From the NCBI RefSeq assembly GCF_003946265.1, contig NZ_RHNO01000010.1, positions 1 through 64,000 of the forward strand: a DNA stretch of 64,000 nt, written 5' to 3'. Under the pieces are notes generated by a model, which was not told the origin of the DNA, did not search any database, and was given only the letters and a program-made list of their open reading frames with translations. The translations under genes and the position numbers were made by a program. This stretch comes from Levilactobacillus yonginensis. Lineage in GTDB: Bacteria > Bacillota > Bacilli > Lactobacillales > Lactobacillaceae. How positions within the stretch are numbered: the first letter of the stretch is position 1; each line of letters opens with the position of its first letter. Of this stretch, positions 1-64,000 are shown in pieces.

Positions 1-75
1 TTCCTCAGTGAGATACTGTTTAGTGTACACAAAATTTCGAAACATTTTTATTTACAGAGCTTGACTAAACGTAGG

Positions 76-110
76 AAAAGGGTTTGAGACAAAAATCTCA
101 GACCCTTTTT
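76..110. terminator. Bidirectional intrinsic terminator
   Basis: A 14-bp stem (76-89 with 96-109, one G-U pair) encloses a short A-rich loop. T tracts follow on both strands, so it can end transcription in either direction. Confidence 0.8.
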
Positions 111-170
111 GCGCTCCGAACGTAGATAGTCGAAACGTGTGACAACAGGCAGTCAACTCCGCTTAACCCC

Positions 171-209
171 GATAGACAAACAATCCAAGACCGGGATTAT
201 TTGTCTATC
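171..209. repeat. Isolated inverted repeat (hairpin)
   Basis: GATAGACAAA at 171-180 is perfectly complementary to TTTGTCTATC at 200-209. An inner AATCC/GGATT stem extends it. No T tract follows, so it does not look like a terminator. It lies between the terminator at 76-110 and the 3' end of the minus-strand gene at 261-455. Confidence 0.5.
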
Positions 210-260
210 GACGTTAATGCTCATTGACTAACCGCCCTTTGTCTCACTCTTTTTTGGTAA

Positions 261-455
261 TTAACGTGGTTTTGCTGTGATGAAACTCTTTAGCGATTTT
301 TGTTCATCACTAGTGGGTTGCAGTTCGCCGGATTTGATTGCGTGGAACTTCTCAACAGAAATTCGTGACCCAAAGGCCATCTCGCCGTCCGTTTTATCGT
401 ATTTCTTTTGGTAGGCAATGATTGCTTCGGCCAGATCGTTCAATTCTTGACTCAT
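261..455 (-). CDS. Small XRE-like hypothetical protein (64 aa)
   Basis: Acidic 64-residue protein starting MSQELNDL. The start at 455 is chosen over an upstream ATG at 494 because a GGAGGG ribosome site (461-466) sits just before it. The second half (SRISVEKFHAIKSGELQPTS, then DEQKSL) resembles the recognition-helix end of small XRE-type helix-turn-helix proteins, in which GE-x-x-PT follows the helix. It could be a small DNA-binding protein. It stands alone, divergent from the small membrane ORF at 743. Function unknown. Confidence 0.6.
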   Translation of the reverse strand: MSQELNDLAEAIIAYQKKYDKTDGEMAFGSRISVEKFHAIKSGELQPTSDEQKSLKSFITAKPR

Positions 456-742
456 AGAATCCCTCCAAATGATAATCGTAATGACTGCACACATTCATTA
501 TACTAAAGTTTTCAAAAAGCGGCGAAATAAGTCCCAGTTTCTGGAAGTTTTTTTGTAATTCACTTGATGAACTGTCCAAAGTTGCGTAAACTAATACACA
601 ATATGATAATTGGTGAAGTAGCGCTTAAAGGAGCCTTCATCGAATTGTTAACAGAACTTTGTCAACCTGTCATGGGTTTGTGACATTGAGTCGTTAAGCT
701 AGTTGATAGATTTAAACAGATAACAACTGGCGAGGTGACGGA

Positions 743-913
743 ATGAATCTAAAACGCGTGATTTCAGGTTTAATCCTGGCAGTGGTGCTCTTAGCAATCA
801 CCATCGGTCTATCTTGGGCCACAATGGGGAAGCGAACGGTTACGCAGGTAAACGGGCATTCCGCCATTGAACAGCCAGTGCGGCCACGCATTCCTAAAGT
901 GGTTAGCGATTAA
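743..913 (+). CDS. Small single-pass membrane protein (56 aa)
   Basis: A short ORF beginning MNLKRVISGL with a GAGGTG ribosome site at 732-737. Residues 5-27 form one hydrophobic segment behind a positively charged start (N-in). A short polar tail containing Pro and Arg follows and ends PKVVSD. Its T/A-rich upstream region is shared divergently with the 64-aa gene. Coding support is the ribosome site, an intact frame and the plausible membrane topology. Function unknown. Confidence 0.6.
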   Translation: MNLKRVISGLILAVVLLAITIGLSWATMGKRTVTQVNGHSAIEQPVRPRIPKVVSD

Positions 914-1021
914 TGCGGTAGGATACCGCCCCGGGGCCGGAATTATTCCGGCTGTTTCATCTTAATCTATGGTAATCATAATGATTACATGACTACAGTC
1001 ACTTGTAGTTTATCAAGCAGG

Positions 1022-1058
1022 GAACCAGGTCAACCTTCGGGTTGGCCTGGTTCTTTTT
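1022..1058 (+). terminator. Strong intrinsic terminator
   Basis: A 14-bp GC-rich stem (1022-1035 with 1040-1053, one mismatch) has a TTCG tetraloop followed by a run of T. It closes the transcript carrying the small membrane ORF. Confidence 0.85.
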
Positions 1059-1106
1059 TAAAGAGATTTTTGGTGAAACAAATTGGTATTTCTAAATTAG
1101 TCGCAC

Positions 1107-1255
1107 TCCGGAGGCCAGAGATGTCCCCTGCTGTGGGGACGCTTCAGCCAAAGGGCGACGAAGGCCCTGTGTCTTCAAAGTCGCCCGTGCTGTAAGCTGG
1201 AAAACCACCAGCAAACACCACTTTCACGGCTGACTACATCTCTGGCCTCCTCCGG
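1107..1255 (-). repeat. Intergenic structured repeat, module A copy 1 (reverse)
   Basis: The outer stem CCGGAGGCCAGAGATGT (1108-1124) pairs with 1236-1254. The module holds the family core CTGCTGTGGGGACGCTTCAG in reverse orientation and internal hairpins, including GTCTTCAAAG and GCTGTAAGCTGG arms. It forms a head-to-head pair with module B at 1361-1536. No coding potential. Confidence 0.85.
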
Positions 1256-1360
1256 GTATGACTGTAGTTGTAACCATGATTATCATCAAAAGGGGGATAG
1301 CGGAGCCACTCATGACGGTTTATCTGATAGCGGACAGCTTTGACAGTGAAAATGCTGTGT

Positions 1361-1536
1361 AAGCCGAGAGGTCGCCAGATATGGGCTCAGGCGCGTCGTT
1401 CTGCTTAGTCAGTAGGTGTTTTGCCTACTGGCTTAGCGGAAGACCAAGCTTGAAGACTCGGGTCTTTCGAGGCTTCAAGTTGCGTCCGCCCCGTTCCAGC
1501 CCATATCTGGCGGCCGGTAAGGCGGAAGAGACACAC
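1361..1536 (+). repeat. Intergenic structured repeat, module B copy 1 (forward)
   Basis: The outer stem GCCAGATATGGGCT pairs with AGCCCATATCTGGC near the right end, before the module B end motif CCGGTAAGGCGG. Internal hairpins are AGTAGG...CCTACT with flanking GCTTA/TAAGC-type pairing, and CTTGAAG...CTTCAAG. It is about 85% similar by eye to the copy at 34302-34475. Confidence 0.85.
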
Positions 1537-1575
1537 TAAGTTGCATTTAAAATCTGTCGACCATCAGGTGAAAAC

Positions 1576-1605
1576 AAAAAAGGACCGAGACGTTTGTCTC
1601 AATCC
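1576..1605 (-). terminator. Intrinsic terminator of the thiamine operon
   Basis: The hairpin AGGA-GAGAC / GTCTC-TCCT has a T tract on the minus strand. It lies 45 bp past the stop of the minus-strand membrane protein gene. Confidence 0.7.
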
Positions 1606-1649
1606 TAGTGATGATTTGTGGCAATCGGATTATACAGTCAGTTACCAAT

Positions 1650-2012
1650 CTAAAAATGAAACCACTCGCTTTGCTGTCGGCGAACGTCGTTGCGGATACC
1701 AAAAAAGTAAATCAAGAACGCTGCCACGGCAATTGCCAGGATAATTGTCCAGAGCCAGCTGTGAGTGTGGATAAACGTGAAGTCAGCAAAACCAAGGGTA
1801 CTGAGGGTAATTAAGATTAGGTTGAAGGGTAGGTGTGGACTGTGGATGAAGGCGACCGCGATTCCTAAAACCACGGCCCCTCCAAACATATCATCGCCAC
1901 TAACGCGACTACCGGGATTATCGAATAAGGCGTATAACTCAATCAATAGGCCTAGCACCAATGCTAGGTAGCCAAAAAATTGCAGGAACGTTAACTCTCG
2001 TACGCGTTTCAT
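1650..2012 (-). CDS. Four-helix membrane protein, unknown function (120 aa)
   Basis: Starts MKRVRELTFLQ at 2012; an AGAGGTG ribosome site precedes this ATG, so the longer upstream reading frame is rejected. About four hydrophobic segments can be seen (near residues 10-30, 40-55, 60-78 and 83-105), with a charged RNDVRRQQ tail. It begins 53 bp after tenA on the same strand with no terminator between, so it may be the last gene of the thiamine operon. I do not recognise a family, and a link to thiamine is only positional. Confidence 0.7.
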   Translation of the reverse strand: MKRVRELTFLQFFGYLALVLGLLIELYALFDNPGSRVSGDDMFGGAVVLGIAVAFIHSPHLPFNLILITLSTLGFADFTFIHTHSWLWTIILAIAVAAFLIYFFGIRNDVRRQQSEWFHF

Positions 2013-2065
2013 AGACGACACCTCTTTCTCTGTTGCGGTGTCTACATTATAGCCTATGAAGACGT

Positions 2066-2746
2066 TTATGAAAATGGGGCGGCTTGCGATGGCGTCGTTA
2101 GTGACCAATCTTCATGATCTAACGCCATTTGCCAGAATTGGAGTTCGTACCAACTACTCTTGGTGAAAATATTGAGCAATTGATCCGTGTTAGTTGGCGT
2201 GGCGACCGCATTGGCCAGGGCCAACTGGTCAGTCATTGAATTGGTGTAGTCGTCAGCATTGTAGGTATCAATCCAAGCCTGAAAAATTGGAACGGGCGAA
2301 CCGGTTCCAGCAAGGCTGGCGCCAATCTCTGCGTAGAGCCAGTAGCAGGGGAGTAAACCCGCCACGGCACCCGCAGTCCCGGCGGTTGCTAACGCGCGGT
2401 AGAGATGGCTGGTGTACGCATAGCTGGTTGGTGCGACCGGAGTGGCGGCAATGTCTGCCGTGGTGATGTTTAACCGGTCAAAGAAGGTTTGGCGAATGGC
2501 GATTTCTCCCTGACGGAGGTGTTCTGCGCCTGCCCGCAGTTGTTGGGCAACCTGGGTGTCTGAGCTTTGGTCAGCGGCGAGGTCGTGAATCTTACCGAAT
2601 TCGTGGAGGTAGTAGTGGTCTTGAATAAGATAGTAACGGAAGGTGTCCATTGGCAGAGTTCCAGCCTGTAGCTGTTGGATGAAGGGGTGGCGTTTGGATG
2701 CGGCCCAACTGGCCAATGTTTGTTCATGTGCTTGATCAGTAAACAT
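2066..2746 (-). CDS. tenA: TenA-type thiaminase II / aminopyrimidine aminohydrolase
   Basis: 226 aa, the usual TenA length. ATG at 2746 is preferred over the adjacent TTG because AAGGAG lies 7 bases upstream. Family residues visible: Asp43 in the QDHYYL stretch, the catalytic Cys134 in LLPCYWLY, and Glu201 in SSWYELQFW. TenA hydrolyses aminomethyl-HMP from degraded thiamine to HMP, the pyrimidine precursor, in the cytoplasm. It ends the riboswitch-controlled ykoEDC operon, which fits a salvage pathway importing a thiamine breakdown product or precursor and finishing it inside the cell. Confidence 0.92.
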   Translation of the reverse strand: MFTDQAHEQTLASWAASKRHPFIQQLQAGTLPMDTFRYYLIQDHYYLHEFGKIHDLAADQSSDTQVAQQLRAGAEHLRQGEIAIRQTFFDRLNITTADIAATPVAPTSYAYTSHLYRALATAGTAGAVAGLLPCYWLYAEIGASLAGTGSPVPIFQAWIDTYNADDYTNSMTDQLALANAVATPTNTDQLLNIFTKSSWYELQFWQMALDHEDWSLTTPSQAAPFS

Positions 2747-2770
2747 CAAAAAACTCCTTTGTTAAGTTGG

Positions 2771-3424
2771 TTAAGGTAGTCCCCAGAAAAGGCCAAGTTG
2801 GACGGCTACCAAGCTCATACCGCAGACCCACCAGTTCCACTTGGGTAAGGGGACGGTAACGGCATGAGTTCGCGGAGCGCCTTCAACAAAGCCGTGAGAG
2901 GCCATGGCTGATGCAAGTTGGTCGGACCAGTTCATAGCCACCAGGATAACTTTAAAGTATAGCTGGGGCGACCACACGTGGAGGACTTGCCCCCGCATCA
3001 ACGCTGCCGCACGGATAGTGGCCACTTCCGTCCGAATTTTAGGCAGCAGATTGAAGGCCGCCAAAAAACCGTAGGCAAATTTGCTGGGAAGTTTGGCGTT
3101 TTGTTCTAGTGAACGCGTTAGCATTAAGGGTTCCGTTGTTTGGGTGAAGACGCCACCCATATAGACGTAGACAAACATCCGGGTGAAAATCACAATGAGA
3201 AAATGGCTGCTAGCCGACCCCTGAAGGCTTAGCGACCAGACTAAGGCCGTTGCAAAAAACAGGGGGACTAAGGTTAGCCATAGCAGGCGCTTTAGCTTAA
3301 CTCGGTAGGCAATCATCAGGATAAAGCAAACCACCAATAGGGCGACGTTGACGGTCCAAACCTGGGTGAAGGAAATTTCTAGCGCGATGATCAAGACCAG
3401 TGCTAATTTTAATGTCGGGTTCAT
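2771..3424 (-). CDS. ykoC: ECF transporter transmembrane T component (YkoC)
   Basis: 217 aa with about five hydrophobic segments. It contains the cytoplasmic EcfT coupling region with short A-R-G-type helices (IRTEVATIRAAALMRGQ, near residues 130-147) that docks the ATPases. Its ATG overlaps the stop of the ATPase gene (ATGA at 3421-3424), showing translational coupling. As YkoC it links the double ATPase YkoD to the substrate-binding membrane protein YkoE in a group I ECF transporter for thiamine or its pyrimidine precursor. Confidence 0.88.
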   Translation of the reverse strand: MNPTLKLALVLIIALEISFTQVWTVNVALLVVCFILMIAYRVKLKRLLWLTLVPLFFATALVWSLSLQGSASSHFLIVIFTRMFVYVYMGGVFTQTTEPLMLTRSLEQNAKLPSKFAYGFLAAFNLLPKIRTEVATIRAAALMRGQVLHVWSPQLYFKVILVAMNWSDQLASAMASHGFVEGAPRTHAVTVPLPKWNWWVCGMSLVAVQLGLFWGLP

Positions 3425-4833
3425 TCAGTCGCCCCCTCATAAAGTAAATGGTGATCCATCAGTCGTAGGTGATGGGTCACGAGGCCGTCCAAACCACTTA
3501 GCTGGTGGCTGATCAGAATCAGGGTGAGGCCCAGGTCTTGTTGGACCGATGTCAGGATTTGCATCGTCGTTTGAATAGAAGCTAAATCTAGGCCCTTGAG
3601 GGGTTCGTCTAACAATAGAACTTGCGGCGCCATGATCAACATGCAGAGTAACTGGGCCTTCTTTTGTTGACCACTACTCAGCGAATAGATGACTTGGTCT
3701 CGGTGCTGTGTCAGGCCTAACTGGTCTAAGAGCTGCGTTACGCGCTCTGGTGTGAAGTACGCGTGATTGCCGTTCTTTTGTGAGAGTGTCAGCTCTTCAT
3801 CCAAGGTCACATTGAGAAATTGGGCCATGGATGATTGAAACATGAGTCCCACTTGGCGAGCGTATGATTTGCGCGCAATTTTTTGAATGTCGCGTCCCTG
3901 GTAGGTCAGCGTTCCTTGGTAGTGGCCCAAGCGAACTAGCGCCCGAAAGAGGGTTGACTTACCACTCCCATTTGGTCCGGTGATCAGCGTGGTTTGCCCC
4001 GCAAAGAAAGCGAGGTCTTGGGGATGAATGAGTTCTCGGTCGCCACTGAAGAGTCCCAGTTGTGTACCTTGAAGGCACGCGGTTTCGGTAGCTTGCGGTG
4101 CGGTCACCCGTGTTAGTCGGAGGCGGTCCGGTGTGAACGCTGCGAATCGTTCTTGTGTTTCTTCCGCTGAGAGTAAGGCGAGGTGACCGCTATCTAAAAC
4201 GGCCAGGTGGTCGACCCAGGGGGCATAACCACTCAGGTCGTGGTCTGCCAGAATGACGGTTTTATGTTGTTGGGTGCAGAGCGTCATCAATTTTTGCAGA
4301 AGCGTCAGCCGAGTGGGTGGGTCGATACTGGCAAAGGGTTCATCCAGCAAAATCACGTCACTGTTCATGGCAACGATGATTGCTAGGGCGACCTTCTGCT
4401 GTTCGCCTCCAGAAAGTTGCATCAGGATTCGGTGTTTCAGCTGAGCGATGCCCACAAAATTGAGGGCATCATCAATGGCGGCGGGGATGTCAGTGGCCGT
4501 CATTCGCTGATTTTCTAAGGCAAACCGGAGCTCATTTTCCACGGTATCCATCGTGAACTGCGTGCTGGGTTCTTGAAACATCATTGCCACGGTATTGGCG
4601 TGCTTGGCTGCAGGAATCTCAGCTAGAGGGTGACCGTCAAACCGGATGGCCCCGGGAGTTGGTAACGGTGTTAGGCCCGCAATTAAATTTAAAAGAGTTG
4701 ACTTGCCACCACCCGAGACCCCAGTCAGCAGTGAGAATTTTCCTGCTGGAAAGGTAACGGCCAGATTATCCAATACTGGATGTGTCCGCTTGGGATAGGT
4801 AAAAGTCAGTGAATCAATCGTGACAGTAGCCAA
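3421..4833 (-). CDS. ykoD: Double-ATPase subunit of ECF thiamine-precursor transporter (YkoD)
   Basis: 470 aa formed by two fused ABC ATPase domains. The first has Walker A GVSGGGKST (residues 38-46) and signature LSGGEQQK. The second has GPNGSGKST and a variant signature LSSGQQKK. Both have Walker B VILLDEP / VLLLDEP. The second signature lacks the second Gly of LSGGQ, so the two ATP sites may not be equivalent. It sits between ykoE and ykoC in an overlapping operon under the TPP riboswitch. Confidence 0.93.
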   Translation of the reverse strand: MATVTIDSLTFTYPKRTHPVLDNLAVTFPAGKFSLLTGVSGGGKSTLLNLIAGLTPLPTPGAIRFDGHPLAEIPAAKHANTVAMMFQEPSTQFTMDTVENELRFALENQRMTATDIPAAIDDALNFVGIAQLKHRILMQLSGGEQQKVALAIIVAMNSDVILLDEPFASIDPPTRLTLLQKLMTLCTQQHKTVILADHDLSGYAPWVDHLAVLDSGHLALLSAEETQERFAAFTPDRLRLTRVTAPQATETACLQGTQLGLFSGDRELIHPQDLAFFAGQTTLITGPNGSGKSTLFRALVRLGHYQGTLTYQGRDIQKIARKSYARQVGLMFQSSMAQFLNVTLDEELTLSQKNGNHAYFTPERVTQLLDQLGLTQHRDQVIYSLSSGQQKKAQLLCMLIMAPQVLLLDEPLKGLDLASIQTTMQILTSVQQDLGLTLILISHQLSGLDGLVTHHLRLMDHHLLYEGATE

Positions 4834-4853
4834 ACAAATTCCTCCAATAACAA

Positions 4854-5417
4854 TTAGTGCGCGGCACTAGGTAAAACGTGGGCACGAACTAACAGGTTTG
4901 CAATCAACTTGGTGAGGACGCCACCAAAGAAGAAAATCGAGAGTAGCCGGACAACGAAGAGAAGGGCCATGAAGCCTAGATGATAGGATGCGTAGCCGTT
5001 CTTGATCATGTCCCAGCCAAAGGTGACGATGGCGGTTGTGAGTGAACTGAGAGCAAGCGTGAACCAGCCGTAATGTTTGTAACCAGTGAGGGCAAAGCCT
5101 AGTTCGGAACCAATTCCCTGGAGAGCACCGGAGATTAACGTGCTAGCTCCCCAGATGCCGCCGAAAAACATTTCGACGACGGCCCCCAGAAATTCCCCTA
5201 ACGTGGCTGACCCGGGGATTCGGATGATAAATCCAGCCAGTGGACCGGCCATGACCCAGATGCCAAGGAGTAGTTCATTGGCTAAGGGTTGTAATCCGGC
5301 AGGAGCTAAGGCTGCCGCCAGAACGGTATAGAGTGGGCCGGTGACGAAGAAGATGGTCCCCATAAAGATTGCTAAGATAGTGACGAAAATAATGTCGCGA
5401 ACGTGCCAGCCTTTCAT
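4854..5417 (-). CDS. ykoE: ECF S component for thiamine/HMP (YkoE)
   Basis: 187 aa, strongly hydrophobic, five to six membrane segments. It starts MKGWHVRDIIFVTILAI and carries the glycine-rich segment ISGALQGIGSELGFALTGY typical of YkoE. It is the substrate-recognition subunit of YkoEDC and the first gene after the TPP riboswitch. The B. subtilis operon also has ykoF, a soluble thiamine-binding protein; no ykoF is present here and tenA occupies the end of the operon instead. Confidence 0.9.
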   Translation of the reverse strand: MKGWHVRDIIFVTILAIFMGTIFFVTGPLYTVLAAALAPAGLQPLANELLLGIWVMAGPLAGFIIRIPGSATLGEFLGAVVEMFFGGIWGASTLISGALQGIGSELGFALTGYKHYGWFTLALSSLTTAIVTFGWDMIKNGYASYHLGFMALLFVVRLLSIFFFGGVLTKLIANLLVRAHVLPSAAH

Positions 5418-5462
5418 GATATGTAGCCTCCTAAAAAGTGTACGCCGGAGTACCTTTAGCTA

Positions 5463-5494
5463 AAAAAATCCCCACTAAAACTCGTTAGTGGGGG
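5463..5494 (-). terminator. Riboswitch-controlled intrinsic terminator
   Basis: On the minus strand CCCCACTAACGAG...TTAGTGGGG is followed by a T run. It lies between the TPP aptamer and ykoE and is the expression platform. Confidence 0.85.
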
Positions 5495-5511
5495 TCATTG
5501 AATAGCTTTAT

Positions 5512-5587
5512 GGTACGCGTTCCCTTCGCTGGTACTAACCAGATCAGGTTCAATGGGTTTGTTCTCAGCCGCGATGGCACCCCAGTC
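5512..5587 (-). promoter_or_regulatory. TPP riboswitch (THI box)
   Basis: Read on the minus strand it contains the conserved THI-box parts in order: GGGGTGC, GCTGAGA, ACCCATTGAACCTGATCTGG and TACCAGCGAAGGGAA. It is followed by a terminator, so thiamine pyrophosphate binding should switch off transcription of ykoEDC-tenA. Confidence 0.97.
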
Positions 5588-5816
5588 GTATTTGAATGAC
5601 TTAAGCGTAACCAATTTATCTGTGAATTGCAACCATTCGTCGTAACAACCTGGTCTAGGCCATTAGTGGTTCAAAGCTAAAAAGGTTCTTTACAAGAACA
5701 TTACGGGCTAAACAAGGCGGTTACAAAGCGGTAGCGCCCCTGTTCCTTCACCTAAAATAGTGCTAATGTAATAGTTAGTTGCATTAATTATTTAAAGAAC
5801 GGAAAGGACCAATGAC

Positions 5817-6986
5817 ATGACAAGTTTACATATTCGGCGGGGCATGGTTGTGCTCCTGGCCGCCGTCACAGTTGGCGGAGTCGTCAGTCAGGAAGTACCT
5901 GCTGACGCTGCCAGTTACAAGACGGTTTCGACCAAAAATATTAAGAAGACGGCTTACCATAAGAAGAGTAGTAAGGGGGCCATCTTTAACAAGAAGCACA
6001 CCAAGAAGGTCAGCAACCTGAAGGCGCATCCCAACACGACTTGGTACGCCACCAAGCAAGCAACGTTGAAGCATGGCAAGACCAAGGGAATTTACCTGTA
6101 CGTGAACAACAGTAAGAAGAGCGTCAAAGGTTGGGTTTGGCATAGCTATTTGAAGAAGGGGAAGGCCCCATTTGTCTTAAATAAGGCGAAGGCTGCGGTG
6201 GCTATGGATGCCAAGACAGGGAAAGTTGTTTGGTCCAAGCATGCCAATACGGCTCGGCCAATTGCGTCGGTTTCCAAAATTATGACCTTGTACCTGACCT
6301 TGAAGAAGGTTGATGGCAAGAGCAGCAATTGGAACAAGAAGATTAAGATCAAGAGTAAGGGCCTGGTTCGGATGAGTCGGACCTCTGCCTACGGTGGCTT
6401 TCACTTTAAGCTGAATCACAGCTACACGGTCAAGCAACTCTACGACGCAGCCTTTCTAGATTCTTCGAATAACTCCGCGATTGCTTTAGGCCAATGGGTG
6501 GCCGGTAGTAACGGCAAGTTCATTAAGAAGATGAACACTCAGGCTAAAGCTTGGAAGCTGGGTCACGCTCATTTTGTGTCCGCCTCCGGCTTGGAAAATA
6601 GTGATCTTCGTCAGTTTGGGTATAAGTATGGTTCCGCCAACGCCAACAAGGTCTCTGCTAAGGATGTTGCCTTGATGGCCCGCCACTTGATGACGGATTT
6701 CCCTCGCGTTTTGAAGGACGGCAAGGTTGGTTCTAAGCGGGTCAATGGTCAACTCTGCTATAACTACAACAACATGTTGAAGGGTCGGAAGTACTACCAA
6801 GCTTCGCTGAAAGTTGATGGCCTGAAGACCGGGTACACGCCGTTGGCAGGTTACTGCTTTGTTGGGACTGGTCAGAAATCTGGTAAGCACCGGGTCATTA
6901 CGGTGGTCTTACATGATGAAAACGAGTTCTCTGAAACACGTTCACTGATGAATCACGTGTACGGTTTCAGTAGCATGGCTAACTAA
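5817..6986 (+). CDS. Secreted D-alanyl-D-alanine carboxypeptidase (peptidase S11), copy 1
   Basis: 389 aa. ATG 5817 is used because the ATG at 5812 meets a stop after two codons; GGAAAGGA lies upstream. Order: signal peptide (1-32), a Lys/Tyr-rich SH3-like cell-wall segment (about 40-115, with GWVWHSYL), then the peptidase domain with SxxK at Ser151-Lys154 (SVSK), SxN at Ser216-Asn218 and KTG at 337-339. It trims the terminal D-Ala from peptidoglycan stem peptides outside the cell. It is followed by an equally long paralogue, a tandem duplication. It lacks the C-terminal domain of DacA-type enzymes, so anchoring probably comes from the N-terminal module. Confidence 0.92.
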   Translation: MTSLHIRRGMVVLLAAVTVGGVVSQEVPADAASYKTVSTKNIKKTAYHKKSSKGAIFNKKHTKKVSNLKAHPNTTWYATKQATLKHGKTKGIYLYVNNSKKSVKGWVWHSYLKKGKAPFVLNKAKAAVAMDAKTGKVVWSKHANTARPIASVSKIMTLYLTLKKVDGKSSNWNKKIKIKSKGLVRMSRTSAYGGFHFKLNHSYTVKQLYDAAFLDSSNNSAIALGQWVAGSNGKFIKKMNTQAKAWKLGHAHFVSASGLENSDLRQFGYKYGSANANKVSAKDVALMARHLMTDFPRVLKDGKVGSKRVNGQLCYNYNNMLKGRKYYQASLKVDGLKTGYTPLAGYCFVGTGQKSGKHRVITVVLHDENEFSETRSLMNHVYGFSSMAN

Positions 6987-7072
6987 ACGGCAAGTAAGCC
7001 AGTTGTTTAGCACCTGTTTCAACTGAATCGATTTATAAATGGAATAAGGCTTTGAAATTTGGCATACAAGTT

Positions 7073-7113
7073 AAAAACGCATCAATCACGGTGGTGGTTG
7101 GTGCGTTTTTTTG
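7073..7113 (+). terminator. Intrinsic terminator after carboxypeptidase copy 1
   Basis: AAAACGCA...CAA pairs with TTG...TGCGTTTT and a T run follows. The two tandem carboxypeptidase genes are therefore separate transcripts. Confidence 0.75.
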
Positions 7114-7315
7114 ATTGAATTAACTGACGATTAAGTGGGCAATTTGAGTTGCTAAGCGAATTAATTAGTTCAGCCCCTGACCGGTGGATTACGAAAAAGT
7201 TACGACCCCAACAAGCAGATTACAAAATGGCTCAAGCGCTTGTTCGGCGAACCTTCCGCGTGATAAGCTGACCCTTGGATAATTGACACGATTATAATCG
7301 GAAAGAGGAATAGTT
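7114..7315 (+). promoter_or_regulatory. Promoter region of carboxypeptidase copy 2
   Basis: TATAAT at 7293-7298 lies 18 bases before an AAGAGGAA ribosome site and the ATG at 7316. A TTGACA at 7283-7288 is too close to serve as its -35 box. Nothing else is recognisable in this gap. Confidence 0.35.
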
Positions 7316-8485
7316 ATGGGAATATCTAAGTTTAAAGGGGCCATTTTGGCTGTGTTGTTCACGGTGACCCTGGGTGGGGCCGTAGCCACGGGGACAACGG
7401 CGCATGCCGCTACATATACCACGGTTTCCACGACCAACGTGACGAAAGCCGCTTATCACAAGAAGAGTACTGCGGGGGCCATTTATAATAAGGCACACAA
7501 CCGCCGAATCGCCACGATGAAGGGCTATCCGAACACGACTTGGTACGTGACGCAACACGCGACACTGAAGCACGCGAACTCCAAGGGGATTTACTACTAC
7601 GTTCAAAACAAGGCTGGCTCCGTTAAGGGTTGGATCTGGCACGGTTACCTGACCAAGGGGAAAGCGCCCTTTGGTTTGAAGTACGCTAAGAATGCCATCG
7701 CCATGGACTATACGACCGGGAAGGCGGTTTGGTCAAAGAGTGCGAACACCGCGCGGCCAATTGCTTCCGTCTCAAAGTTAATGACGCTGTACTTAGTTCT
7801 GCAAAAAGTCGATGGTAGTTCCAGCAAGTGGAATGAAGTTGTGGACACTAGTAGTAAGGGCCTGATCTCCATGGGTCAAAGTTCATCATGTGGGGGCTTT
7901 CTATTCAAGACCGGTCATAAGTACACGGTTAAGGACCTTTATGACGCAGCGTTGTTAGATTCCTCAAACAATGCCGCTATCGCCCTGGGCCAATGGGTGG
8001 CTGGTTCTAACGCGAAGTTCATTCAACAAATGAACGCCCAAGCTAAGACTTGGAATTTGGATAAGGCCAGCTTTGTCTCCGCCTCGGGTCTGGAAAACAG
8101 TGATTTAAAGGTCTTTGGCTACGCGTATGGTAGTGCGAACGCCAACATGGTTTCGGCCAAGGACGTGGCCTTGATTGCGCGCCACTTGATTCAGGATTAT
8201 CCACGAATTTTGACCGACGGTTCCGTTGGGTCCAAAACGGTGGACGGTCAATTGACCTACAACTACAACAACCTGTTAAAGGGGCGGAAGTACTACCAAG
8301 CTGCCCTCAAGGTTGATGGCTTGAAAACCGGATACACGCCATTAGCTGGTTACTGTTTCGTTGGGACTGGTCAAAAGGCCGGTAAGCACCGGGTCATCAC
8401 GGTCGTTCTGCACGATGAGAACGAGTTCACGGAGACTCGCTCATTGATGAATCAGGCGTACAGTTACAGCAGCATGTCAGACTAA
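7316..8485 (+). CDS. Secreted D-alanyl-D-alanine carboxypeptidase (peptidase S11), copy 2
   Basis: 389 aa, the same length and layout as the preceding gene: signal peptide ending near AHA (about 30), an SH3-like wall segment, then SVSK (151-154), SSN (216-218) and KTG (337-339). The catalytic half is nearly identical to copy 1 (VASNASGLENSD-like and LKTGYTPLAGYCFVGTGQK blocks shared), while the wall segment and signal differ more. This is a tandem duplication that kept both active sites. Own terminator and promoter between the copies suggest separate control. Confidence 0.92.
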   Translation: MGISKFKGAILAVLFTVTLGGAVATGTTAHAATYTTVSTTNVTKAAYHKKSTAGAIYNKAHNRRIATMKGYPNTTWYVTQHATLKHANSKGIYYYVQNKAGSVKGWIWHGYLTKGKAPFGLKYAKNAIAMDYTTGKAVWSKSANTARPIASVSKLMTLYLVLQKVDGSSSKWNEVVDTSSKGLISMGQSSSCGGFLFKTGHKYTVKDLYDAALLDSSNNAAIALGQWVAGSNAKFIQQMNAQAKTWNLDKASFVSASGLENSDLKVFGYAYGSANANMVSAKDVALIARHLIQDYPRILTDGSVGSKTVDGQLTYNYNNLLKGRKYYQAALKVDGLKTGYTPLAGYCFVGTGQKAGKHRVITVVLHDENEFTETRSLMNQAYSYSSMSD

Positions 8486-8601
8486 CCGTCTTTTGGCACA
8501 CGTTTCGACTATATACTAAAGGTTGAAAGCACTGAAACACCCACTATGCCTGATACAACAAGGATTGGGTATTGGTGTTTAGTCAGACATACTGGAAAAT
8601 T

Positions 8602-8776
8602 TCCGCCTTACCGTTCGCCAAATTTGGACTGGAACGCGGTGGGGAGGACGGGACAAGCCAAAGGGCGGTCTTGCCCCTCGCTTGAAGCCGCAAAGCACGT
8701 CTTCAAGTCGCCATTTTTAAGAAAATCACTTAAAAATCCCACGGTTGAGTCCAAATTTGACTCACTCTCGGCTACC
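8602..8776 (-). repeat. Module B copy 2 (reverse), inside composite element 1
   Basis: CCGCCTTACCG begins the module. CCAAATTTGGACT pairs with AGTCCAAATTTG near the right end, and CTTGAAG/CTTCAAG and ATTTTTAAG/CTTAAAAAT arms form internal hairpins. It matches 52911-53083 closely. Confidence 0.85.
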
Positions 8777-8854
8777 TAGTGGTGCGCCAATAATATTACG
8801 TAAGTGCTGTCATCCAAGTATTTAAACTAGCTTAGTTTCCAAGCACCCGTTTAA

Positions 8855-9033
8855 CCGGAGGGGGTCAGAGGTGGAGCTTGCTGTGTCGACGGTGTTAGCC
8901 GATTTTCGGCTTACAGCGTGGGACGTGTTTGGAGACTGGTGGTTTTTCCAGGCTTCAAACCGAGCCGCAGGACCGCTTTTCAGGCCGGAGGAGTTCCCCA
9001 CAGCAGGCGGAATCTCTGACAGCCGCAGGTGGC
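8855..9033 (+). repeat. Module A copy 2 (forward), inside composite element 1
   Basis: CCGGAGGGGGTCAGAG pairs with the CTCTGAC region near 9013-9020. Internal arms: TTAGCCGA/TCGGCTTA, GTTTGGAG/CTTCAAAC, and a GCGGTCC-type arm. The family core CCCCACAGCAGGC is at 8997-9009. Confidence 0.85.
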
Positions 9034-9131
9034 CGGGTGAGACTAATTTTAAGTCTATAACGCCTTGCTATTCTTGGATTGATAACGGTTTTCGAACTTT
9101 AAATCTTTAGCTATATATTTTCAGAACGCAA

Positions 9132-9166
9132 AGAGGAGTTGAGACAAAAGTCTCAACTCCTCTTTT
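9132..9166. terminator. Bidirectional intrinsic terminator
   Basis: GAGGAGTTGAGAC pairs perfectly with GTCTCAACTCCTC around a 4-base loop. T tracts lie on both strands. It serves the minus-strand acetyltransferase gene and borders composite element 1. Confidence 0.8.
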
Positions 9167-9190
9167 ATGTTCTAGTTAAGTTTGAAGTAA

Positions 9191-9862
9191 TTAGTCAGTC
9201 GTTAACCAAGCCTCAGGTTGCGCCATGGCAGCCCGTAAATCTTGATAGAACTGGCTGACATGATAGCCATCGGCAACGGCATGGTGAATGGTAAATGAGA
9301 GCGGCATGGTGGTCTTGCCGTCTTGAGTCGTGTATTGCCCAGCCTGGATGACCGGGAAATACGTATTGAGTGGCGTGAATGGTAGCGGCGTGTAACTGGT
9401 GAAATCCAGCCAGGGGATACTACCAATCATGTAGAGGTTAGCGCTTTGTGGTGCCTTTGGCATGGGTGTGTGTTGGGACCCAAAATGCTTAAGATCCTGC
9501 AAGTAGTCTTGATAGAATTGGGAAAAGTCTGGGCTGTATGCCGTCCAGAGGTTAGAAATACTGTGGTCATCTTCATGCAGGACACTGTATGAGGGATGGA
9601 CGACGTCGAATTCAACCAGTTGATCGTCGACCATGCCCAAGCGAAATTCTGGATGGCGCGTCAGCACCTGGCTAACTAGGAAAAGGTAGGCGGCGTTGAA
9701 CTTGACTTCGTGACGGTGAGTCCAGTCTAACGTTGCTGTGATATCAATCGTGGCGTTGACGGTGAAACCGGTAGGCATCATCTTGGTAAAGTAATAGAAA
9801 TACTCGCGGCGCGGCCAAGTTGCTTGGTCGATTGGGTGGTAGTTGGTATTAATGATTGTCAT
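9191..9862 (-). CDS. Chloramphenicol acetyltransferase-fold protein
   Basis: 223 aa, close to the usual CAT monomer (about 215-220). The catalytic motif HHAVADG is at 193-199, with catalytic His194 and Asp198. The N-terminal PRREYFYYF block and the mid-protein FHPSYS-like VVHPSYSVLHED block also fit type A CAT trimers. It would transfer acetyl from acetyl-CoA to a hydroxyl. Base composition looks like the neighbours and no mobile genes flank it apart from the non-coding element, so it is probably a resident gene. Whether it confers chloramphenicol resistance cannot be told from sequence. Confidence 0.88.
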   Translation of the reverse strand: MTIINTNYHPIDQATWPRREYFYYFTKMMPTGFTVNATIDITATLDWTHRHEVKFNAAYLFLVSQVLTRHPEFRLGMVDDQLVEFDVVHPSYSVLHEDDHSISNLWTAYSPDFSQFYQDYLQDLKHFGSQHTPMPKAPQSANLYMIGSIPWLDFTSYTPLPFTPLNTYFPVIQAGQYTTQDGKTTMPLSFTIHHAVADGYHVSQFYQDLRAAMAQPEAWLTTD

Positions 9863-9871
9863 GAAAACTCC

Positions 9872-10201
9872 TTATTTTTGGTTATAGGCGGGCTGACATT
9901 TAGCGAGCCAAGTTTGTTTGAGGTCCTTGAGTGTTTGTCTGAGATTCGTCACCTCGGTGGTTTCCTCTTCCCACAGGACTTCGTAGGTGAAGGCGGACTC
10001 GCCAAAGGTGTTCCAATCAGCTTGCAGCGGACTGGTCCGATAGAAATTTTTATTGAGGTTGAGGCGATAATACCCCCAACGATTGTGCGTGTTGGCCACG
10101 GTATCAATGAAGGTTTTGCCGTTCTTGGTGTTTTTGATTTGAATGACGCCGTACTTGGTCGGGGTCGCCTTGTACTGACGAATGCGTTCTTTTTTATCCA
10201 T
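9872..10201 (-). CDS. GIY-YIG-like nuclease family protein (109 aa)
   Basis: A single small domain with YGVIQIKNTKNGKTFID in place of the classical GIY...YIG strands, followed by helix NRWGYYRLNLNKN and the conserved Gly-Phe region FGESAFTYEVLWEEE. The first motif reads YGVI and the second FID, so catalytic competence is uncertain. Its AAGGAG lies inside the end of the upstream DUF2087-type regulator, showing translational coupling. Such proteins are often found beside DUF2087 regulators in lactobacilli; the role is unknown. Confidence 0.75.
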   Translation of the reverse strand: MDKKERIRQYKATPTKYGVIQIKNTKNGKTFIDTVANTHNRWGYYRLNLNKNFYRTSPLQADWNTFGESAFTYEVLWEEETTEVTNLRQTLKDLKQTWLAKCQPAYNQK

Positions 10202-10203
10202 GA

Positions 10204-10947
10204 TTACTCCTTAAAAGTGAGGCGCCAATAGTCCTGACCATCCGGCGTTCGCGCCAAAAATCCGTAGTCAATGAGGTAGCGGCGTAAGCGGACATAGTCG
10301 TCAAAAATTGGGACTAACCGGTCGTTTATGGCGTGCTCAGTAAAATGTTGGGTCGTGGGAATCTCTAAGCTCACCCGCTTTAAAATCGCCAGGATGGCTT
10401 TTTGCTGTTTGGGCCAGCGCTTGAGTCGTAACTGATCACCAGGCTCGAAATACTTTTGGAGGAGTTGGTGATAGTCACGCTGTGTAATGGCGATGGGGCC
10501 GTTAGCTTGAGTCGCCGGTGGCAGTGCGATGGGGGTATCTCGTTCAGGGTTATTGAAGACTTGATTATAAATAGCGAGGTAGAGCTTGGCCTGCTTGGCC
10601 TTTTCGCGGAACGTAAATTTTTGGTGACGAATGGTGGCGGCTGCCACATGGTTGTCCTGAGCAATCGTGGCGTCCTTGACACCTTGGCTAAATGCAACGA
10701 GTAAATCGCGTTGTTTGTTGGTCAACGTGTTGTATTTAGACGATGACTGAATGAGTTGGGTGATGGCGTCTGGATGGGCTGATTGAATATGGCGATTGAC
10801 CATTTCAGCAGCCGGGTAAAAGGCATCGTGTAGTTGGAAGACCTGATCTTGTTGAAAGTCTTGACCACAATAATTGCAAATATAAGCGGTAGCAGTGGTG
10901 TGCCACCCCTGTTCAATTTCAGATAATGTTAATGTTGCGAGATCCAT
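10204..10947 (-). CDS. DUF2087-type transcriptional regulator with zinc-finger-like N terminus
   Basis: 247 aa. The start MDLATLTLSE at 10947 has GGAGGG upstream; a longer frame to 11001 is rejected. Order: Cys24-x2-Cys27...His53-x4-His58, a possible metal site; an LTNKQRDLLVAFSQGVKD...IAQDNHVAAATIRHQKF segment resembling a LuxR/GerE helix-turn-helix (about 70-115); and a DUF2087 domain (about 170-247, ending RRYLIDYGFLARTPDG). It is probably a cytoplasmic DNA-binding regulator co-transcribed with the GIY-YIG gene. Target unknown. Confidence 0.8.
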   Translation of the reverse strand: MDLATLTLSEIEQGWHTTATAYICNYCGQDFQQDQVFQLHDAFYPAAEMVNRHIQSAHPDAITQLIQSSSKYNTLTNKQRDLLVAFSQGVKDATIAQDNHVAAATIRHQKFTFREKAKQAKLYLAIYNQVFNNPERDTPIALPPATQANGPIAITQRDYHQLLQKYFEPGDQLRLKRWPKQQKAILAILKRVSLEIPTTQHFTEHAINDRLVPIFDDYVRLRRYLIDYGFLARTPDGQDYWRLTFKE

Positions 10948-11170
10948 AAGTATCCCTCCAATAGCCATAATCATACAAATGTTTACTGAATCTGTCAACA
11001 CAATCTATAAAAGTGGTCAAAATAATTGTGATTTCTATGGAAATCATGCTGCCGTTGCCTGTCCCAAGGAGTTAGGTTAGTATGATTTTATTTGTAAGCG
11101 GCCTGCCTTGCTTGGCTTCGATGGGCCAGGTATGATTGGGTCATGTTATTTTGACGGAGGGGTTGAGTAG

Positions 11171-11980
11171 ATGCTACCAAGACTGATTGCCACGGATTTA
11201 GATGGGACGTTTTTAGATGCAAATGGGGCGTATGATTGTCAGCAATTCGATGCCATATTGGGTGAAATGACCGCTCGTGGCAGCCGATTTGTTGTGACGA
11301 CTGGTGACCCTTTGGACCATGTTCAAGAACTCTTTGCCCCGCTGCGAAACCGGGCACAGTTAACCTACGTGGTTGAGGATGGCGCGTTGATTACAACCGC
11401 CAAGGGCAATCAGCTCCAAATGACGACCTTACCCCAGTTACATTGGCAGACGGCGGTTTCTTGGTTGGAAACGGCACCGATTATGGCGGGCTGCTTCATC
11501 ATTGCTTGTGGTGCGGAGCAGGCTTACACAACGTTGCCTGCCGACAGCCAACGGTTTGCAGAGTCCCGTGAATTTTATCCCAGTCTGACCTCAGTGGCAG
11601 ATTTTACTATGGTGACAGCAGCCATTCTAAAACTCGATATTACCTGGCTCAAAACTGACGTCGTGGCTCAGGTTACGGCTTTCAATGCGCGCTTTGCTGG
11701 CGAATTAGTTGGGGTTAGCAGTGGCTTAGGGGGGATGAACGTTGCACGCCCCAATGTAAGTAAAGCTGCCGGTCTGGATTTTCTTGGTCGGCGGTGGGGC
11801 ATTACCCCAGCTGAAATGGCGGCATTTGGAGATTCTGGAAATGATCTGACCATGTTGCAACTAGTGGGTCAGGGATTAGCAGTGGCTAACGCTGCACCGG
11901 AGTTGGCAACGCAACCCCATTTGAAAGAAACGAACGAGCAGGGCGCGGTCATGGCACAGATTGCTGAATGGCTAGTTTGA
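11171..11980 (+). CDS. HAD-superfamily phosphatase, Cof type
   Basis: 269 aa. DLDGT with Asp9 (nucleophile) and Asp11 (acid-base), a threonine-rich motif II (VTTGDP), and GDSGNDLTML near residue 220 (Mg2+ site). This is the Cof/IIB subclass that dephosphorylates small phosphorylated metabolites such as sugar phosphates or flavin precursors. A clear CGGAGGGG site precedes ATG 11171. It is followed 85 bp later by the EIIC-like gene, so it may belong to the same transcript. Substrate not predictable. Confidence 0.88.
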   Translation: MLPRLIATDLDGTFLDANGAYDCQQFDAILGEMTARGSRFVVTTGDPLDHVQELFAPLRNRAQLTYVVEDGALITTAKGNQLQMTTLPQLHWQTAVSWLETAPIMAGCFIIACGAEQAYTTLPADSQRFAESREFYPSLTSVADFTMVTAAILKLDITWLKTDVVAQVTAFNARFAGELVGVSSGLGGMNVARPNVSKAAGLDFLGRRWGITPAEMAAFGDSGNDLTMLQLVGQGLAVANAAPELATQPHLKETNEQGAVMAQIAEWLV

Positions 11981-12065
11981 GTGGCTAGTTTCCGTATCAA
12001 ATACAAGTTGGCGCCCTAAGCCACGGGTAAGGGGTACACTCGCTGGGAGTAGGGGGCGAGTACTG

Positions 12066-13352
12066 ATGACGGATAGAACAGCACGATTGGGGATGTGGCT
12101 GGTCAATGGTGAGGTGCGTTTTTACCGAAACCGCCAGATCAGTGCCATTCGCCAGGCATTGCGGTTGATATTTCCGATTATTTTATTGGGAAGTTTGGCG
12201 GATTTCTTGGAACAGTCATGGTTACGAACGGATGGCTATTACTATCAAACACTGCACGTGGCGCGCTGGCTCTTTCAAGTAAAAATTCTGCGACAGTATT
12301 TGCGATTGATCAGCGCAGGTACCCTGGGATTGGCCGGAATCCTAATGGCATTTGCGGTAAGTTTTTACCTTGTGGTACCAGTGACTCGGCACACGACGGA
12401 TCGGTTGATGGCCGGAACGATTGCCGTGATTAGCTTGAAGTTTTTTAATGTGACCCGGTCCTCAGTCCTAGGTGGTCATGCTATCAAATGGGTGGCGACT
12501 GATCTGGGAATTCAGGGAATCCTGGTCGGTATTTTGGTGGGGGTGTTAGTCGGAAACGGTTACCGCTGGGCACTCAGCCGTCGCTCCCCCGATTTGGAAC
12601 AAATTCCGAGTACACTGGTCATCACCTGCACTTGGTTGGGAGTAATGGCGGCTTTAGGTTTGCTCTGGGTCAGCACTCAGACGGTTAGTCTCAATTCGGC
12701 TTTTGCCAGCATCATCCGTTGGCCGTTTCGGTTGCCCCATTTCATCTTTGGCCTGCTGGGATACTGCGTTTTGAATGGTGCCTTTGAGTGGTTGGGGGTT
12801 CTGGGGCCGCTGTCAGCCAGCAGCGGGCAATCAATTGAATCCGCCCAGAATTTAGCAGCCGTGTTGGCACACCATGGCTGGCAGTTGCCGCACCCGCTGA
12901 CGCTGCATACAGTCGTCGGTGTTTACGCCAACCTTGGAGGAACGGGAATGATGCTTTCACTCCTGCTGGCTCTATTTTTGAGCCGGCCCACGGCGTGGCA
13001 ACAACGAATCGGTTGGCTGAGTTTGGTGCCCACCTTGGGAAATTTCAATGCCCCAATGATGGTTGGCTTACCTGTCATTTTAAGCCCCTTGCTAGGCATT
13101 CCATTCATTCTGGCTCCAAGTGCTTGCATTACACTCAGCTGGCTCTGTATCCGGCTTAAATGGGTTCCTGCGGTGGCATATCCACTGCTGACCGGGACGC
13201 CGGGACCGTTGCAGGCCTATCTGGGAACTGGCGGCAATTGGACCGCACTAGCTTTATCGTTGGCTGACTTAATCTTAAGTACGGCAATCTACTATCCCTT
13301 TGTTAAATTGGTGCAGGCGGCTCACCGACAATTAGACGGGGAGGTGGCTTAA
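12066..13352 (+). CDS. PTS EIIC-like membrane protein lacking expected substrate residues
   Basis: 428 aa with about ten membrane segments. The N-terminal layout and the VPTLGNFNAPMMVGLPVILS block (320-340) identify it as the lactose/cellobiose EIIC family. In that family this block reads N-E-P, with the Glu contacting the sugar; here position 329 is Ala (NAP). The usual FGIHG segment aligns with FGLLG at 228-232, with Leu231 in place of His. No EIIA or EIIB gene is nearby. It may be a repurposed or non-transporting paralogue. The DUF915 hydrolase gene begins two bases after its stop. Confidence 0.8.
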   Translation: MTDRTARLGMWLVNGEVRFYRNRQISAIRQALRLIFPIILLGSLADFLEQSWLRTDGYYYQTLHVARWLFQVKILRQYLRLISAGTLGLAGILMAFAVSFYLVVPVTRHTTDRLMAGTIAVISLKFFNVTRSSVLGGHAIKWVATDLGIQGILVGILVGVLVGNGYRWALSRRSPDLEQIPSTLVITCTWLGVMAALGLLWVSTQTVSLNSAFASIIRWPFRLPHFIFGLLGYCVLNGAFEWLGVLGPLSASSGQSIESAQNLAAVLAHHGWQLPHPLTLHTVVGVYANLGGTGMMLSLLLALFLSRPTAWQQRIGWLSLVPTLGNFNAPMMVGLPVILSPLLGIPFILAPSACITLSWLCIRLKWVPAVAYPLLTGTPGPLQAYLGTGGNWTALALSLADLILSTAIYYPFVKLVQAAHRQLDGEVA

Positions 13353-13353
13353 G

Positions 13354-14166
13354 ATGCATCGCACAAATTTGCACCGACTATGGGCGGTCCTATTGTTGTT
13401 GGCAGTGCTGTGCTTACCAGGATTTTGGTGGCAGCCACATCAGGAGAAAATCGTGCGGGCTAACTATCAAAGCCTAATGGCACCGGTGTTCTTCGTCCCT
13501 GGTTCAAGCGCGACACAGAACCGGTTCAACGCGTTAGTTAAAGAGTTGAACCGAGAATCACCAACGGCTCATAGTTTGTTACGAGTTGAGGTCATGACTA
13601 ATGGTCGCTTAGAATACAGTGGAAATTTGAAGCAGGGTGACGAGCGGCCATTCATTGTGGTGGGATTTCAAAATCATCAGGATGGTCCGGCCAACGTTCG
13701 CAAACAGGCGGTCTGGTTCGCGACGGCCTTTCAGGCTTTAGAAAGGACGTATCATTTCACCCATTTTTCGGCTATGGGTCACTCCAATGGTGGTCTGGTT
13801 CTGACATTGTTTATGGAACATGACCTGGCAAAGACTAGCACTAAAATTGATCGGTTAATGACCATTGCTACACCATTTAATTTGGAAGAGCAGGATGCGG
13901 CGGTCGACACTGACCTGTTCAAGGAGCTGAGCGGAGACCGCACCAACTTACCACGCAATGCCACGGTCTACTCCATTGCTGGAAGCAAAACGTTTGCTAG
14001 CGATGGGATCGTTCCGTTCGACAGTGTGAATCGCGGAAAATATATATTTCAAAATCAGGTGAAACATTTTACGCAAATTACGGTGACTGGAGCAAACGCT
14101 AATCATGCCAATCTGCCGGAAAATCAGCAGATTGTCGCACTTATTCGTCAGGACCTTTTATCCTAA
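13354..14166 (+). CDS. DUF915-family alpha/beta hydrolase, membrane anchored (copy 1)
   Basis: 270 aa. The N-terminal hydrophobic segment (about 9-26) serves as an anchor or signal. GHSNGG holds the nucleophile Ser144, SDGIVP supplies a likely Asp, and the late NHANLPENQ block supplies the His. The family is common in lactobacilli and probably acts on lipid or ester substrates outside the membrane; the substrate is unknown. It starts two bases after the EIIC-like gene with its ribosome site inside it, so the two are coupled. A second DUF915 hydrolase is at 18344-19102. Confidence 0.85.
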   Translation: MHRTNLHRLWAVLLLLAVLCLPGFWWQPHQEKIVRANYQSLMAPVFFVPGSSATQNRFNALVKELNRESPTAHSLLRVEVMTNGRLEYSGNLKQGDERPFIVVGFQNHQDGPANVRKQAVWFATAFQALERTYHFTHFSAMGHSNGGLVLTLFMEHDLAKTSTKIDRLMTIATPFNLEEQDAAVDTDLFKELSGDRTNLPRNATVYSIAGSKTFASDGIVPFDSVNRGKYIFQNQVKHFTQITVTGANANHANLPENQQIVALIRQDLLS

Positions 14167-14227
14167 TTGCGGTTTATTTCACAACCCATTACGTGTAAAC
14201 TGGAAGGTAAATGGAGGCCAAAGACGA

Positions 14228-15043
14228 ATGATTAAAATGATTGCGCTCGACCTAGACGAGACGTTACTGAATACAGATAAAACAATCAGCGAAGAAAACG
14301 TGACAACGTTGCGTAAGCTGCATACGGCAGGTATCAAGGTGGTTCTCTGCACTGGCCGACCAATCAATGCAATCTGGGGTTACCTGGAACAATTGGGTTT
14401 GACCACGGAAGAGGACTTTACGATTACGTTTAACGGGGCGCTGGTTATTCAAAATACGACCAAAGATGAACTGGCACAGAGTGGGCTAAGTCGGACTGAC
14501 TTTGAACCGCTCCACGTTTTTGCCCAAGAGAATGAGTATCCCCTGGATATCTTGGACTTTGAACAGGTCTATCCGGTAGCTGACTTGAAACCTTCCATCT
14601 ATCAAAAGATGTTGAAGGCACCGATGACGTTTACGCCCACAAAATTTGACGATTTACCCGATCATTTATTTAGTAAGGCGGTTATGGCCACAGACCCTGA
14701 AACCTTGGACCACGTCGTTGCCACCATTGGTGAGGACCTGCGTCAGGAATACCACGTAGTCCGGTCCCAGCCAAAAATTCTAGAATTTTTGGCAGCTGGC
14801 ATGGATAAGGCCGTTGGTTTGGGCCAATTGTTAACTCACTTTGGTTGGGACTTCGACGACCTGATGGCGTTTGGTGATGCTGAAAATGACTTGGGCATGA
14901 TTAAGGCGGCCGGGGATGGTGTCGCGATGTTAAACGGTCAACCTGAGGTCAAATCTGCTGCAAACCACATCACACCAAAATCAAATAATGAGGCAGGAAT
15001 TGCGGCTTACCTACAGGAGAAGTTCCCGGAATTATTAGGTTAA
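14228..15043 (+). CDS. HAD-superfamily phosphatase, Cof type
   Basis: 271 aa. The start MIKMIALDLDET at 14228 follows TGGAGG; a longer frame from 14105 overlaps the hydrolase gene and is rejected. Asp8 and Asp10 of DLDET are the catalytic pair. CTGRP gives motif II and FGDAENDLGM near 220 gives motif IV. The YidA/Cof-like family dephosphorylates sugar phosphates. It follows the hydrolase by 61 bp. It is distinct in sequence from the HAD gene at 11171. Confidence 0.9.
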   Translation: MIKMIALDLDETLLNTDKTISEENVTTLRKLHTAGIKVVLCTGRPINAIWGYLEQLGLTTEEDFTITFNGALVIQNTTKDELAQSGLSRTDFEPLHVFAQENEYPLDILDFEQVYPVADLKPSIYQKMLKAPMTFTPTKFDDLPDHLFSKAVMATDPETLDHVVATIGEDLRQEYHVVRSQPKILEFLAAGMDKAVGLGQLLTHFGWDFDDLMAFGDAENDLGMIKAAGDGVAMLNGQPEVKSAANHITPKSNNEAGIAAYLQEKFPELLG

Positions 15044-15120
15044 GTGAAACGCTTGCAATTTAGCTAATGAAGTGGCACTATAAATGATGTATAGGATGAA
15101 TATTAAGGAGGACAAAGGTT

Positions 15121-15768
15121 ATGAAACGTTTTATGGCTAAGCTAGGGTTAGTGGCAGTGGCGCTGGGTACCCTCGGTGGGGTAGTTGCACCAACCGTTGC
15201 TAGTGCTAAAACCAAGCCAACTTTCACAAATACCGACTTGAAACGTTACTATAAGAACGCTACGTCCAAGACGGCGTTTTACTTCAAGACCTACAAGTCT
15301 GGCAAAAAGACCGGTGAAATGTTGATTTTTGGTGACTTTAACGGTAAGAACGCGAACGTGAAATACGGTGTGCCAACTTCCGTAAAGTTCAGTAAGAACC
15401 GGCAGACGATGACCACTAAGTACAAATTGATTGAATTCAAGACTACTAAGGGTAAGACCACGACCTCACTGGCTAAAAAGACGTACACTTTTAAGCTGAC
15501 TAAGAAGAGTTCAACGAAGTTCTCTGCTAAGTTGACAGGGACTAAGTTTAACCGGCGTTTAGGAACGTCCGGGAAGACGTACAGCTACACGAAGACTAAG
15601 ACTAGTCCAGCTAAGAGCTATGCCAACAAGTACGTGAAGCCAGCAATGAAGAAGGTTTACGCCGAAGCATTCGATTCCTTACCAGCTGCTGATAAACAGG
15701 CTGCGGTAACGAAGTACACGAATAACGCTGTGAACACCATGATCAAGAACTTTAACTACAAGAGCTAA
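15121..15768 (+). CDS. Secreted lysine/threonine-rich protein, unknown function
   Basis: 215 aa. Signal peptide MKRFMAKLGLVAVALGTLGG ending at TVASA (about residue 29), then a basic, beta-prone region rich in Lys, Thr and Tyr with no Cys. AAGGAGG lies 7 bases upstream. The high positive charge suggests binding to the anionic wall (teichoic acids). I recognise no domain. It stands alone with a strong terminator just after it. Confidence 0.75.
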   Translation: MKRFMAKLGLVAVALGTLGGVVAPTVASAKTKPTFTNTDLKRYYKNATSKTAFYFKTYKSGKKTGEMLIFGDFNGKNANVKYGVPTSVKFSKNRQTMTTKYKLIEFKTTKGKTTTSLAKKTYTFKLTKKSSTKFSAKLTGTKFNRRLGTSGKTYSYTKTKTSPAKSYANKYVKPAMKKVYAEAFDSLPAADKQAAVTKYTNNAVNTMIKNFNYKS

Positions 15769-15785
15769 TTAGACGAATCTGTCGG

Positions 15786-15815
15786 GTGACTGAAATTATT
15801 TCAGTCACTTTTTTT
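15786..15815 (+). terminator. Intrinsic terminator
   Basis: A perfect 10-bp stem GTGACTGAAA/TTTCAGTCAC with a 3-base loop, followed by seven T. Confidence 0.9.
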
Positions 15816-15918
15816 ATGCGTGAAAGGTGGTTGCTGTGATTGAACTAATGCCTATGAGAGTTAAGTAGCCAGGTAGGTCCCAGGTAGGTCGCCAGCAAAT
15901 TTTGTTCAGATTGGTGTA

Positions 15919-16105
15919 GCCGGAGGTTGTCAGGGTGGGGGCCAGCTATGTCGGTGTTACTGGCCTGGGCGAGCCTAGGTCAGTAACAGGGGACGAGCTT
16001 GAAGACCCACATGGTTTTTGGTGGGGCTTCAAGTCGAGCCGGAAGCCCGAACTTTGGCTGGAGGCGGCCCCACAGCAGGCCCCCACCCTGACAACCGGAG
16101 GCGGC
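15919..16105 (+). repeat. Module A copy 3 (forward), solitary
   Basis: GGAGGTTGTCAGGGTGGGGG pairs with CCCCCACCCTGACAACC. Arms TGTTACTG/CAGTAACA and CTTGAAG/CTTCAAG form internal hairpins, and CCCCACAGCAGGC is present at the right. The only copy without a recognisable partner; the sequence just upstream (15840-15918) does not obviously hold a remnant. Confidence 0.85.
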
Positions 16106-16132
16106 ATTAGAATCGGCATTAGAACCAGACAA

Positions 16133-16163
16133 CAAAAAAAGTCCCGGACAAATATCCAGGACT
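16133..16163 (-). terminator. Intrinsic terminator of the nucleoside hydrolase gene
   Basis: On the minus strand GTCCTGGA...TCCGGGAC is followed by seven T, 30 bp past the stop at 16193. Confidence 0.8.
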
Positions 16164-16192
16164 CTCAGTGAAATAAGTATTTGTGATAAAGC

Positions 16193-17149
16193 TTAGTTTT
16201 GCTTGAACAGGTTCGTCAGGTATTCCATGAAGGTCTTCAGGTAACGATCCTTGTCAACCATGACAGAAACCTTAACGTTAGTAGGTTCGTTTAACCGGTT
16301 GTCATCACCGATAGTCCGACCGTAAGTTTCTTTGTTGTAGTTAACCACCATGTTTAAGTCGATCGTGGTAACGAAGCTAGGATCCAACGCAACTCCAACA
16401 GCCAGTGGGTCATGCAAAGCACAACCACCCAGGTTGTCGTTAACGTCAACGTAGGCTTGGATGTAGTAGTCCACGATGTCAGCGAACTTTTCACCGGCAA
16501 CGGTACCCAAGTCACGCCATTGTTGCGTTTCCTTCTTAGTCAACAGGGTCCGCAGGGTAACATCCAGACCAACCATCGTTGAGTGCAATGGGCTAGTCAA
16601 AACGGCGTTAGCAGCTTCGGCATCTTGGTTGATGTTGGCTTCGGCATAAGCAGTAACGTTACCAGGAACGGTCAAAGCACCACCCATGAAGGTGACGTTG
16701 CCAATTTCCGTAGCAATTTCTGGGGCCTTCTTGATGGCAGCAGCCAAGTTGGTCATTGGACCAGTAGGAACTAACGTCAAGTCTTTACCGTACTTGTGAA
16801 CGGCATCAATCAAGAAGTCCACACCGGATTCCTTTTCAATCGACCGTTGTGGGTCTGGTAAGTCGACTTGGCCAATTCCGTTTTCACCGTGAATGTCTGC
16901 ACTAACTTGCATCCGATCAAAGTGATCACTGGTTGAGGAATGACTTTCACCCAGATATACAGGGATGTCAGTGTGTCCAAGCAGTTCCAAAATCTTCAAA
17001 GAGTTTTGGCCACCGGCTTCGACGAGCACGTTCCCGTAAGAACCGATAATCCCAATCAAGTCTACATCGGGAGCACCCAATGCGTAAGCAATTGCGAGTG
17101 AATCATCGATACCAGTATCTAAGTCTAAAATCATTTTACGTTTTGCCAT
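16193..17149 (-). CDS. Inosine-uridine type nucleoside hydrolase
   Basis: 318 aa. The N-terminal DLDTGIDD (9-16) is the Ca2+-binding signature of the family, and the PTGPMTNLA and LHDPLAVG blocks complete the metal and ribose site. It cleaves the N-glycosidic bond of ribonucleosides to base plus ribose in the cytoplasm. GGGGAG lies 10 bases before the ATG. A perfect 8-2-8 palindrome in the divergent region (17205-17222) is a likely operator. Whether it prefers purine or pyrimidine nucleosides is not clear. Confidence 0.92.
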   Translation of the reverse strand: MAKRKMILDLDTGIDDSLAIAYALGAPDVDLIGIIGSYGNVLVEAGGQNSLKILELLGHTDIPVYLGESHSSTSDHFDRMQVSADIHGENGIGQVDLPDPQRSIEKESGVDFLIDAVHKYGKDLTLVPTGPMTNLAAAIKKAPEIATEIGNVTFMGGALTVPGNVTAYAEANINQDAEAANAVLTSPLHSTMVGLDVTLRTLLTKKETQQWRDLGTVAGEKFADIVDYYIQAYVDVNDNLGGCALHDPLAVGVALDPSFVTTIDLNMVVNYNKETYGRTIGDDNRLNEPTNVKVSVMVDKDRYLKTFMEYLTNLFKQN

Positions 17150-17204
17150 GATATAATTGTCTCCCCTTTGATCCTATATTAGCTAAAAAGCCTACTCTAA
17201 GTGT

Positions 17205-17222
17205 AATGTAACTGGTTACATT
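17205..17222. promoter_or_regulatory. Candidate operator: perfect palindrome AATGTAAC-TG-GTTACATT
   Basis: Two perfectly inverted 8-mers with a 2-base spacer lie 56 bp upstream of the nucleoside hydrolase ATG and 94 bp before the PrsW-like gene. The symmetry suits a dimeric repressor. The regulator is not in the window. Confidence 0.55.
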
Positions 17223-17315
17223 TATCAAGCTCACGAAGTCACCAAGTTGAAGCAAATGGCCGTTCACGGTAAGATAGATATCAGGTTAGATTTACTATTG
17301 AGGGGGGATTCGGTC

Positions 17316-18359
17316 ATGGCCGATAAACAGTCTGTAAAACCGGTAAAGCGGCATTTTGAATACCACAATCATTTGCTGGATGATGCAACGAAGGAAATGA
17401 ATGAGTGGACCGGAGAGAATAAGGTTGTTGAAATCCACCTATTTCAAATGTTCTCAGAAGTTTTTAAGCATCACGATTTAGACGATTCGGAAGCCTTGTT
17501 TATTGTTGGCACCAAAGAAACGACACCGTCTTTAGAGGCCGTGTCGGTGGCACCAGTCAAACCATGGTTATTCTCACGAGTTTTCGCCTTACTCGGGGCC
17601 AGTTTCGTGTTGCTAGCACTGTTGTTTCTGGTTTTCCGCAGTAATAACGCTGTGCCGGGGATGATTTTCATTGGCTCACTGACGGTGCCATTTTCCTTAT
17701 TGATCATGTTTTTTGAAATCAATGTCTTTCGGAATATCTCAGTTTATCAATTGATGACCGTCTTTTTAGTTGGCGGGATTCTGTCGCTGATTGCGACCAT
17801 GATTCTGTATTCCCTGATTCCGTCGGGAAACGGCACGTCCTGGGAGTCCGCATTGATTGTTGGTTTTATTGAAGAGACGGCGAAGATGCTGGTCATTGCT
17901 TACTTTATTAATCAATTTAGACTGAATTATATCTTTAACGGTCTGCTGATAGGGGCGGCCATTGGTGCCGGGTTTGCGGTCTTTGAAACGGCGGGGTATA
18001 CCGGACAATATGGGCTGGTTACGCTATTGATGCGCAGTTGGCAAGCAATTGGGACGCATACGATTTGGTCCGCCATCATGGGGGCGGCCATTATTTTAGC
18101 CAAAGAACGTCACCAACCAATTACTGGGAGCAACATGGTGGCACCGAAGTTTCTACGCTTTTATCTGTTGGCGATTTCTCTCCATGCATTGTGGGATTGG
18201 AACGCGCCCTTTGCCCTGTTAGATATTCTGTATCTGCAACAGTGGGTCTTGATTGCAATTGGTTGGGTCGCTATCTTTGTCCTGATCAATGCGGGCTTAC
18301 GTGAGGCGCGAACCTTACAGGGCCAACGAATCCTTAAGAATACTCAGCTTGGTGGATAG
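17316..18359 (+). CDS. PrsW-like intramembrane metalloprotease
   Basis: 347 aa. The start at ATG 17316 follows GAGGGGGG; the longer frame from 17247 is rejected. A soluble N-terminal part of about 80 residues is followed by about eight membrane segments. PrsW motifs: EETAK with Glu186-Glu187, then FAVFETAGY, HTIWSA and LHALWDWN with His residues for Zn2+. B. subtilis PrsW cleaves the RsiW anti-sigma factor. No sigma or anti-sigma gene is nearby, so the substrate is unknown. Its 3' end overlaps the convergent DUF915 gene by 16 bp. Confidence 0.85.
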   Translation: MADKQSVKPVKRHFEYHNHLLDDATKEMNEWTGENKVVEIHLFQMFSEVFKHHDLDDSEALFIVGTKETTPSLEAVSVAPVKPWLFSRVFALLGASFVLLALLFLVFRSNNAVPGMIFIGSLTVPFSLLIMFFEINVFRNISVYQLMTVFLVGGILSLIATMILYSLIPSGNGTSWESALIVGFIEETAKMLVIAYFINQFRLNYIFNGLLIGAAIGAGFAVFETAGYTGQYGLVTLLMRSWQAIGTHTIWSAIMGAAIILAKERHQPITGSNMVAPKFLRFYLLAISLHALWDWNAPFALLDILYLQQWVLIAIGWVAIFVLINAGLREARTLQGQRILKNTQLGG

Positions 18360-19102
18360 AGAAAGGTGATCATCTTGCGGTCCAGCGCCGGATTTTCATG
18401 TAACAGGGAATGTTGCATTTGCCAAATGGGACCGTGGAGTTGCTCGTAACGGTAGCTCCCCACGTGGCCCTGAACCAACCTGGCCAGTGGGGTGACTGTG
18501 TTGTCGGGGACTTCACTGTCGTTATCTGTGTGACCAATATTGCCTGCTAAATTGAGGATGTGTAACTGAGGCTCAGCTGTTCTGAGCCCCGTTCTTTCTG
18601 GAAAATCTGCACCAATACAGATCCAACGCTCGACCGTGACGGGTGCTTGAGGTTGACGATTCAGATAGTCGTAAGCAATCGTTCCGCCGGAGGAGTGGCC
18701 CACAAAGTTAACGTGGGTCACGCCATACCGTTGATGCAACTGCTGCAAGACCGTTCGTAACTGGCGAGATTGTTTTTGTGGATGCGTGTTGTCCTTGAAA
18801 ATGACGGGAACGAGCGGATTGTTGGTGGCGACCGGCGCGTGCTGTTGCCAGGAGACGTGACCGGTGTAACTGACCCAAGCGGTTAGGCTAAAGGTGGCGA
18901 GCCCCGGGTGATTTAGGCTAACGACCATGCTGCGTAGGGAGAGCCAAGCACCACTATTTCCCGGTAAAAAGAGTGTGGCCGTACGGGTCTGCGGGACCCG
19001 CGTGGTGGCCAATGCGGACCAGCGACTGTTCCACCAACCAATTAGACCAGTTAAAACAATCAAGGTTGTGACGATAACGGTCAAGCCACGTCGATGTTTC
19101 AT
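18344..19102 (-). CDS. DUF915-family alpha/beta hydrolase, membrane anchored (copy 2)
   Basis: 252 aa. The start MKHRRGLTVIV at 19102 is preceded by AAGGAGGTGAT; a longer frame to 19150 is rejected. One N-terminal membrane segment (about 7-25). LFLPGNSG forms the oxyanion region and GHSSGG holds Ser137. It is related to the hydrolase at 13354. It is divergent from the FNR gene with only 52 bp between the starts, so both promoters are packed into that gap or overlap the coding ends. Confidence 0.85.
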   Translation of the reverse strand: MKHRRGLTVIVTTLIVLTGLIGWWNSRWSALATTRVPQTRTATLFLPGNSGAWLSLRSMVVSLNHPGLATFSLTAWVSYTGHVSWQQHAPVATNNPLVPVIFKDNTHPQKQSRQLRTVLQQLHQRYGVTHVNFVGHSSGGTIAYDYLNRQPQAPVTVERWICIGADFPERTGLRTAEPQLHILNLAGNIGHTDNDSEVPDNTVTPLARLVQGHVGSYRYEQLHGPIWQMQHSLLHENPALDRKMITFLYPPS

Positions 19103-19154
19103 GAAGATCACCTCCTTGGTACGATGAGAGATTAAGAGAACGGAGACCAATTAA

Positions 19155-20150
19155 ATGACAGAATCTTATGACATTACCATTATTGGTGGGGGTCCCGCCG
19201 GCATGTTTGCCGCCTTTTACGCTGGGATGCACAACGCCAAGACACAGGTGATCGAGAGCCTAGCCGAATTAGGTGGCCAGGTGAATGCGTTGTATCCTGA
19301 GAAAACGATCTTAGACGTTGCGGGGTTACCCGCCATCAAGGGACGAGAGCTGATTGACGGCCAACGGCAACAATTACAGCAATTTCCGTTAACCATTAAG
19401 ACGGGGCAGGCGGTGACCAACGTTACCCAGAATGAAAATGGGTTTACGGTAACCACGGCGCAGGAGACGACCCAGACCCGGGCCGTCATTGTGGCGGTCG
19501 GTAACGGGGCTTTTACCCCGCGTAAACTGAATGTTGAAAATGCCGAGCAATTTGTTAATCATCAGCTATTCTACAGCGCCCGGGATCTTGAAACATTTCG
19601 CAATCAGGACGTTATGGTGGCGGGGGGTGGTGATGCGGCCATTGATCAAGCCTTGATGTTGACCCCCGTGGCGAAGTCCGTGACGTTGTTGCATCGCCGC
19701 AGCCAGTTCCGGGGTCTGGCCCATATGGTGGATCTGCTTGAGCAATCACCTGTGAACGTGGTGACGCCCTTCCTGATCAGTGGTTTGGTGGAAACGGCCA
19801 ATGGCGCCTTAGATGTGACGTTAAAAACCGTGGGTGACTCAGGAAAATTAACGCATCAGACGGTGGACAAATTGGTGGTCAGTTATGGCTTTACGGCGGA
19901 CCACCAGGCACTAGATGCTTGGGATATCGACTTGGCGGAGGACCACCGGTTGATTGCGGTGGACTCAACCATGGCCACCAGCGTTGCGGGAATCTACGCC
20001 ATTGGAGACGGTGTCACGTATCGGGGGAAGCAACCGCTGATTGCGACTGGTTACGGTGAAGCACCAGTGGCGGTTCAAGCTATTATGACCAACTTTTTCC
20101 CTGACCGCCGGGGTCCCGTTCACAGTACATCGTTGACCCCTAAACAATAA
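19155..20150 (+). CDS. Ferredoxin/flavodoxin-NADP+ reductase, YumC type
   Basis: 331 aa, thioredoxin-reductase-like but without the CxxC redox pair. FAD-binding GGGPAG at 11-16, NADPH-binding GGGDAA near 155, and the second FAD motif GIYAIGDG near 275. The family (B. subtilis YumC) transfers electrons between NADPH and ferredoxin or flavodoxin and is essential in several Firmicutes. Single gene, terminated just after its stop. Confidence 0.92.
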   Translation: MTESYDITIIGGGPAGMFAAFYAGMHNAKTQVIESLAELGGQVNALYPEKTILDVAGLPAIKGRELIDGQRQQLQQFPLTIKTGQAVTNVTQNENGFTVTTAQETTQTRAVIVAVGNGAFTPRKLNVENAEQFVNHQLFYSARDLETFRNQDVMVAGGGDAAIDQALMLTPVAKSVTLLHRRSQFRGLAHMVDLLEQSPVNVVTPFLISGLVETANGALDVTLKTVGDSGKLTHQTVDKLVVSYGFTADHQALDAWDIDLAEDHRLIAVDSTMATSVAGIYAIGDGVTYRGKQPLIATGYGEAPVAVQAIMTNFFPDRRGPVHSTSLTPKQ

Positions 20151-20170
20151 ACGTGTTCATTCTAAACGAC

Positions 20171-20217
20171 AAAGAAGCTGTTCGCACGATCATGAGATCG
20201 AACGGACAGCTTCTTTT
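20171..20217. terminator. Bidirectional terminator between FNR and ltaS
   Basis: AAAGAAGCTGT (20171-20181) pairs perfectly with ACAGCTTCTTT (20206-20216); an inner ATC/GAT arm completes the stem. It serves the convergent FNR and LtaS genes. Confidence 0.8.
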
Positions 20218-20234
20218 CGTTGGTCAACTGGCGG

Positions 20235-22367
20235 TTATTTGCCGCTGGTATCATCTTGGTTGGTAATCTTGATCCGGTTAGAGTCGGTGGACTTGTGATT
20301 GATTTCCGGTGCATCCGTCTTGTAGAGCGGTTGCGTGGACTTGTCACCATTTCTGGAGAAGAGGCTCGTGGACTTTAAGCCCAGTTTCTTTTCCAGCTTT
20401 TCCGCTTTTTGTAGACCATCGGAATAGTTATAGTCCTGAGGATCAACCGTCTTGAAGCCCTTAGGATGGTAGAAGCGTAAGAGGTTCTTCTGGTTAAGGG
20501 AGTCGGAATAGTTCAGCCCGTTGTTCACGTGTTTCTGAATGGCTTCCAGCTTTTCCTGTTGCTTACCAGTTGGATGAATCTCTTGTTGGGTCTTGTTGCT
20601 ATAAATGGTTCCATCGATCGACGTGTAGTCAGCACTGACCCAATCGCGGTTGCGGAAGGCGACGACCGGATAGTGGCTAGGGGAGAGTAGGTCGGTCCCA
20701 AATTGCAGGTACTTCTTACTATTGATTCCCATCAGGTGCAATAAGGTTGGCAAGACGTCAACTTCGCCACCATAGGTGTGTTCGATCTTCCCCTTCTTGT
20801 AGCCAGGCATATTGAACATCATAGGCACACGTTGGAGTTGGGCGTTGTCGTAGTCGGTCCAGTTGTCTGGATCGACACCAAGGAGTTTAGCGAGGCTCTT
20901 GTTAGATGAGTTGGAAATACCATAGTGGTCCCCGTAAATCATAACTAGCGAGTTTTTGTCCAGGCCAGACTTATGCAGGTAACTGTAGAATTCCTTGATG
21001 GATTGGTCGAGGTAGTGGGCCGTCTTGAAGTAGTTATCAACGGTCTTATCGCCAGTGTTCGGTGTCTTGAACGTTGAATCTTCCTTGTCCAAGGTGAACG
21101 GGAAGTGGTTCGTGACGGTCAGGTACTTCACGTAAAATGGCTGTTGCAGGTGTTGGAGGTATTTGACGGAGTCGTTGAATAGTAACTTATCCTTCAACCC
21201 ATAACCCAACGATTTATCGCCGGAAGTGTCGTAGTAACTGGCATCGAAGAAGTACTGGTAGCCCAAGTTCTTATACGTGTTATTCCGGTTCCAGAAGCTC
21301 CCCACGTTTCCGTGGAAGACGGCCGTGGTGTAGCCCGACTGGTCAAAGATGGCCGGTGCCGCTTGGAAAGAATTGTCGCTTCCTAGCTGGGTGAACAGCG
21401 ATCCTTGCGGGAGGCCGTAAGTTCCGGTCTCCAACATCGTTTCCGCGTCGGAGGTCTTACCTTGGCCGACTTCATGGAAGAAGTTGTCAAAGCTGTAGGT
21501 TGCCTTACTCTTATAGAGCTTGTTGAGGAACGGCGTCACTTCCTGACCGTTGACCTTTTTGTTAATCAAAAATTGTTGGAAACTCTCCAAGTGAATGACG
21601 ATGACGTTTTTCTTCTTCGCCACACCATACAGGCTCTTGTCGGGCGCCGCGTAGTTCTTGTGGACGTACTTAAGAATTCCAGTCAGCTCGGATTTCTTCG
21701 CGTGGGAGCGTAATTCACTGGTATGACCGGACTTGATACCGTCGTAAACGGTGAAGGCGTCCAGACCTAAGTATTTAACGACGTAGGTTCTGTCGAACGT
21801 CCGGGTCAGTAGTTGTGGCCGGTCCATTTCGCCTAAGGTTAGGTTGACGCCAAAGAGGAGCAGGGCAACGGAAGTTACGGCAAAACCGACCCGCTTGTTT
21901 AGTGGTCGAGGGTCAATGTAGATGCGACGGGTGGCCAGTAACAAGAGCACCACCACGAGGTCTAACCAGTACAGAATATCGTGTGGGGAGGTCAGGGCTA
22001 AGGAACTTCCCGACAGGCCTTGATCGACCTTGGAGTACCCCAGCATGGTGCTCACCGTCATGAAGTCGGTAAATTCCCGGAAATAGATGACGTTGATGTA
22101 GAGCAGCAGGGTATTCAGAATGTCGATTAAAAATAAAAAGGGGTAGAAGAATCGTGCCCGTTTAAAGTACAGCGCCAACCCAAAGATGAGTAGGGTGGTT
22201 GCAATGGGGTTGATCAGTAAAATTAGAAATTGAAACGGATCGCTCAGATTTAAGTTGAAGTCGACGAAGTAGGCGACTAGGGTCTTCGCCCAAAACAGGA
22301 CGACCATCAGGGTAACAAATCCCATGCGGGTCCCTGTTCTGGCCCATATTTTTTTGAAACGTTCCAC
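20235..22367 (-). CDS. ltaS: Lipoteichoic acid synthase family protein
   Basis: 710 aa with a GTG start (AAGGAGCG upstream). Five N-terminal membrane segments (about 17-175), then an extracellular sulfatase-like domain: metal Glu261 in HLESF, catalytic Thr305 in GKTSDAE, HGNVGSFWNRN, and YGDHYG with Asp/His metal ligands. It polymerises glycerol phosphate from phosphatidylglycerol onto the glycolipid anchor. A C-terminal tail of about 100 residues extends beyond the catalytic domain. As lactobacilli may have more than one paralogue, it could instead be a primase-type member. Confidence 0.92.
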   Translation of the reverse strand: MERFKKIWARTGTRMGFVTLMVVLFWAKTLVAYFVDFNLNLSDPFQFLILLINPIATTLLIFGLALYFKRARFFYPFLFLIDILNTLLLYINVIYFREFTDFMTVSTMLGYSKVDQGLSGSSLALTSPHDILYWLDLVVVLLLLATRRIYIDPRPLNKRVGFAVTSVALLLFGVNLTLGEMDRPQLLTRTFDRTYVVKYLGLDAFTVYDGIKSGHTSELRSHAKKSELTGILKYVHKNYAAPDKSLYGVAKKKNVIVIHLESFQQFLINKKVNGQEVTPFLNKLYKSKATYSFDNFFHEVGQGKTSDAETMLETGTYGLPQGSLFTQLGSDNSFQAAPAIFDQSGYTTAVFHGNVGSFWNRNNTYKNLGYQYFFDASYYDTSGDKSLGYGLKDKLLFNDSVKYLQHLQQPFYVKYLTVTNHFPFTLDKEDSTFKTPNTGDKTVDNYFKTAHYLDQSIKEFYSYLHKSGLDKNSLVMIYGDHYGISNSSNKSLAKLLGVDPDNWTDYDNAQLQRVPMMFNMPGYKKGKIEHTYGGEVDVLPTLLHLMGINSKKYLQFGTDLLSPSHYPVVAFRNRDWVSADYTSIDGTIYSNKTQQEIHPTGKQQEKLEAIQKHVNNGLNYSDSLNQKNLLRFYHPKGFKTVDPQDYNYSDGLQKAEKLEKKLGLKSTSLFSRNGDKSTQPLYKTDAPEINHKSTDSNRIKITNQDDTSGK

Positions 22368-22599
22368 GTAATTTCGCTCCTTCGTTTACGGATAAGTAGT
22401 CCTATTTTACCATAATTGTAGGTGTCATAGGTTGCACCCGTTTTTGACACATTTTCACCATCGTAGCAAATTGCGGTGGGCCTTGACGGTTTCGGGTGGA
22501 AGTTTAGGAAAATTTTAAGTGGCTTGCGAAATTGTAACCGCTATCGCAGAATAATTTGGTACACTAGAGGTAATTCAGACGGAAAGGTGTGGAAACGTT

Positions 22600-23265
22600 A
22601 TGAACAAGCAAATCACGCTTTATTTGGTTCGGCACGGCCAAACCTATTTCAACATCTATAACAAATTACAGGGTTGGAGCAACTCTCCATTGACGGACGC
22701 GGGCATCGCGGACGCCAAAGGGGCCGGTGAACGGCTCAAGGACGTCCAGTTCGCCGCAGCTTACTGTAGCGACACCACGCGGGCTGAACAAACGGCCCGG
22801 ACCATCTTAGCGGCGAACCTGTCGCAACCATCCGCTAATCTAACGTCTTCCCATTTCTTCAGAGAAGAGTTTTACGGGTATTACGAGGGAACTGACATGG
22901 CTCAGGCGTGGTACGTTGCTGGGGCACCGCATGGCGTGCCATCGTTCAAGGCGATTGAAGAAAAGTATTCGATCGGTAAGGCGAAGGACTTCTTGAAGGA
23001 AGCCGACCCCTTCCGTCAGGCTGAAAACAATGAGGAGTACTGGGCGCGGGTCGACCAAGGGTTTAGTATGATTCGGCAGAACCCCGTTCTGAAGGACGGC
23101 GATAATGTCTTGGTAATTAGTCACGGCAACACGTTGCTCAGTCTGATGGAACGCTATGGGCAGGGAAAGTATGACCTGAGTGTTCGGCCAGCTAACGGGA
23201 GTGTTACCAAACTCTCCTTAACGCCCGATGAAATTAAAGTTTTGAGTTATAATCAAAAAAATTAG
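22600..23265 (+). CDS. Histidine phosphatase (phosphoglycerate mutase-like)
   Basis: 221 aa. LVRHGQT with catalytic His12; later SHGNTLLSL supplies the second His, and FREEFYGYYEG is the acid-containing loop. It is shorter than the 2,3-bisphosphoglycerate-dependent mutase and fits the broad phosphatase branch (PhoE/GpmB-like). GGAAAGG precedes the ATG. A GNAT gene follows after 16 bp, so the two are probably co-transcribed. Confidence 0.88.
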   Translation: MNKQITLYLVRHGQTYFNIYNKLQGWSNSPLTDAGIADAKGAGERLKDVQFAAAYCSDTTRAEQTARTILAANLSQPSANLTSSHFFREEFYGYYEGTDMAQAWYVAGAPHGVPSFKAIEEKYSIGKAKDFLKEADPFRQAENNEEYWARVDQGFSMIRQNPVLKDGDNVLVISHGNTLLSLMERYGQGKYDLSVRPANGSVTKLSLTPDEIKVLSYNQKN

Positions 23266-23281
23266 GAGCGAGGACGATTTG

Positions 23282-23716
23282 ATGGAATGTAGAATGGCTT
23301 GGGGTAAAATGAACCCCGTCTATGATGATGCCTTAGGTATCCGTAAGGACGTTTTTATTGAAGAACAGGGGATTGACCCCCGCGATGAGTTAGACGGCGC
23401 TGACGAGGATAAGATGCACTACGTGGGCTACGTGGATGATAAGCCTGTCACGACGGCTAGAATTGACATGCTGGCTGGGAATCGTGTCAAAATTCAGCGA
23501 GTGGCTACGGTGGCTGACGAACGCCAACACGGGTATGCTGGGGAACTCATTAAGCAGATTATCAGCGACGCTAAGAAGTCTGACGTTAGTCGAATTGAGC
23601 TGGATGCGCAATTAACCGCGCTAGATTTCTATCAACAGCTGGGATTTGAACCAGTGAGCGAGCCATTCGAAGAGGCTGTTATTCAACACCGGACGGTTCA
23701 GTATCAAGTTAAATAG
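23282..23716 (+). CDS. GNAT acetyltransferase (ElaA/YitI-like)
   Basis: 144 aa. ATG 23282 rather than the adjacent TTG; AGGAGCGAGGA lies upstream. GNAT elements: EEQGIDPRDELDGAD near 30-45, strand 4 plus the acetyl-CoA loop RVATVADERQHGYAGELIK, and the C-terminal LDAQLTALDFYQQLGF. Substrate unknown. It is the second gene after the histidine phosphatase. Confidence 0.85.
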   Translation: MECRMAWGKMNPVYDDALGIRKDVFIEEQGIDPRDELDGADEDKMHYVGYVDDKPVTTARIDMLAGNRVKIQRVATVADERQHGYAGELIKQIISDAKKSDVSRIELDAQLTALDFYQQLGFEPVSEPFEEAVIQHRTVQYQVK

Positions 23717-23735
23717 GTTTTTGTAAATTGATGAA

Positions 23736-23769
23736 GGGTGCGTGATCAGATTGATTGCGCATCCTTTTT
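23736..23769 (+). terminator. Intrinsic terminator
   Basis: GGGTGCG pairs with CGCATCC, followed by TTTTTATT, 20 bp after the GNAT stop. Confidence 0.65.
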
Positions 23770-23783
23770 ATTGTTGTGATGTA

Positions 23784-23978
23784 GCTGCCGCCTCCGGCAG
23801 CCAGGACTGGGGCTCAGCCGTGGGGACCGGATAAAGCCATAGAGCGGTCTTTATCCTCGGTTTTAAGCCTCGGAAAACCCACCGAGTCTTCAAACGCGTC
23901 CCACGCTGTAAGTCCGCAAAAAACGCGAACTAACACCGTCGACACCGCTGAACCCCAGTCCTGACTACCTCCGGCTAC
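23784..23978 (-). repeat. Module A copy 4 (reverse)
   Basis: Starts with a small end hairpin GCTGCCG/CGGCAGC. The outer stem CCAGGACTGGGG pairs with CCCCAGTCCTG; CCGTGGGGACCGG is the core. Head-to-head pair with copy 5; the linker between them is about 260 bp. Confidence 0.85.
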
Positions 23979-24238
23979 AATGGTGTGTCAATCTTGTGTG
24001 TTTAACTAGCAGTCAGTTTAGTGTTACTGACGTTGGGCTAACGTCCTAGGTATTGATATTGATGATAGTCCGGCCAGTCAGTCTGTTACCGTGGTTAAAT
24101 TGGTATCAAAAGGTTCACTTAATTAAGCAAGAGGTAGTAATTATGTTTAAGTGCTATGGCAGCCATGTTAGCATGGTCGCGTGAACATACGTCAAACGCC
24201 AGGCATCATATTTTTTGTTTACATTTTAGACAGTCTAA

Positions 24239-24410
24239 GCCGGAGGTGGACAGGGTGGGCCAGCCGTGAAAATAGCGTTAGCTAGCGTTCCTTGCTAGGT
24301 TAGGCTATGGGCGACTTTGAAGACACGGGTTTATCGTGGCTTCAAATCGAGCGAGAAGCCTGGTCTTTGGCTGAAGCGTCCCCACAGCAGGCCCACCCTG
24401 TCTGCCGGAG
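24239..24410 (+). repeat. Module A copy 5 (forward)
   Basis: Outer stem GGACAGGGTGGGCC / GGCCCACCCTGTC. CTTTGAAGAC...GGCTTCAAAT and GAGAAGCC...GGCTGAAGC arms are seen, then CCCCACAGCAGGC. The P2 arm (GTTAGCTAGC/GCTAGG) is partly decayed. Confidence 0.85.
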
Positions 24411-24451
24411 AGCGTCGATAGCGAACTGATTTTGAATGAAAATAAATGATA

Positions 24452-24498
24452 CAAAAAAATCGCGTTGCCATAAGCCAAGTGCTTATGCGCAACACGAT
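24452..24498 (-). terminator. Intrinsic terminator of the NlpC/P60 gene
   Basis: On the minus strand GTTGCGCATAAGC...GCTTATGGCAAC is followed by GCGATTTTTTT. It is 60 bp beyond the stop codon. Confidence 0.8.
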
Positions 24499-24557
24499 AA
24501 TATTTTTAACGTTCAGTTGATTTCATGAGGTATTTGTTTACTGAACTGTAAAACAGA

Positions 24558-25049
24558 TTAGTCGGCGTCAGTAGCAGCTGGCGTGTTAACCCGTGCGTAA
24601 CCAACAGCGTGCCACCATGGGGCATGAACGGCTTCGCGAACGACACCGCGGTTTTGAGCATCGATCATCTTACCCTTACCAATGTACATACCAACGTGGG
24701 AGATAGAGTACGTGCTACCACCGAAGAAGACCAAGTCACCCTTTTTGATGTTCTTGTAAGTGACGTGCTTCAAGGAGTTGTATTGTGCTTGAGCAGTCCG
24801 TGGCAACGTAACCTTGGCACCCTTTTTGTAGATGTAACCAGTAAAACCTGAGCAATCAAATGATGAAGGACCAGTGGCACCGTAAACGTAACGAGCACCT
24901 AAGTGAGACTTAGCAACCTTGTAGACTGAGCTGAAGCTCGTAGTAGTCTTGGTAGCTGCGGAAGCGGAAGTCGTGGTACCGGCGTTAAATGCAAAGAAAC
25001 CTGCGAAAACTAATGCTGCTGTTGCAATTGTTTTAATAACTTTCTTCAT
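24558..25049 (-). CDS. Secreted NlpC/P60 peptidoglycan endopeptidase
   Basis: 163 aa. The start is the MKK ATG at 25049 with GAGGGGTG 9 bases upstream; a GTG at 25061 is too near that site. Signal peptide to about ASA (residue 31), then a single NlpC/P60 domain: catalytic Cys66 in FDCSGF, His118 in SHVGMYIG, third polar residue probably near Gln132. It cleaves D-Glu-diaminopimelate/Lys stem-peptide bonds. It has no separate wall-binding domain, which is short for the family. Confidence 0.92.
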   Translation of the reverse strand: MKKVIKTIATAALVFAGFFAFNAGTTTSASAATKTTTSFSSVYKVAKSHLGARYVYGATGPSSFDCSGFTGYIYKKGAKVTLPRTAQAQYNSLKHVTYKNIKKGDLVFFGGSTYSISHVGMYIGKGKMIDAQNRGVVREAVHAPWWHAVGYARVNTPAATDAD

Positions 25050-25188
25050 TGTTATAAACACCCCTCATGAAATTTACATCTATAAGAGTACCAATGTAAT
25101 GTGACAATCATGTAACAGCGCAATTGCAAAGCCGTTAAATGTCTTAAACAAAACGTTACTTTTCGCAATAAACTTGCAATTTAAGCGG

Positions 25189-25229
25189 TTTACTTGGTAA
25201 AATCTAACATAATTGGTAAGCAAGTTTAC
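25189..25229. promoter_or_regulatory. Candidate MerR-type operator dyads
   Basis: TTTAC-TTG-GTAAA (25189-25201) and GTAA...TTAC (25216-25229) are close inverted repeats in the gap between the NlpC/P60 and MerR starts. They could be autoregulatory sites for the adjacent MerR protein; only position and symmetry support this. Confidence 0.35.
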
Positions 25230-25250
25230 AAGCATGAGGAGGAGAACGCC

Positions 25251-25727
25251 GTGGCCAAATTTACGGAGGAAGTACGGGAATTCTTTGATATTCGTCGGTT
25301 GGTTTTTCGAATTGGGGAACTGGCTGCGATGACCGATGTGTCGGCTAGACAGCTGCGTTACTGGGAAAAGAAGGGGCTCATTGCGTCCGAAGAACGAGAA
25401 GATGGCCAACAGGCTCGGGTCTACACCTTTAAAACCTTCGTTCGGGTTTCAATGATTAAGTACTACTTGGATACCGGTTATACGCTCGCCGCAGCTGGGA
25501 AATTGGCCGCTGAACGGCAAGATCGGGTGCAATACATTCATCGCTTTATTACAAGGGGCATGCGGGGAATGGCCCAGGTGGATGGCCAAATGGCGATTAA
25601 TCTTGGCCCGTTCGATGAGACACAAACGTTGATGGCACTGATTCCGGAGGCGGATACTGACGCCGTTCGTTACAAATTACTATCAAATGAAGAGGCTCAA
25701 CGGGTCACACAAAACACACCGGCATAA
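25251..25727 (+). CDS. MerR-family transcriptional regulator
   Basis: 158 aa with GTG start at 25251 after GAGGAGGAG. The N-terminal winged helix is FRIGELAAMTDVSARQLRYWEKKGLI (about 22-47). The C-terminal helix is short with no obvious Cys metal site, so it does not look like a metal or redox sensor of the MerR/CueR type. Co-transcription with neighbours is not evident; a terminator follows. Target genes unknown; divergent NlpC/P60 is a candidate. Confidence 0.85.
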   Translation: MAKFTEEVREFFDIRRLVFRIGELAAMTDVSARQLRYWEKKGLIASEEREDGQQARVYTFKTFVRVSMIKYYLDTGYTLAAAGKLAAERQDRVQYIHRFITRGMRGMAQVDGQMAINLGPFDETQTLMALIPEADTDAVRYKLLSNEEAQRVTQNTPA

Positions 25728-25781
25728 ATCGTAAAATTACAGCGTAAGTTACTTATGTTACAAATGAAATATTTCTTCATT

Positions 25782-25817
25782 AGGTTCTGGGATAAATGTC
25801 TTAGAACCTTTTTTTAT
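25782..25817 (+). terminator. Intrinsic terminator
   Basis: AGGTTCT (25782-25788) pairs with AGAACCT (25803-25809), followed by seven T. Confidence 0.8.
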
Positions 25818-25906
25818 TGCCACGTTTAGTTAACTGAATTTCCACCAAATTTCCTTGGCATATATCTGGCCGATATACTATACTTTAGGTCGAGGAGTTG
25901 AAGAGC

Positions 25907-26443
25907 ATGTATGATTTGTTCGTTTTGGGTCAGTTAATGGATCAAGACATGACGGGCTATCAGCTACGAAAGGCGTTAAAAGCAGTCGTTGGTACTGAAC
26001 AAACGATGAGCTATGGGGTGCTGTATCCGTTGCTGGAACGTTTAGCCACGGCGGGGTCTTTGCAGCTGACTACTGAACAGACGGTTGCCCGAACCAAAAA
26101 ATGGGCAGCTATTACGGAAACCGGCCGACGTTCCTTTCATCAGCTGGTTCTGACGCCAGTCGTCATTAATAAGCAGGCTCAGTTGATGTTTCAAATAAAA
26201 TGCAGTTGTTTACACCTATTAAAGACTGCGGAAAAGGTGACCATTCTCCAGGATTTTCAAGCGTTTACGCGGGAACAATTAGCACAGCTGCGTGAGATTC
26301 AAGCATATTTCAAGGATCGACCACGGATGCAACCCAATGATGTGGTCGATGAATTACAGATCAATCAGTTACAACAATTAAGAGCACAGGCGCAGGCGGA
26401 TTGGATAACCACCCGGCTAGCGTCTTTGGCTGAGGGAGAGTAA
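25907..26443 (+). CDS. PadR-family transcriptional regulator
   Basis: 178 aa. ATG 25907 has CGAGGAG upstream. The N-terminal winged helix (LGQLMDQDMTGYQLRKALK...MSYGVLYPLLERL, about 6-50) is PadR-like. The C-terminal dimerisation helix region includes LREIQAYFKDR. It ends two bases before the MFS drug transporter gene with the ribosome site GAGGGAG inside it, so it most likely controls that transporter, as PadR proteins often do. Confidence 0.87.
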   Translation: MYDLFVLGQLMDQDMTGYQLRKALKAVVGTEQTMSYGVLYPLLERLATAGSLQLTTEQTVARTKKWAAITETGRRSFHQLVLTPVVINKQAQLMFQIKCSCLHLLKTAEKVTILQDFQAFTREQLAQLREIQAYFKDRPRMQPNDVVDELQINQLQQLRAQAQADWITTRLASLAEGE

Positions 26444-26445
26444 GC

Positions 26446-27891
26446 ATGGCAGGGAAGAACTTTACGAATGATCCACAAATCCAACAACATCGTTGGTGGA
26501 TTTTGGTGGCAGTATGTTTGTTTATTTTTATGTCGACGTTGGATGGTAGTATCGTTAACATTGCCTTACCCGTAATGAGCAAGGACATGGCGATTCCCAT
26601 GAACCAAGCAGAGTGGGTGGTTTCCATCTACTTAATTATTATTTGTGCGTTATTGCTATTATTTGGGAAGTTGGGGGATACTCGCGGAAAAATCCGTATC
26701 TTTAAGCTGGGGTCTGTCCTCTTTACCGTGGGGTCATTGCTCTGTGGATTCAGTGTTAGCTTGCCGTTCCTATTGGGCGGTCGCGTAGTTCAAGCCGTGG
26801 GTGCGGCAATGACCATGGCGACCAGTAACGGCATTATTACAGAAGTTTTTCCTTTTAGCGAACGCGGACGAGCTTTGGGGATGATTGGGTCCTTTGTTGC
26901 TTTGGGGAGTATTGCTGGTCCAGGAATTGGCGGAATCATCCTGGCCCACCTCAGTTGGGGATATATTTTTTGGATTAACGTGCCTGTCGGAATCCTGGCT
27001 CTTTTGCTGGGACAACGAATTTTGCCCCGTGATTTGATTGTGACCAAAGAGGCCATCGATATTCCTGGTGCAAGTTTGTTTGCCGTATTGATGGTGAGCC
27101 TGTTTGCCGGCGTCTTTATTGGCCAGGAGGTTGGATTTGGGCGACCACTGATTCTCGGTCTATTTGCCATTGCGGTGCTCTCTTTGATTTTCTTCGTTCG
27201 CGTTGAGTTGCGCGTGGCTGATCCAATCTTGGCATTGCATTTATTTCAGAATAAAGAGTTTTCTATCAGTATTCTATGTGCCTTCCTGATTTTTGTGGCG
27301 AACTTTTTCTTCAACGTCATTGCACCGTTCTACCTAGAAAATGCTCGGGGAATGGCCGCTAATTACGCTGGGTATGCGTTGATGACCTTTCCCATTGTCC
27401 AAGTGGTTGTGGCACCAATTGCCGGTAGTGTTTCGGATAAGATTGGGCCTGAACGATTGACGTTTGTCGGACTGATGCTCATTTCAATCAGTCAAGTTGG
27501 GTACATGTTAGCCAATCTCGTGACGCCGTTGTGGGTCTTCATGTTCTTCATTGGGTTAGTTGGCTTGGGTAACGGGATCTTCATGTCACCAAATAATACG
27601 ATTGTCATGAGTTCGGTGCCGGTTCAAAATTTAGGGGTTGCTGGGAGTATCAATGCTCTAGCCCGAGAACTGGGCATGGTTATTGGTATTTCCATCGCCA
27701 CGACGGTCCTCTTCTCGGCGATGGGGCACTATGCAGGCCATCACGTGACCGCCTATTTACCTAGCCATCCTGAGATCTTTATCGCTGGTATGCGGGTAGC
27801 GTTCATGGTTTCTCTGGCCATTTGCCTGGTCGCCACGGTTATTACGGGCTGGCGAATGTTTAGCCACCGGTCGGGCAAACTGGCTGAGTAA
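26446..27891 (+). CDS. MFS multidrug transporter, DHA2 (EmrB/QacA) family
   Basis: 481 aa with about 14 membrane segments. DHA2 signatures: SIVNIALPVMSKD (segment 1 motif D1), LLFGKLGDTRGKIRIF (motif A), GGRVVQAVGAAMTMATSNGII (motif B) and GSIAGPGIGGIIL (motif C, drug antiporters). It is a proton-driven exporter of toxic compounds in the cytoplasmic membrane. It is coupled to the PadR regulator gene. A bidirectional terminator follows. Substrate unknown. Confidence 0.93.
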   Translation: MAGKNFTNDPQIQQHRWWILVAVCLFIFMSTLDGSIVNIALPVMSKDMAIPMNQAEWVVSIYLIIICALLLLFGKLGDTRGKIRIFKLGSVLFTVGSLLCGFSVSLPFLLGGRVVQAVGAAMTMATSNGIITEVFPFSERGRALGMIGSFVALGSIAGPGIGGIILAHLSWGYIFWINVPVGILALLLGQRILPRDLIVTKEAIDIPGASLFAVLMVSLFAGVFIGQEVGFGRPLILGLFAIAVLSLIFFVRVELRVADPILALHLFQNKEFSISILCAFLIFVANFFFNVIAPFYLENARGMAANYAGYALMTFPIVQVVVAPIAGSVSDKIGPERLTFVGLMLISISQVGYMLANLVTPLWVFMFFIGLVGLGNGIFMSPNNTIVMSSVPVQNLGVAGSINALARELGMVIGISIATTVLFSAMGHYAGHHVTAYLPSHPEIFIAGMRVAFMVSLAICLVATVITGWRMFSHRSGKLAE

Positions 27892-27961
27892 GCAATTACC
27901 TGTTGTCAAAGACACAATCGCAGCCGGGAAAATCAGGTTAGTTAGACGATTAGCACACGTC

Positions 27962-27997
27962 AAAAAAGGCTCACCACAATTTTGTGGTGAGCCTTTT
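27962..27997. terminator. Bidirectional terminator between MFS and MMPL genes
   Basis: AAAAGGCTCACCACAA pairs perfectly with TTGTGGTGAGCCTTTT, with T tracts both ways. Confidence 0.92.
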
Positions 27998-28010
27998 AGG
28001 TTACATAAGC

Positions 28011-30764
28011 TTATTTAGCATCTTTGTCTTTCTTAGTAGGCCGGTCAGCGCGTCGTTGTCGACGGAACTGATGCGGCTTTTGGGCGGGAATGATAACTGA
28101 CAGTTTCCCGAACGAGGAGGCCATCAGTGGCAGTGCCAAGTTGAAAATGATTGCCGTGAAGATGGTAATCAGGGTAACCGCCGTTAACGTTTGTGATTCA
28201 GCGGCTAAGAGGCCGAGCACCCCGGCAATGATGATGAACAGGGAGTGCCGCATCGTTTGGCCAACTTCATGAATACCAGGAAGTAACCAATCGAGTAACG
28301 GTGCATCGTTCAACCGGTAACTCAACGCTAACTGGGTCAGTTCGACGACTGCGAGAACCGTCAGTGGGACAAATGCCAGCAGTGGAACCTGCCAGTTGAA
28401 GTCGCCATCGCCGGTCAACCACTTCATGATGAGGTGGGTCAGTTGGTAACTAGCCAACGTTGATGCCAGGAACGTTAAGAACCAGTAGCTGGCTTGCAAG
28501 AGCGAACGACTGAAGATGATCAGCAGGAGTAACGTAATGCCGAAGACTAACAGGAGCACTCTTGGTAGGTCGTGTTGGTATTGATTCTGGATGGTGGCCA
28601 TCGTGACTGGTTGACCAGTGAAGGTCAACGTTGAGCCTGCCAGGACGGTCCCGCGTAATTGACTAGTAGCTACCTGACGCAGTTGGTCCAAGGTTTCGGC
28701 CGTGTTTTTAGCGTTAGGTTCTTGTTTCAACGTAATCGTCAGGTACGTGGACTTCACATTTTGGTTCGTGAAGTTGGCCATGGATTGTTGGAAATCACCA
28801 CTTGCCAGTTGGGTTGGCGTGAGGTAGAGGGCCTTAGCAGCTTCAGACGTTTGCAAGCCACCCAGGTAGGTGTACATCTTGTTCAACGTCTTTTGCATGC
28901 TAACAACTTGCTTCCGAGAACTCTTCAGGCTATCGTTAACGGCCTTCAGGGTGTCGGCGTAATTACTCAAGTTGGAATGGGCGGTCGTTGCATCAGTATT
29001 TGACGTGTTAACACCCGTAGACAGGGTAGTCAACGTACTCAATGCTGAGTTTAACTCAGTGTTGACGGCGTTCAATTGGGCAATGTAGCTGGTAACCTTC
29101 TTGGAGGCACTGCTACTGCCGGAAGCACTTGAACGGGATAAAGCACTTTGTAAGGATGTTTGTAACGTGCTGCTGTCGCTGACCAAGCCATTGGTTTTGG
29201 TGGTCAGTGATTGAAGTCGTTTAACTTCCTTATTTAAGTCCTTTTGACGTAGGTTGGAGCTGTCAGACTTCAGATCGTTACGAACGGTCCCAAGTTGTCC
29301 AACAACACCAGTCAAGTCTTCGTTCAACGTGCTCAACTGATTGGAAACGTAGTACTGGGTGATTGGTTGACCACCAGGTTGTGTGACCGACGTAACGGAA
29401 GCAACTCCAGGTTGAGCCCGTAACTTCTTGGTTAAATTATCTAATTGGAACAGTTGATTTTGATTGTCCAAGCGCTTGTTGGTTTGCAGGTAGAGGGTCA
29501 CAGGAGTGGCCTTTCCTTGACCAAAGTGTGCGCTTAATACCCGAGCACCCTGCACGGCTTGATTATTCGGAATATCTTGCGAGTTGCTGTAGCTTAATTG
29601 ATTACGGTAACCATAGGCAAATGGACCGGCAAGGTAGAGGACAGCCAGAACGGCAATCCATGGTTGCCAGAGACCAAAGCGGGCAAGACTATGCCAAAGC
29701 TTGTGATCCTTGAGAGCTGGCCGCGTTTTCTTTGGCCAGAACAGGCTGCTACCCAGCATCCCGGTAAAGACGGGAATCAGAGTGACACTGGCAATCCCGG
29801 TAATGGCAAAACCAATCCCGAGTAAGCCAAAGGCCCGAATGGTTGAGAAGTCGAAGAGCATTAAGCTTCCAAATGCTAAGGTTAATGTCAGGGTGCTGAT
29901 CAGGATCCGGTAACCCAGGTTTTGCACAACTTCTGTCGTAGCAATCTGACTGGCTTCACCATCATCAACGCGGTTCCGTAGTTCACGGAAGAACCAGAAG
30001 CTCGTCAGAAGGGTGAAGAGGCTGATACCCATCAACAGGAAGATCGGCGTAAATTCAGAGTACGCGAAGTTCCAGTGGTAGGCCAGGTTAGTTGCCAAGC
30101 TCAGTGTGGAGATATAACTGATTAAAATGGCTAGGAACGTGATGATAGGGGCAATGATTGAGGCGAATAAAATCCCCATGGCAACTAAGGCAATCAGTAA
30201 CGTCATCAGGATAACAATTAAAGTGTACGATGCAATGTGTTCATTGGCTGCGTCACTAACGATTTCAGGACTCGTTACGTAGGTGTTCAAGCCAATGGTC
30301 GAAATCTGACTGGAAAGTTGATCGGTGATTTGCCGAACAGTTCCTTGATTATGACTGACCTCTAGCTGAACAACTTCGGTCGACTGGTCCTTAGAGAAAA
30401 GTTGCGGTCTAGCGGTTGGTGTATTCGTCATCGTGGTAACTTTCTTGACGCCGTAATACGTCGAACGCTTTTGCAATTCCGTTACAGACTTGTCAATTGC
30501 ACTAAGTTGCTTAGTGGTTAACTTGCCGTCCGGGTTATTGTAGACCGCATTCACGGTGTAGGTCCCGTTTAAATTACGCCCCCAAGTGTTCTTGATCTGG
30601 GTCGCTTTTACGGGTTGACTCGTATTTGCCAATTGTGGCTGGCCATCATACTGAATGATGGTGCTGACGTTTGGTAGGGTAATAATGGCCGCAAAGACCA
30701 CGATCAACCAGAATACGAGTGCAAAAATTCGGTTGTGGTGAAGCTTTCTTATCCGTTCTTGCAT
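28011..30764 (-). CDS. MMPL-family (RND-type) membrane transport protein
   Basis: 917 aa: one N-terminal membrane segment, an external domain of about 150 residues, a five-helix bundle (about 175-370), a long second external domain (about 390-720), then five more helices (about 735-890) and a basic tail (RRQRRADRPTKKDKDAK). The second external domain contains a Ser/Thr/Leu-rich stretch with heptad-like spacing (coiled coil, about 465-620). MMPL proteins export lipids or hydrophobic compounds. It is transcribed convergently with the MFS gene. Cargo unknown. Confidence 0.88.
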   Translation of the reverse strand: MQERIRKLHHNRIFALVFWLIVVFAAIITLPNVSTIIQYDGQPQLANTSQPVKATQIKNTWGRNLNGTYTVNAVYNNPDGKLTTKQLSAIDKSVTELQKRSTYYGVKKVTTMTNTPTARPQLFSKDQSTEVVQLEVSHNQGTVRQITDQLSSQISTIGLNTYVTSPEIVSDAANEHIASYTLIVILMTLLIALVAMGILFASIIAPIITFLAILISYISTLSLATNLAYHWNFAYSEFTPIFLLMGISLFTLLTSFWFFRELRNRVDDGEASQIATTEVVQNLGYRILISTLTLTLAFGSLMLFDFSTIRAFGLLGIGFAITGIASVTLIPVFTGMLGSSLFWPKKTRPALKDHKLWHSLARFGLWQPWIAVLAVLYLAGPFAYGYRNQLSYSNSQDIPNNQAVQGARVLSAHFGQGKATPVTLYLQTNKRLDNQNQLFQLDNLTKKLRAQPGVASVTSVTQPGGQPITQYYVSNQLSTLNEDLTGVVGQLGTVRNDLKSDSSNLRQKDLNKEVKRLQSLTTKTNGLVSDSSTLQTSLQSALSRSSASGSSSASKKVTSYIAQLNAVNTELNSALSTLTTLSTGVNTSNTDATTAHSNLSNYADTLKAVNDSLKSSRKQVVSMQKTLNKMYTYLGGLQTSEAAKALYLTPTQLASGDFQQSMANFTNQNVKSTYLTITLKQEPNAKNTAETLDQLRQVATSQLRGTVLAGSTLTFTGQPVTMATIQNQYQHDLPRVLLLVFGITLLLLIIFSRSLLQASYWFLTFLASTLASYQLTHLIMKWLTGDGDFNWQVPLLAFVPLTVLAVVELTQLALSYRLNDAPLLDWLLPGIHEVGQTMRHSLFIIIAGVLGLLAAESQTLTAVTLITIFTAIIFNLALPLMASSFGKLSVIIPAQKPHQFRRQRRADRPTKKDKDAK

Positions 30765-30964
30765 ATGTAGTCTGAGTCCTCTCTATGTAATCAATTTCCC
30801 GCCGTGCAAGCAGGGTGTAGTCCATGTTTAATTTTACCATAATAGGAAAAATTGGGGCTGTTTTCAGGTGGATTTAAGAAAAGTTAAGAAACTCTTTAGT
30901 TGACTTAAAATTCTTAACCGGTAAAGTAGGGAATCGCGAATTCAATTAGAAAGAAGCGAACACC

Positions 30965-31207
30965 ATGTCAAAACACCATCAATCTTATCAAAGTCCCTTC
31001 GCAGCAATGTTGACGGAACAACGTTTTCCCTTTGCCAGTCAATTGGCAGCTAAGGCCCACCTTGACCCCAGCCAAGTTATGTTCGCTTACTTACAGATCA
31101 CAGCAAACGTGCCCACGACGTTAGCAGCCGTTCCCCGCCAAAAAGAAATCGACCGACGGTTCCAGCAATTTTTGACGGACGCTGCTAAGCCAGTGACTGA
31201 TGATTAA
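30965..31207 (+). CDS. Small hypothetical protein (80 aa)
   Basis: 80 aa, starting MSKHHQSYQSPFAAMLTEQR, with a GAAGCGAA ribosome site. No signal or membrane segment; two predicted helices around FASQLAAKAHLDPSQVMFAYLQ and RQKEIDRRFQQFLTDA. Divergent from the MMPL gene across 200 bp. I do not recognise a family. Coding is supported by frame, start context and ordinary codon use. Confidence 0.65.
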   Translation: MSKHHQSYQSPFAAMLTEQRFPFASQLAAKAHLDPSQVMFAYLQITANVPTTLAAVPRQKEIDRRFQQFLTDAAKPVTDD

Positions 31208-31349
31208 CAAGAGGCGAAATGGTTGAAGCAACGCGCGGTTTCGCGTAAACTGGATTAACCATTAAAAAGTTACTTAACAAACTAGACCAGCTGATTAAAA
31301 AATTGTGAGCTTATCGAGGTTCGGGTAGCCATGAAGGAGGAAGATACCT

Positions 31350-32327
31350 GTGTGTACCAGCATTTTACAGATTGCGAAGGACGGCAGCCACATTTTAGCG
31401 CGAACCATGGACTGGCACGCGCTATACGTGCAACCGCTCTTTGTTCCACGGGATTATCAGTGGGAGAGCGTGTACGATAATCATGTGCACACCAACAAAT
31501 ATGCCATGATTGGCGGTGGTGGCGCCCATCATCATGAAATTGATGTTTCTGATGGCGTCAACGAAATGGGGCTGAGCGTACAAAAGTTAACGTTTGCGAA
31601 CGGCTCCAACTTAGTTGACGAACCCACTTACGGCCAAGTCCACCTGGCACCTTACGAATTTTCCTTCTACTTGTTGGGCCACTACGCTTCCGTTGCTGAC
31701 ATCGAGGAACACATCGATGAAATTCAGTTGATGAGCGGCAAGTATGCCGTCAATGAGATCGGTGATTCCGAGCTCCATTTTGCTGTAGTCGATCGGACAG
31801 GTCGAACCGTGGTCATTGAACCGACCCATTTTCCCATGCGTGTTCGGGAGAATCCGTTGGGCGTGGTGACCAACAGCAAGGACTTTGAGTTACAGCTGGA
31901 ACGGCTGGGTCAGTACGTCAACTACACCGATGACTTTGAAGCGGGGACGTTACCGCTAAACGCGACACGGGTCTCCACCGGTCGTTTTTCCGGCAAGCCA
32001 GTTCCTAGCGGTTCCTTTACCCCGGGCGGCCGCTTTGTCCGGGCAGCATACTATAAAGAACGCGCCGACCTGCCAGTCGATGAGCCAGCAGCCATCGTCA
32101 GCGCGTGGCACCTCTTGAATAGTGTCACGGTACCGAAGAGTCATCAATACCGGCCAACTTATTCTGTTTATCGGGCGGCGACTTGCTGTGAGTCATTGAC
32201 GTATTATTTTCAACCGTACAACCGACTCGGTTTAGTCCAGTTGAAATTAACCCCAGAGATGTTGACTTGGACGGAACCAAAGTTCTACGAAGTTGCCAAC
32301 CAACTGACGGTCACACCACTTAACTGA
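31350..32327 (+). CDS. Choloylglycine hydrolase family (bile-salt hydrolase / penicillin V acylase-like)
   Basis: 325 aa with a GTG start (GGAGGA upstream), so the mature chain begins with nucleophile Cys2 (sequence MCTSI). Arg18, Asp21, Asn175 and Arg228 match the canonical catalytic positions. The position that is Asn82 in bile-salt hydrolases and Tyr82 in penicillin V acylases falls in QKLTFA and appears to be Thr81, fitting neither. It is a cytoplasmic N-terminal-nucleophile amidase; substrate could be bile conjugates, penicillin V or N-acyl homoserine-type amides. The 3' end overlaps the convergent YdcF gene by 8 bp. Confidence 0.88.
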   Translation: MCTSILQIAKDGSHILARTMDWHALYVQPLFVPRDYQWESVYDNHVHTNKYAMIGGGGAHHHEIDVSDGVNEMGLSVQKLTFANGSNLVDEPTYGQVHLAPYEFSFYLLGHYASVADIEEHIDEIQLMSGKYAVNEIGDSELHFAVVDRTGRTVVIEPTHFPMRVRENPLGVVTNSKDFELQLERLGQYVNYTDDFEAGTLPLNATRVSTGRFSGKPVPSGSFTPGGRFVRAAYYKERADLPVDEPAAIVSAWHLLNSVTVPKSHQYRPTYSVYRAATCCESLTYYFQPYNRLGLVQLKLTPEMLTWTEPKFYEVANQLTVTPLN

Positions 32328-33312
32328 TCAGTAAGAGCCATAGCACGTTGGCGGTCAAGAAACCAATCAACACGCCCCGGTGTAAACGGGGATGTAACAT
32401 AATGATGGCTAAAAATTCACGGGCCCAGGCCCCTGGTAAGTAAGACCAGCGCACGTGGGCTGGGTAGCCACCGATTCGAAGGCCAAGTTCACTAGCCAAA
32501 TGTTCAGCGCGGAATAAGTGATAGTTACTGGTGACAATAATGACTTTCCCACCGCCATCGGGTAATTGGGACCACAGCCGCTGACTGTATAAAATATTAA
32601 ACAAGGTGTTCGTGGCTTGGTTTTCTTCAATAATGTCCTTGGCATCCCAGCCATGGGCGACCAGATAAGCCGCCATTGCCGTCGATTCAGGACACGTTTC
32701 ATCAGGACCCTGTCCACCAGAAACAATAATGGTGGGCTTTTTTATTTGCCGTTGGGCAAACGCTAGTGCTGTATCCAAGCGACTGCCGAGCACGCGGCCA
32801 ATCTGGTCACCGTGTTGGAGGCCAGCTCCTAAGACGAGGAGGGTATCCGCCCGTTTAGCGCGCCACCAATCAGCACGCAAGGCGCCAAAGAGACTGGCAG
32901 CAAAAAGGATTCCCAGGTAGGTACTGAAGGCGGGGATGAAGGTTAACCACGGCCAAAATGAGGTGCCAAAATGGCCACTGTTTAGGCCGTACACCCACCC
33001 CACGGCAAGAATCACCCATAGCCAAACGCCAGCAATTAGACCGTACGTGAGGCGTTCCTGTTTCCGAACGACCAGGTGCGGGGCGTTTAAAATCAGAAGG
33101 AGGGTGAAGATGCCCAAGCCACCGACCAGTGCGATTAATACCCAACCGACGTGCGCCAACACCTGTGCCCAGAGGTGCTTAGAAAAGCTGGCGACGATGA
33201 TAATCAGGGCGCAGCTGACAGTGGTGACCACCGCACTGGTTAAGCCGCGGGGCTGCCAAAAGGTAAAGAGCGCAGTGAGACAGATTAGAAAAACGATGGT
33301 GCTAAGAACCAT
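32320..33312 (-). CDS. YdcF/SanA-like DUF218 membrane protein
   Basis: 330 aa. The N-terminal half has about five membrane segments. The DUF218 domain (about 160-300) begins with LLVLGAGL and carries SGGQGPDETCPESTAMAAYL, the NQATNT segment and VTSNYHLFRA. The family is linked to cell-envelope polysaccharide and antibiotic tolerance (SanA, YdcF), possibly binding nucleotide-linked precursors. ATG 33312 follows AAGGGGGTG. Function not assigned. Confidence 0.85.
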   Translation of the reverse strand: MVLSTIVFLICLTALFTFWQPRGLTSAVVTTVSCALIIIVASFSKHLWAQVLAHVGWVLIALVGGLGIFTLLLILNAPHLVVRKQERLTYGLIAGVWLWVILAVGWVYGLNSGHFGTSFWPWLTFIPAFSTYLGILFAASLFGALRADWWRAKRADTLLVLGAGLQHGDQIGRVLGSRLDTALAFAQRQIKKPTIIVSGGQGPDETCPESTAMAAYLVAHGWDAKDIIEENQATNTLFNILYSQRLWSQLPDGGGKVIIVTSNYHLFRAEHLASELGLRIGGYPAHVRWSYLPGAWAREFLAIIMLHPRLHRGVLIGFLTANVLWLLLIS

Positions 33313-33466
33313 TTTGGCACCCCCTTAAAGGTTAAGATTTATTGACACTTTCAGATTTTGTTATTTCTGGTGAAAATCTTGTTATAATGAGAAATACTGG
33401 CCTGTGTTCGCTGAATGCAGTGCACACACAATTAAGTCTATTATAACGGAAATCGGAGGGACCAGG

Positions 33467-34102
33467 GTGGCCAAACGGCGAAGAAAACCTAGGAATGCAA
33501 GAAAACGACGACCAAATTCTGCTAGAGCGACCTGGATTTTTGTCCTGGTCCTGCTGGTCTTGGGTGGTGGCATGTTGATGAAAGATCACATTCAAGCAGC
33601 AGTACAGCCACAACCAACCGCCCATCAAGTGACGGTTAAGTCGGTTTCTGGTGAGACGCCGGCGCAACAAGCGTTTATTCAGAAGGTCGCTACGCCAGCC
33701 GTAAAGGTTTACCGCAAAAACGGCCAGGTCCTGCCCAGCATCGTGATTGCCCAGAGTATTCTGGAATCGAGTTGGGGGACGTCTAAAATCTTTCAACAGG
33801 CGAATAACCCCTTTGGTATCAAGGGAAGTTATCACGGTAAGACCGGTTCGTTTGTGACGCACGAGTACGTGAATGGGGAACGTATCAAGATTCACGCTAA
33901 CTTCCGAATTTATCCCAGTTTAACGGTTGCCATCCAGGATCACGACAATGTCTTAAAGAGCCGCTACCTACCGCAACCAGCGAAGAATTATCAAGAAGCT
34001 TCGCAGAAATTGCAGGCGGGCGGGTACGCCACTGATCCCAATTACGCGCAAAAGCTTAACAGCTTGATTGTCAGCTATAAATTAAATCAATTTGATAAAT
34101 GA
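33467..34102 (+). CDS. Membrane-anchored GH73 N-acetylglucosaminidase
   Basis: 211 aa with GTG start at 33467 (GGAGGG at 33454-33459). A very basic N terminus (AKRRRKPRNARKRRPNSAR) precedes one membrane segment (about 23-38). The GH73 domain spans about 65-210, with catalytic Glu100 in AQSILESSWG and NNPFGIKG next. It hydrolyses beta-1,4 GlcNAc-MurNAc bonds in peptidoglycan from the outer face. It has no LysM or SH3 repeats, so the anchor alone positions it. Confidence 0.9.
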   Translation: MAKRRRKPRNARKRRPNSARATWIFVLVLLVLGGGMLMKDHIQAAVQPQPTAHQVTVKSVSGETPAQQAFIQKVATPAVKVYRKNGQVLPSIVIAQSILESSWGTSKIFQQANNPFGIKGSYHGKTGSFVTHEYVNGERIKIHANFRIYPSLTVAIQDHDNVLKSRYLPQPAKNYQEASQKLQAGGYATDPNYAQKLNSLIVSYKLNQFDK

Positions 34103-34126
34103 TGTGGCGTCGTTTGCCGCTTAACT

Positions 34127-34166
34127 AAGAAGGACCTGAGATACGTACGTATCCCAGGTCCTTCTT
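34127..34166. terminator. Intrinsic terminator
   Basis: AAGAAGGACCTG...GATAC pairs with GTATC...CAGGTCCTTCTT. It can act in both directions. Confidence 0.85.
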
Positions 34167-34179
34167 AACTTTAGTATGG

Positions 34180-34216
34180 GTTGTCGCTCTCCGGAGGCCA
34201 GTGATGTAGCCGGCTT
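34180..34216 (-). repeat. Remnant of a reverse module A
   Basis: GTCGCTCTCCGGAGGCCAGTG matches the left end of module A copy 1 (GTCGCACTCCGGAGGCCAGAG, 1102 on), then the similarity stops. It sits where the reverse partner of the module B at 34302 is expected. Confidence 0.6.
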
Positions 34217-34301
34217 CGATTGCGTTCGACACGATAGCCGTTGAAAATTTTACATGCACTGTTTTGTTTACAAGCAATTTGATGGTAGCGAAATACTGTG
34301 T

Positions 34302-34475
34302 AAGCCGAGAGGTCGCCAGATATGGGCTCAGGCGCGTCGTTCTTCTTAATCAGTAGGTGGTTTTCCTACTGGCTTAGAAGAAGACCAAGCTTGGAGACTC
34401 GGTACTTTCGAGGCTTCAAGTTGCGTCCGCACCGTTCCAGCCCATACCTGGCGACCGGTAAGGCGAGGGAGGACA
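34302..34475 (+). repeat. Module B copy 3 (forward)
   Basis: Nearly the same as module B copy 1, from CTGTGTAAGCCGAGAGGTCG on. Outer stem CCAGATATGGGCT/AGCCCATACCTGG; arms AGTAGG/CCTACT and CTTGGAG/CTTCAAG. The differences between copies keep most pairs. Confidence 0.85.
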
Positions 34476-34484
34476 CACAGTTTC

Positions 34485-35807
34485 TTAATTTTCGTTGTAG
34501 TACCGGGCCAAATCATAGAGAGTGGTGGCTAACGTGTTGATTGACTTAGTCGGTCCCTGGTTGGCAAAGAGAATCACACCAGATTTGTTGCCTTCCGAAC
34601 CGTAGAGAATCGTGTTGTAGCCGGAGCCACTGAGGGCACCCCGAACACGCTTGATACCACCGCTATAGTGGTACAAACCGCCGGCGTAACTTAATTTGTA
34701 ATTGTCCGAGAGGGCGTAATATTGGCTCTTGGTTAAGATTTTGCCATTACGGAGACCTTTTTGAATCTTGTAGTAATCTTCTGTCGTGGAGTAATAGTTA
34801 CCCGCACCCAACAGGGAGGACATGAGTTTTTGTGAGACACCGTTGGCAACGTTGCTTTGACCATTGGTGTAGCTGTATCCGCTGGCAACAACGCTCGCAC
34901 TAGGCAAGTTATCCCAGGCAAAGGTGTGTTTGAGCTTTAAGGGTTGAATAATCCGATTTTGAACTAATGTATCGTAGTTCTGACCGGTGACCTTGGAAGC
35001 CACGCCAGCTAACAGGGTGTAGTTGGCATTGGTGTAGTTAAAGCCCTGGGTACCAGTCACTTTGAGCTGCCCCAACGTATAGTTGATCTCTGAAGCTTGG
35101 GTCGTGAGTAGCGAACCAGGTGTCGTTTCGTCCATGTCGATGCCGGAACGGTGATTTAAAAGTTGACGTAATGTGATACTGCCGCTGCTTCGAACGCTGG
35201 GGTAGTATTTACTGAGCTTGTCATTGAGGGAAAGCTTACCACTAGCCGCCAATTGTTCGATGATGGCCCCCGTCATGACTTTCTGAAGGGAGGCAATTGG
35301 GAACAAGGTATTGGCGTTATTGGCGAGCTTACTAGTGGCGTCGGCATAACCGACGCTGACGTGACTGGCTCCACTCGAGTAGTTGTTAAAGAGCATCGCG
35401 CGTCCTTGAACATGGTAATTCTTCAGTAAAGCCGCGGCGTTTTGCGAACGACTGTACTTTTGGAGGGCCTTTTGATTGACCCAACCAATCGTTTTGCCAT
35501 ACCAGGCAAATTTAACGTAAGTACTCCCATCGGATAGCTTGGCGGTCTGCGTCACCTTAACGAACCGGTGTTGCCAGTTCTTACCACTAGCGTCGCGGGT
35601 CTTCGCGGACCGTTGCGTGTAGTAAGGTGCGTAGTAGTAGATGCCGTCATTCCGGCTACCTTGATTGACGAACCGGGCGTTATAACTGGTCTTGGTCGTC
35701 GCTGTAATCTGTAAGTAGCTCTTTGCAAATGCTGATTGGGCGGGTAAGCAGCCAGCGACCAGCAAGATTGTCCCGATAAGTAATACAAGCTTTTTCAAAG
35801 TAATCAT
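34485..35807 (-). CDS. Secreted serine hydrolase, beta-lactamase/class C PBP-like
   Basis: 440 aa. The start MITLKKLVLLI at 35807 follows AAGGGGA. Signal peptide with a possible lipobox LVAGC (Cys20), although AFA just after also suits ordinary cleavage. An SH3-like wall segment lies at about 35-118. The beta-lactamase-related domain has Ser173-x-x-Lys176 (SLQK) and YTN at 258-260. The family includes D,D-peptidases, esterases and teichoic-acid D-Ala-modifying enzymes (FmtA). Substrate unknown; a cell-wall role is likely. Confidence 0.88.
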   Translation of the reverse strand: MITLKKLVLLIGTILLVAGCLPAQSAFAKSYLQITATTKTSYNARFVNQGSRNDGIYYYAPYYTQRSAKTRDASGKNWQHRFVKVTQTAKLSDGSTYVKFAWYGKTIGWVNQKALQKYSRSQNAAALLKNYHVQGRAMLFNNYSSGASHVSVGYADATSKLANNANTLFPIASLQKVMTGAIIEQLAASGKLSLNDKLSKYYPSVRSSGSITLRQLLNHRSGIDMDETTPGSLLTTQASEINYTLGQLKVTGTQGFNYTNANYTLLAGVASKVTGQNYDTLVQNRIIQPLKLKHTFAWDNLPSASVVASGYSYTNGQSNVANGVSQKLMSSLLGAGNYYSTTEDYYKIQKGLRNGKILTKSQYYALSDNYKLSYAGGLYHYSGGIKRVRGALSGSGYNTILYGSEGNKSGVILFANQGPTKSINTLATTLYDLARYYNEN

Positions 35808-36012
35808 CCATTTCCCCTTAGTAATACCTCTCATCTTACCGCGATTTGTTTGCGGTTGGGTAACAGATACGTAGCGGTTCGGTAACATTTTGAACGTTTT
35901 AAGGCATGTATGAGTAAATTCAACTAACTAATGGGGCAAGTTAATTCGCTAATGATTGACTTAATGTGTCGCATGTTAATCGAGAGTGTGGTAAACTAAT
36001 GCAAAATAATTT

Positions 36013-36831
36013 ATGCAGTTTAAGGAGCTGACGCAAGCGTTGCTACATTTTCTTGGCCAGTTGTATGGGCCATTCTTTGATATTCGTAATTGGGAAACAG
36101 TGATTACTTCGGGAAACGACTGGCTCATCATCTTTTCATTGGTGTTGATCGAGTGTTTGTTGTCCGTGGATAATGCTGTCGTCCTTGCCGCGCAGACGCA
36201 GTCGTTGCCTACCAAAAAAGAACAGGAAGAATCCTTGTTCTACGGGATTTGGGGGGCTTATATTTTCCGGTTCATCATCATCGGACTGGGAACTTACCTG
36301 ATTAATTTCTGGGAAATCAAGGTCATTGGGGCCTTGTACCTGGTCTTCCTAGTCTTCCAGTACTTCACCAAGACGCGAGTGAAACATACGCGTAAATTAG
36401 TGAAGGATAAAAAACGTCGATTACTTCCACTATTTTGGTCGGTGGTCTTACAGATTGAAATGATGGATATTATTTTTTCCGTCGATTCCGTCTTGGCCTC
36501 ACTGGCCATCTCAAATAATCCGGTCATTGTCTTAATTGGGGGATTGATTGGTATTCTAGCTATGCGGGGTGTGGCTGAGGTCATCATGAAGTTGATGCGC
36601 CGGATTCCAGAGCTGGAACCCATGGCCTACATTTTAATTGGTATCATTGCTGTGAAGCTATTTGTGTCTATTCCAGCAATCGATATTGAGATTCCCGCCA
36701 CGCTATTTGGTATCATCGTCTTGGGAGCCATCGTGTTGACGCTATTGATCCACGTGATTCGTAAGCGGCGGCAACCGCAGACACAGACCAGTAAGCCCAC
36801 TAAGAAGACGTCCAATTCAACTGAATCGTAA
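36013..36831 (+). CDS. TerC-family integral membrane protein
   Basis: 272 aa, with about seven membrane segments. TerC metal-site signatures: IECLLSVDNAVVLA and MMDIIFSVDSVLA, each with an acidic residue in the membrane. Recent work links the family to Mn2+ export for secreted enzymes. No ribosome site precedes ATG 36013, and a stop lies two codons upstream. An AAGGAG at 36022-36027 inside the frame suggests initiation at TTG 36040 instead (MLHFLGQLYGPFF), which also resembles usual TerC N termini. The end is secure; the start is not. Confidence 0.85.
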   Translation: MQFKELTQALLHFLGQLYGPFFDIRNWETVITSGNDWLIIFSLVLIECLLSVDNAVVLAAQTQSLPTKKEQEESLFYGIWGAYIFRFIIIGLGTYLINFWEIKVIGALYLVFLVFQYFTKTRVKHTRKLVKDKKRRLLPLFWSVVLQIEMMDIIFSVDSVLASLAISNNPVIVLIGGLIGILAMRGVAEVIMKLMRRIPELEPMAYILIGIIAVKLFVSIPAIDIEIPATLFGIIVLGAIVLTLLIHVIRKRRQPQTQTSKPTKKTSNSTES

Positions 36832-36837
36832 GTAATT

Positions 36838-36866
36838 GAGGTGGCCTTGCGGGGCTGCTTTTTTTT
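36838..36866 (+). terminator. Probable intrinsic terminator
   Basis: GTGGCC-TTGC-GGGGCTGC is a short imperfect hairpin followed by nine T, immediately after the TerC gene. Confidence 0.55.
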
Positions 36867-36929
36867 TCACGGATAAGTGGATTCAGGGGTATACTATAGA
36901 AAAATTAATAAAACGGGAGTTGGTGGACT

Positions 36930-37553
36930 ATGAGTAAGAAATGGCGTAGTTGGTGGTTATTGTTGGGCGTGGTGGTTCTCGGAATTACTGGGTTCACGGT
37001 GACGGGACAGGCGGCAACCACGGGGAAAGTTGTCGTGACCTATAAAGTCGCTGATGGGACGGTATTGGCACGGAAGACGTTGAAGGGTAAGGTCGGTCAC
37101 CAGTATAAAACCTCCAAGAAAAATCGGTGGGTGAATCCCCAAATGTACGCGTGGAATCAAAAACAGCCGCGGCATTATCGGGTGAAGTTTACCAAGAAGA
37201 CAATTCGGGTAACGTATAAATATCTGACACCAACAGCCTTCTTCCGGCTCTGGGGTGGGGATGGCACACAGATGACCAATATTCAGATGGATGGCAATCA
37301 TTTGATTTTTGACGTCTCAACTAGTCTGAAGGGTGCCCATTTCTTGCGGGCAACGAACTTCACTAAGGGGAAAGTCACGGTGAACAACAAGGTCCGACTG
37401 ACCCGGGGGAAGGTCTTCAAAGGAAAAATCAGTGGGACGACGTTTAAGTCGTTAGTGATTACCAGAAAACGGGTCCAGGCGACATTCTGGGCATATAATA
37501 AGCTGTATACGTATAAATTTACTGCGAAGACGCTTAAATTTGTTCACCCGTAG
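36930..37553 (+). CDS. Secreted MucBP-like protein (207 aa)
   Basis: Signal peptide MSKKWRSWWLLLGVVVLGIT ending near GQAA (about 29). The following region GKVVVTYKVADGTVLARKTL...RVTYKY (about 32-98) resembles one MucBP or surface beta-domain repeat. The rest is a Lys/Thr-rich beta region with no catalytic motif. No LPxTG or other anchor is present, so it is secreted or held to the wall by charge. GGGAG precedes the ATG. Function unknown. Confidence 0.7.
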   Translation: MSKKWRSWWLLLGVVVLGITGFTVTGQAATTGKVVVTYKVADGTVLARKTLKGKVGHQYKTSKKNRWVNPQMYAWNQKQPRHYRVKFTKKTIRVTYKYLTPTAFFRLWGGDGTQMTNIQMDGNHLIFDVSTSLKGAHFLRATNFTKGKVTVNNKVRLTRGKVFKGKISGTTFKSLVITRKRVQATFWAYNKLYTYKFTAKTLKFVHP

Positions 37554-37755
37554 TCGAAAAATCAGCGGTTAGGTTGGATTTTGCAGATAGCACACTAATC
37601 GGTGATAGTTAGCCAAGTTAAACAACTTAGCCAATGAATAGACGGTATATTCAACTAAATGCAGGCTGGCACTAATCCTAGCTTTAGGAGCGTCCCCACT
37701 GATTTTGACGGCTAGCATGTTATGATGAGGCTAATAAAAACGGGAGGTAACGTTT

Positions 37756-38629
37756 ATGCAAATTGGATTTATTGGGACTGGCGTCATGGGAACTGGGATT
37801 GTGAAGAATCTCTTGCAGGCTGGTCGGTCAGTCAGTAGTCGTCTTCAACAGAACCAAGGCGCACGCCCAAGCCGTTTTGGATGCCGGGGCAACCTGGGCT
37901 GATACGCCGCAAGCGGTCGCTAGCCAATCTGATATCGTCATGACGACCATGGTGGGTTATCCCAGTGATGTGGAGGCCGTTTATACCGGTGATCACGGGA
38001 TCTTTGCTGGGATTCAAGCTGGCAGTGTGGTGGTCGATATGACGACGAGTACGCCAGCTTTGGCGGTCAAATTAACCGAAATTGCCCACGACCACGATGT
38101 TCAAGCGCTGGATGCCCCCGTTTCTGGTGGCGACGTCGGGGCTAAGAACGCGACGTTAACGGTCATGGTCGGGGGCGACCAAGCTGCTTATGACCGGGTC
38201 TTGCCAGTCTTTGAACAGTTAGGGCAACGCGTGAGTTATTTTGGCGGCGCAGGTAAGGGGCAGCATACCAAGATGGCCAATCAAATCATGATTGCTGGGA
38301 CGATGACGGGGCTGACGGAAATGTTGGTCTATGCCAAGGCAGCCGGCTTGAATCTACCACAGGTGCTCGCGACCTTGAGCAGTGGTGGCGCCGACAACTG
38401 GAGCATGGACAATTACGTTCCCCGAATTCTGAAGGGGGATTACACCCCCGGTTTCTTTGCCAAGCATTTCCTCAAGGACTTGCGGATTGCCTTGCAGGAA
38501 GCTGATCGGATGGCCCTCGATTTGCCCGCTACCAAGCAAGCCAAGTTGCTCTATGAGGCTATGGTAGAAGACTTTGACCTAGGCGACGATGGGACACAAG
38601 GCCTGATTAAAACTTACGAACAGAAATAA
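37756..38629 (+). pseudogene. Frameshifted beta-hydroxyacid dehydrogenase (3-hydroxyisobutyrate dehydrogenase family)
   Basis: The gene starts at ATG 37756 after GGGAGGT with the Rossmann motif IGFIGTGVMGTG. The frame is broken near 37829: the tandem four-base repeat TCAGTCAG appears to hold one extra unit. Removing four bases restores ...GRSVVVFNRTKAH and gives a normal 289-aa protein with VMTTMVGYPSDV, DAPVSGGDVGAKN (substrate motif) and the catalytic-Lys segment KGQHTKMANQI. As written, the first frame stops at 37903. It may be a true recent mutation, phase variation or a sequencing error. The intact protein would oxidise a 3-hydroxyacid such as hydroxyisobutyrate or tartronate semialdehyde using NAD(P). 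Confidence 0.85.
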
Positions 38630-38662
38630 TGACACCAGCGTAATCGTAATTATAAGTCAGAA

Positions 38663-38697
38663 AAAGGGACCGGAAAATTAACTTTCCGGTCCCTTTG
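38663..38697. terminator. Bidirectional intrinsic terminator
   Basis: AAAGGGACCGGAAA pairs perfectly with TTTCCGGTCCCTTT. It separates the dehydrogenase pseudogene from the convergent trpXYZ-GNAT operon. Confidence 0.9.
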
Positions 38698-38739
38698 CTA
38701 TTGGTCAAAATTTAACTCAGCCTGCCCACTTTGACCGAG

Positions 38740-39171
38740 TTAAAAAGTCTTTTTAAGAGTTATCACTGGTGCGCCATCTTCATCGAAGGGGTCACCAACT
38801 ACCTGATAGCCACAGCGTTCGTAGAAGCTTTTGGCTGTTAGTTCGCCGTCAATCAAGCCGGAGAGAAAGCCGTGTTGCTTTGCCCAAGCTTCACCAGCTT
38901 GAAGGACTTGCCGGCCAATGCCTTGACCGCGAAGTTGCTGGCTGGTGCAGACTCGGCCGAAACGCATCTCCGTGGCTGACTGGGGTTCTAAGCGCAACGT
39001 GCCAACTGGCAGTTCTGGCCGTTGGTACGCCACGACGTACAAGCGTTCAGGCGTGTCGCGGTCATCGAACTCAACGTCGCGGGGAATCCCCCGTTCAGTG
39101 ACGAAGCTGGCCTGGCGTAGGGCCAAGGCGGCTGCCCGATTGAAGGGAGCGTTTGAAATTACGATTTCCAT
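38740..39171 (-). CDS. GNAT acetyltransferase at the end of the trpXYZ operon
   Basis: 143 aa. The GNAT fold has LRLEPQSATEMRFGRVCTSQ then the acetyl-CoA loop RGQGIGRQVLQAGEAWAKQHG and FYERCGYQVVGDPF (ElaA-like end). It begins 9 bp after the ABC ATPase stop on the same strand with no terminator, so it is the fourth gene of the tryptophan-type uptake operon. It might acetylate the imported amino acid or an amine derived from it; that is inference from position only. Confidence 0.85.
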   Translation of the reverse strand: MEIVISNAPFNRAAALALRQASFVTERGIPRDVEFDDRDTPERLYVVAYQRPELPVGTLRLEPQSATEMRFGRVCTSQQLRGQGIGRQVLQAGEAWAKQHGFLSGLIDGELTAKSFYERCGYQVVGDPFDEDGAPVITLKKTF

Positions 39172-39180
39172 GACGAGCTC

Positions 39181-39951
39181 CTATTCGATCTCAGCGAAGA
39201 AGCTGTAGAGCTGTTCGCTAGTCAGTGCTTGTTTCTTGTCGCCCGCCACGTCGTAAGTGACCTTGCCGTGGTGCAAGACAATCAGCCGGTTGCCGTAGGT
39301 CAGGGCGTCTTCCATGTGATGGGTGATCATTAAACAGGTCAGATTATCTTGGGAGACCCGTTCGTTGGTTAGGTGCATCAAATCTTGCCCCGTCCGTGGG
39401 TCAAGCGCCGCCGTATGTTCGTCCAATAATAGAATTTCTGGACGTTTGAGGGTGGCCATCAGGAAGCTTAATGCTTGGCGTTGACCACCAGAGAGGTTAC
39501 CGGTGGCCGTCGTCAACCGTTCATCGAGGCCGTTGTGCATGGTGGCCGTCAGTTCCTTGTAGTGGGCCATGTGCCGGTTTAAATTGCGGGGCATGAGGCC
39601 GCGCCGCTGTCCTCGGCGTTCAGCGAGTAACAGATTTTCAGCAACGTTCATCCGCGGCGCGGTCCCCAGTTTGGGGTCTTGGAAGACACGGCCGAGAAAG
39701 CTGGTCCGTTTTTCCACGGAGTCGTGGGAGATGTCCTTACCGTTGAGAAGAATCTGACCGCTATCGATACTGAGGTCGCCCCCAATAGCGTTAAACAAGG
39801 TTGATTTCCCCGCCCCGTTGGAACCCAGCACGGTGATGAAATCGCCGGCGTTAATGGTGAGGTTGAGGTGGTCCAGAATGGTAATTTCTTCTGGTGTGTT
39901 GCGGTTAACCTTTAAGACCACGTTTTTAAGTTCGAGTAATGGTTTAGTCAT
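39181..39951 (-). CDS. trpZ: ABC transporter ATPase, TrpZ-like
   Basis: 256 aa. Walker A GSNGAGKST (about 44-52), signature LSGGQRQALS, Walker B ILLLDEHTAALD with His after the catalytic Glu, and ITHHMEDAL switch. The DEHTAALDP form is typical of this uptake subfamily. It energises the permease TrpY with which it overlaps by 8 bp. A paralogous ATPase is encoded at 46078-46851. Confidence 0.9.
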   Translation of the reverse strand: MTKPLLELKNVVLKVNRNTPEEITILDHLNLTINAGDFITVLGSNGAGKSTLFNAIGGDLSIDSGQILLNGKDISHDSVEKRTSFLGRVFQDPKLGTAPRMNVAENLLLAERRGQRRGLMPRNLNRHMAHYKELTATMHNGLDERLTTATGNLSGGQRQALSFLMATLKRPEILLLDEHTAALDPRTGQDLMHLTNERVSQDNLTCLMITHHMEDALTYGNRLIVLHHGKVTYDVAGDKKQALTSEQLYSFFAEIE

Positions 39952-40843
39952 TGGTATCCAACCCCCGTTTCAAAATATGCTTGAAGTTGAAAATGTTCTT
40001 GAAGACTGGCAACATCATGCAGATGGCCAGAATGATGGAGGAAATCAGGTTGAGGTCGTTGGCGCTGAACCCCAGCTTGAGGACCAACAGGAGGACGAAC
40101 CGGTAGAGAATACTCCCCAGGGTGACCGCGACCAGCCGTTGGTTCAGGGTCAAATCACCGAAGGCTACTTCACCAATGATGATGGAGGCCAGGGCGATAA
40201 CGATGATCCCGATACCCATGTTGACGTCAGAGTAGCCGTTGTTTTGGGCAACCAGGGCGCCCCCGAAGGCAATTAGCCCGTTGGAGACCATCAGTCCCAT
40301 GATTTTCATGTTGTCGGTGTTGATTCCAAGTGACCGCGCCATCGTTTGGTTATCGCCAGTGGCGATGAAACCTTGGCCGAGTTCCGTTTGCAGGAAGTAG
40401 ATGACCAGGGTCGTGATGACAATCATGACGGCCGCGCCTAACACAACGCTATCGAAGTATTGGGGCAGGGAAGCCAGGAAGTGATTTTTAAACAACGTAG
40501 ATTTCCCTAATAAAGAAACGTTGGCACGACCCATGATCCGTAAGTTAACCGAATAGCAGGCGGTCATGACTAGGATGCCGGCTAATAAAATGGGAATGTG
40601 GCCCTTGGTGTAGAGCAGACCGGTGATGAGCCCAGCAATGGCACCAATGGCGAACGCCAATAGTGTGGCGAGTAGCGGGTTCATCCCGTTACTGATGGCG
40701 GCGACAGCCGTGGCCGCTCCCAAGGGGAACGTTCCTTCAACGGTCATGTCGGCAAAATCTAGAATTCTAAAGGTTAGGAATAACCCAACCCCGAGGACGG
40801 CCCAGAGTAGGCCTTGCCCGATTGTGGATACTGCTAAACTCAT
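39944..40843 (-). CDS. trpY: ABC transporter permease, TrpY-like
   Basis: 299 aa, about eight to nine membrane segments, of the branched-chain amino acid permease class (BPD_transp_2). Conserved blocks: GVGLFLTFRILDFADMTVEG, the INLRIMGR-like NLRIMGRANVSLL and GLMVSNGLIAFGGALVAQNN. Its ATG overlaps the trpX stop (ATGA, 40840-40843). Together with TrpX and TrpZ it forms an uptake system for an aromatic amino acid. Confidence 0.9.
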   Translation of the reverse strand: MSLAVSTIGQGLLWAVLGVGLFLTFRILDFADMTVEGTFPLGAATAVAAISNGMNPLLATLLAFAIGAIAGLITGLLYTKGHIPILLAGILVMTACYSVNLRIMGRANVSLLGKSTLFKNHFLASLPQYFDSVVLGAAVMIVITTLVIYFLQTELGQGFIATGDNQTMARSLGINTDNMKIMGLMVSNGLIAFGGALVAQNNGYSDVNMGIGIIVIALASIIIGEVAFGDLTLNQRLVAVTLGSILYRFVLLLVLKLGFSANDLNLISSIILAICMMLPVFKNIFNFKHILKRGLDTND

Positions 40844-41832
40844 TTGAAGACCTCCCCATGTTCTTTGGCTTCCTTAACAACTGATGCTGGTAGCGTGATG
40901 CCCAGCTTCTTGGCTTGCGACAAGTTAATGGTCATTTCACCCTTGCGTTCAAACTTGATTGGCGTGTCGGCGGGCTTCTTACCCTTTAAAATATCGGCAG
41001 TCATCTTACCCGTTTGAACACCGAGCTTGTACTGGTTGATACTCAGAGTTGCTAATCCGCCAGCCTTGACCATCGTATCGACGGCTGGGAAGACGGGGAC
41101 TTTCTTGGCGTTGGCCGTGGAGACCAGCGTCTGCATAGCACTGGCCACGGTGTTGTCGGTTGGCACGTAAACGGCATCGACTTGGCTGACCATCTGTTGG
41201 GCGACTTGGTTTAAGTCGTTGGTGTTTGCGATGGAGTAGGCCTTCAGCGTCACGTGTTGTTGTTTACAAAGTGCTGCGAATTGGTGATACTGCGCGGTGG
41301 CTGAGTCATCAGATGATGTGTAGATGATACCCAACGTCTTCATATTTGGCATGATTTTTTGAATCAATTTTAATTGTGACTTGAGTGGTGCTTGGTCAGA
41401 AACCCCAGTGACGTTATTACCGGGATGTTCGTTGCTCTTGACTAGGTGCGCCCCCTCAGGGTCGGTGATGGCCCCGAGAACGACGGGGATGTTGGAACTG
41501 GCATTGGCCAGTGCTTGCGCGGATGGCGTGGCGATGCCAATCATGGCGTCGGCGTTCTCGTTGACGAAGCGCGCGCTCATCGTTTTCAGATTACTCTGAT
41601 CATTTTGCGCGTTTTGAAAGTCGATTTTCACGTTCTTACCAACGTGGTAACCTTCTTCGGCTAACCCGTGAATGATTCCTTTATGGATGGCATCCAGGGC
41701 CGGGTGGGAGAGAAGTTGCAAGATGCCGACCGTTGGTACCTTAGCTTTCTGAGCAGTTTGGTGTTTCTCTTGAACAAAGGCGAAACCGAGAAAAACAAGT
41801 AAAATGGCAATGAGTCCGTATAATCGTTTCAT
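40840..41832 (-). CDS. trpX: TrpX-like substrate-binding protein
   Basis: 330 aa (ABC_sub_bind family). The N-terminal hydrophobic anchor MKRLYGLIAILLVFLGFAFV has no lipobox Cys, so it is membrane anchored rather than a lipoprotein, as I recall for pneumococcal TrpX. Then VGILQLLSHPALDAIHKGI, the IGIATPSAQALA and ITDPEGAHLV blocks. It should bind tryptophan or a related amino acid. The leader (41877-42104) holds a Trp-containing leader peptide and two terminators. Confidence 0.88.
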   Translation of the reverse strand: MKRLYGLIAILLVFLGFAFVQEKHQTAQKAKVPTVGILQLLSHPALDAIHKGIIHGLAEEGYHVGKNVKIDFQNAQNDQSNLKTMSARFVNENADAMIGIATPSAQALANASSNIPVVLGAITDPEGAHLVKSNEHPGNNVTGVSDQAPLKSQLKLIQKIMPNMKTLGIIYTSSDDSATAQYHQFAALCKQQHVTLKAYSIANTNDLNQVAQQMVSQVDAVYVPTDNTVASAMQTLVSTANAKKVPVFPAVDTMVKAGGLATLSINQYKLGVQTGKMTADILKGKKPADTPIKFERKGEMTINLSQAKKLGITLPASVVKEAKEHGEVFK

Positions 41833-41876
41833 TTTCTAATCAACCTCACTTATTTTGGAATTGGCAGTCGATACAA

Positions 41877-41904
41877 AAAGGGCACCCAGTCCGGCCGGGT
41901 GCCC
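41877..41904 (-). terminator. Second terminator in the trpX leader
   Basis: Minus strand: GGGCACCCGGCCGGACTGGGTGCCC then TTTTT. It lies 45 bp before the trpX start, so it must be bypassed for expression. Confidence 0.85.
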
Positions 41905-41913
41905 AAAGAAAAA

Positions 41914-41951
41914 GGCCCGCAAAACCGGATAGTAAACATCCGTGCGGGCCA
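41914..41951 (-). terminator. First terminator in the trpX leader
   Basis: Minus strand: GGCCCGCA-CGG...CCGG-TGCGGGCC followed by TTTTT. Two terminators in tandem upstream of trpX show tight attenuation. Confidence 0.85.
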
Positions 41952-42027
41952 TTGCATCAGAAAGTTAGCCGGCGCAGATGCGAGAATCGCTCTGGGAGCT
42001 CAAGTCGCATCAACACTGATGAGACTT
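41952..42027 (-). promoter_or_regulatory. Competing hairpins of the trpX attenuator
   Basis: AAGTCTCATC (42018-42027) pairs with GATGCGACTT (42002-42011). Alternatively GATGCGA (42005-42011) pairs with TCGCATC (41977-41983). AGCCGG (42033-42038, inside the leader peptide frame after the Trp codon) pairs with CCGGCT (41967-41972). CATC/GATGC pairing also links to the first terminator base (41954-41958). The conserved T-box sequence AGGGTGG-ACCGCG is absent. Confidence 0.6.
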
Positions 42028-42029
42028 GA

Positions 42030-42077
42030 TTACCGGCTTTGCCAACGTCCATTAAGTTCAATCGCAGACATTTGCAT
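42030..42077 (-). CDS. Putative Trp-containing leader peptide of trpX
   Basis: 15 codons: MQMSAIELNGRWQSR, with GGAAGGAAAG upstream of the ATG at 42077. The single Trp codon (42042-42044) lies four bases before AGCCGG, one strand of the switching stem. A ribosome stalled at this codon would cover that strand. One Trp codon is few for an attenuator, so confidence is moderate. Confidence 0.5.
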   Translation of the reverse strand: MQMSAIELNGRWQSR

Positions 42078-42110
42078 ATAACTTTCCTTCCTTCCGTTTT
42101 GATTAAATTT

Positions 42111-42139
42111 AGTGTACGGCATTGCTTAAAGACCGTCAA
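42111..42139 (-). promoter_or_regulatory. Promoter of the trpXYZ leader
   Basis: Minus strand: TTGACG (42134-42139), a 17-base spacer, and TACACT (42111-42116). Transcription should begin near 42104, giving a leader of about 270 bases before trpX. Confidence 0.7.
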
Positions 42140-42190
42140 CCTTAATTTTCACTTTTTTCTGAAAGTGGTGGTTGGTGGGGTGGCTGGGTT

Positions 42191-42380
42191 GCCACCTCCG
42201 GTGGCCGGGACTGGGGGCCGCTGTGGGGACCGGCGCAAGCCTGAGAGGCGGTCTTGCTCCTCGGTTAGAAGCCTCGGATAATGCCCCGAGTCTCCTAACC
42301 GTCCCACAGTGTAACCTGGCCCAAAACACCAGGTAACACTGTTGTCACTGCGGCCCCCAGTCCCAGCCACCTGCGGCTAC
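42191..42380 (-). repeat. Module A copy 6 (reverse)
   Basis: End hairpin GCCACC/GGTGGC; outer stem GGGACTGGGGGCC/GGCCCCCAGTCCC; core GCTGTGGGGACCGG; arms GCGCAAGCC/GGTCTTGC and GGTTAGAAG/CTCCTAACC. Head-to-head with copy 7. Confidence 0.87.
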
Positions 42381-42613
42381 TCTGAGCTGATGGCAATTAT
42401 GTAGTTGGTGAAAATTGCGAGTAGTTGTGATGATTGTTCTATTACCATTAAGCAGCATTGGTGGATGGAGGCAATACTGACTACTCTTCAGAGATATCTG
42501 TGCTGGCTAATGTGCTGTTACCTGGTCACACTAAACAGCTCTGAAATTATTGTTGGTCGGCACCCAATTTTTGGTATACTGGACGATAACAGTTGATGGT
42601 TGAACACAAGTTA

Positions 42614-42790
42614 AGCCGGAGGCGGTCAGGTTGGGGTCAGCTGTGAAAATGGCGTTAGCTAGTGGGTTGCTAGCTTACGGCATGGGCGACTTTGAAGACA
42701 GGTGGGTTAACCTGGCTTCAAATCGAGCGAGAAGCCCGGTTCACAGGCTGAAGCGTCCCCACAGCAGGCCCCGACCTGACCGCCGGAGCG
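42614..42790 (+). repeat. Module A copy 7 (forward)
   Basis: Outer stem CGGTCAGGTTGGGG / CCCCGACCTGACCG. Arms GCGTTAGCTAG/CTAGCTTACGGC, CTTTGAAGAC/GGCTTCAAAT and GAAGCC/GGCTGAAG; core CCCCACAGCAGGC. It lies between the trpXYZ promoter region and degV. Confidence 0.87.
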
Positions 42791-42846
42791 CGACCATTAC
42801 AACTAATATACATAACTTAAATATCAGTACAGCAAGGAGGCTGCTC

Positions 42847-43740
42847 ATGAAGATTGCAATCCTGACGGACACGTCGGCCGGTATTGCCTTTGATGAGGCT
42901 AAACAACGGCACATCCACCTGTTATCAGCACCAATCATGTTTGGTAACCGGCAGTATCACGAGTACGAAGACTTGAGTACCGCGGATTATTATCGGTTGA
43001 TGCGGCTATCTAAGTCTAAAAAAATGGTGCCAACCGCACCGCAATTGTCCATGCAGACGATTCAAGCGGCTTGTGCTGAGTTAGCCCAAAACGGGGTGAC
43101 TGACGTCATCATCATTGGGCCATCACTTGGTATCTCGGGCTTTGTGAATACGCTGGCCGCGTTCGTGGAAAACATTACTAGCGTCCACGTGCACCCCTGG
43201 GATTCACGCGGTATCTTAACAACCATGGGTGAACAGGTTCGCTTAGCCGCAGCTTTGGCCGACCGGGGGGCCACCATCGCTGAAATCTTTGAGCAGTTGA
43301 CGAAGCTGCGGGCCACTACCCACAGTGCCTTTGTCATTGACTCTATTAAGCCACTGCTGCGGACCGGTGCGGTCAATCCCAGCCATAGTCCTGGTCCGGC
43401 GCCAATTTTACCCGGCAAACCGATTCTGGTCTTCGAATCAAACGGAAAAATGCGGGTCGCTGGGAGTGCTTTGCGGTTGAAAGGGGCTCTCAGCGATTTC
43501 TTAGATGACCTGGCAACCGACATTGCCGGGGTAGCTCCAGTCAAGGCAACGATTTTGAACGCCGACCAACCGGAGACCACTGCACAATGGGTGGCAACCG
43601 CCCAAGAACGCTTTCCTACCGTGACTTTTGAGACGGCTTTGATTGGCCCCAGCTTTGGCGTTCACGTCGGTGATGGTGCCATGGGACTCGCTTGGTGCCA
43701 AGATTATCGTAGTCTATTAGCTCCTGAAAATGAGAATTAA
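42847..43740 (+). CDS. DegV-family fatty-acid-binding protein
   Basis: 297 aa. The start MKIAILTDTSAG at 42847 follows AAGGAGG; the frame extends upstream into module A but that part is not coding. N-terminal DTS motif, then the IIGPSLGISGFVNT, FVIDSIKPLLRTG and the C-terminal HVGDGAMGLAW blocks. DegV/FakB proteins hold a fatty acid for phosphorylation by FakA. The family is multi-copy in lactobacilli; no fakA is here. It lies between the two TrpXYZ-type cassettes. Confidence 0.9.
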   Translation: MKIAILTDTSAGIAFDEAKQRHIHLLSAPIMFGNRQYHEYEDLSTADYYRLMRLSKSKKMVPTAPQLSMQTIQAACAELAQNGVTDVIIIGPSLGISGFVNTLAAFVENITSVHVHPWDSRGILTTMGEQVRLAAALADRGATIAEIFEQLTKLRATTHSAFVIDSIKPLLRTGAVNPSHSPGPAPILPGKPILVFESNGKMRVAGSALRLKGALSDFLDDLATDIAGVAPVKATILNADQPETTAQWVATAQERFPTVTFETALIGPSFGVHVGDGAMGLAWCQDYRSLLAPENEN

Positions 43741-43753
43741 ATTAAAATTAGGG

Positions 43754-43782
43754 TTGACAGGCCCATTTCAAAATGGTTAACT
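43754..43782 (+). promoter_or_regulatory. Promoter of the Phe-leader ABC operon
   Basis: TTGACA at 43754-43759, then a 17-base spacer and a weak -10 TTAACT at 43777-43782. Transcription would start about 30 bases before the leader peptide ATG. Confidence 0.6.
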
Positions 43783-43820
43783 GGTAATTGTAAATTGATA
43801 AATGAAAGGGATTATGACTT

Positions 43821-43883
43821 ATGAAATTAATCAGCCTAACTCATTTAAATAACCAGTTTGCCTTTAGCTTTTTCTTTAGATAG
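43821..43883 (+). CDS. Putative Phe-rich leader peptide
   Basis: 20 codons: MKLISLTHLNNQFAFSFFFR. GAAAGGG lies 10 bases upstream. Five of the last eight codons are Phe (residues 13, 15, 17, 18, 19), the pattern of an amino-acid-sensing leader peptide such as pheL. The bases encoding these Phe residues include CTTTAGCT (43862-43869), which pairs perfectly with AGCTAAAG (43945-43952). A frame at 43814 is the alternative but sits too near the ribosome site. Confidence 0.72.
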   Translation: MKLISLTHLNNQFAFSFFFR

Positions 43884-44000
43884 CGTTTGTATTCATTTCG
43901 TTGGATACGAACGCATCGCACAATTGCGTTTGTATCTATCGATTAGCTAAAGTTTTTCAGCATGACTTAGCGCCAGATAGATACGGGTTAATCTATCTGG
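43862..44000 (+). promoter_or_regulatory. Mutually exclusive hairpins of the Phe attenuator
   Basis: First set: GCGTTTGTAT (43883-43892), ATACGAACGC (43905-43914) and GCGTTTGTATC (43926-43936); the middle arm can pair with either side. Second set: CCAGATAGAT (43973-43982) and ATCTATCTGG (43991-44000). The latter can also pair with CCAGGTAGAT (44027-44036), the 5' arm of the terminator, giving the classic 1:2, 2:3, 3:4 arrangement. Confidence 0.72.
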
Positions 44001-44023
44001 AGAAATAATATCGGGCCCGATAT

Positions 44024-44070
44024 ACACCAGGTAGATTCTACTCAGAATCTATCTGGTGTTTTTTGTTTTT
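44024..44070 (+). terminator. Attenuator terminator
   Basis: ACACCAGGTAGATTCT (44024-44039) pairs with AGAATCTATCTGGTGT (44044-44059) with a 4-base loop, followed by TTTTTTGTTTTT. It precedes the ABC gene by about 125 bp. Confidence 0.92.
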
Positions 44071-44195
44071 CCGGCAGCCCTGGACGCAGGGTCACCGCGC
44101 TGGATACTGGTTATAAATTTACCAATTAGTCTTAACTAAATAACGTTCCGTGACCGGGACGACAACGAAATCACATATTCTTGGAGGAATTGATT

Positions 44196-45164
44196 ATGAA
44201 AAAATTACTTATGAGTGGCATTGCCTTATTAGGTTTAGGGTTAGTTTTAGCAGGGTGTTCCAGCAAGTCGACTGCCAGCAACGGTAACTTAAAAGTCGGC
44301 ATGTTGCAGGTCGTGCAACACGGTTCACTCGACGAGGCCCGGCAAGGATTCAAAGCCGGTTTGAAGCAGGAATTGAAGGCTCATCACAAGTCGACGAAGG
44401 TGACCTACCACTACTTAAACGCACAGGGTGATCAAGCCAACCTGAATACCATGAGTCAGCAATTGGTTCAACAGAAGAATGATTTATTAGTTGGTATCGC
44501 CACGCCAGCCGCACAGGGCTTAGCCAAGAAGACGAAGACTACACCAACGTTGGTTACCGCCGTGACTGATTTGAAGTCAGCTGGCCTGGTCAAGTCCAGC
44601 AGCAAGCCGCAGACCAACGTCAGTGGCACGAGCGACATGACGCCGGTGGGCCTGCAACTCAAGTTACTGGCTAGCATGACCAAGGGCAACAAGCCATTGG
44701 GAGTGATGTACAACTCTTCAGAAGAAAATTCTGTCTTACAAGTGAAGATTGCCAAGGCGTACGCCAAGAAACATCATTTGAATTTGAAAATTGTCAGTGC
44801 TACTAGCACCAACGATGTTACGAGTGTGTTAGCTGGACTGACCGGCAAGGTATCCGGCCTGTACTTACCAACCGATAACTTGATGGCAAGTGCCATGAAG
44901 ACCATTGGTCAAAAGGCGAAGGCTGCCAAGTTACCAGTTGTTACCGGTTCAATTGAAATGGCGCAAGATGGTGGGACTGCTACATACGGCATCAACTACT
45001 ACGACTTGGGCAAGCAGACTGGGAAGATGGCCTACGACGTCTTAGTCAACAAAAAGAAGCCACAAAACATGGCCGTTCAAGAATCTAAGAAATTGCACTT
45101 ATACATTAACCAGACCAACACCAAAGCAATTGGGTTGAAGCCTAGTCAAATTACGAAACCTTAG
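44196..45164 (+). CDS. Lipoprotein substrate-binding protein, TrpX-like (Phe-leader operon)
   Basis: 322 aa. ATG 44196 after TTGGAGGA; lipobox LVLAGC with Cys21, so unlike the paralogue at 40840 it is a lipoprotein. Conserved blocks: VGMLQVVQHGSLDEARQGF, LVGIATPAAQGLA and VTDLKSAGLV (PEGAHLV in the paralogue). It should capture an amino acid outside the cell. The leader peptide suggests phenylalanine (or aromatic amino acids) as the sensed and possibly transported compound. Family assignment is strong; substrate is inferred. Confidence 0.88.
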   Translation: MKKLLMSGIALLGLGLVLAGCSSKSTASNGNLKVGMLQVVQHGSLDEARQGFKAGLKQELKAHHKSTKVTYHYLNAQGDQANLNTMSQQLVQQKNDLLVGIATPAAQGLAKKTKTTPTLVTAVTDLKSAGLVKSSSKPQTNVSGTSDMTPVGLQLKLLASMTKGNKPLGVMYNSSEENSVLQVKIAKAYAKKHHLNLKIVSATSTNDVTSVLAGLTGKVSGLYLPTDNLMASAMKTIGQKAKAAKLPVVTGSIEMAQDGGTATYGINYYDLGKQTGKMAYDVLVNKKKPQNMAVQESKKLHLYINQTNTKAIGLKPSQITKP

Positions 45165-45179
45165 AAAGGGGTAACTTCT

Positions 45180-46151
45180 ATGTTAATCACCAGTATCGGG
45201 CAGGGCCTCCTGTGGGCACCCCTAGTCATCGGCGTTTTCATCACGTTCCGCATCTTAGATATTCCCGATTTAACCACCGAGGGGAGTTTCCCGTTGGGGG
45301 CGGCTGTGACGGTCAGCGCCATGTTGAGTGGTCAGTCCGCAGTCACTGCCAGTTTACTGGGCTTCCTCGCTGGCTGTGTGGCTGGTTGGGTCACCGGTAT
45401 CCTCGACACCAAGCTACACATGCCATCCTTACTTGCCGGCATCTTGACGATGACCGGACTGTATTCCGTCAACATGCACATCATGGGTAAGTCTAACGTG
45501 CCCTTGTTATCACAGAAAGTGTTGACCAACTACTTACCAGCGACGTGGTCGGTCGATTTGCAAACGATTGTCGTCGGCGCACTGGTCACGGGAGTCGTCG
45601 TGGCCGTCTTGATTTGGTTGTTCAAGACGCGGTTAGGGTTGTCCCTAATGGCCACTGGGAACAACGCGGCTATGAGTTCAGCCAACGGAATTTACACGGA
45701 CCGGATGGTCATTATTGGCTACATGGTTTCCAACGGGTGCATCGCCTTATCCGGTGCCCTGATTGCGCAAAGCAACGGGTACGCTGATATTGGGATGGGA
45801 ATTGGGACCATCGTGATTGGCCTGGCCTCAGTCTTGGTCGGTGAAATTTTCTTACGGGGCCGGCAGATTTGGTTACGCCTGTCTGCCATGGTCCTGGGAG
45901 CTATCATCTACCGCTACTTATTGACGGTGGCGATGGGGTTAGGTTTCCCAGTCGACGACCTCAAAATTCTTTCGGCGGGAATCTTAGTCATTGTTATTTG
46001 CCTGCCGATCATTCGTAACAAGTACCGGACGCGTCAACAACTTAAACGTTACCTCAAACAGTTAGGAGCCGATGAACATGAAGCAGAACCAATCAGCAGT
46101 CTTAAGCGTCAAGCATCTCCAGAAGGTCTTCTTTCCCGGGACACCAAATGA
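45180..46151 (+). CDS. ABC transporter permease, TrpY-like (Phe-leader operon)
   Basis: 323 aa, eight to nine membrane segments. It shares GQGLLWAPLVIGVFITFRIL, DIPDLTTEGSFPLGAA, NMHIMGKSNVPLL and YMVSNGCIALSGALIAQSNG with the permease at 39944. A C-terminal hydrophilic tail of about 35 residues (ADEHEAEPISSLKRQASPEG) extends beyond the paralogue and overlaps the start of the ATPase gene by 74 bases, so the tail may have been created by read-through into that gene. Confidence 0.88.
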   Translation: MLITSIGQGLLWAPLVIGVFITFRILDIPDLTTEGSFPLGAAVTVSAMLSGQSAVTASLLGFLAGCVAGWVTGILDTKLHMPSLLAGILTMTGLYSVNMHIMGKSNVPLLSQKVLTNYLPATWSVDLQTIVVGALVTGVVVAVLIWLFKTRLGLSLMATGNNAAMSSANGIYTDRMVIIGYMVSNGCIALSGALIAQSNGYADIGMGIGTIVIGLASVLVGEIFLRGRQIWLRLSAMVLGAIIYRYLLTVAMGLGFPVDDLKILSAGILVIVICLPIIRNKYRTRQQLKRYLKQLGADEHEAEPISSLKRQASPEGLLSRDTK

Positions 46152-46851
46152 ACGGCACGTGTTAAAGAACGTGAGCCTGACGATTGAGCCGGGAGATTTT
46201 GTTTCAGTTATCGGGAATAACGGGGCTGGGAAGTCAACGCTCCTGAACACGATTGCGGGGACGTTAACGGCAGACGCGGGGGACCTCACGTTGGCCGGAC
46301 ACAGCGTGACCAAAAAGTCCGTGGCATACCGGGCCAAATGGTTATCCCGCGTCTTCCAGGATCCTAAGATGGGGACGGCAGGTGAGCTGAGTGTGGCGCA
46401 GAATTTGACGCTGGCCCAGCGGCATACGCATAGTATGAGTCTTCATTTGTACCGCAACGCCCAGCAAGAGGCTGCGTACCAAGACTTGTTACGGCCCTTG
46501 CAAATGGGCTTGGAAGACCGACTGACGACGCAGGTGAAGTACTTATCTGGTGGGCAACGTCAGGCGCTATCCCTATTAATGGCGACATTGAGTCATCCGG
46601 AATTGCTACTGCTAGACGAACACACGGCGGCGTTAGATCCACAAACCAGTGCTAAGGTGATGGAACTGACGCAAAAGATTGTCGAAACGAATCATTTAAC
46701 GACCATGATGATTACTCATAAAATGAGTGATGCACTGACCTATGGCAACCGACTCGTCATGGTACAAGACGGGCAGGTCAAGCTAGATGTCTGTGGTGCC
46801 GAGAAGCAAAATCTCCGGCAAGACGAACTGATGGCACTGTTTGCTGAATAA
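46078..46851 (+). CDS. ABC transporter ATPase, TrpZ-like (Phe-leader operon)
   Basis: 257 aa from ATG 46078 (AGGAG 9 bases upstream; the ATG at 46072 is too close). Walker A GNNGAGKST, signature LSGGQRQALS, Walker B LLLLDEHTAALD, switch ITHKMSDAL. It is clearly paralogous to 39181-39951. Reading begins 74 bases inside the permease gene. Gene order (binding protein, permease, ATPase) is the same in both cassettes. Confidence 0.9.
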   Translation: MKQNQSAVLSVKHLQKVFFPGTPNERHVLKNVSLTIEPGDFVSVIGNNGAGKSTLLNTIAGTLTADAGDLTLAGHSVTKKSVAYRAKWLSRVFQDPKMGTAGELSVAQNLTLAQRHTHSMSLHLYRNAQQEAAYQDLLRPLQMGLEDRLTTQVKYLSGGQRQALSLLMATLSHPELLLLDEHTAALDPQTSAKVMELTQKIVETNHLTTMMITHKMSDALTYGNRLVMVQDGQVKLDVCGAEKQNLRQDELMALFAE

Positions 46852-46863
46852 TTAGTGGGTGGA

Positions 46864-47040
46864 GCCGCCTGCGGCCGCCAGGTGCCACGCTGTGGGGCCC
46901 GGCCGAAGCCAAAGAGCGGTCTTCGACCTCGCCTCGCAGCCTCGAAACCCGCGAGTCTGTGAGGTCGGCCCAGCTAGTAAGCCAGCCCAGAACGCTGACT
47001 AACTAGCTCGACACAGCGTGCCACCTGGCTGCCTCCGGCC
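46864..47040 (-). repeat. Module A copy 8 (reverse)
   Basis: Outer stem GCCAGGTGCCACGCTGTG / CACAGCGTGCCACCTGGC; core GCTGTGGGGCCCGG; arms GGTCTTCGACC and CTCGCAGCC...GTCTGTGAG; TTACTAGCTGGGC-like P2 arm. It begins 12 bp after the ATPase stop. Head-to-head with copy 9. Confidence 0.87.
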
Positions 47041-47290
47041 TCAGTGTGACGATGGATTCGTCAGTGATGTTGATACGGTGAATTGGAGCTATTTGACGGT
47101 AGTGTATCAAATTATCTTGACGCGGTCAGCACATTAAAACGGTTCAGACTATCGGTGGGCGTGGCCTGAACCAATCCATCTGGTAATGTTTTCTGCATGG
47201 TTGGCTACTGTAGTCAATTGATCAAGATGTTGTCATCACCACTTATGTCTCCAGCAAATTGTCTTTGATTTACAGTTACAGTAAATCTTA

Positions 47291-47481
47291 GCCGGAGGTT
47301 GGCAGGGATGGTGGCAGCTGTGACGGTGATGTTGAAGCGGGTGGGATTCCCGCTTCTACATCACGGGACGAGCTTAAAGACCGCGCGTTCTTGGCGGGGG
47401 CTTTAAGTCGAGGAGCAAGACCGTCTTTCAGGCTTGCTCCGGTCCCCACAGCAGGCGCCATCCCTGCCAACCGGAGGCGGC
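47291..47481 (+). repeat. Module A copy 9 (forward)
   Basis: The clearest copy. GGTTGGCAGGGATGG (outer stem) pairs perfectly with CCATCCCTGCCAACC. P2 GTGATGTTGAAGCGGG pairs with CCCGCTTCTACATCAC. P3 GCTTAAAG pairs with CTTTAAGT. P4 GGAGCAAG pairs with CTTGCTCC. Core CCCCACAGCAGGC, end CCGGAGGCGGC. Confidence 0.92.
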
Positions 47482-47504
47482 AATTAGCATCAATCAAATA
47501 CGCA

Positions 47505-47543
47505 AAAAAGGTGAGGACCGCCAAGTGGCGACCTCACCTTTCG
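47505..47543 (-). terminator. Intrinsic terminator of the CPBP protease gene
   Basis: GGTGAGG-CCGCC pairs with GGCG-CCTCACC; the minus strand ends in TTTTTTG. It is just past the stop at 47555. Confidence 0.8.
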
Positions 47544-47554
47544 TGTGTTTAGGG

Positions 47555-48247
47555 TTATATGAGCGACATTAAATTGTTCAGAAAATGCAGCGCCGTACTG
47601 TACCGAACATCTTTGAAATGCAGGTACGCGATCCCCAGGACCCACCCCAGGGCGGAGTACATCAGCAGCGTAAACGAGATGTTGTTCGCGTGCATAAATC
47701 CAAAGATGAGGCCCGAGACCAAGACGCCCAAGAAATTCATGAGCCTGGTGTTTTTACTGAAAAAGTAGTTCAGAAAAATTCCGCGGAAAATCATTTCTTC
47801 GACGAACGGGGCGAAGAGAATTGCGTAGGCCAGGTTCCAAAATGGAAATTGCATGACCTGCTGATTGATGGCGGTTTGGTTGGCAGGACTACTCAGAATG
47901 TGAAGGCTGGTCAGTACGATCCAAAGCCGTTGGATGGCCATCATCAGGACGAAGAAGCCCATGAGTTGCCAGAACCGCTGGCTCGTCAGTTTGGTTCGGC
48001 CAAAGCCACGGGGGTTATTAGCGCGCAGCTGTTTATTGTACCGCCAGGCTAGAAAAGCTAGCAACAGCGCCGAATAGATCAGCATGGCACCGACCAACCG
48101 GTTGGCCAGGTTGGGTTGGCTGGCGTGGGTGGTAGCCAGGTCGAGAATCAAGCTGTCGACCAGGTAAATAAAGATGAAGCCAATCCAACGCAGACTGCGT
48201 AAGAGCCAGTCACCCAGATCCCGCCCCATTTTCGTTAACGTATTCAT
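47555..48247 (-). CDS. CPBP-family intramembrane metalloprotease (Abi)
   Basis: 230 aa with about six to seven membrane segments. CPBP motifs: Glu150-Glu151-x3-Arg155 (VEEMIFRG), GFMHANN with His186, and a third motif TALHFLNN near 222. In Gram-positive bacteria members protect against self-made bacteriocins or process prenylated/peptide substrates. No bacteriocin genes are nearby. The VOC gene lies 25 bp upstream on the same strand. Confidence 0.88.
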   Translation of the reverse strand: MNTLTKMGRDLGDWLLRSLRWIGFIFIYLVDSLILDLATTHASQPNLANRLVGAMLIYSALLLAFLAWRYNKQLRANNPRGFGRTKLTSQRFWQLMGFFVLMMAIQRLWIVLTSLHILSSPANQTAINQQVMQFPFWNLAYAILFAPFVEEMIFRGIFLNYFFSKNTRLMNFLGVLVSGLIFGFMHANNISFTLLMYSALGWVLGIAYLHFKDVRYSTALHFLNNLMSLI

Positions 48248-48272
48248 CTAACTGAGGGGCCTCCTTATCAGG

Positions 48273-48656
48273 TTATTTATCGTATTTGCCGATTTCAATT
48301 AAGTTTTCGTCCGGATCGCGAACGTAGATAGAGGTCATGTTGCCGAGGGCCCCTTGCTTAGGTAGTGGACCGTCGATGATTTCCACCGCGTAGTTGGTCA
48401 GGTGAGACAAAATGTTGGCCAACGGGTCCGTGGCGATGATGGCAAAGTCTGCGCCACCAACCGTGGGGTGCTTAGCAACTGGCAAGTGGGGTTCGTCGCT
48501 CTGTTGGAAATTGAGTTTTTGTTTGCCAATTTTGACCCCACGGCGACCGTCATCAAACTCAATGATGGGGAGGTCGAATACCTCGTGGTACCAACGCACA
48601 GAGCGTTCGATGTCACTAACGGTGAGGGTGAGGTGATCAATGTTACGAATATTCAT
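48273..48656 (-). CDS. VOC-family (glyoxalase/bleomycin-resistance fold) protein
   Basis: 127 aa, a single VOC domain of two beta-alpha-beta units: NIRNIDHLTLTVSDIERSV at the start and SIYVRDPDENLIEIGKY at the end, with His8 and Glu near 122 as metal ligands. This is the arrangement of glyoxalase-like or fosfomycin-type dioxygenase-fold proteins, but the substrate is not identifiable. It is 25 bp upstream of the CPBP gene, probably one transcript. Confidence 0.87.
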   Translation of the reverse strand: MNIRNIDHLTLTVSDIERSVRWYHEVFDLPIIEFDDGRRGVKIGKQKLNFQQSDEPHLPVAKHPTVGGADFAIIATDPLANILSHLTNYAVEIIDGPLPKQGALGNMTSIYVRDPDENLIEIGKYDK

Positions 48657-48728
48657 AGATAGTCAGTCCTTAGGCAATAAATTTCACCCATTATAGCATA
48701 GATTCCAGCCGGTCCCTAAACCATCAAG

Positions 48729-48758
48729 TTGACGTAACCGGGCTTTTCGTGGTAAATT
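48729..48758 (+). promoter_or_regulatory. Promoter of the ABC-F gene
   Basis: TTGACG (48729-48734), an 18-base spacer and TAAATT (48753-48758). Confidence 0.65.
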
Positions 48759-48780
48759 ACTACCAATATATGTTATGAAT

Positions 48781-48808
48781 AAAGGCCTTGACCGTGTCAG
48801 GGCTTTTT
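48781..48808 (+). terminator. Leader terminator (attenuator) before the ABC-F gene
   Basis: AAAGGCCTTGAC (48781-48792) pairs along all 12 bases, including two G-U, with GTCAGGGCTTTT, followed by TTTC. It lies between the promoter and the GTG start at 48841. No plus-strand gene upstream needs it: the nearest ends at 46851. Confidence 0.75.
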
Positions 48809-48840
48809 TCTGCGTGAGAGAAGAAGGGAAGGGACTAAAC

Positions 48841-50397
48841 GTGCCATTATTAGAAGTCGACGACTTAAGCATGAGTTTCGCCGACAAGAAGCTCTACGAA
48901 AACGCCAGTTTCACCTTAAACAAGGGTGAACACATGGGTGTTGTGGGGCAAAACGGTGTGGGAAAATCCACATTGATCAAGATTATTACGGGTCAGGAGC
49001 TCCCATTGACTGGCTCAGTGAAATGGCAAAAGAAGACCCACATTGGGTACTTGGACCAATACGCTGACATTCCTGAAGGCATGCAGCTGATTGATTTCCT
49101 CCATACAGCCTACGCTGACCTGTACGAAATGAACGACCGGATGACGGCCATGTACACGGAATATGCGGAAACTATGGAAGACAAGTTACTGGAGCGGGCC
49201 GGCCGGATTCAAGAACAGCTGGACGCCCGGAACTTCTACGATATTGAAACAGAAATTGAACGGGTCATCTCCGGACTAGGATTGGATGACATTGGCCGGG
49301 ACCACGAAGTCGCTAAGATGTCTGGTGGGCAACGGTCCAAGATTATCTTGGCTAAGCTGTTATTGGAAAATCCAGACGTCATTCTTTTGGACGAACCGAC
49401 TAACTACCTCGACGTTGCGCACATTGCCTGGTTGGAAGACTACCTCAATAACTTTGACGGGGCAGCGTTGATCATCTCCCATGATTATGATTTCCTACAA
49501 AACGTGACGAACTGTATCATCAACGTGGCGTTTGGGGCAATCACGAAATACCGGGGGAACTTCAAGCAGGCCATGCGGCAACGGGGCGAACGTGAAAAGG
49601 CCCAACAACGTGAGTTTGACAAGCAACAGGTCGTGATCGAAAAGGCCGAACGCTTTATTCGGAAGAACAAGGCCGGGTCGAAGTCGACCATGGCTAAGTC
49701 TCGAGAAAAGATGCTGAACCGGATCGACCGGGTCGATCCACCTTCGACGAACGTGCAAGCCCATTTCGATTTCCCTTACCAGGAAACGGGCTCGCAAAAC
49801 GCGTTGGTGGTTGACCAACTTTCTGTTGGATACGAGCGGCCACTGTTGAAGCCCGTGACATTCTCCGTGACGACTAACCAAAAGGTTGGCCTGACCGGGT
49901 TCAACGGGGTTGGTAAATCAACGTTGATCAAGTCCATTCTGGGGCTCATCAAGGCTAAGGGGGGGGAAGCGCATTTCTCACCTTCCGCCAAGATCAGTTA
50001 CTTCAGCCAGGACTTAGTTTGGGATAACAATCAACAGACCCCCTTACAAATTATCCAAGCCAAGTACGAAAAGTTGCCTCAAAAGGCAATTCGGACTAAG
50101 CTATCTAAGTGTGGGTTGGATTCGGCCAACGCCATGAAACCAATCGGGGAACTTTCCGGTGGGGAACAGACTAAGGTCAAGCTGGCTATGATGGAATTCG
50201 AGCCCGCTAACTTCCTGATCATGGACGAACCGACGAACCATTTGGACGATGAAACCAAGCAGGCGCTGAAGCAGGCTATCTTGAACTTTAACGGTAATGC
50301 TATCATCGTCAGCCATGAGGCCAGTTTCTACACCGGCTTAGTTGATAAGATTTTAAACGTTGAAAAGCTCAGTTTAAAAAATTCCGCTGAAAATTAG
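48841..50397 (+). CDS. ABC-F family ATPase
   Basis: 518 aa with GTG start (AAGGGAAGGGAC upstream). Two ABC domains: Walker A GQNGVGKST (Lys42) and GFNGVGKST; signatures MSGGQRSK and LSGGEQTK; Walker B LLDEPTNYLD and IMDEPTNHLD. The charged linker (about 225-300, RQRGEREKAQQREFDKQQ) is the interdomain P-site tip. No membrane segments. ABC-F proteins act on the ribosome as translation factors or antibiotic-protection proteins. The linker length and YbiT/YdiF-like sequence suggest a housekeeping member; the leader terminator is like those of induced resistance members. Confidence 0.92.
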   Translation: MPLLEVDDLSMSFADKKLYENASFTLNKGEHMGVVGQNGVGKSTLIKIITGQELPLTGSVKWQKKTHIGYLDQYADIPEGMQLIDFLHTAYADLYEMNDRMTAMYTEYAETMEDKLLERAGRIQEQLDARNFYDIETEIERVISGLGLDDIGRDHEVAKMSGGQRSKIILAKLLLENPDVILLDEPTNYLDVAHIAWLEDYLNNFDGAALIISHDYDFLQNVTNCIINVAFGAITKYRGNFKQAMRQRGEREKAQQREFDKQQVVIEKAERFIRKNKAGSKSTMAKSREKMLNRIDRVDPPSTNVQAHFDFPYQETGSQNALVVDQLSVGYERPLLKPVTFSVTTNQKVGLTGFNGVGKSTLIKSILGLIKAKGGEAHFSPSAKISYFSQDLVWDNNQQTPLQIIQAKYEKLPQKAIRTKLSKCGLDSANAMKPIGELSGGEQTKVKLAMMEFEPANFLIMDEPTNHLDDETKQALKQAILNFNGNAIIVSHEASFYTGLVDKILNVEKLSLKNSAEN

Positions 50398-50500
50398 GTT
50401 GCAGGCTTATTACGTTTTCGTAAAAGGCGTTCCCTTTTTCAGAAAAATCCGTTACAGTTAACTGTGGTTAAGAAAATCGAAGGATAAAGGACGGAAAATC

Positions 50501-51091
50501 ATGAGACGATTTAGGCAGCTCCTCGTCATTGTCGTGTTAGTGATTGCGGCGGGTGTCGGCATCAGTCGCATCTTCCACAAGGCTACTAACACTGCCACGG
50601 TTCGCACCACGCAGACCGCGGCCAAACAGCCTAGCGCAGAAGCAAAAACAATTAACTGGCGTGAACCGTCAGAAGATAAGGCTTATCCCAATCTGAAACA
50701 GCATCCGAATGCCTGGCTAGATGTTGATACCGGCCGGCAACGGGTATACGTTAAGGATGGCAGTCAGGTGCTCTACACCATGTACTGTTCGACAGGAACC
50801 GGTAAGAAGAATGGCACGCCGCATGGAACCTTTGCAATTCAGGAGGAACGGGGCAAGTTCTTCTACAACCAGTCTTCCGGGGAAGGCGCCAAGTATTGGG
50901 TCTCCTGGAAGGACCACGGTATCTACCTGTTCCACACGGTACCAACGGACGCAAACGGAAATTATATTAAGAGTGAAGCTGAAGAATTAGGTAAGTCGGC
51001 TGCCTCACACGGGTGTGTGCGGTTGTCGGTTGCCGATGCGAAGTGGGTCTACAACAACGTTCCTACCGGGATGAAAGTTGTGGTGCACTAG
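50501..51091 (+). CDS. L,D-transpeptidase (YkuD family), membrane anchored
   Basis: 196 aa. N-terminal membrane segment (about 7-25), a linker of about 40 residues, then the YkuD domain with His145 (LFHTVP) and SHGCVRLS containing catalytic Cys172. It makes or remodels 3-3 peptidoglycan cross-links or attaches proteins, outside the membrane. No LysM or SH3 module is present. A strong terminator follows. Confidence 0.92.
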   Translation: MRRFRQLLVIVVLVIAAGVGISRIFHKATNTATVRTTQTAAKQPSAEAKTINWREPSEDKAYPNLKQHPNAWLDVDTGRQRVYVKDGSQVLYTMYCSTGTGKKNGTPHGTFAIQEERGKFFYNQSSGEGAKYWVSWKDHGIYLFHTVPTDANGNYIKSEAEELGKSAASHGCVRLSVADAKWVYNNVPTGMKVVVH

Positions 51092-51103
51092 TCAACAACG
51101 ACT

Positions 51104-51138
51104 GAAAGTCTGGACATTTTGTCCAGACTTTTTTGTTT
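51104..51138 (+). terminator. Intrinsic terminator
   Basis: AAAGTCTGGAC (51105-51115) pairs with GTCCAGACTTT (51121-51131), then T run. Confidence 0.9.
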
Positions 51139-51150
51139 TGTGGATGATTT

Positions 51151-51342
51151 ACGACGCCCCCGCTCGTCCGGACTGGGGCCGGCTGTGGGGACCGGAGCAA
51201 GCCTGTGGGGCGGTCTTGCTCCTCGACTAGAAGCCTCAGAAGTTCACTGAGTCTCCTAGCTCGTCCCGTGGTGTAGAACCGGGAATCCCGCCCGCTTCAA
51301 CGCCACCCGTCACGGCTGGCCCCAGTCCGGGCGACTGGCGGC
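51151..51342 (-). repeat. Module A copy 10 (reverse)
   Basis: Outer stem GTCCGGACTGGGGCC / GGCCCCAGTCCGGGC; core GCTGTGGGGACCGG; P4 GGAGCAAGCC/GGTCTTGCTCC; CTAGAAG/CTCCTAG; P2 arm GGGAATCCC and GTGGTG...CGCCAC. Head-to-head with copy 11. Confidence 0.87.
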
Positions 51343-51411
51343 CTATATTGATTTCAGGGCTTACGAATGAGTAAGGACAGGTGGTATGGTTATTCTAATT
51401 TTCTACGACCG

Positions 51412-51545
51412 CTGAGCTCAATATGCGTGAAGTTGAGCGGCCAAAGTCGTCGTGTTTAGCCTTTGGTGTAGTTATTAGTATTGATTAAGCTAAACACATA
51501 TTAGCGCTATAAACTTGGAAGGGAGTTCATAGCGCTTTTTTTTTC
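51412..51545 (+). ncRNA. Candidate terminated small RNA in the linker between modules A10 and A11
   Basis: Three consecutive hairpins: GCTCAA/TTGAGC (about 51417-51440), GTGTTTAGC (51452-51460)/GCTAAACAC (51489-51497), and AGCGCTAT (51503-51510)/ATAGCGCT (51529-51536) followed by eight T. The last is a standard terminator with no gene before it on this strand after 51138. No convincing promoter was found. Confidence 0.4.
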
Positions 51546-51592
51546 AGGTCTTAGAAACTTTAAGTGAGGGTGCCAGATTAGCAGACCCAGGT

Positions 51593-51773
51593 AGCCGGAA
51601 GAAGTCAGGGGTGACGTCCGCGGTGATGGTGAAATAAGCTGACTGGTCAGCTTATTTCACGGGACGAGCTTTGAGACGCTGGGTTAAGGCGGCTCAAAGT
51701 CGAGCCGGAGGACCGCTTCACAGGCCGCAGGCGGTCCCCACGGCGGACGTCGCCCCTGACTTCTGGAGGCGGC
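51593..51773 (+). repeat. Module A copy 11 (forward)
   Basis: Outer stem GAAGTCAGGGGTGACGTCCG with CGGACGTCGCCCCTGACTTC, near perfect. P2 GTGAAATAAGCTGAC (51629-51643) pairs perfectly with GTCAGCTTATTTCAC. P3 CTTTGAG/CTCAAAG. The core reads CCCCACGGCGGAC, one of the few copies where it varies. Confidence 0.92.
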
Positions 51774-51786
51774 CAGAGAAACCAAA

Positions 51787-51818
51787 AAAGGCTCGAGACC
51801 AAAACAGTCTCGAACCTT
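51787..51818 (-). terminator. Intrinsic terminator of the prolyl iminopeptidase gene
   Basis: Minus strand: GG-TCGAGAC pairs with GTCTCGA-CC, followed by TTTTTTGG, about 15 bp past the stop. Confidence 0.8.
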
Positions 51819-51831
51819 CAATACAAAGAAA

Positions 51832-52743
51832 TTAAGCGTTAAAATTATCAGATTCAACGTCGCGGATGAACGTTGCCAAATGGTCATAGTAAACCGGTGC
51901 GTTGTCGATCATGTGATGGTGACCACCCTCAGGCGTCGTTACGAAACGTGAGTGGGGGATGAGTTCAGCCATCTTCTTACCAGTAGCGATTGGCATGGTT
52001 TCGTGTTCACCAAAGGTCAACAGGGTAGGAACCTTGATTTCCTTCAAGTGTTCACGGAAGTTCCATTCCTTCAGCTTACCCTTGATCACGAATTCGTTGT
52101 CACCCTGGAAGGCACCGTAAACGTCGGTAGCCATCGTGCTGATCAAATGGGAAATCGCAGCGGGCTTCTTCCGGTCCACGTAGCCATCGTTTAAGATGTC
52201 CACGTAACTCTGATACTTAGGGTCGTCGTAGTTGCCGTCAGCTTCGATCTGCTTCATGTAAGCAACTTGGTCGGCAGACAGGACGGTTTCCCGAATATGG
52301 TTGATGCTTTCAACGTATTCGTCGATGTTATCAACCATGGATGAAATGATAGCACCCTTTAAATGTTGACCATACTTGGCAGCGTACATTTGAACTAAAG
52401 CGCCACCCCATGATTGGCCAATCAGGTAAAATTTGTCGATACCTAATTTTTGACGAACTTCTTCAACTTCGTCTAAGAAGTAGTCGTAAGTCAGGTACTT
52501 CTTAGCGGTCTCAGGGTCGCTGAAGTCAGGTTGGTCTGAGTACCATGAGCCAAGTTGGTCGTACATGTGGACCTGAACGTTGAGGCCCTGTTTAGCTAAT
52601 TGTTTCGCGGTATCTTCCCAGTATTCGTGGTTACCACCAGGGCCACCGTGTAGTGCCAGCAGGTGAATGTCACCAGTGCCTTGGGTGTTGGTCCAGAGAT
52701 GGTAGCCGTTGTCTAACGTAATAATCGTGGTGCCTTGTTTCAT
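51832..52743 (-). CDS. pepI: Prolyl iminopeptidase / proline-specific aminopeptidase
   Basis: 303 aa, alpha/beta hydrolase. HGGPGG (32-37) oxyanion loop, GQSWGG with nucleophile Ser111, a helical cap (about 130-225), and the late GGHHHM block giving the catalytic His; Asp near 240-250. The PepI/PepR family of lactic acid bacteria removes N-terminal proline from peptides. It complements PepX encoded just upstream in casein-type peptide use. Single gene with a ribosome site GGGGGATC upstream. Confidence 0.92.
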   Translation of the reverse strand: MKQGTTIITLDNGYHLWTNTQGTGDIHLLALHGGPGGNHEYWEDTAKQLAKQGLNVQVHMYDQLGSWYSDQPDFSDPETAKKYLTYDYFLDEVEEVRQKLGIDKFYLIGQSWGGALVQMYAAKYGQHLKGAIISSMVDNIDEYVESINHIRETVLSADQVAYMKQIEADGNYDDPKYQSYVDILNDGYVDRKKPAAISHLISTMATDVYGAFQGDNEFVIKGKLKEWNFREHLKEIKVPTLLTFGEHETMPIATGKKMAELIPHSRFVTTPEGGHHHMIDNAPVYYDHLATFIRDVESDNFNA

Positions 52744-52910
52744 GGAAGATCCCCCGTTTCTAATTAAGTTATTATTATTCTATCACTGTTGTCTCAAAAT
52801 CGAAACCGACTTCTCTTTAATGACTAAAGGTTGAAAGTACTGCAACACCTACTATGTCTGATACAACAAGGTTTGGATATTAGGGTTTAGTCAGACTTAG
52901 TGGGGAATTG

Positions 52911-53083
52911 CCGCCTTACCGTTCGCCAAATTTGGACTGGAACGCGATGGGAAGGACGGGACAAGCCAAAGAGCGGTCTTGCCCCTCACTTGAAGCCGCA
53001 AACCCGTCTTCAAGTCGCCATTTTCAAGAAAATCACTTAAAAATCCCACGGCTGAGTCCAAATTTGGCTCACTCTCGGCTACC
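52911..53083 (-). repeat. Module B copy 4 (reverse), inside composite element 2
   Basis: CCGCCTTACCGTTCGCCAAA as in element 1; outer stem CCAAATTTGGACT/AGTCCAAATTTGG; CTTGAAG/CTTCAAG arm; ATTTTCAAG/CTTAAAAAT arm with compensated bases against element 1. Confidence 0.87.
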
Positions 53084-53153
53084 CAGTGGCGTGCCAATAA
53101 TATTGAGTAAGTGCTGTCATTTAAGTTAGTTTATTTTCCAAGAACCCGTTTAA

Positions 53154-53330
53154 CCGGAGGAGGTCAGAGGTGGAGCCAGCTGTGTCAACGCTGTAAGCCG
53201 ATTCTCGGCTTACAGCGTGGGACGTGTTTGAAGACTGATGGTTTTCCAGGCTTCAAACCGAGCCGAAGGACCGCTTTTCAGTCCGCAGGCGTTCCCCGCA
53301 GCAGGCGGAATCTCTGATCGCCGCAGGTGG
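53154..53330 (+). repeat. Module A copy 12 (forward), inside composite element 2
   Basis: P2 GCTGTAAGCCGA pairs perfectly with TCGGCTTACAGC (compare the G-U-containing version in element 1). P3 GTTTGAAG/CTTCAAAC. Core TTCCCCGCAGCAGGC. Confidence 0.87.
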
Positions 53331-53411
53331 CTGGATGAGACTAATTTTAAGTCTGTAACGTCTGACTATTCTTGACTTGATAACGGTTTTTGAACTTTCA
53401 ACTTTTAGTTA

Positions 53412-53454
53412 ATGAATAGCGGACCCGAGATTTCTCTCAGGCCCGCTATTCATG
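53412..53454. terminator. Bidirectional terminator after pepX
   Basis: ATGAATAGCGG-CC-GAGA pairs with TCTC-GG-CCGCTATTCAT. It overlaps the right target duplication of composite element 2. Confidence 0.8.
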
Positions 53455-53466
53455 ATTAAGAGCTAA

Positions 53467-55899
53467 TTATTCAGCCAAGTACGGCAATTCTAGTGTTGCG
53501 TGTTCCAAGTTGATAGAGTACTGCAGGTCCTGGTTTCCTCGCACGGTCATGCCAAAGTCCGTGGCGTAGATGACCAATCCCAGCTGGTGGCCCGCCAACA
53601 AACGGTAGTGGGTTGGTTGCAGGGTCACCCGTAAGCGATAGAACTGGTTGGGTTTCAGTTCATCGATTTGGTAGGTATTGGTTCGGTTCTGCAGGTTGCG
53701 GTGGCCCTTGGTAATCATCTTCCAGGGTGTCGTCTTGGTCGTTTGAAATTCTCGCAGGCTGTCTTCACGCCAGTGGAACCCTTCGTCCAACGATACGCGG
53801 AGTGGGGTGGGTGAAACACCTAACCGCTTAGCCTCGCCATAATCGACTAACTGGAAGCTCAGGAGGCCAACGGGTTGGTTAACAGCAACTTCTAAGGTAA
53901 TGACTGGTTTTCCATCGAGGACTTGGTCTTTGGTCAGGACGGCTGACTTGAATCGTAACCGATGGCCCTTCAGTGGGGAGTCATCGTTTAACAAGTCTCG
54001 TTGCCAACTGGCAACGTCGTGCGTGTACGCCTGGTACTGGGCCTCGGGCAGTTGGTCGTTAAAGCTGACCGCTGCCTTGAGCGGGGCGGTGGTCGTGGCG
54101 ACCAATTCCTCCGGATGCAGGTTCAACGTGGTGACGGGGTTAGTTGGCGCGTCCCAGTCCGCGTAGCTGTGCCAAGTTTCGGGTTGGACGTTGTCTTGAA
54201 TGATGACGTTTGGCAACAACGTTTCGGCCTGATTGTCGACGTCCAGCAGCTCGTGGGTCAGCCAGAGGTTGACGATGTCGGTGTAGTCGATCGAGCGAAA
54301 GGCGTTGATATAAATGTGTTGGCCTTGATGAAGAATCAGCTTCTTGGCAACGGGCAGATCACGGACAGCGTTCCACAAGTTGTTCACGTTGCGTGGTTTC
54401 ACGTTCCAGTCGTTCAGACCGTGGACCAACAACAGGTCCGCCTTGATATTTTTCGCGTTCTTCAGGTAGTTACGGGCGTCCCAGAAGCGGTTGTAGCTCC
54501 CAGTCGTCCGGTCTTGACCGCTGGTAATGGCAGCTAAGTCAGCCTGCCACTTGGCTTGAATGCGGTGGTAGTCGCCGGCTTGTAGTTGCCGGCTAAACGT
54601 TTCCTCAGCAAGTACGTCCGCGTCCTCGCCGGGGAAACCGCCGGGGGCAACGACCAGACCGCCATCACGGTAGTAGTCGTACCAATTGGAAATGGCAGCT
54701 TCACTGATGACCGTCTTCAGGCCGGCTACCCCGGTCGTTGCGGCAGCAGTGGCCAGCGTTCCCAGATAGGAACGACCAGTCATGGCGATGGCGTGATTGC
54801 TCCACCAAGCGGGGATGGCCTGGGTGGCTTCTCTGCTAGTGAAGGCAGTTCGGTTACCCGCTAGCCATTCGATGATGGCAATGGTGGACGTGGTTTCCTC
54901 GGGGTCCCCAGTGGTGCGGACGCCGTCAGAATCCAGCGTACCAATTCCAGCAGCGTAGACGACGGCAAACCCGCGAGCCAAGAAGTAGTCATTTAACGTG
55001 TAGGAGCTTTCCCGGGCAAAACTTTCCGTGGCCGTGGTGGTCGAAGCCGTCACGGGGCGGGGAGCGGGAATTGGCGTCGTAGCTGGTTCAGCCAGCACGT
55101 CCTCACGTGTCAGCTGGTTCGGTTCTTGCGGTGTCAGGGGCACGTTGACGTCGTGCATCATCTGGTCACCAGCCTCGTCGTTCGTCCCTTGATTGTAAGG
55201 ACTAGCGGTGTAGAGGACGGGGACCTTTAACCCAGTGGCAGTTTCCGCTGGCCGCAAGATTTCGGCCTTTAGCAGGTCCCGTTGACCGTCGTGGTCCGTG
55301 TCCTGGGGACTTTCAACGTACACGACTTCGCGAATCAGCTGGGTCGTATCAAAGACGGCCTGGGCTTTACCGTTAAAAATCAGTGGCTTGGTGACGGTGG
55401 CATCGTGGAGGAATGGGGCAAAGTAGCCGTGAGTTGTCAGGTGGTCCAAGAAGGACTGGCCGTTCTTAGTGTGGGTCGTCAGGAGCAGGTACCAGGCCTG
55501 TTTCAGCTCGGCTACCGTAAAATTAGTGGATTGGTGGTCACTGACGGGCAGCTGGATTTTCGCCATAGCGGCCAGCGGGTCAGCGAGGTCAAAGTCGTCA
55601 TCGACAGCGAAGCCCAGTCGTTGCAGGGCTAAGTTGTAAAATACAGTGACGGGCACGTCGTCGTGCTGGCTCAAGAAATCAGCACCGTCCGTGTCAGGGG
55701 TGGCCATTAGGTTATGGAGCTGTTGGGCTACCCGTTGGTCGGTGGAAAATTCTGGCCAGCTACGATCATAGAAATCCCAGAGCAGTTGACTGGGGGTCGT
55801 GAGGGCCTGATTGGTGTTATCTAAAAAATGAATCGTGTGAAGTTCGTCGAGGGCCTGAGCGGGTGCTGTGGGCCGAATGGCAAATTGTTGGTTACGCAT
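53467..55899 (-). CDS. pepX: Xaa-Pro dipeptidyl-peptidase
   Basis: 810 aa, the normal PepX length. The N-terminal helical domain (about 1-170) includes HTIHFLDNT. The alpha/beta hydrolase domain has [10 protein letters not shown] and TGRSYLG with nucleophile Ser377; the Asp ([12 protein letters not shown]) and His (HQGQHIY) complete the triad. The C-terminal jelly roll is about 570-810. It removes X-Pro dipeptides from casein-type peptides in the cytoplasm. Stands alone downstream of the APC permease gene (gap 38 bp), perhaps read from the same transcript. Confidence 0.95.
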
Positions 55900-55936
55900 A
55901 AATTTCGCCTACCTTATCAATTTTGCAAAGTAACTA

Positions 55937-57334
55937 TTAATCTTCTTGGTCATTGAGCCGACTGTGGCGTAAACCATAGCTGAAGTAAATGACGAGTCCT
56001 AAAGCAAACCAAATCGAGGAAGCAATCCAAGTTTCAGCGGGTAATTGAAGCATCATGCCGAAACACAGTAAGCCAGAAATGATTGGCAAGACGGGGTACC
56101 AGGGAACCTTGAAGCCGGAGTTTTGGGGCAGGTTGGGCAGGTGCCGCAACCGAATGATCCCAAAGGAAACGAAGAGAAAGGCCACCAGAGTCCCGATGTT
56201 GACCAGGTTGGTCAGTTGGGCCAGTGGCACGAAGCCGCCTAGCAAGGCGATAACGATGGTGATGACCGCCAGACTATTTTTGGGCGTCCCCGTTTGATCG
56301 TCGATCTTACCGAGAAACTTGGGCAGCAGGCCGTCCCGACCAATCGAGTAGATCAGGCGTGAAGAACTGTAGATCATCGTGACCATCATGGTGAACATCC
56401 CAGCGAGCGCACCCAATGAGATGATACCGGAGGTCCAGTTTTGATGAACTAAGGTCAGCGCAAATGCGACCGGATCGGCCACGTTCAGTTTGGTGTAGTG
56501 GACCATCCCAGTGAGGACCACGGCGACCAACATGTAGAGCACGGACGCTACGATGAGGGTGCCGATGATTCCAATGGGCATGTTCTTCTTAGGATTTTTC
56601 ACTTCAGCAGCTGAGGCAGAAACCACGTCAAAGCCGAGGTAAGCAAAGAAGACGGTTGAAGCACCCCGTAGAATCCCCTTAGTCCCAAATGGGGCAAAGG
56701 GTTGCCAGTTGCTGGGCTTTACGTAGAAGACACCGACGATAACGAAGAGAATGATGATCGCAATCTTAACGAAGACAATCAGGTTGTTGATCCGCATGGA
56801 TTCTCGCATCCCCCGGTTTAACAACCAGCTGATGAAGAGTACCACTAAGATGGCAACCACGTTCCCGTACGTCCCGTGTGCGGGATCGTAGGGGCCGGTG
56901 ACGGCCGTGGGGAGGCTGAGGTGGAAACCGGCTAGAAACGAATTAAAATAGGCACCAAATGAATTGGCGACCGCTGCGACGGCGAGGACGTATTCTAGAA
57001 TCAACGCCCAGCCGAGAATCCAGCCGATGATTTCGCCGAAGACCAGGTTCCCGTAGGAGTAGGCGGAACCGGCAACGGGGAGAACGGAGGCAAACTCGGC
57101 GTAGCACATGGCCGCGGTAGAACAGACGACGGCGGCCAGCAGGAACGACAGGACAATGCCGGGACCACTGTATTGGGCAGCAATTGTACCGGGGAGGATG
57201 AAAATCCCGGTCCCGATGACGGCCCCAATTCCGAGTGACATGAGATCCTTTGCTGACATGGTCTTGGCAAAGTGTTGGTCACTCTTTAAATAATTATCTA
57301 AGCGTTCGCGTCGAAAAATTCGCGAAATAGCCAT
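55937..57334 (-). CDS. APC-family amino acid permease (YfnA/CAT type)
   Basis: 465 aa with 12 or more membrane segments. The IGAVIGTGIFILPGTIAA helix 1 with the unwound GTG substrate motif, FFAYLGFDVVSASAAEVKNP (helix 6) and MIYSSSRLIYSIGRDGLLPK identify the cationic amino acid transporter branch (YfnA). It imports an amino acid by proton symport. Upstream at 57469-57484 lies a CcpA-like palindrome, so it may be under carbon control. It is followed by pepX, which links peptide hydrolysis and amino acid transport. Confidence 0.92.
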   Translation of the reverse strand: MAISRIFRRERLDNYLKSDQHFAKTMSAKDLMSLGIGAVIGTGIFILPGTIAAQYSGPGIVLSFLLAAVVCSTAAMCYAEFASVLPVAGSAYSYGNLVFGEIIGWILGWALILEYVLAVAAVANSFGAYFNSFLAGFHLSLPTAVTGPYDPAHGTYGNVVAILVVLFISWLLNRGMRESMRINNLIVFVKIAIIILFVIVGVFYVKPSNWQPFAPFGTKGILRGASTVFFAYLGFDVVSASAAEVKNPKKNMPIGIIGTLIVASVLYMLVAVVLTGMVHYTKLNVADPVAFALTLVHQNWTSGIISLGALAGMFTMMVTMIYSSSRLIYSIGRDGLLPKFLGKIDDQTGTPKNSLAVITIVIALLGGFVPLAQLTNLVNIGTLVAFLFVSFGIIRLRHLPNLPQNSGFKVPWYPVLPIISGLLCFGMMLQLPAETWIASSIWFALGLVIYFSYGLRHSRLNDQED

Positions 57335-57669
57335 TAAAAAGCCTCCTTATGTAGGTAACACGATGGGGTCATCTATCTAATGAAAGGATTAGTTCGGATA
57401 AAATGATAGCGAGCAGTGGCCAGAATCCGTGTAGTCGTGGTTAAATGACCAGTGAATTTAATTAAAAAAGAAAACGTTTTCTTCCATATTAATAGGTGAA
57501 TCCCGCTCGTGTCAAAACGGTGATATCTCGGATAGTGTACCCTAGACTTAAATTAAAAGTCAATGAGAGTTGGGCAGACTTTTACCGAAAGTCAGATAAA
57601 ATTACCCCACGCGCTTCGTTTTCGTTCTAAAATAGAGCCAGTATGAGTGAAATGAGGAGGCAATTAGCC
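57335..57669. other. Divergent promoter gap of the permease and Nudix genes
   Basis: 335 bp without a gene. Apart from the 57469-57484 palindrome it holds AT-rich stretches but no clear RNA structure. The permease ribosome site (GGAGGC) lies just above 57334 and the Nudix site GAGGAGG at 57653-57659. Confidence 0.6.
57469..57484. promoter_or_regulatory. Candidate cre (CcpA) site AAGAAAACGTTTTCTT
   Basis: A perfect 16-bp palindrome with the central AAACGTTT of cre boxes; it differs from TGAAAACGTTTTCA only at the outer T and A. It lies 135 bp upstream of the permease ATG. Confidence 0.55.
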
Positions 57670-58098
57670 ATGATTACCGAAAGAGCCAGCGGTGCAGTGG
57701 TCTACCGTTTGGAAAACGACCAACCGCAATATTTATTATTAAAGAGCGCAACTAGTAACTTCTGGGGATTCCCCAAGGGCCACGTCGAAGGCACTGAGAG
57801 TGACATTGAAACGGCCGTTCGAGAGATTCGGGAGGAGACCAGTCTAGAGGTCGCCATCAATCCGGAATTTCATGCGGACTTAGATTACGACATGAAGAAC
57901 GGGCATCACAAGCACGTGGTCCTCTATACGGCGCTGGTTCCTGCCGACGCACAGATCAAGCGACAGGTGGAAGAAATCAGTGAATACGGTTGGTTTGACT
58001 TTGCCACGGCCCATGACAAGCTGACTTTTGATAACCTGAAGAGCTTGTTATCAATGGCGGACGACTATCTGACGGGGGACGCGCAGGATGGAGAATAA
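57670..58098 (+). CDS. Nudix hydrolase, diadenosine tetraphosphatase-like
   Basis: 142 aa. ATG 57670 has GAGGAGG 10 bases upstream; an upstream ATG at 57643 lacks one. Nudix box GHVEGTESDIETAVREIREE (residues about 38-57, with REIREET) and the phenylalanine-rich start AVVYRLENDQPQYLLLKS match asymmetric Ap4A hydrolases. It would remove stress nucleotides such as Ap4A. It overlaps the next gene by 11 bases, so translation is coupled. Confidence 0.9.
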   Translation: MITERASGAVVYRLENDQPQYLLLKSATSNFWGFPKGHVEGTESDIETAVREIREETSLEVAINPEFHADLDYDMKNGHHKHVVLYTALVPADAQIKRQVEEISEYGWFDFATAHDKLTFDNLKSLLSMADDYLTGDAQDGE

Positions 58099-58663
58099 GG
58101 TCATCGTGATTACCGGCGCGACTGGGACCGGCAAGACGACCGTCCAAGATTATTTGGTCAGTCACTATCCAGTTACCAAGATCATTACCCACACCACCCG
58201 CCCACCACGTCAGGGTGAAGTTGATGGGACGGATTACTATTTTGAAACGGAAGAGAGCTTTCCTAAGAACCACTACCTGGAATCGGTGGTGTATTCGGGT
58301 TACCACTACGGCTCTTCACGCGAAGGCATCACGGCGGGATTCAAACGCGCACCGTTTACGGCCATCGTTTTGGATGGTAAGGGCGCCATCACCTACGCAC
58401 AACAGCTGGGTGACCAGGCAGTGATTCTCTTCCTGACGGTCAGCGATTCAGCCAAGTTGGCTCACCGCCTCTCCAAGCGCGGGGATGATGAGGCCATGAT
58501 GGCGCAACGACTAGCCAGTCCGGAATATCATCGGGATCTGACCATGCCACTGGCGCTGCGGGGCCACGCTATTCAGCTGAATAATGATAATTGGGCGCAG
58601 ACTCAAGTGAAGCTCGATGAGCTGATGGCGGGGCTTCAGCGGTCTGAGGCGGCTGATAGTTGA
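58088..58663 (+). CDS. Guanylate kinase-like protein
   Basis: 191 aa. P-loop GATGTGKTT (10-18), then THTTRPPRQGEVDGTDYYF, which matches the GMP-binding loop TTRPPRxGExxGxxYxF of guanylate kinases, and the SREGITAGF region. The lid region is short. It may be a true guanylate kinase or a paralogue, since a separate gmk is usual near the rpoZ locus. The ATPase P-loop and nucleotide motifs are complete. It is translationally coupled to the Nudix gene, suggesting joint control of nucleotide balance. Confidence 0.87.
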   Translation: MENKVIVITGATGTGKTTVQDYLVSHYPVTKIITHTTRPPRQGEVDGTDYYFETEESFPKNHYLESVVYSGYHYGSSREGITAGFKRAPFTAIVLDGKGAITYAQQLGDQAVILFLTVSDSAKLAHRLSKRGDDEAMMAQRLASPEYHRDLTMPLALRGHAIQLNNDNWAQTQVKLDELMAGLQRSEAADS

Positions 58664-58728
58664 GTTTCATCCCAAGTATGCTAAACTAACAGGGAATTCG
58701 GCAAAATATTGACAGCGCTGTGTCAGTT

Positions 58729-58880
58729 CGCCTTACCGGTTGGCAGAGATGGGCTGGAACGGTGCCGGCACAACTTTGAGCCTCACCAAAACCGTGAGTC
58801 TCAAAGCTTGGCCTTGTTCTAAGCCGTAAACGGCTAAGAACAACGAGGCGCCTGAGCCCATCTCTGGCAACCTCACGGCT
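58729..58880 (-). repeat. Module B copy 5 (reverse)
   Basis: CGCCTTACCGG; outer stem TTGGCAGAGATGGGCT / AGCCCATCTCTGGCAA; arms CTTTGAG/CTCAAAG and TTGTTC-TAAGCCG/CGGCTAA-GAACAA. Preceded by GTGTCAGTT, related to the right end of copy 6. Confidence 0.87.
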
Positions 58881-58964
58881 GATACTGATTGTGGCTGCCA
58901 ATATTTATGCCTGACGTCAAATGGGTGGTTCGTCAGCCATGGTGACATATAAGAACGATCACCG

Positions 58965-59118
58965 TTAGCCGTGAGGGTGGGAAAAATAGGCTCAGCCGTG
59001 GCACTACCTTAGCACGGTGGGTTTCCGTGGTTAGGTAGAACCGAGTTTTGAGACCGCTCTTTGGCTCAAAATCGTGTTCACAGCGTTCCAGCCTATTTTT
59101 CCCACCCGGTAAGGCGGA
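58965..59118 (+). repeat. Module B copy 6 (forward)
   Basis: Outer stem GGGTGGGAAAAATAGGCT / AGCCTATTTTTCCCACCC. P2 CTACCTTA-ACGG/CCGT-TTAGGTAG; P3 TTTTGAG/CTCAAAA. Ends CCGGTAAGGCGGACACAC. Head-to-head with copy 5, linker about 85 bp. Confidence 0.9.
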
Positions 59119-59168
59119 CACACCCACCGTAAAAAAGAATGAATAATAAATGAAGGAGACCGCCCATC

Positions 59169-59627
59169 ATGGCAGAATCTTTAACCGCCGCTGTGACCAT
59201 TTTGCGGAACAATAAATTGAAGCTGACCAAGCAACGGCACGCACTCTTAGAGTTTTTGCTGACCAACCAAGGCCACTACACGGATGTCGTGGCTGTGGAT
59301 GCTTACATGCGGACGGAATTTCCGGGGATGAGTCATAATACGGTGTACCGCAACCTCAAGGAGTTTGAAGAGGTTGGCATCGTTGAACAAAACACCGAAC
59401 AGGAACGCGCGCGGGTCAAGTATCAGTGTGACTTCCATCACCAACATCATCACCACTTTATTTGTCAGCATTGTGGGAAGGTTATCGAGTTACAAATGTG
59501 CCCGATGGACTTTTTTACGGATCAATTACCTGGCGCTGAAATCACGGGGCACAGCTTTGAGTTGTATGGTCTGTGTGCCGAATGTAAGGCAGCCGGTGTG
59601 AGTGACCAAGACTTAGTCAAAAATTAA
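59169..59627 (+). CDS. Fur-family metalloregulator
   Basis: 152 aa with AAGGAG upstream. The N-terminal winged helix (KLTKQRHALLEFL...NTVYRNLKEFEEVGIV, about 18-75) recognises DNA. The Zn2+ sites are two CxxC pairs (CQHC near 98-101 and CAEC near 138-141). A His cluster FHHQHHHHFIC (about 88-98) supplies the regulatory metal site. It could be Zur, PerR or Fur; PerR would need its Asp-rich site, and sequence alone does not decide. Confidence 0.88.
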   Translation: MAESLTAAVTILRNNKLKLTKQRHALLEFLLTNQGHYTDVVAVDAYMRTEFPGMSHNTVYRNLKEFEEVGIVEQNTEQERARVKYQCDFHHQHHHHFICQHCGKVIELQMCPMDFFTDQLPGAEITGHSFELYGLCAECKAAGVSDQDLVKN

Positions 59628-59704
59628 GGGAATTTTGAGAGATTTTTGGCTTAAATGTGGGACAATGAAGTCTAATTAGGTAAAGACGTAAGGAGGAATG
59701 ACAC

Positions 59705-60229
59705 ATGGCGTACCGGACACCACCATTTATCACGCCATTTGCAATTGTTTCGATGGCCTTGGCTCTCGGAGCAACGAACGTGGTGACGAACACGGTCACC
59801 AAGTCTAATGAAGGGGCCTCGCGAGTTTCTAACACCAGTTCATCATTAGTTAGTGGCCTGTCATCGAGCGATTCCAAAAAGAATAGCGATGATAGTAGTA
59901 AGAAGGAGTCTGATTCTTCGAAGAAGGACAGCAGTAGTGATGAATCATCAGACAGTTCATCCACGGACACGCAAAGTTCTTCGGCGGATACGACTTCTGA
60001 TACGGAATCATCCCACGCAACGACAACGGGGAATACTGGGACGACTTCTAAGAAGAAAAACTCCAGCTCGACCACGACTAACAACAATAACAGCACCAAT
60101 AATACGACGGATGACACCACCGACAGTGGCAGCACGACTGGTGATACGACTGACGACACGCAGAGTGCACAGACGTATAGTCATTCGGCGGCTAATACGA
60201 CCGACGGCACAACCAGTGCAGGTCAATAA
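59705..60229 (+). CDS. Ser/Asp/Thr-rich low-complexity protein
   Basis: 174 aa. An N-terminal hydrophobic segment (about 9-24, ITPFAIVSMALALGATNV) is followed by about 130 residues that are almost only Ser, Asp, Lys, Thr and Asn (for example DSSKKESDSSKKDSSSDESS). No anchor motif. The acidic, repetitive tail suggests an extended extracellular spacer or glycosylated stalk. AAGGAGG precedes ATG. The next gene starts 20 bp later, so they are co-transcribed. Function unknown. Confidence 0.75.
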   Translation: MAYRTPPFITPFAIVSMALALGATNVVTNTVTKSNEGASRVSNTSSSLVSGLSSSDSKKNSDDSSKKESDSSKKDSSSDESSDSSSTDTQSSSADTTSDTESSHATTTGNTGTTSKKKNSSSTTTNNNNSTNNTTDDTTDSGSTTGDTTDDTQSAQTYSHSAANTTDGTTSAGQ

Positions 60230-60249
60230 GAGAGGAGGGCGAATCATTC

Positions 60250-61182
60250 ATGTTAAGTTTTCTTGATATGGTCAACCATTACTTGGGCTACATCAACGTC
60301 AGCGTAAAGATTAAGAACCGCATCTATGTCATTTTGGGGATGTTGGGGGATATTTACCTGTTCTATATCGGGATTCGTTACCTTCAAAATGGTCACCCGT
60401 TCTGGGGACTGTTGATTCTGTTGATTGCGTTGGCCCTGCTATACTTCGAGTACTTGAATACCATCTATTATTTCACGGATAAAAAGGCACCGTTTGATAT
60501 TTCGCCTAAGATCGAAAAGCTATTGCATATCAAACCCAAAGAAGCCGAGTTGGAAGATAACAAACATCACGCCATGCGGGGTGGGCGGAACATTCCAGCT
60601 AACGGATACTTCGATGAGAAGAAGATTTTACCTGGTAAGCTAAAGTCTTCTGCTGTGGAAACACAAAACATCCAAACGTTAGCAACCCGTTTACAGCAGA
60701 ATCAGTTGTTAGCTATGGATTACTCTGGCTTAGGCGAACGTGAAATCATGGAACAGACGCAAAAGAACGGCAAGCCCGTTTACGCGTCCGGACCTGGCGC
60801 CATGATTCCTTACTTTGAGATGCAATCTGAAGGTAACCAACTGGTGGTCTATGCTGGGATGAACCAAGCCGAGAAACAACGGGTCGGTTCGGTTAGCACG
60901 GTGGGACTGCAAAATGTCCAGGATGTGCGGGACCAATTTGAACTGTACTTAGCCAACGCGACCTTGGTTGGTGGACCGTTCAAAGTGTTGGGACGCACCT
61001 CACTGATCGAACAACCCAATGATTTCCAAGTGGCGGTTCAATTGGCCTATAAGCATAGCGATGATGCCTCATCGACTGGTGACACCACCGTGTCAAGTCG
61101 ACGGCAACGTTACGATGAACCGTCAGCGGCCACGTCGAATGATGACGAGCCCATGACGCGGACATCGCGGTACCATCATTAA
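60250..61182 (+). CDS. Conserved lactobacillar membrane protein (310 aa)
   Basis: Two membrane segments near 30-45 and 50-75 (IYVILGMLGDIYLFYIGIRY, then LLILLIALALLYFEYLNTIY). A soluble region of about 230 residues follows, with strongly patterned LPGKLKSSAVETQNIQTLAT and a central hydrophobic-polar domain (about 145-265). The tail is Ser/Thr/Arg-rich (SRRQRYDEPS). I recognise it only as a family found across lactobacilli. It is the partner of the Ser/Asp-rich gene before it. Confidence 0.78.
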   Translation: MLSFLDMVNHYLGYINVSVKIKNRIYVILGMLGDIYLFYIGIRYLQNGHPFWGLLILLIALALLYFEYLNTIYYFTDKKAPFDISPKIEKLLHIKPKEAELEDNKHHAMRGGRNIPANGYFDEKKILPGKLKSSAVETQNIQTLATRLQQNQLLAMDYSGLGEREIMEQTQKNGKPVYASGPGAMIPYFEMQSEGNQLVVYAGMNQAEKQRVGSVSTVGLQNVQDVRDQFELYLANATLVGGPFKVLGRTSLIEQPNDFQVAVQLAYKHSDDASSTGDTTVSSRRQRYDEPSAATSNDDEPMTRTSRYHH

Positions 61183-61213
61183 GTTTAGCTAGTTAATTAA
61201 AATATGACTGATT

Positions 61214-61253
61214 AGAGCACGTAACCGTGAAAGCGGGGACGGGCTCTTTTTTT
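61214..61253 (+). terminator. Intrinsic terminator
   Basis: AGAGC-CGT-CC pairs with GG-ACG-GCTCT, an imperfect but symmetrical stem, followed by seven T. Confidence 0.75.
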
Positions 61254-61296
61254 AGTTAGCGGTTGAAGGCTGAACTTGCTATGGCAATAATATGAG

Positions 61297-61335
61297 CGTG
61301 TCTTTTCGCCTTACTGGCCGCTGGATTTGGGCTCA
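61297..61335 (-). repeat. Remnant of a reverse module B
   Basis: GTGTCTTTTCGCCTTACTGG continues as CCGCTGGATTTGGGCTCA, matching the left part of module B (GTGTCAGTTCGCCTTACCGG..GGGCT) before the similarity ends. It sits in the place of the reverse partner of the module A at 61433. Confidence 0.6.
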
Positions 61336-61432
61336 CCCAGTATTTTGCAGTCGGCTGTCTGTTATCTATGGTACCGCCATAAGCGGCTCAACTGCCCCCA
61401 GGCAGGGACAAGCATAGTCACACTACAATTAG

Positions 61433-61611
61433 AGCTGGAGGAGGGCAGGAATGTAGCCAGCTGTGAAAGTGGTGTTGGCTGGTGACTTTCCAGCATACAG
61501 CACGGGCGACTTTGAAGACACGCGGTTTTCGTGGCTTCAAATCGAGCGAGAAGCCAGCACTTTGGCTGAAGCGTCCCCACAGCAGGCGGAATCCCTGACC
61601 TCCTCCGGCGG
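61433..61611 (+). repeat. Module A copy 13 (forward)
   Basis: GGAGGAGGGCAGG near the left pairs with CCTGACCTCCTCC at the right. P2 GTTGGCTGG/CCAGCATAC, P3 CTTTGAAGAC/GGCTTCAAAT, P4 GAAGCC/GGCTGAAG; core CCCCACAGCAGGC. Confidence 0.85.
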
Positions 61612-61893
61612 ATGTCCAATTCACCTGCTTTAGGAGAATTATCATTGAAAACGGTCCCGTTGAGACAGTCACCGCACAATTTTTTTCAGATGAACCAAAC
61701 CCGTGGTGGGGCTAAATTTTGGTAGGTTTAATCGTTAGCGGGGGTGGCCATCTTAAAGCTGTTTACTTTGACCGAGTAATTTTTTTGGTTTAAACTAAAT
61801 TTTAGACACTATTATATCTGGTGGTCAAAACCAGTACGGGGCGCTAGTATTCGGGCCTGACGGCGATACTTTAACTAGTGGAGGGAAATACTT

Positions 61894-62634
61894 ATGTCAA
61901 TGATTGAATTTCACAACGTGGAAAAGTACTATGGCAGCTTTCACGCCTTGCATAACATTAATTTGACGATTGAAGCCGGTGAAACCGTTGTTCTGATTGG
62001 ACCTTCGGGGTCTGGGAAGTCAACACTGATTCGGACCGTGAATGGTCTGGAACAGATTCGTCACGGGCAACTGATCGTTAACGGACAAGACCTGGCCAAC
62101 CCCAAGACGGATATTAATCGAATCCGGAAAAACGTGGGAATGGTGTTCCAACACTTTAATTTGTACGCGAACAAGACGATTCTCGAAAACATTATGCTTT
62201 CGCCACGGATTGTTTTACACCGTGGTGAAGCGGAAAACAAAAAGGTCGCTATGGAAATGCTCGACCGAGTTGGCTTAGCAGACCAAGCACCTAAGATGCC
62301 ATCCCAGCTTTCAGGGGGACAACAACAACGGATCGCGATTGCGCGTTCGCTGGCCATGAAGCCTAAGTGTTTGTTGTTCGATGAACCAACCAGTGCGTTG
62401 GACCCTGAAATGATCGATGATGTGTTGAACGTTATGAAGACCATCGCACGGGACTCCAGTATGACGTCCCTCGTGGTGACCCACGAAATGGGCTTTGCCC
62501 GTGAAGTGGCCAACCGGGTTATCTTTATGGCTGACGGTCGGATTCTGGAAGACGATAGCAAGGAGACTTTCTTTGACGGTGAGCCAACTAACGAACGTGC
62601 TCGTCAATTCTTAAGCAAGATCATCACACACTAA
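61894..62634 (+). CDS. glnQ: Glutamine-type ABC transporter ATPase (GlnQ)
   Basis: 246 aa. Walker A GPSGSGKST, Q-loop GMVFQHFNLYANKTILEN, signature LSGGQQQRIAIARSLA, Walker B LLFDEPTSALDPEM, switch VTHEMGFA. This is the polar amino acid uptake subfamily. GGAGGG precedes ATG 61894. First gene of glnQ-glnH-glnP. The 200 bp upstream has no recognised RNA switch. Confidence 0.93.
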   Translation: MSMIEFHNVEKYYGSFHALHNINLTIEAGETVVLIGPSGSGKSTLIRTVNGLEQIRHGQLIVNGQDLANPKTDINRIRKNVGMVFQHFNLYANKTILENIMLSPRIVLHRGEAENKKVAMEMLDRVGLADQAPKMPSQLSGGQQQRIAIARSLAMKPKCLLFDEPTSALDPEMIDDVLNVMKTIARDSSMTSLVVTHEMGFAREVANRVIFMADGRILEDDSKETFFDGEPTNERARQFLSKIITH

Positions 62635-62653
62635 TCAGGGGAGGAATTTAGCT

Positions 62654-63490
62654 ATGAAAAGATTGATTCGAAATCTTGGCCTCTTGCTGACCCTGGTGGC
62701 GGTCTCCGTGGTGGTTACGGCATGTGGCAGTCAGTCACTGGCGTCCAAAAACGTGCTGAAGACCGATCAACAATCTAAGACCGTTACCTGGGGTGTCAAA
62801 GCGGATACCCGGTTGTTTGGATTGCTAGACACGAAGGATGGCAAAATCAAAGGATTTGAAATTGATTTGGCTAAGGCGTTGACCAAGCAAATGTTAGGCA
62901 AGAATGCCAAAGCAAAGTTTATTCAAGTAACGAGTTCGACACGGATTCCAATGCTGAAGAACGGTAACATTGATGCCATTATGGCTACCATGACGCCTTC
63001 TCCAGAACGGCGGAAGCAAGTGTCTTTCTCAGATCAATATTTCCTGGCGGGCCAATCATTACTGGTCAAGAAGGGCAGTAGCATCAGGAACGTTAAAGAT
63101 TTAAATGAGCAAAAGGCCACCGTCTTAGGGGTCGTCGGTTCTGACTCCGTGCAAAACGTCGCCAAGGTCGCTCCGAACGCCAAGGTCCTACAGCTGACCG
63201 ACTACGCCCAAGCAATGACGGCGTTGAAGTCCGGTCAAGGTCAAGCGTTGACGACTGATAATGGGATTCTGTATGGGATGTCCATTCAGAATCCGGGCTA
63301 TGAAGTTACCAAGGGGTCATTCGTCTCCGAACCTTACGGCATTGCCATCAACAAGAACCAAACGCAGTTCAGACTGGCCGTCAACCAAGCGTTGAAGCAG
63401 GTTCGGGCTAGCGGCGAATACAACAAGATTCTTCACAAATGGTTCCACAACGTGAAGGGCTTCGACTACGAGGAGGCGGCTAAAGAATGA
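62654..63490 (+). CDS. glnH: Glutamine-type ABC transporter substrate-binding lipoprotein
   Basis: 278 aa. Lipobox VVVTAC with Cys24. SBP_bac_3 fold: VTWGVKADTRLFGLLDTKDG, IKGFEIDLAKALTKQML, STRIPMLKNGNIDAIMATMT with the Arg that binds the amino-acid carboxylate, and the ERRKQVSFSDQYF block. It binds glutamine or glutamate/polar amino acids. Spacing of 19 bp from the ATPase gene; its stop overlaps the next ATG (ATGA at 63487-63490). Confidence 0.92.
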   Translation: MKRLIRNLGLLLTLVAVSVVVTACGSQSLASKNVLKTDQQSKTVTWGVKADTRLFGLLDTKDGKIKGFEIDLAKALTKQMLGKNAKAKFIQVTSSTRIPMLKNGNIDAIMATMTPSPERRKQVSFSDQYFLAGQSLLVKKGSSIRNVKDLNEQKATVLGVVGSDSVQNVAKVAPNAKVLQLTDYAQAMTALKSGQGQALTTDNGILYGMSIQNPGYEVTKGSFVSEPYGIAINKNQTQFRLAVNQALKQVRASGEYNKILHKWFHNVKGFDYEEAAKE

Positions 63491-64000
63491 TTCATATCTT
63501 TCAAGCATACGGAGGAACACTCCTCTACGGCCTAGGGCAAACGCTGTTATGTAGTGTAATTGCACTGGTCTTCAGTCTGATTCTTGGGACGTTCTTTGCT
63601 TTACTGGAAGAATCTCCTAATAAATTTGGGCGCGTCGTTGCACGGATCTACATCGAAGTTTTCCGGAATATTCCGTTACTGGTTATCACGATGTTCTTCT
63701 ACGTGGTGTTTCCGCTCTACGTCATCAAAATGAACGGGTTTACCGCCGGCACGATTGGGTTGACGCTCTATACGTCAGCGTTCATCGCCGAAACGGTCCG
63801 GGCCGGAATTGGGTCGGTTGATCCTGGTCAGATGGAAGGGGCCCGGGCCAACGGGTTATCCTTCTGGCAAGCCATGCGGTTCATCATTTTGCCGCAAGCC
63901 TTTCGCTACGTGATTCCGCCACTGGGTAATCAATTCGTGAACCTGGTCAAGAACTCCTCAACGTTGGCCTTTGTTGGGGGCTTTGATTTGATGTATCAAG
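63487..64000 (+). CDS. glnP: Glutamine-type ABC transporter permease, 5' part (truncated by window edge)
   Basis: The frame opens with MIHIFQAYGGTLLYGLGQTL and runs past the last base (171 codons visible, no stop). At least three membrane segments can be seen, with the coupling EAA-like block SFWQAMRFIILPQAFRYVIP and the usual SVDPGQMEGARANG loop. It is the HisM/GlnM-type permease and completes the glnQHP operon, in which other lactobacilli often have a second permease gene following. Confidence 0.92.
   Translation, partial: MIHIFQAYGGTLLYGLGQTLLCSVIALVFSLILGTFFALLEESPNKFGRVVARIYIEVFRNIPLLVITMFFYVVFPLYVIKMNGFTAGTIGLTLYTSAFIAETVRAGIGSVDPGQMEGARANGLSFWQAMRFIILPQAFRYVIPPLGNQFVNLVKNSSTLAFVGGFDLMYQ

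Follow-up and report, generated by a model that had tools for sequence, protein, structure and literature searches.

Which signal sets the expression of an ABC importer of Levilactobacillus yonginensis? To address this question, we analysed a window of 64,000 nucleotides (GCF_003946265.1, contig NZ_RHNO01000010.1, positions 1-64,000 of the forward strand), for which an initial annotation had proposed that a TrpXYZ-type operon is preceded by a phenylalanine-rich leader peptide with a four-segment attenuator. On the evidence described here, it is very likely that an attenuator read by the ribosome through its Phe codons controls this operon, and that the operon encodes a phenylalanine importer.

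Results

A Phe-rich leader frame upstream of an ABC importer

The leader frame MKLISLTHLNNQFAFSFFFR occupies 43821-43883 on the + strand (ATG 43821 to TAG 43883) and holds five Phe codons (43857, 43863, 43869, 43872 and 43875), all in its last eight residues. With its start codon and the Shine-Dalgarno-like sequence GAAAGGG at 43804-43810, the frame that had been pointed out in the initial annotation is indeed present, and such a short frame rich in Phe codons, predicted to be translated, is what marks the feature as a putative leader-peptide attenuator. A consensus scan of 43600-44250 gave no + strand promoter; a TTGACA at 43753 is accompanied by a poor -10 only and is a weak promoter candidate. 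Two other frames were set aside: one from the ATG at 43814 (MTYEINQPNSFK), which would share the same Shine-Dalgarno sequence at short spacing and is restricted in this form to the closest relatives (L001, L031 and L032, with one change in L047), and a mini-ORF at 43962 (ATGACTTAG), dropped because its frame is not kept in relatives.

Downstream lie, on the + strand, a binding lipoprotein (PF04392, 44196-45164), a permease (PF02653, 45180-46151) and an ABC ATPase (PF00005, 46072-46851). The lipoprotein, whose closest named record is that of L. tongjiangensis (99% shared), is related to TrpX but scores 307.8 bits against the TrpX equivalog model NF041285, below its cut-off of 390 bits, whereas a paralogue on the - strand (40840-41832) reaches 497.5 bits and is a TrpX, or tryptophan-binding protein. 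The operon is therefore TrpXYZ-type by homology, as first described, while its binding protein does not qualify as TrpX. This difference in score fits Phe rather than Trp uptake. We propose the lipoprotein as a Phe binder and Phe as the probable substrate of the importer. Relatives with solved structures, as found by sequence, are 3lft, 6hni and 3lkv; we take 3lft to be a Trp-bound pneumococcal protein and 6hni to be CD0873 of C. difficile, presumably a Tyr binder. The paralogous system has its own leader peptide with a single Trp codon, overlooked in the initial annotation (MQMSAIELNGRWQSR, 42030-42077, - strand), and the terminator of a Trp attenuator (41909-41950, - strand). Trp leaders of the MQMSAIELNGRWQSR form are found in 32 of 35 copies (34 genus genomes and the window; the exceptions are L102, L111 and L118).

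Conservation of the leader peptide

The initial annotation had made its reading depend on conservation of the Phe frame in relatives, and this conservation is what we observed. A degenerate pattern search found the FAFSFFFR-stop tail in 56 of 397 Lactobacillaceae genomes, belonging to five genera, and the reversed pattern gave no match. Before the chance-like match in G217 was excluded, the count stood at 57 genomes and at 6 of the 40 genera. Among the 56 tails, 52 are identical 27-mers and four carry synonymous changes, the pattern itself admitting only changes of that kind. Loci defined through the protein gave the tail in 28/28 named loci and in 29 of 30 genus loci, and there too the codon differences in the tail are synonymous (TTT/TTC, AGA/AGG). 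The one locus without it (L040) is cut off where its contig stops; the same genome has a leader at the edge of a second contig (L124), which probably belongs to this locus. Of the two genus loci beyond the 30 fetched, one (L125) also has the leader, and the other corresponds to L018, judging from the length of its contig and its position there. Codon counts on rows picked for their peptide tail were kept out of this assessment of conservation. The N-terminal half of the peptide is variable while the tail is constant. Of the 35 genomes sampled from the genus, 32 encode the + strand binding protein at high identity, and the other three (G001, G033 and G034) have the Trp-type binding protein only.

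Alternative pairings in the leader RNA

The RNA that follows can be divided into a chain of + strand segments with competing partners. Segment 0 (CTTTAGCT, 43862-43869) lies within the Phe codons and is exactly complementary to segment 0' (AGCTAAAG, 43945-43952), as had been noticed at the outset. Segment 1 (43883-43894) pairs with segment 2 (43903-43914), which can pair instead with segment 3 (43926-43940); segment 3 has segment 4 (43973-43984) as its alternative partner, and segment 4 has segment 5 (43990-44000). Segment 5 in turn pairs with segment 4, with segment 6 (44024-44039), or, in untranslated RNA, with segment 0b (43876-43883), which is formed by the Phe-Arg-stop codons. Segment 6 is also the 5' arm of the terminator, whose 3' arm and T run make up segment 7 (44044-44064, the arm itself being 44044-44059). 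The stem between 44024-44039 and 44044-44059 has 16 pairs and is followed by the T run, in agreement with the terminator first placed in 44024-44070, and the segments first listed at 43973, 43991, 44027 and 44048 pair as described. These pairings of the proposed four-segment attenuator hold; what the initial annotation took for a complete attenuator is part of a relay of seven segments. The loop between segments 5 and 6 contains a perfect palindrome (ATATCGGGCCCGATAT, 44008-44023), with GGGCCC kept in most of 65 aligned rows, which may act as a self-pairing loop or fold into a small hairpin.

A search for terminator-like sites gave one, against a mean of 0.5 in shuffled sequences. The region 43783-44075 folds with -96.5 kcal/mol, as compared to -60.4 +/- 4.2 in dinucleotide shuffles (z -8.6), and none of 200 shuffles was as good.

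The comparison with relatives that the initial annotation had called for used an alignment of 65 distinct elements, from which identical rows (e.g. L068 and L069), L040 (contig end) and L129 (the chance-like match of G217) were left out. Standard pairs are kept at 99.8% for 0:0', 99.4% for 1:2, 100% for 2:3, 99.6% for 3:4, 99.5% for 4:5, 97.2% for 5:6 and 96.4% for 6:7, and the 0b pairing at 98.7%. Taken as sets, the terminating helices (0:0', 2:3, 4:5, 6:7) keep 98.6% of their pairs and the antiterminating helices (1:2, 3:4, 5:6) 98.8%, whereas controls with partners slid by one to three columns keep 26-39% and 24-48%, respectively. A terminator and an antiterminator that exclude each other are thus both conserved in relatives. 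Nine pairs of the terminating set have changed on both sides, seven of them in the terminator, and none of 500 shuffles reached this number. The antiterminating set has only three such pairs, a number equalled in 92 of 500 shuffles, so that it is supported mainly by G-U changes that leave the pairing intact. In five rows, one column of segment 4 goes from A to U and its partners in segments 3 and 5 change too, the signature of a strand serving two helices. Unaided, RNAalifold recovered 0:0', 0b:3, 1:2 and 4:5.

Ribosome position and the folding switch

We propose that transcription of the importer genes is governed by a ribosome-mediated attenuator that senses charged tRNA-Phe. Under shortage of Phe, the ribosome on the leader would stall at one of the five Phe codons and cover segment 0, leaving segment 1 free, so that 1:2, then 3:4 and then 5:6 would form; with segment 6 occupied, RNA polymerase would read through. 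When Phe is plentiful, the ribosome would reach Arg-stop and cover segment 1, and 2:3 and then 4:5 would form, leaving segment 6 free to pair with segment 7 and stop transcription. In the case of no translation, 0:0', 0b:5 or both would favour termination, such that read-through would need a stalled ribosome, a step that the folds support in part.

Equilibrium pairing probabilities, computed with the nucleotides under the ribosome barred from pairing and with no kinetics, show a switch of this kind in the window element as long as segment 7 is not yet made. In a transcript ending at 44040, just short of segment 7, a Phe codon in the A site gives 5:6 a probability of 0.81-0.95; this drops to 0.13 for Arg and to 0.00 for the stop codon, at which 4:5 reaches 0.99. 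The position of the step depends on the assumed footprint: Phe codons give at least 0.81 for edges of 11, 13 and 15 nt; with edges of 11 or 13 nt Arg antiterminates too (0.92 and 0.91) and the step falls at the stop, after Arg20; with 15 nt it falls after Phe19, and with 17 nt before Phe19 (0.28). Because Asn10 to Gln12, Ala14 and Ser16 antiterminate as well (at least 0.57 in all four edge settings), specificity must rest on the ribosome pausing at Phe. For a transcript ending at 44003 the equilibrium prefers 4:5 with Phe15 to Phe19 in the A site (0.85-1.00), and once segment 7 is present 6:7 stands at 0.98 at every ribosome position; the relay would therefore need its early helices to form first and to persist.

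Among the homologues, 39 of 65 go from above 0.5 for 5:6 with a stall at Phe17 to below 0.5 at the stop; the probability falls by more than 0.1 in 46 of 65 and rises in none, and 23 of the 65 keep 5:6 above 0.5 at the stop codon. Folded with no ribosome, the window element is ambiguous just before segment 7 (5:6 0.53, 0b:5 0.37), gives 0b:5 at 0.85 in the full-length fold, and is antiterminated as a shorter transcript (0.88). Without a ribosome 33 of 65 homologues have 5:6 above 0.5, and termination as the default without translation is thus not general in the folds. The RNA of the Trp element follows the same logic in folding, more weakly than the Phe element: upstream pairing of the 5' arm of its terminator reaches 0.81 when the A site holds Trp, as against 0.43 for the stop codon and 0.42 in the absence of a ribosome, but several earlier codons also give 0.77-0.81. 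Attenuation through Phe codons, as originally read, finds support in the conserved Phe frame, the conserved alternative pairing and, for the window element before segment 7 is made, the equilibrium switch in silico.

Relation to known RNA families

At Rfam gathering thresholds the window contains a TPP riboswitch only (RF00059, 5503-5594, - strand, 67.2 bits), and no leader model matches. At a relaxed threshold, 43864-44082 aligns end to end with RF02863, sRNA_2410 (30.4 bits, E 0.019), against a gathering cut-off of 61 bits; the element is, as judged by alignment, a homologue of RF02863 and by the cut-off a non-member, while relatives in other families of the order score above the cut-off. 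The minus-strand Trp element resembles RF04312, the trpB motif, weakly (26.7 bits, E 0.7; gathering cut-off 59 bits). At E <= 0.001, RF02863 matches 83 of 148 Lactobacillales genomes (37 over the cut-off) and RF04312 matches 87 of 148 (35 over the cut-off), and the genome of the window is in neither of these match sets.

These two families raise another explanation, namely that the element is a stand-alone sRNA, as sRNA_2410 is annotated, or a small-molecule riboswitch, as was proposed for the trpB motif. Both classifications are published (PMC5593968 and PMC11109978), and the E. faecium RNA was observed as discrete transcripts (PMC5593968). An attenuated leader also yields a discrete short RNA. 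The RF02863 model begins inside leader codons: of its best-scoring 30 loci, 29 have a leader with an FSYFR-like tail, the stop lying at model position +17 in 28 loci and at +26 in L302, and only in L294 was no leader found. For RF04312, a Trp leader precedes the model in all of the best-scoring 30 Lactobacillales loci, with 9-22 nt between the two. With a frame at so nearly fixed a place, we regard a free-standing sRNA or a riboswitch as highly improbable. Across the phylum, RF04312 matched four of 299 genomes, one of them within Lactobacillales; the three matches outside the order, weak and below the cut-off, have no leader (0/3) and are probably due to chance. In Lactobacillales, judging from these positions, sRNA_2410 and the trpB motif look like parts of the leader-attenuator system. 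The frames downstream of the best-scoring 30 RF02863 loci resemble AroE in 16, a DAHP synthase in one and the binding protein in 13 (Pfam was run for one AroE, L297, and for the DAHP synthase, L307). RF04312 and RF02863 have overlapping matches at eleven places in ten genomes (e.g. G484:C2:96925-97102); the two models thus cross-hit, and weak RF04312 matches are not all Trp elements. The overlap hints at a common origin of the Trp and the Phe/Tyr elements.

One could also suppose that the element binds tRNA-Phe directly, as a T-box-like riboswitch with an untranslated leader. The same genome is rich in T-boxes (26 matches, five over the cut-off), and the trpXYZ operon of S. suis is under a Trp T-box (PMC9382623). 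None of these 26 is on the window's contig, however, and the T-box model has no match in the window at gathering thresholds or in 41700-44300 at E <= 5. Moreover, the frame behaves as a coding one, with synonymous variants and amino-acid switching. An Rfam scan of 60 related loci or upstream regions gave a single T-box (L244). We reject T-box identity on these covariance-model results, and rate it as the least probable of the alternatives, with hardly any chance of being correct. In L244 (T-box at 291-526, - strand), whose genome belongs to family f4 and is probably a Streptococcus, a T-box seems to stand in place of the leader.

An order-wide family with exchanged codons

Homologues of the binding protein were found in 39 of 45 further genomes and in 98 of 118 genomes of an order-wide sample, and we read some of their upstream regions by eye. 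Leaders with Trp, Phe or Tyr codons were present in 47 of 50 regions (not in L137, L153 and L157), in 25 of 28 (not in L181, L182 and L185) and in 37 of 40 (not in L214, L218 and L244), in forms such as QLNNQFAFSFFFR, QLNNRFYFSYFR, QLNNRYYYSYYG, QLNHNFFAGFFG, LNGRWQSR and WQNWRR. Leaders in Lactobacillales carry Trp, Phe, Tyr or Phe and Tyr codons. The Phe reading of the initial annotation is retained, and the device takes its place in an order-wide family whose leaders carry Trp, Phe or Tyr codons or a mixture. A preliminary script assigned a leader to 164 of the 178 distinct binding-protein frames; at least one of these assignments (L258) was an artefact, and we put in its place the leader found among the loci of the Rfam models. 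On a binding-protein tree thinned from 178 to 129 rows, of which 118 were counted (11 being without a leader), the Trp and Phe/Tyr classes are separated by one change, as compared to a minimum of 30 and a mean of 35.5 in 200 label shuffles, and four leader classes need six changes against a shuffle minimum of 51.

Tandem binding-protein genes occur in L331 (G043), L332 (G045) and L333 (G054). In L331 and L332 each gene has its own leader, with differing aromatic codons, the copies of L331 bearing FYFSYFR and YYYSYYG leaders in one genome; in L333 no leader was found for two of the three genes.

In the Phe/Tyr branch the RNA changes together with the codons. The Phe form pairs CTTTAGCT with AGCTAAAG; in Tyr leaders the corresponding pairs are CTATAGCTATTAT/ATGATGGCTATGG and CTACGGCTATTA/TGATGGTCGTAG. 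Codon changes in relatives (Phe to Tyr, Ser to Gly) are matched by changes in 0'. For 60 distinct Phe/Tyr leaders the mean helix score is 24.1 with their own downstream part, 19.2 with swapped and 15.1 with shuffled ones, with 8 of 37 distinct tails outscoring 95% of the swaps. The window's own tail falls short of that level, 16 of 51 swaps doing as well, because many tails share TTTAGC. Trp leaders show a weak effect (own 18.7, swapped 16.8, shuffled 15.2; 3 of 33 distinct tails beat 95%), and we therefore claim co-variation of codons and RNA for the Phe/Tyr leaders only.

These exchanges bear on a further alternative, a nascent-peptide sensor resembling TnaC, in which the C-terminal part of the peptide would arrest the ribosome at the stop codon when the free amino acid is abundant, cover segment 1 and so bring about termination. 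Such an arrest would have the same outcome for the RNA, and it would suit the FAFSFFFR tail being unchanged in every protein-chosen named locus (28/28), the Arg-stop endings of many leader classes, and the single Trp codon of the Trp leader in the window. The aromatic residues vary with the gene controlled, however (FAFSFFFR, FYFSYFR, YYYSYYG, FFAGFFG, FYFWYFR), which is easier to reconcile with the reading of codons than with a single binding pocket, and the fixed nucleotides are partly explained by 0:0' pairing. We consider a peptide sensor unlikely, with a small chance of being correct, and retain codon reading by the ribosome.

We built a further model from 27 Phe elements so that it includes the leader codons. 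It finds matches in 48 of 151 Lactobacillaceae genomes and a single copy in the genome from which the window comes. The 19 loci inspected all have an aromatic leader, followed, by eye, by binding-protein frames in nine, MFS-like frames in seven and aminotransferase-like frames in three; Pfam confirmed the aminotransferase of L367. In L362 (1659-3125) and L372 (1705-3120), an MFS transporter carries a C-terminal chorismate mutase domain, as confirmed by Pfam; this uncommon joining of transport with aromatic biosynthesis is encoded downstream of a Phe/Tyr-rich leader.

Discussion

Attenuators such as pheL and trpL of enterobacteria combine a leader peptide rich in the regulated amino acid with alternative hairpins and an intrinsic terminator, a stalled ribosome leading to read-through. 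The Phe element has the leader peptide, alternative hairpins and terminator in common with them. It differs in having seven segments instead of four, in using the sensing codons themselves as a pairing strand (0:0'), in controlling an importer, and in matching no Rfam leader model at gathering thresholds.

The initial annotation held such a regulator to be unusual in a lactobacillus, T-boxes or TRAP being the norm in Firmicutes. The Phe leader stands, but leader-peptide attenuators have precedents in Firmicutes: the ilv operon of S. aureus (PMC5794164), hisS/hisZ of Bacillus (PMC2965389) and his operons in some cases (PMC9413887). These concern other amino acids and other genes, and the portions of the three sources that cover them describe no order-wide, codon-switched family. 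The operon of S. suis is of the homologous aromatic amino acid ABC type but has a tRNA-binding Trp T-box and no leader peptide (PMC9382623).

The RNA sRNA_2410 is listed as a 195-nt sRNA of E. faecium with two transcripts (PMC5593968). It is homologous to the Phe element, and its relatives with FYFSYFR-like leaders lie upstream of the same type of binding protein or of aroE-like genes; unlike the element of the window, whose leader is Phe-only and whose score is below the cut-off, it is annotated as free-standing. For the trpB motif, PMC11109978 gives over 900 representatives and a "strong riboswitch candidate" with no ligand, its authors leaving a classic attenuator open; what we add is a Trp leader just upstream of its best-scoring Lactobacillales members, alongside its weak likeness to the minus-strand Trp element. 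Short frames with aromatic codons have also been proposed to control aromatic biosynthesis genes: uORFC-13-1 before aroF, a candidate frame (PMC8632094), and a pair of shikimate-linked uORFs containing Phe and Tyr (PMC6429828). Neither Lactobac(illus) nor Enterococcus occurs in the main texts of these two papers. Among the matches listed, the open-licence PMC literature gave no description of a codon-switched leader family, which is weak evidence of novelty.

Based on our results, we think it probable that one inherited and re-programmable attenuator serves the aromatic amino acid economy of Lactobacillales. In this reading, a common scaffold (often QLNN, aromatic codons and Arg/Gly-stop) with its hairpin relay would have been copied to ABC importers, MFS-chorismate mutase fusions, shikimate genes, aminotransferases and trpB. 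Its codons would be rewritten to Trp, Phe, Tyr or a mixture according to the gene, with sRNA_2410 and the trpB motif as branches. In the Phe/Tyr branch the codons would double as a helix arm and, when rewritten, drag the opposite arm along; after gene duplication they would diverge, as FYFSYFR and YYYSYYG in one tandem suggest.

At least in Lactobacillales, this offers a testable answer for the orphan trpB motif and for the "sRNA" of Enterococcus. In many Lactobacillales, leader-peptide attenuation would fill a role that is frequently assigned to T-boxes in Firmicutes, and the elements form a natural series for the co-evolution of a coding stretch with a regulatory RNA helix. If the family reading is true, the leader residue would be a label of transporter specificity, and leader codons could point to the likely substrate (Phe, Tyr or Trp) of poorly annotated ABC importers, which would be relevant to food fermentation and to the metabolism of aromatic amino acids in the gut.
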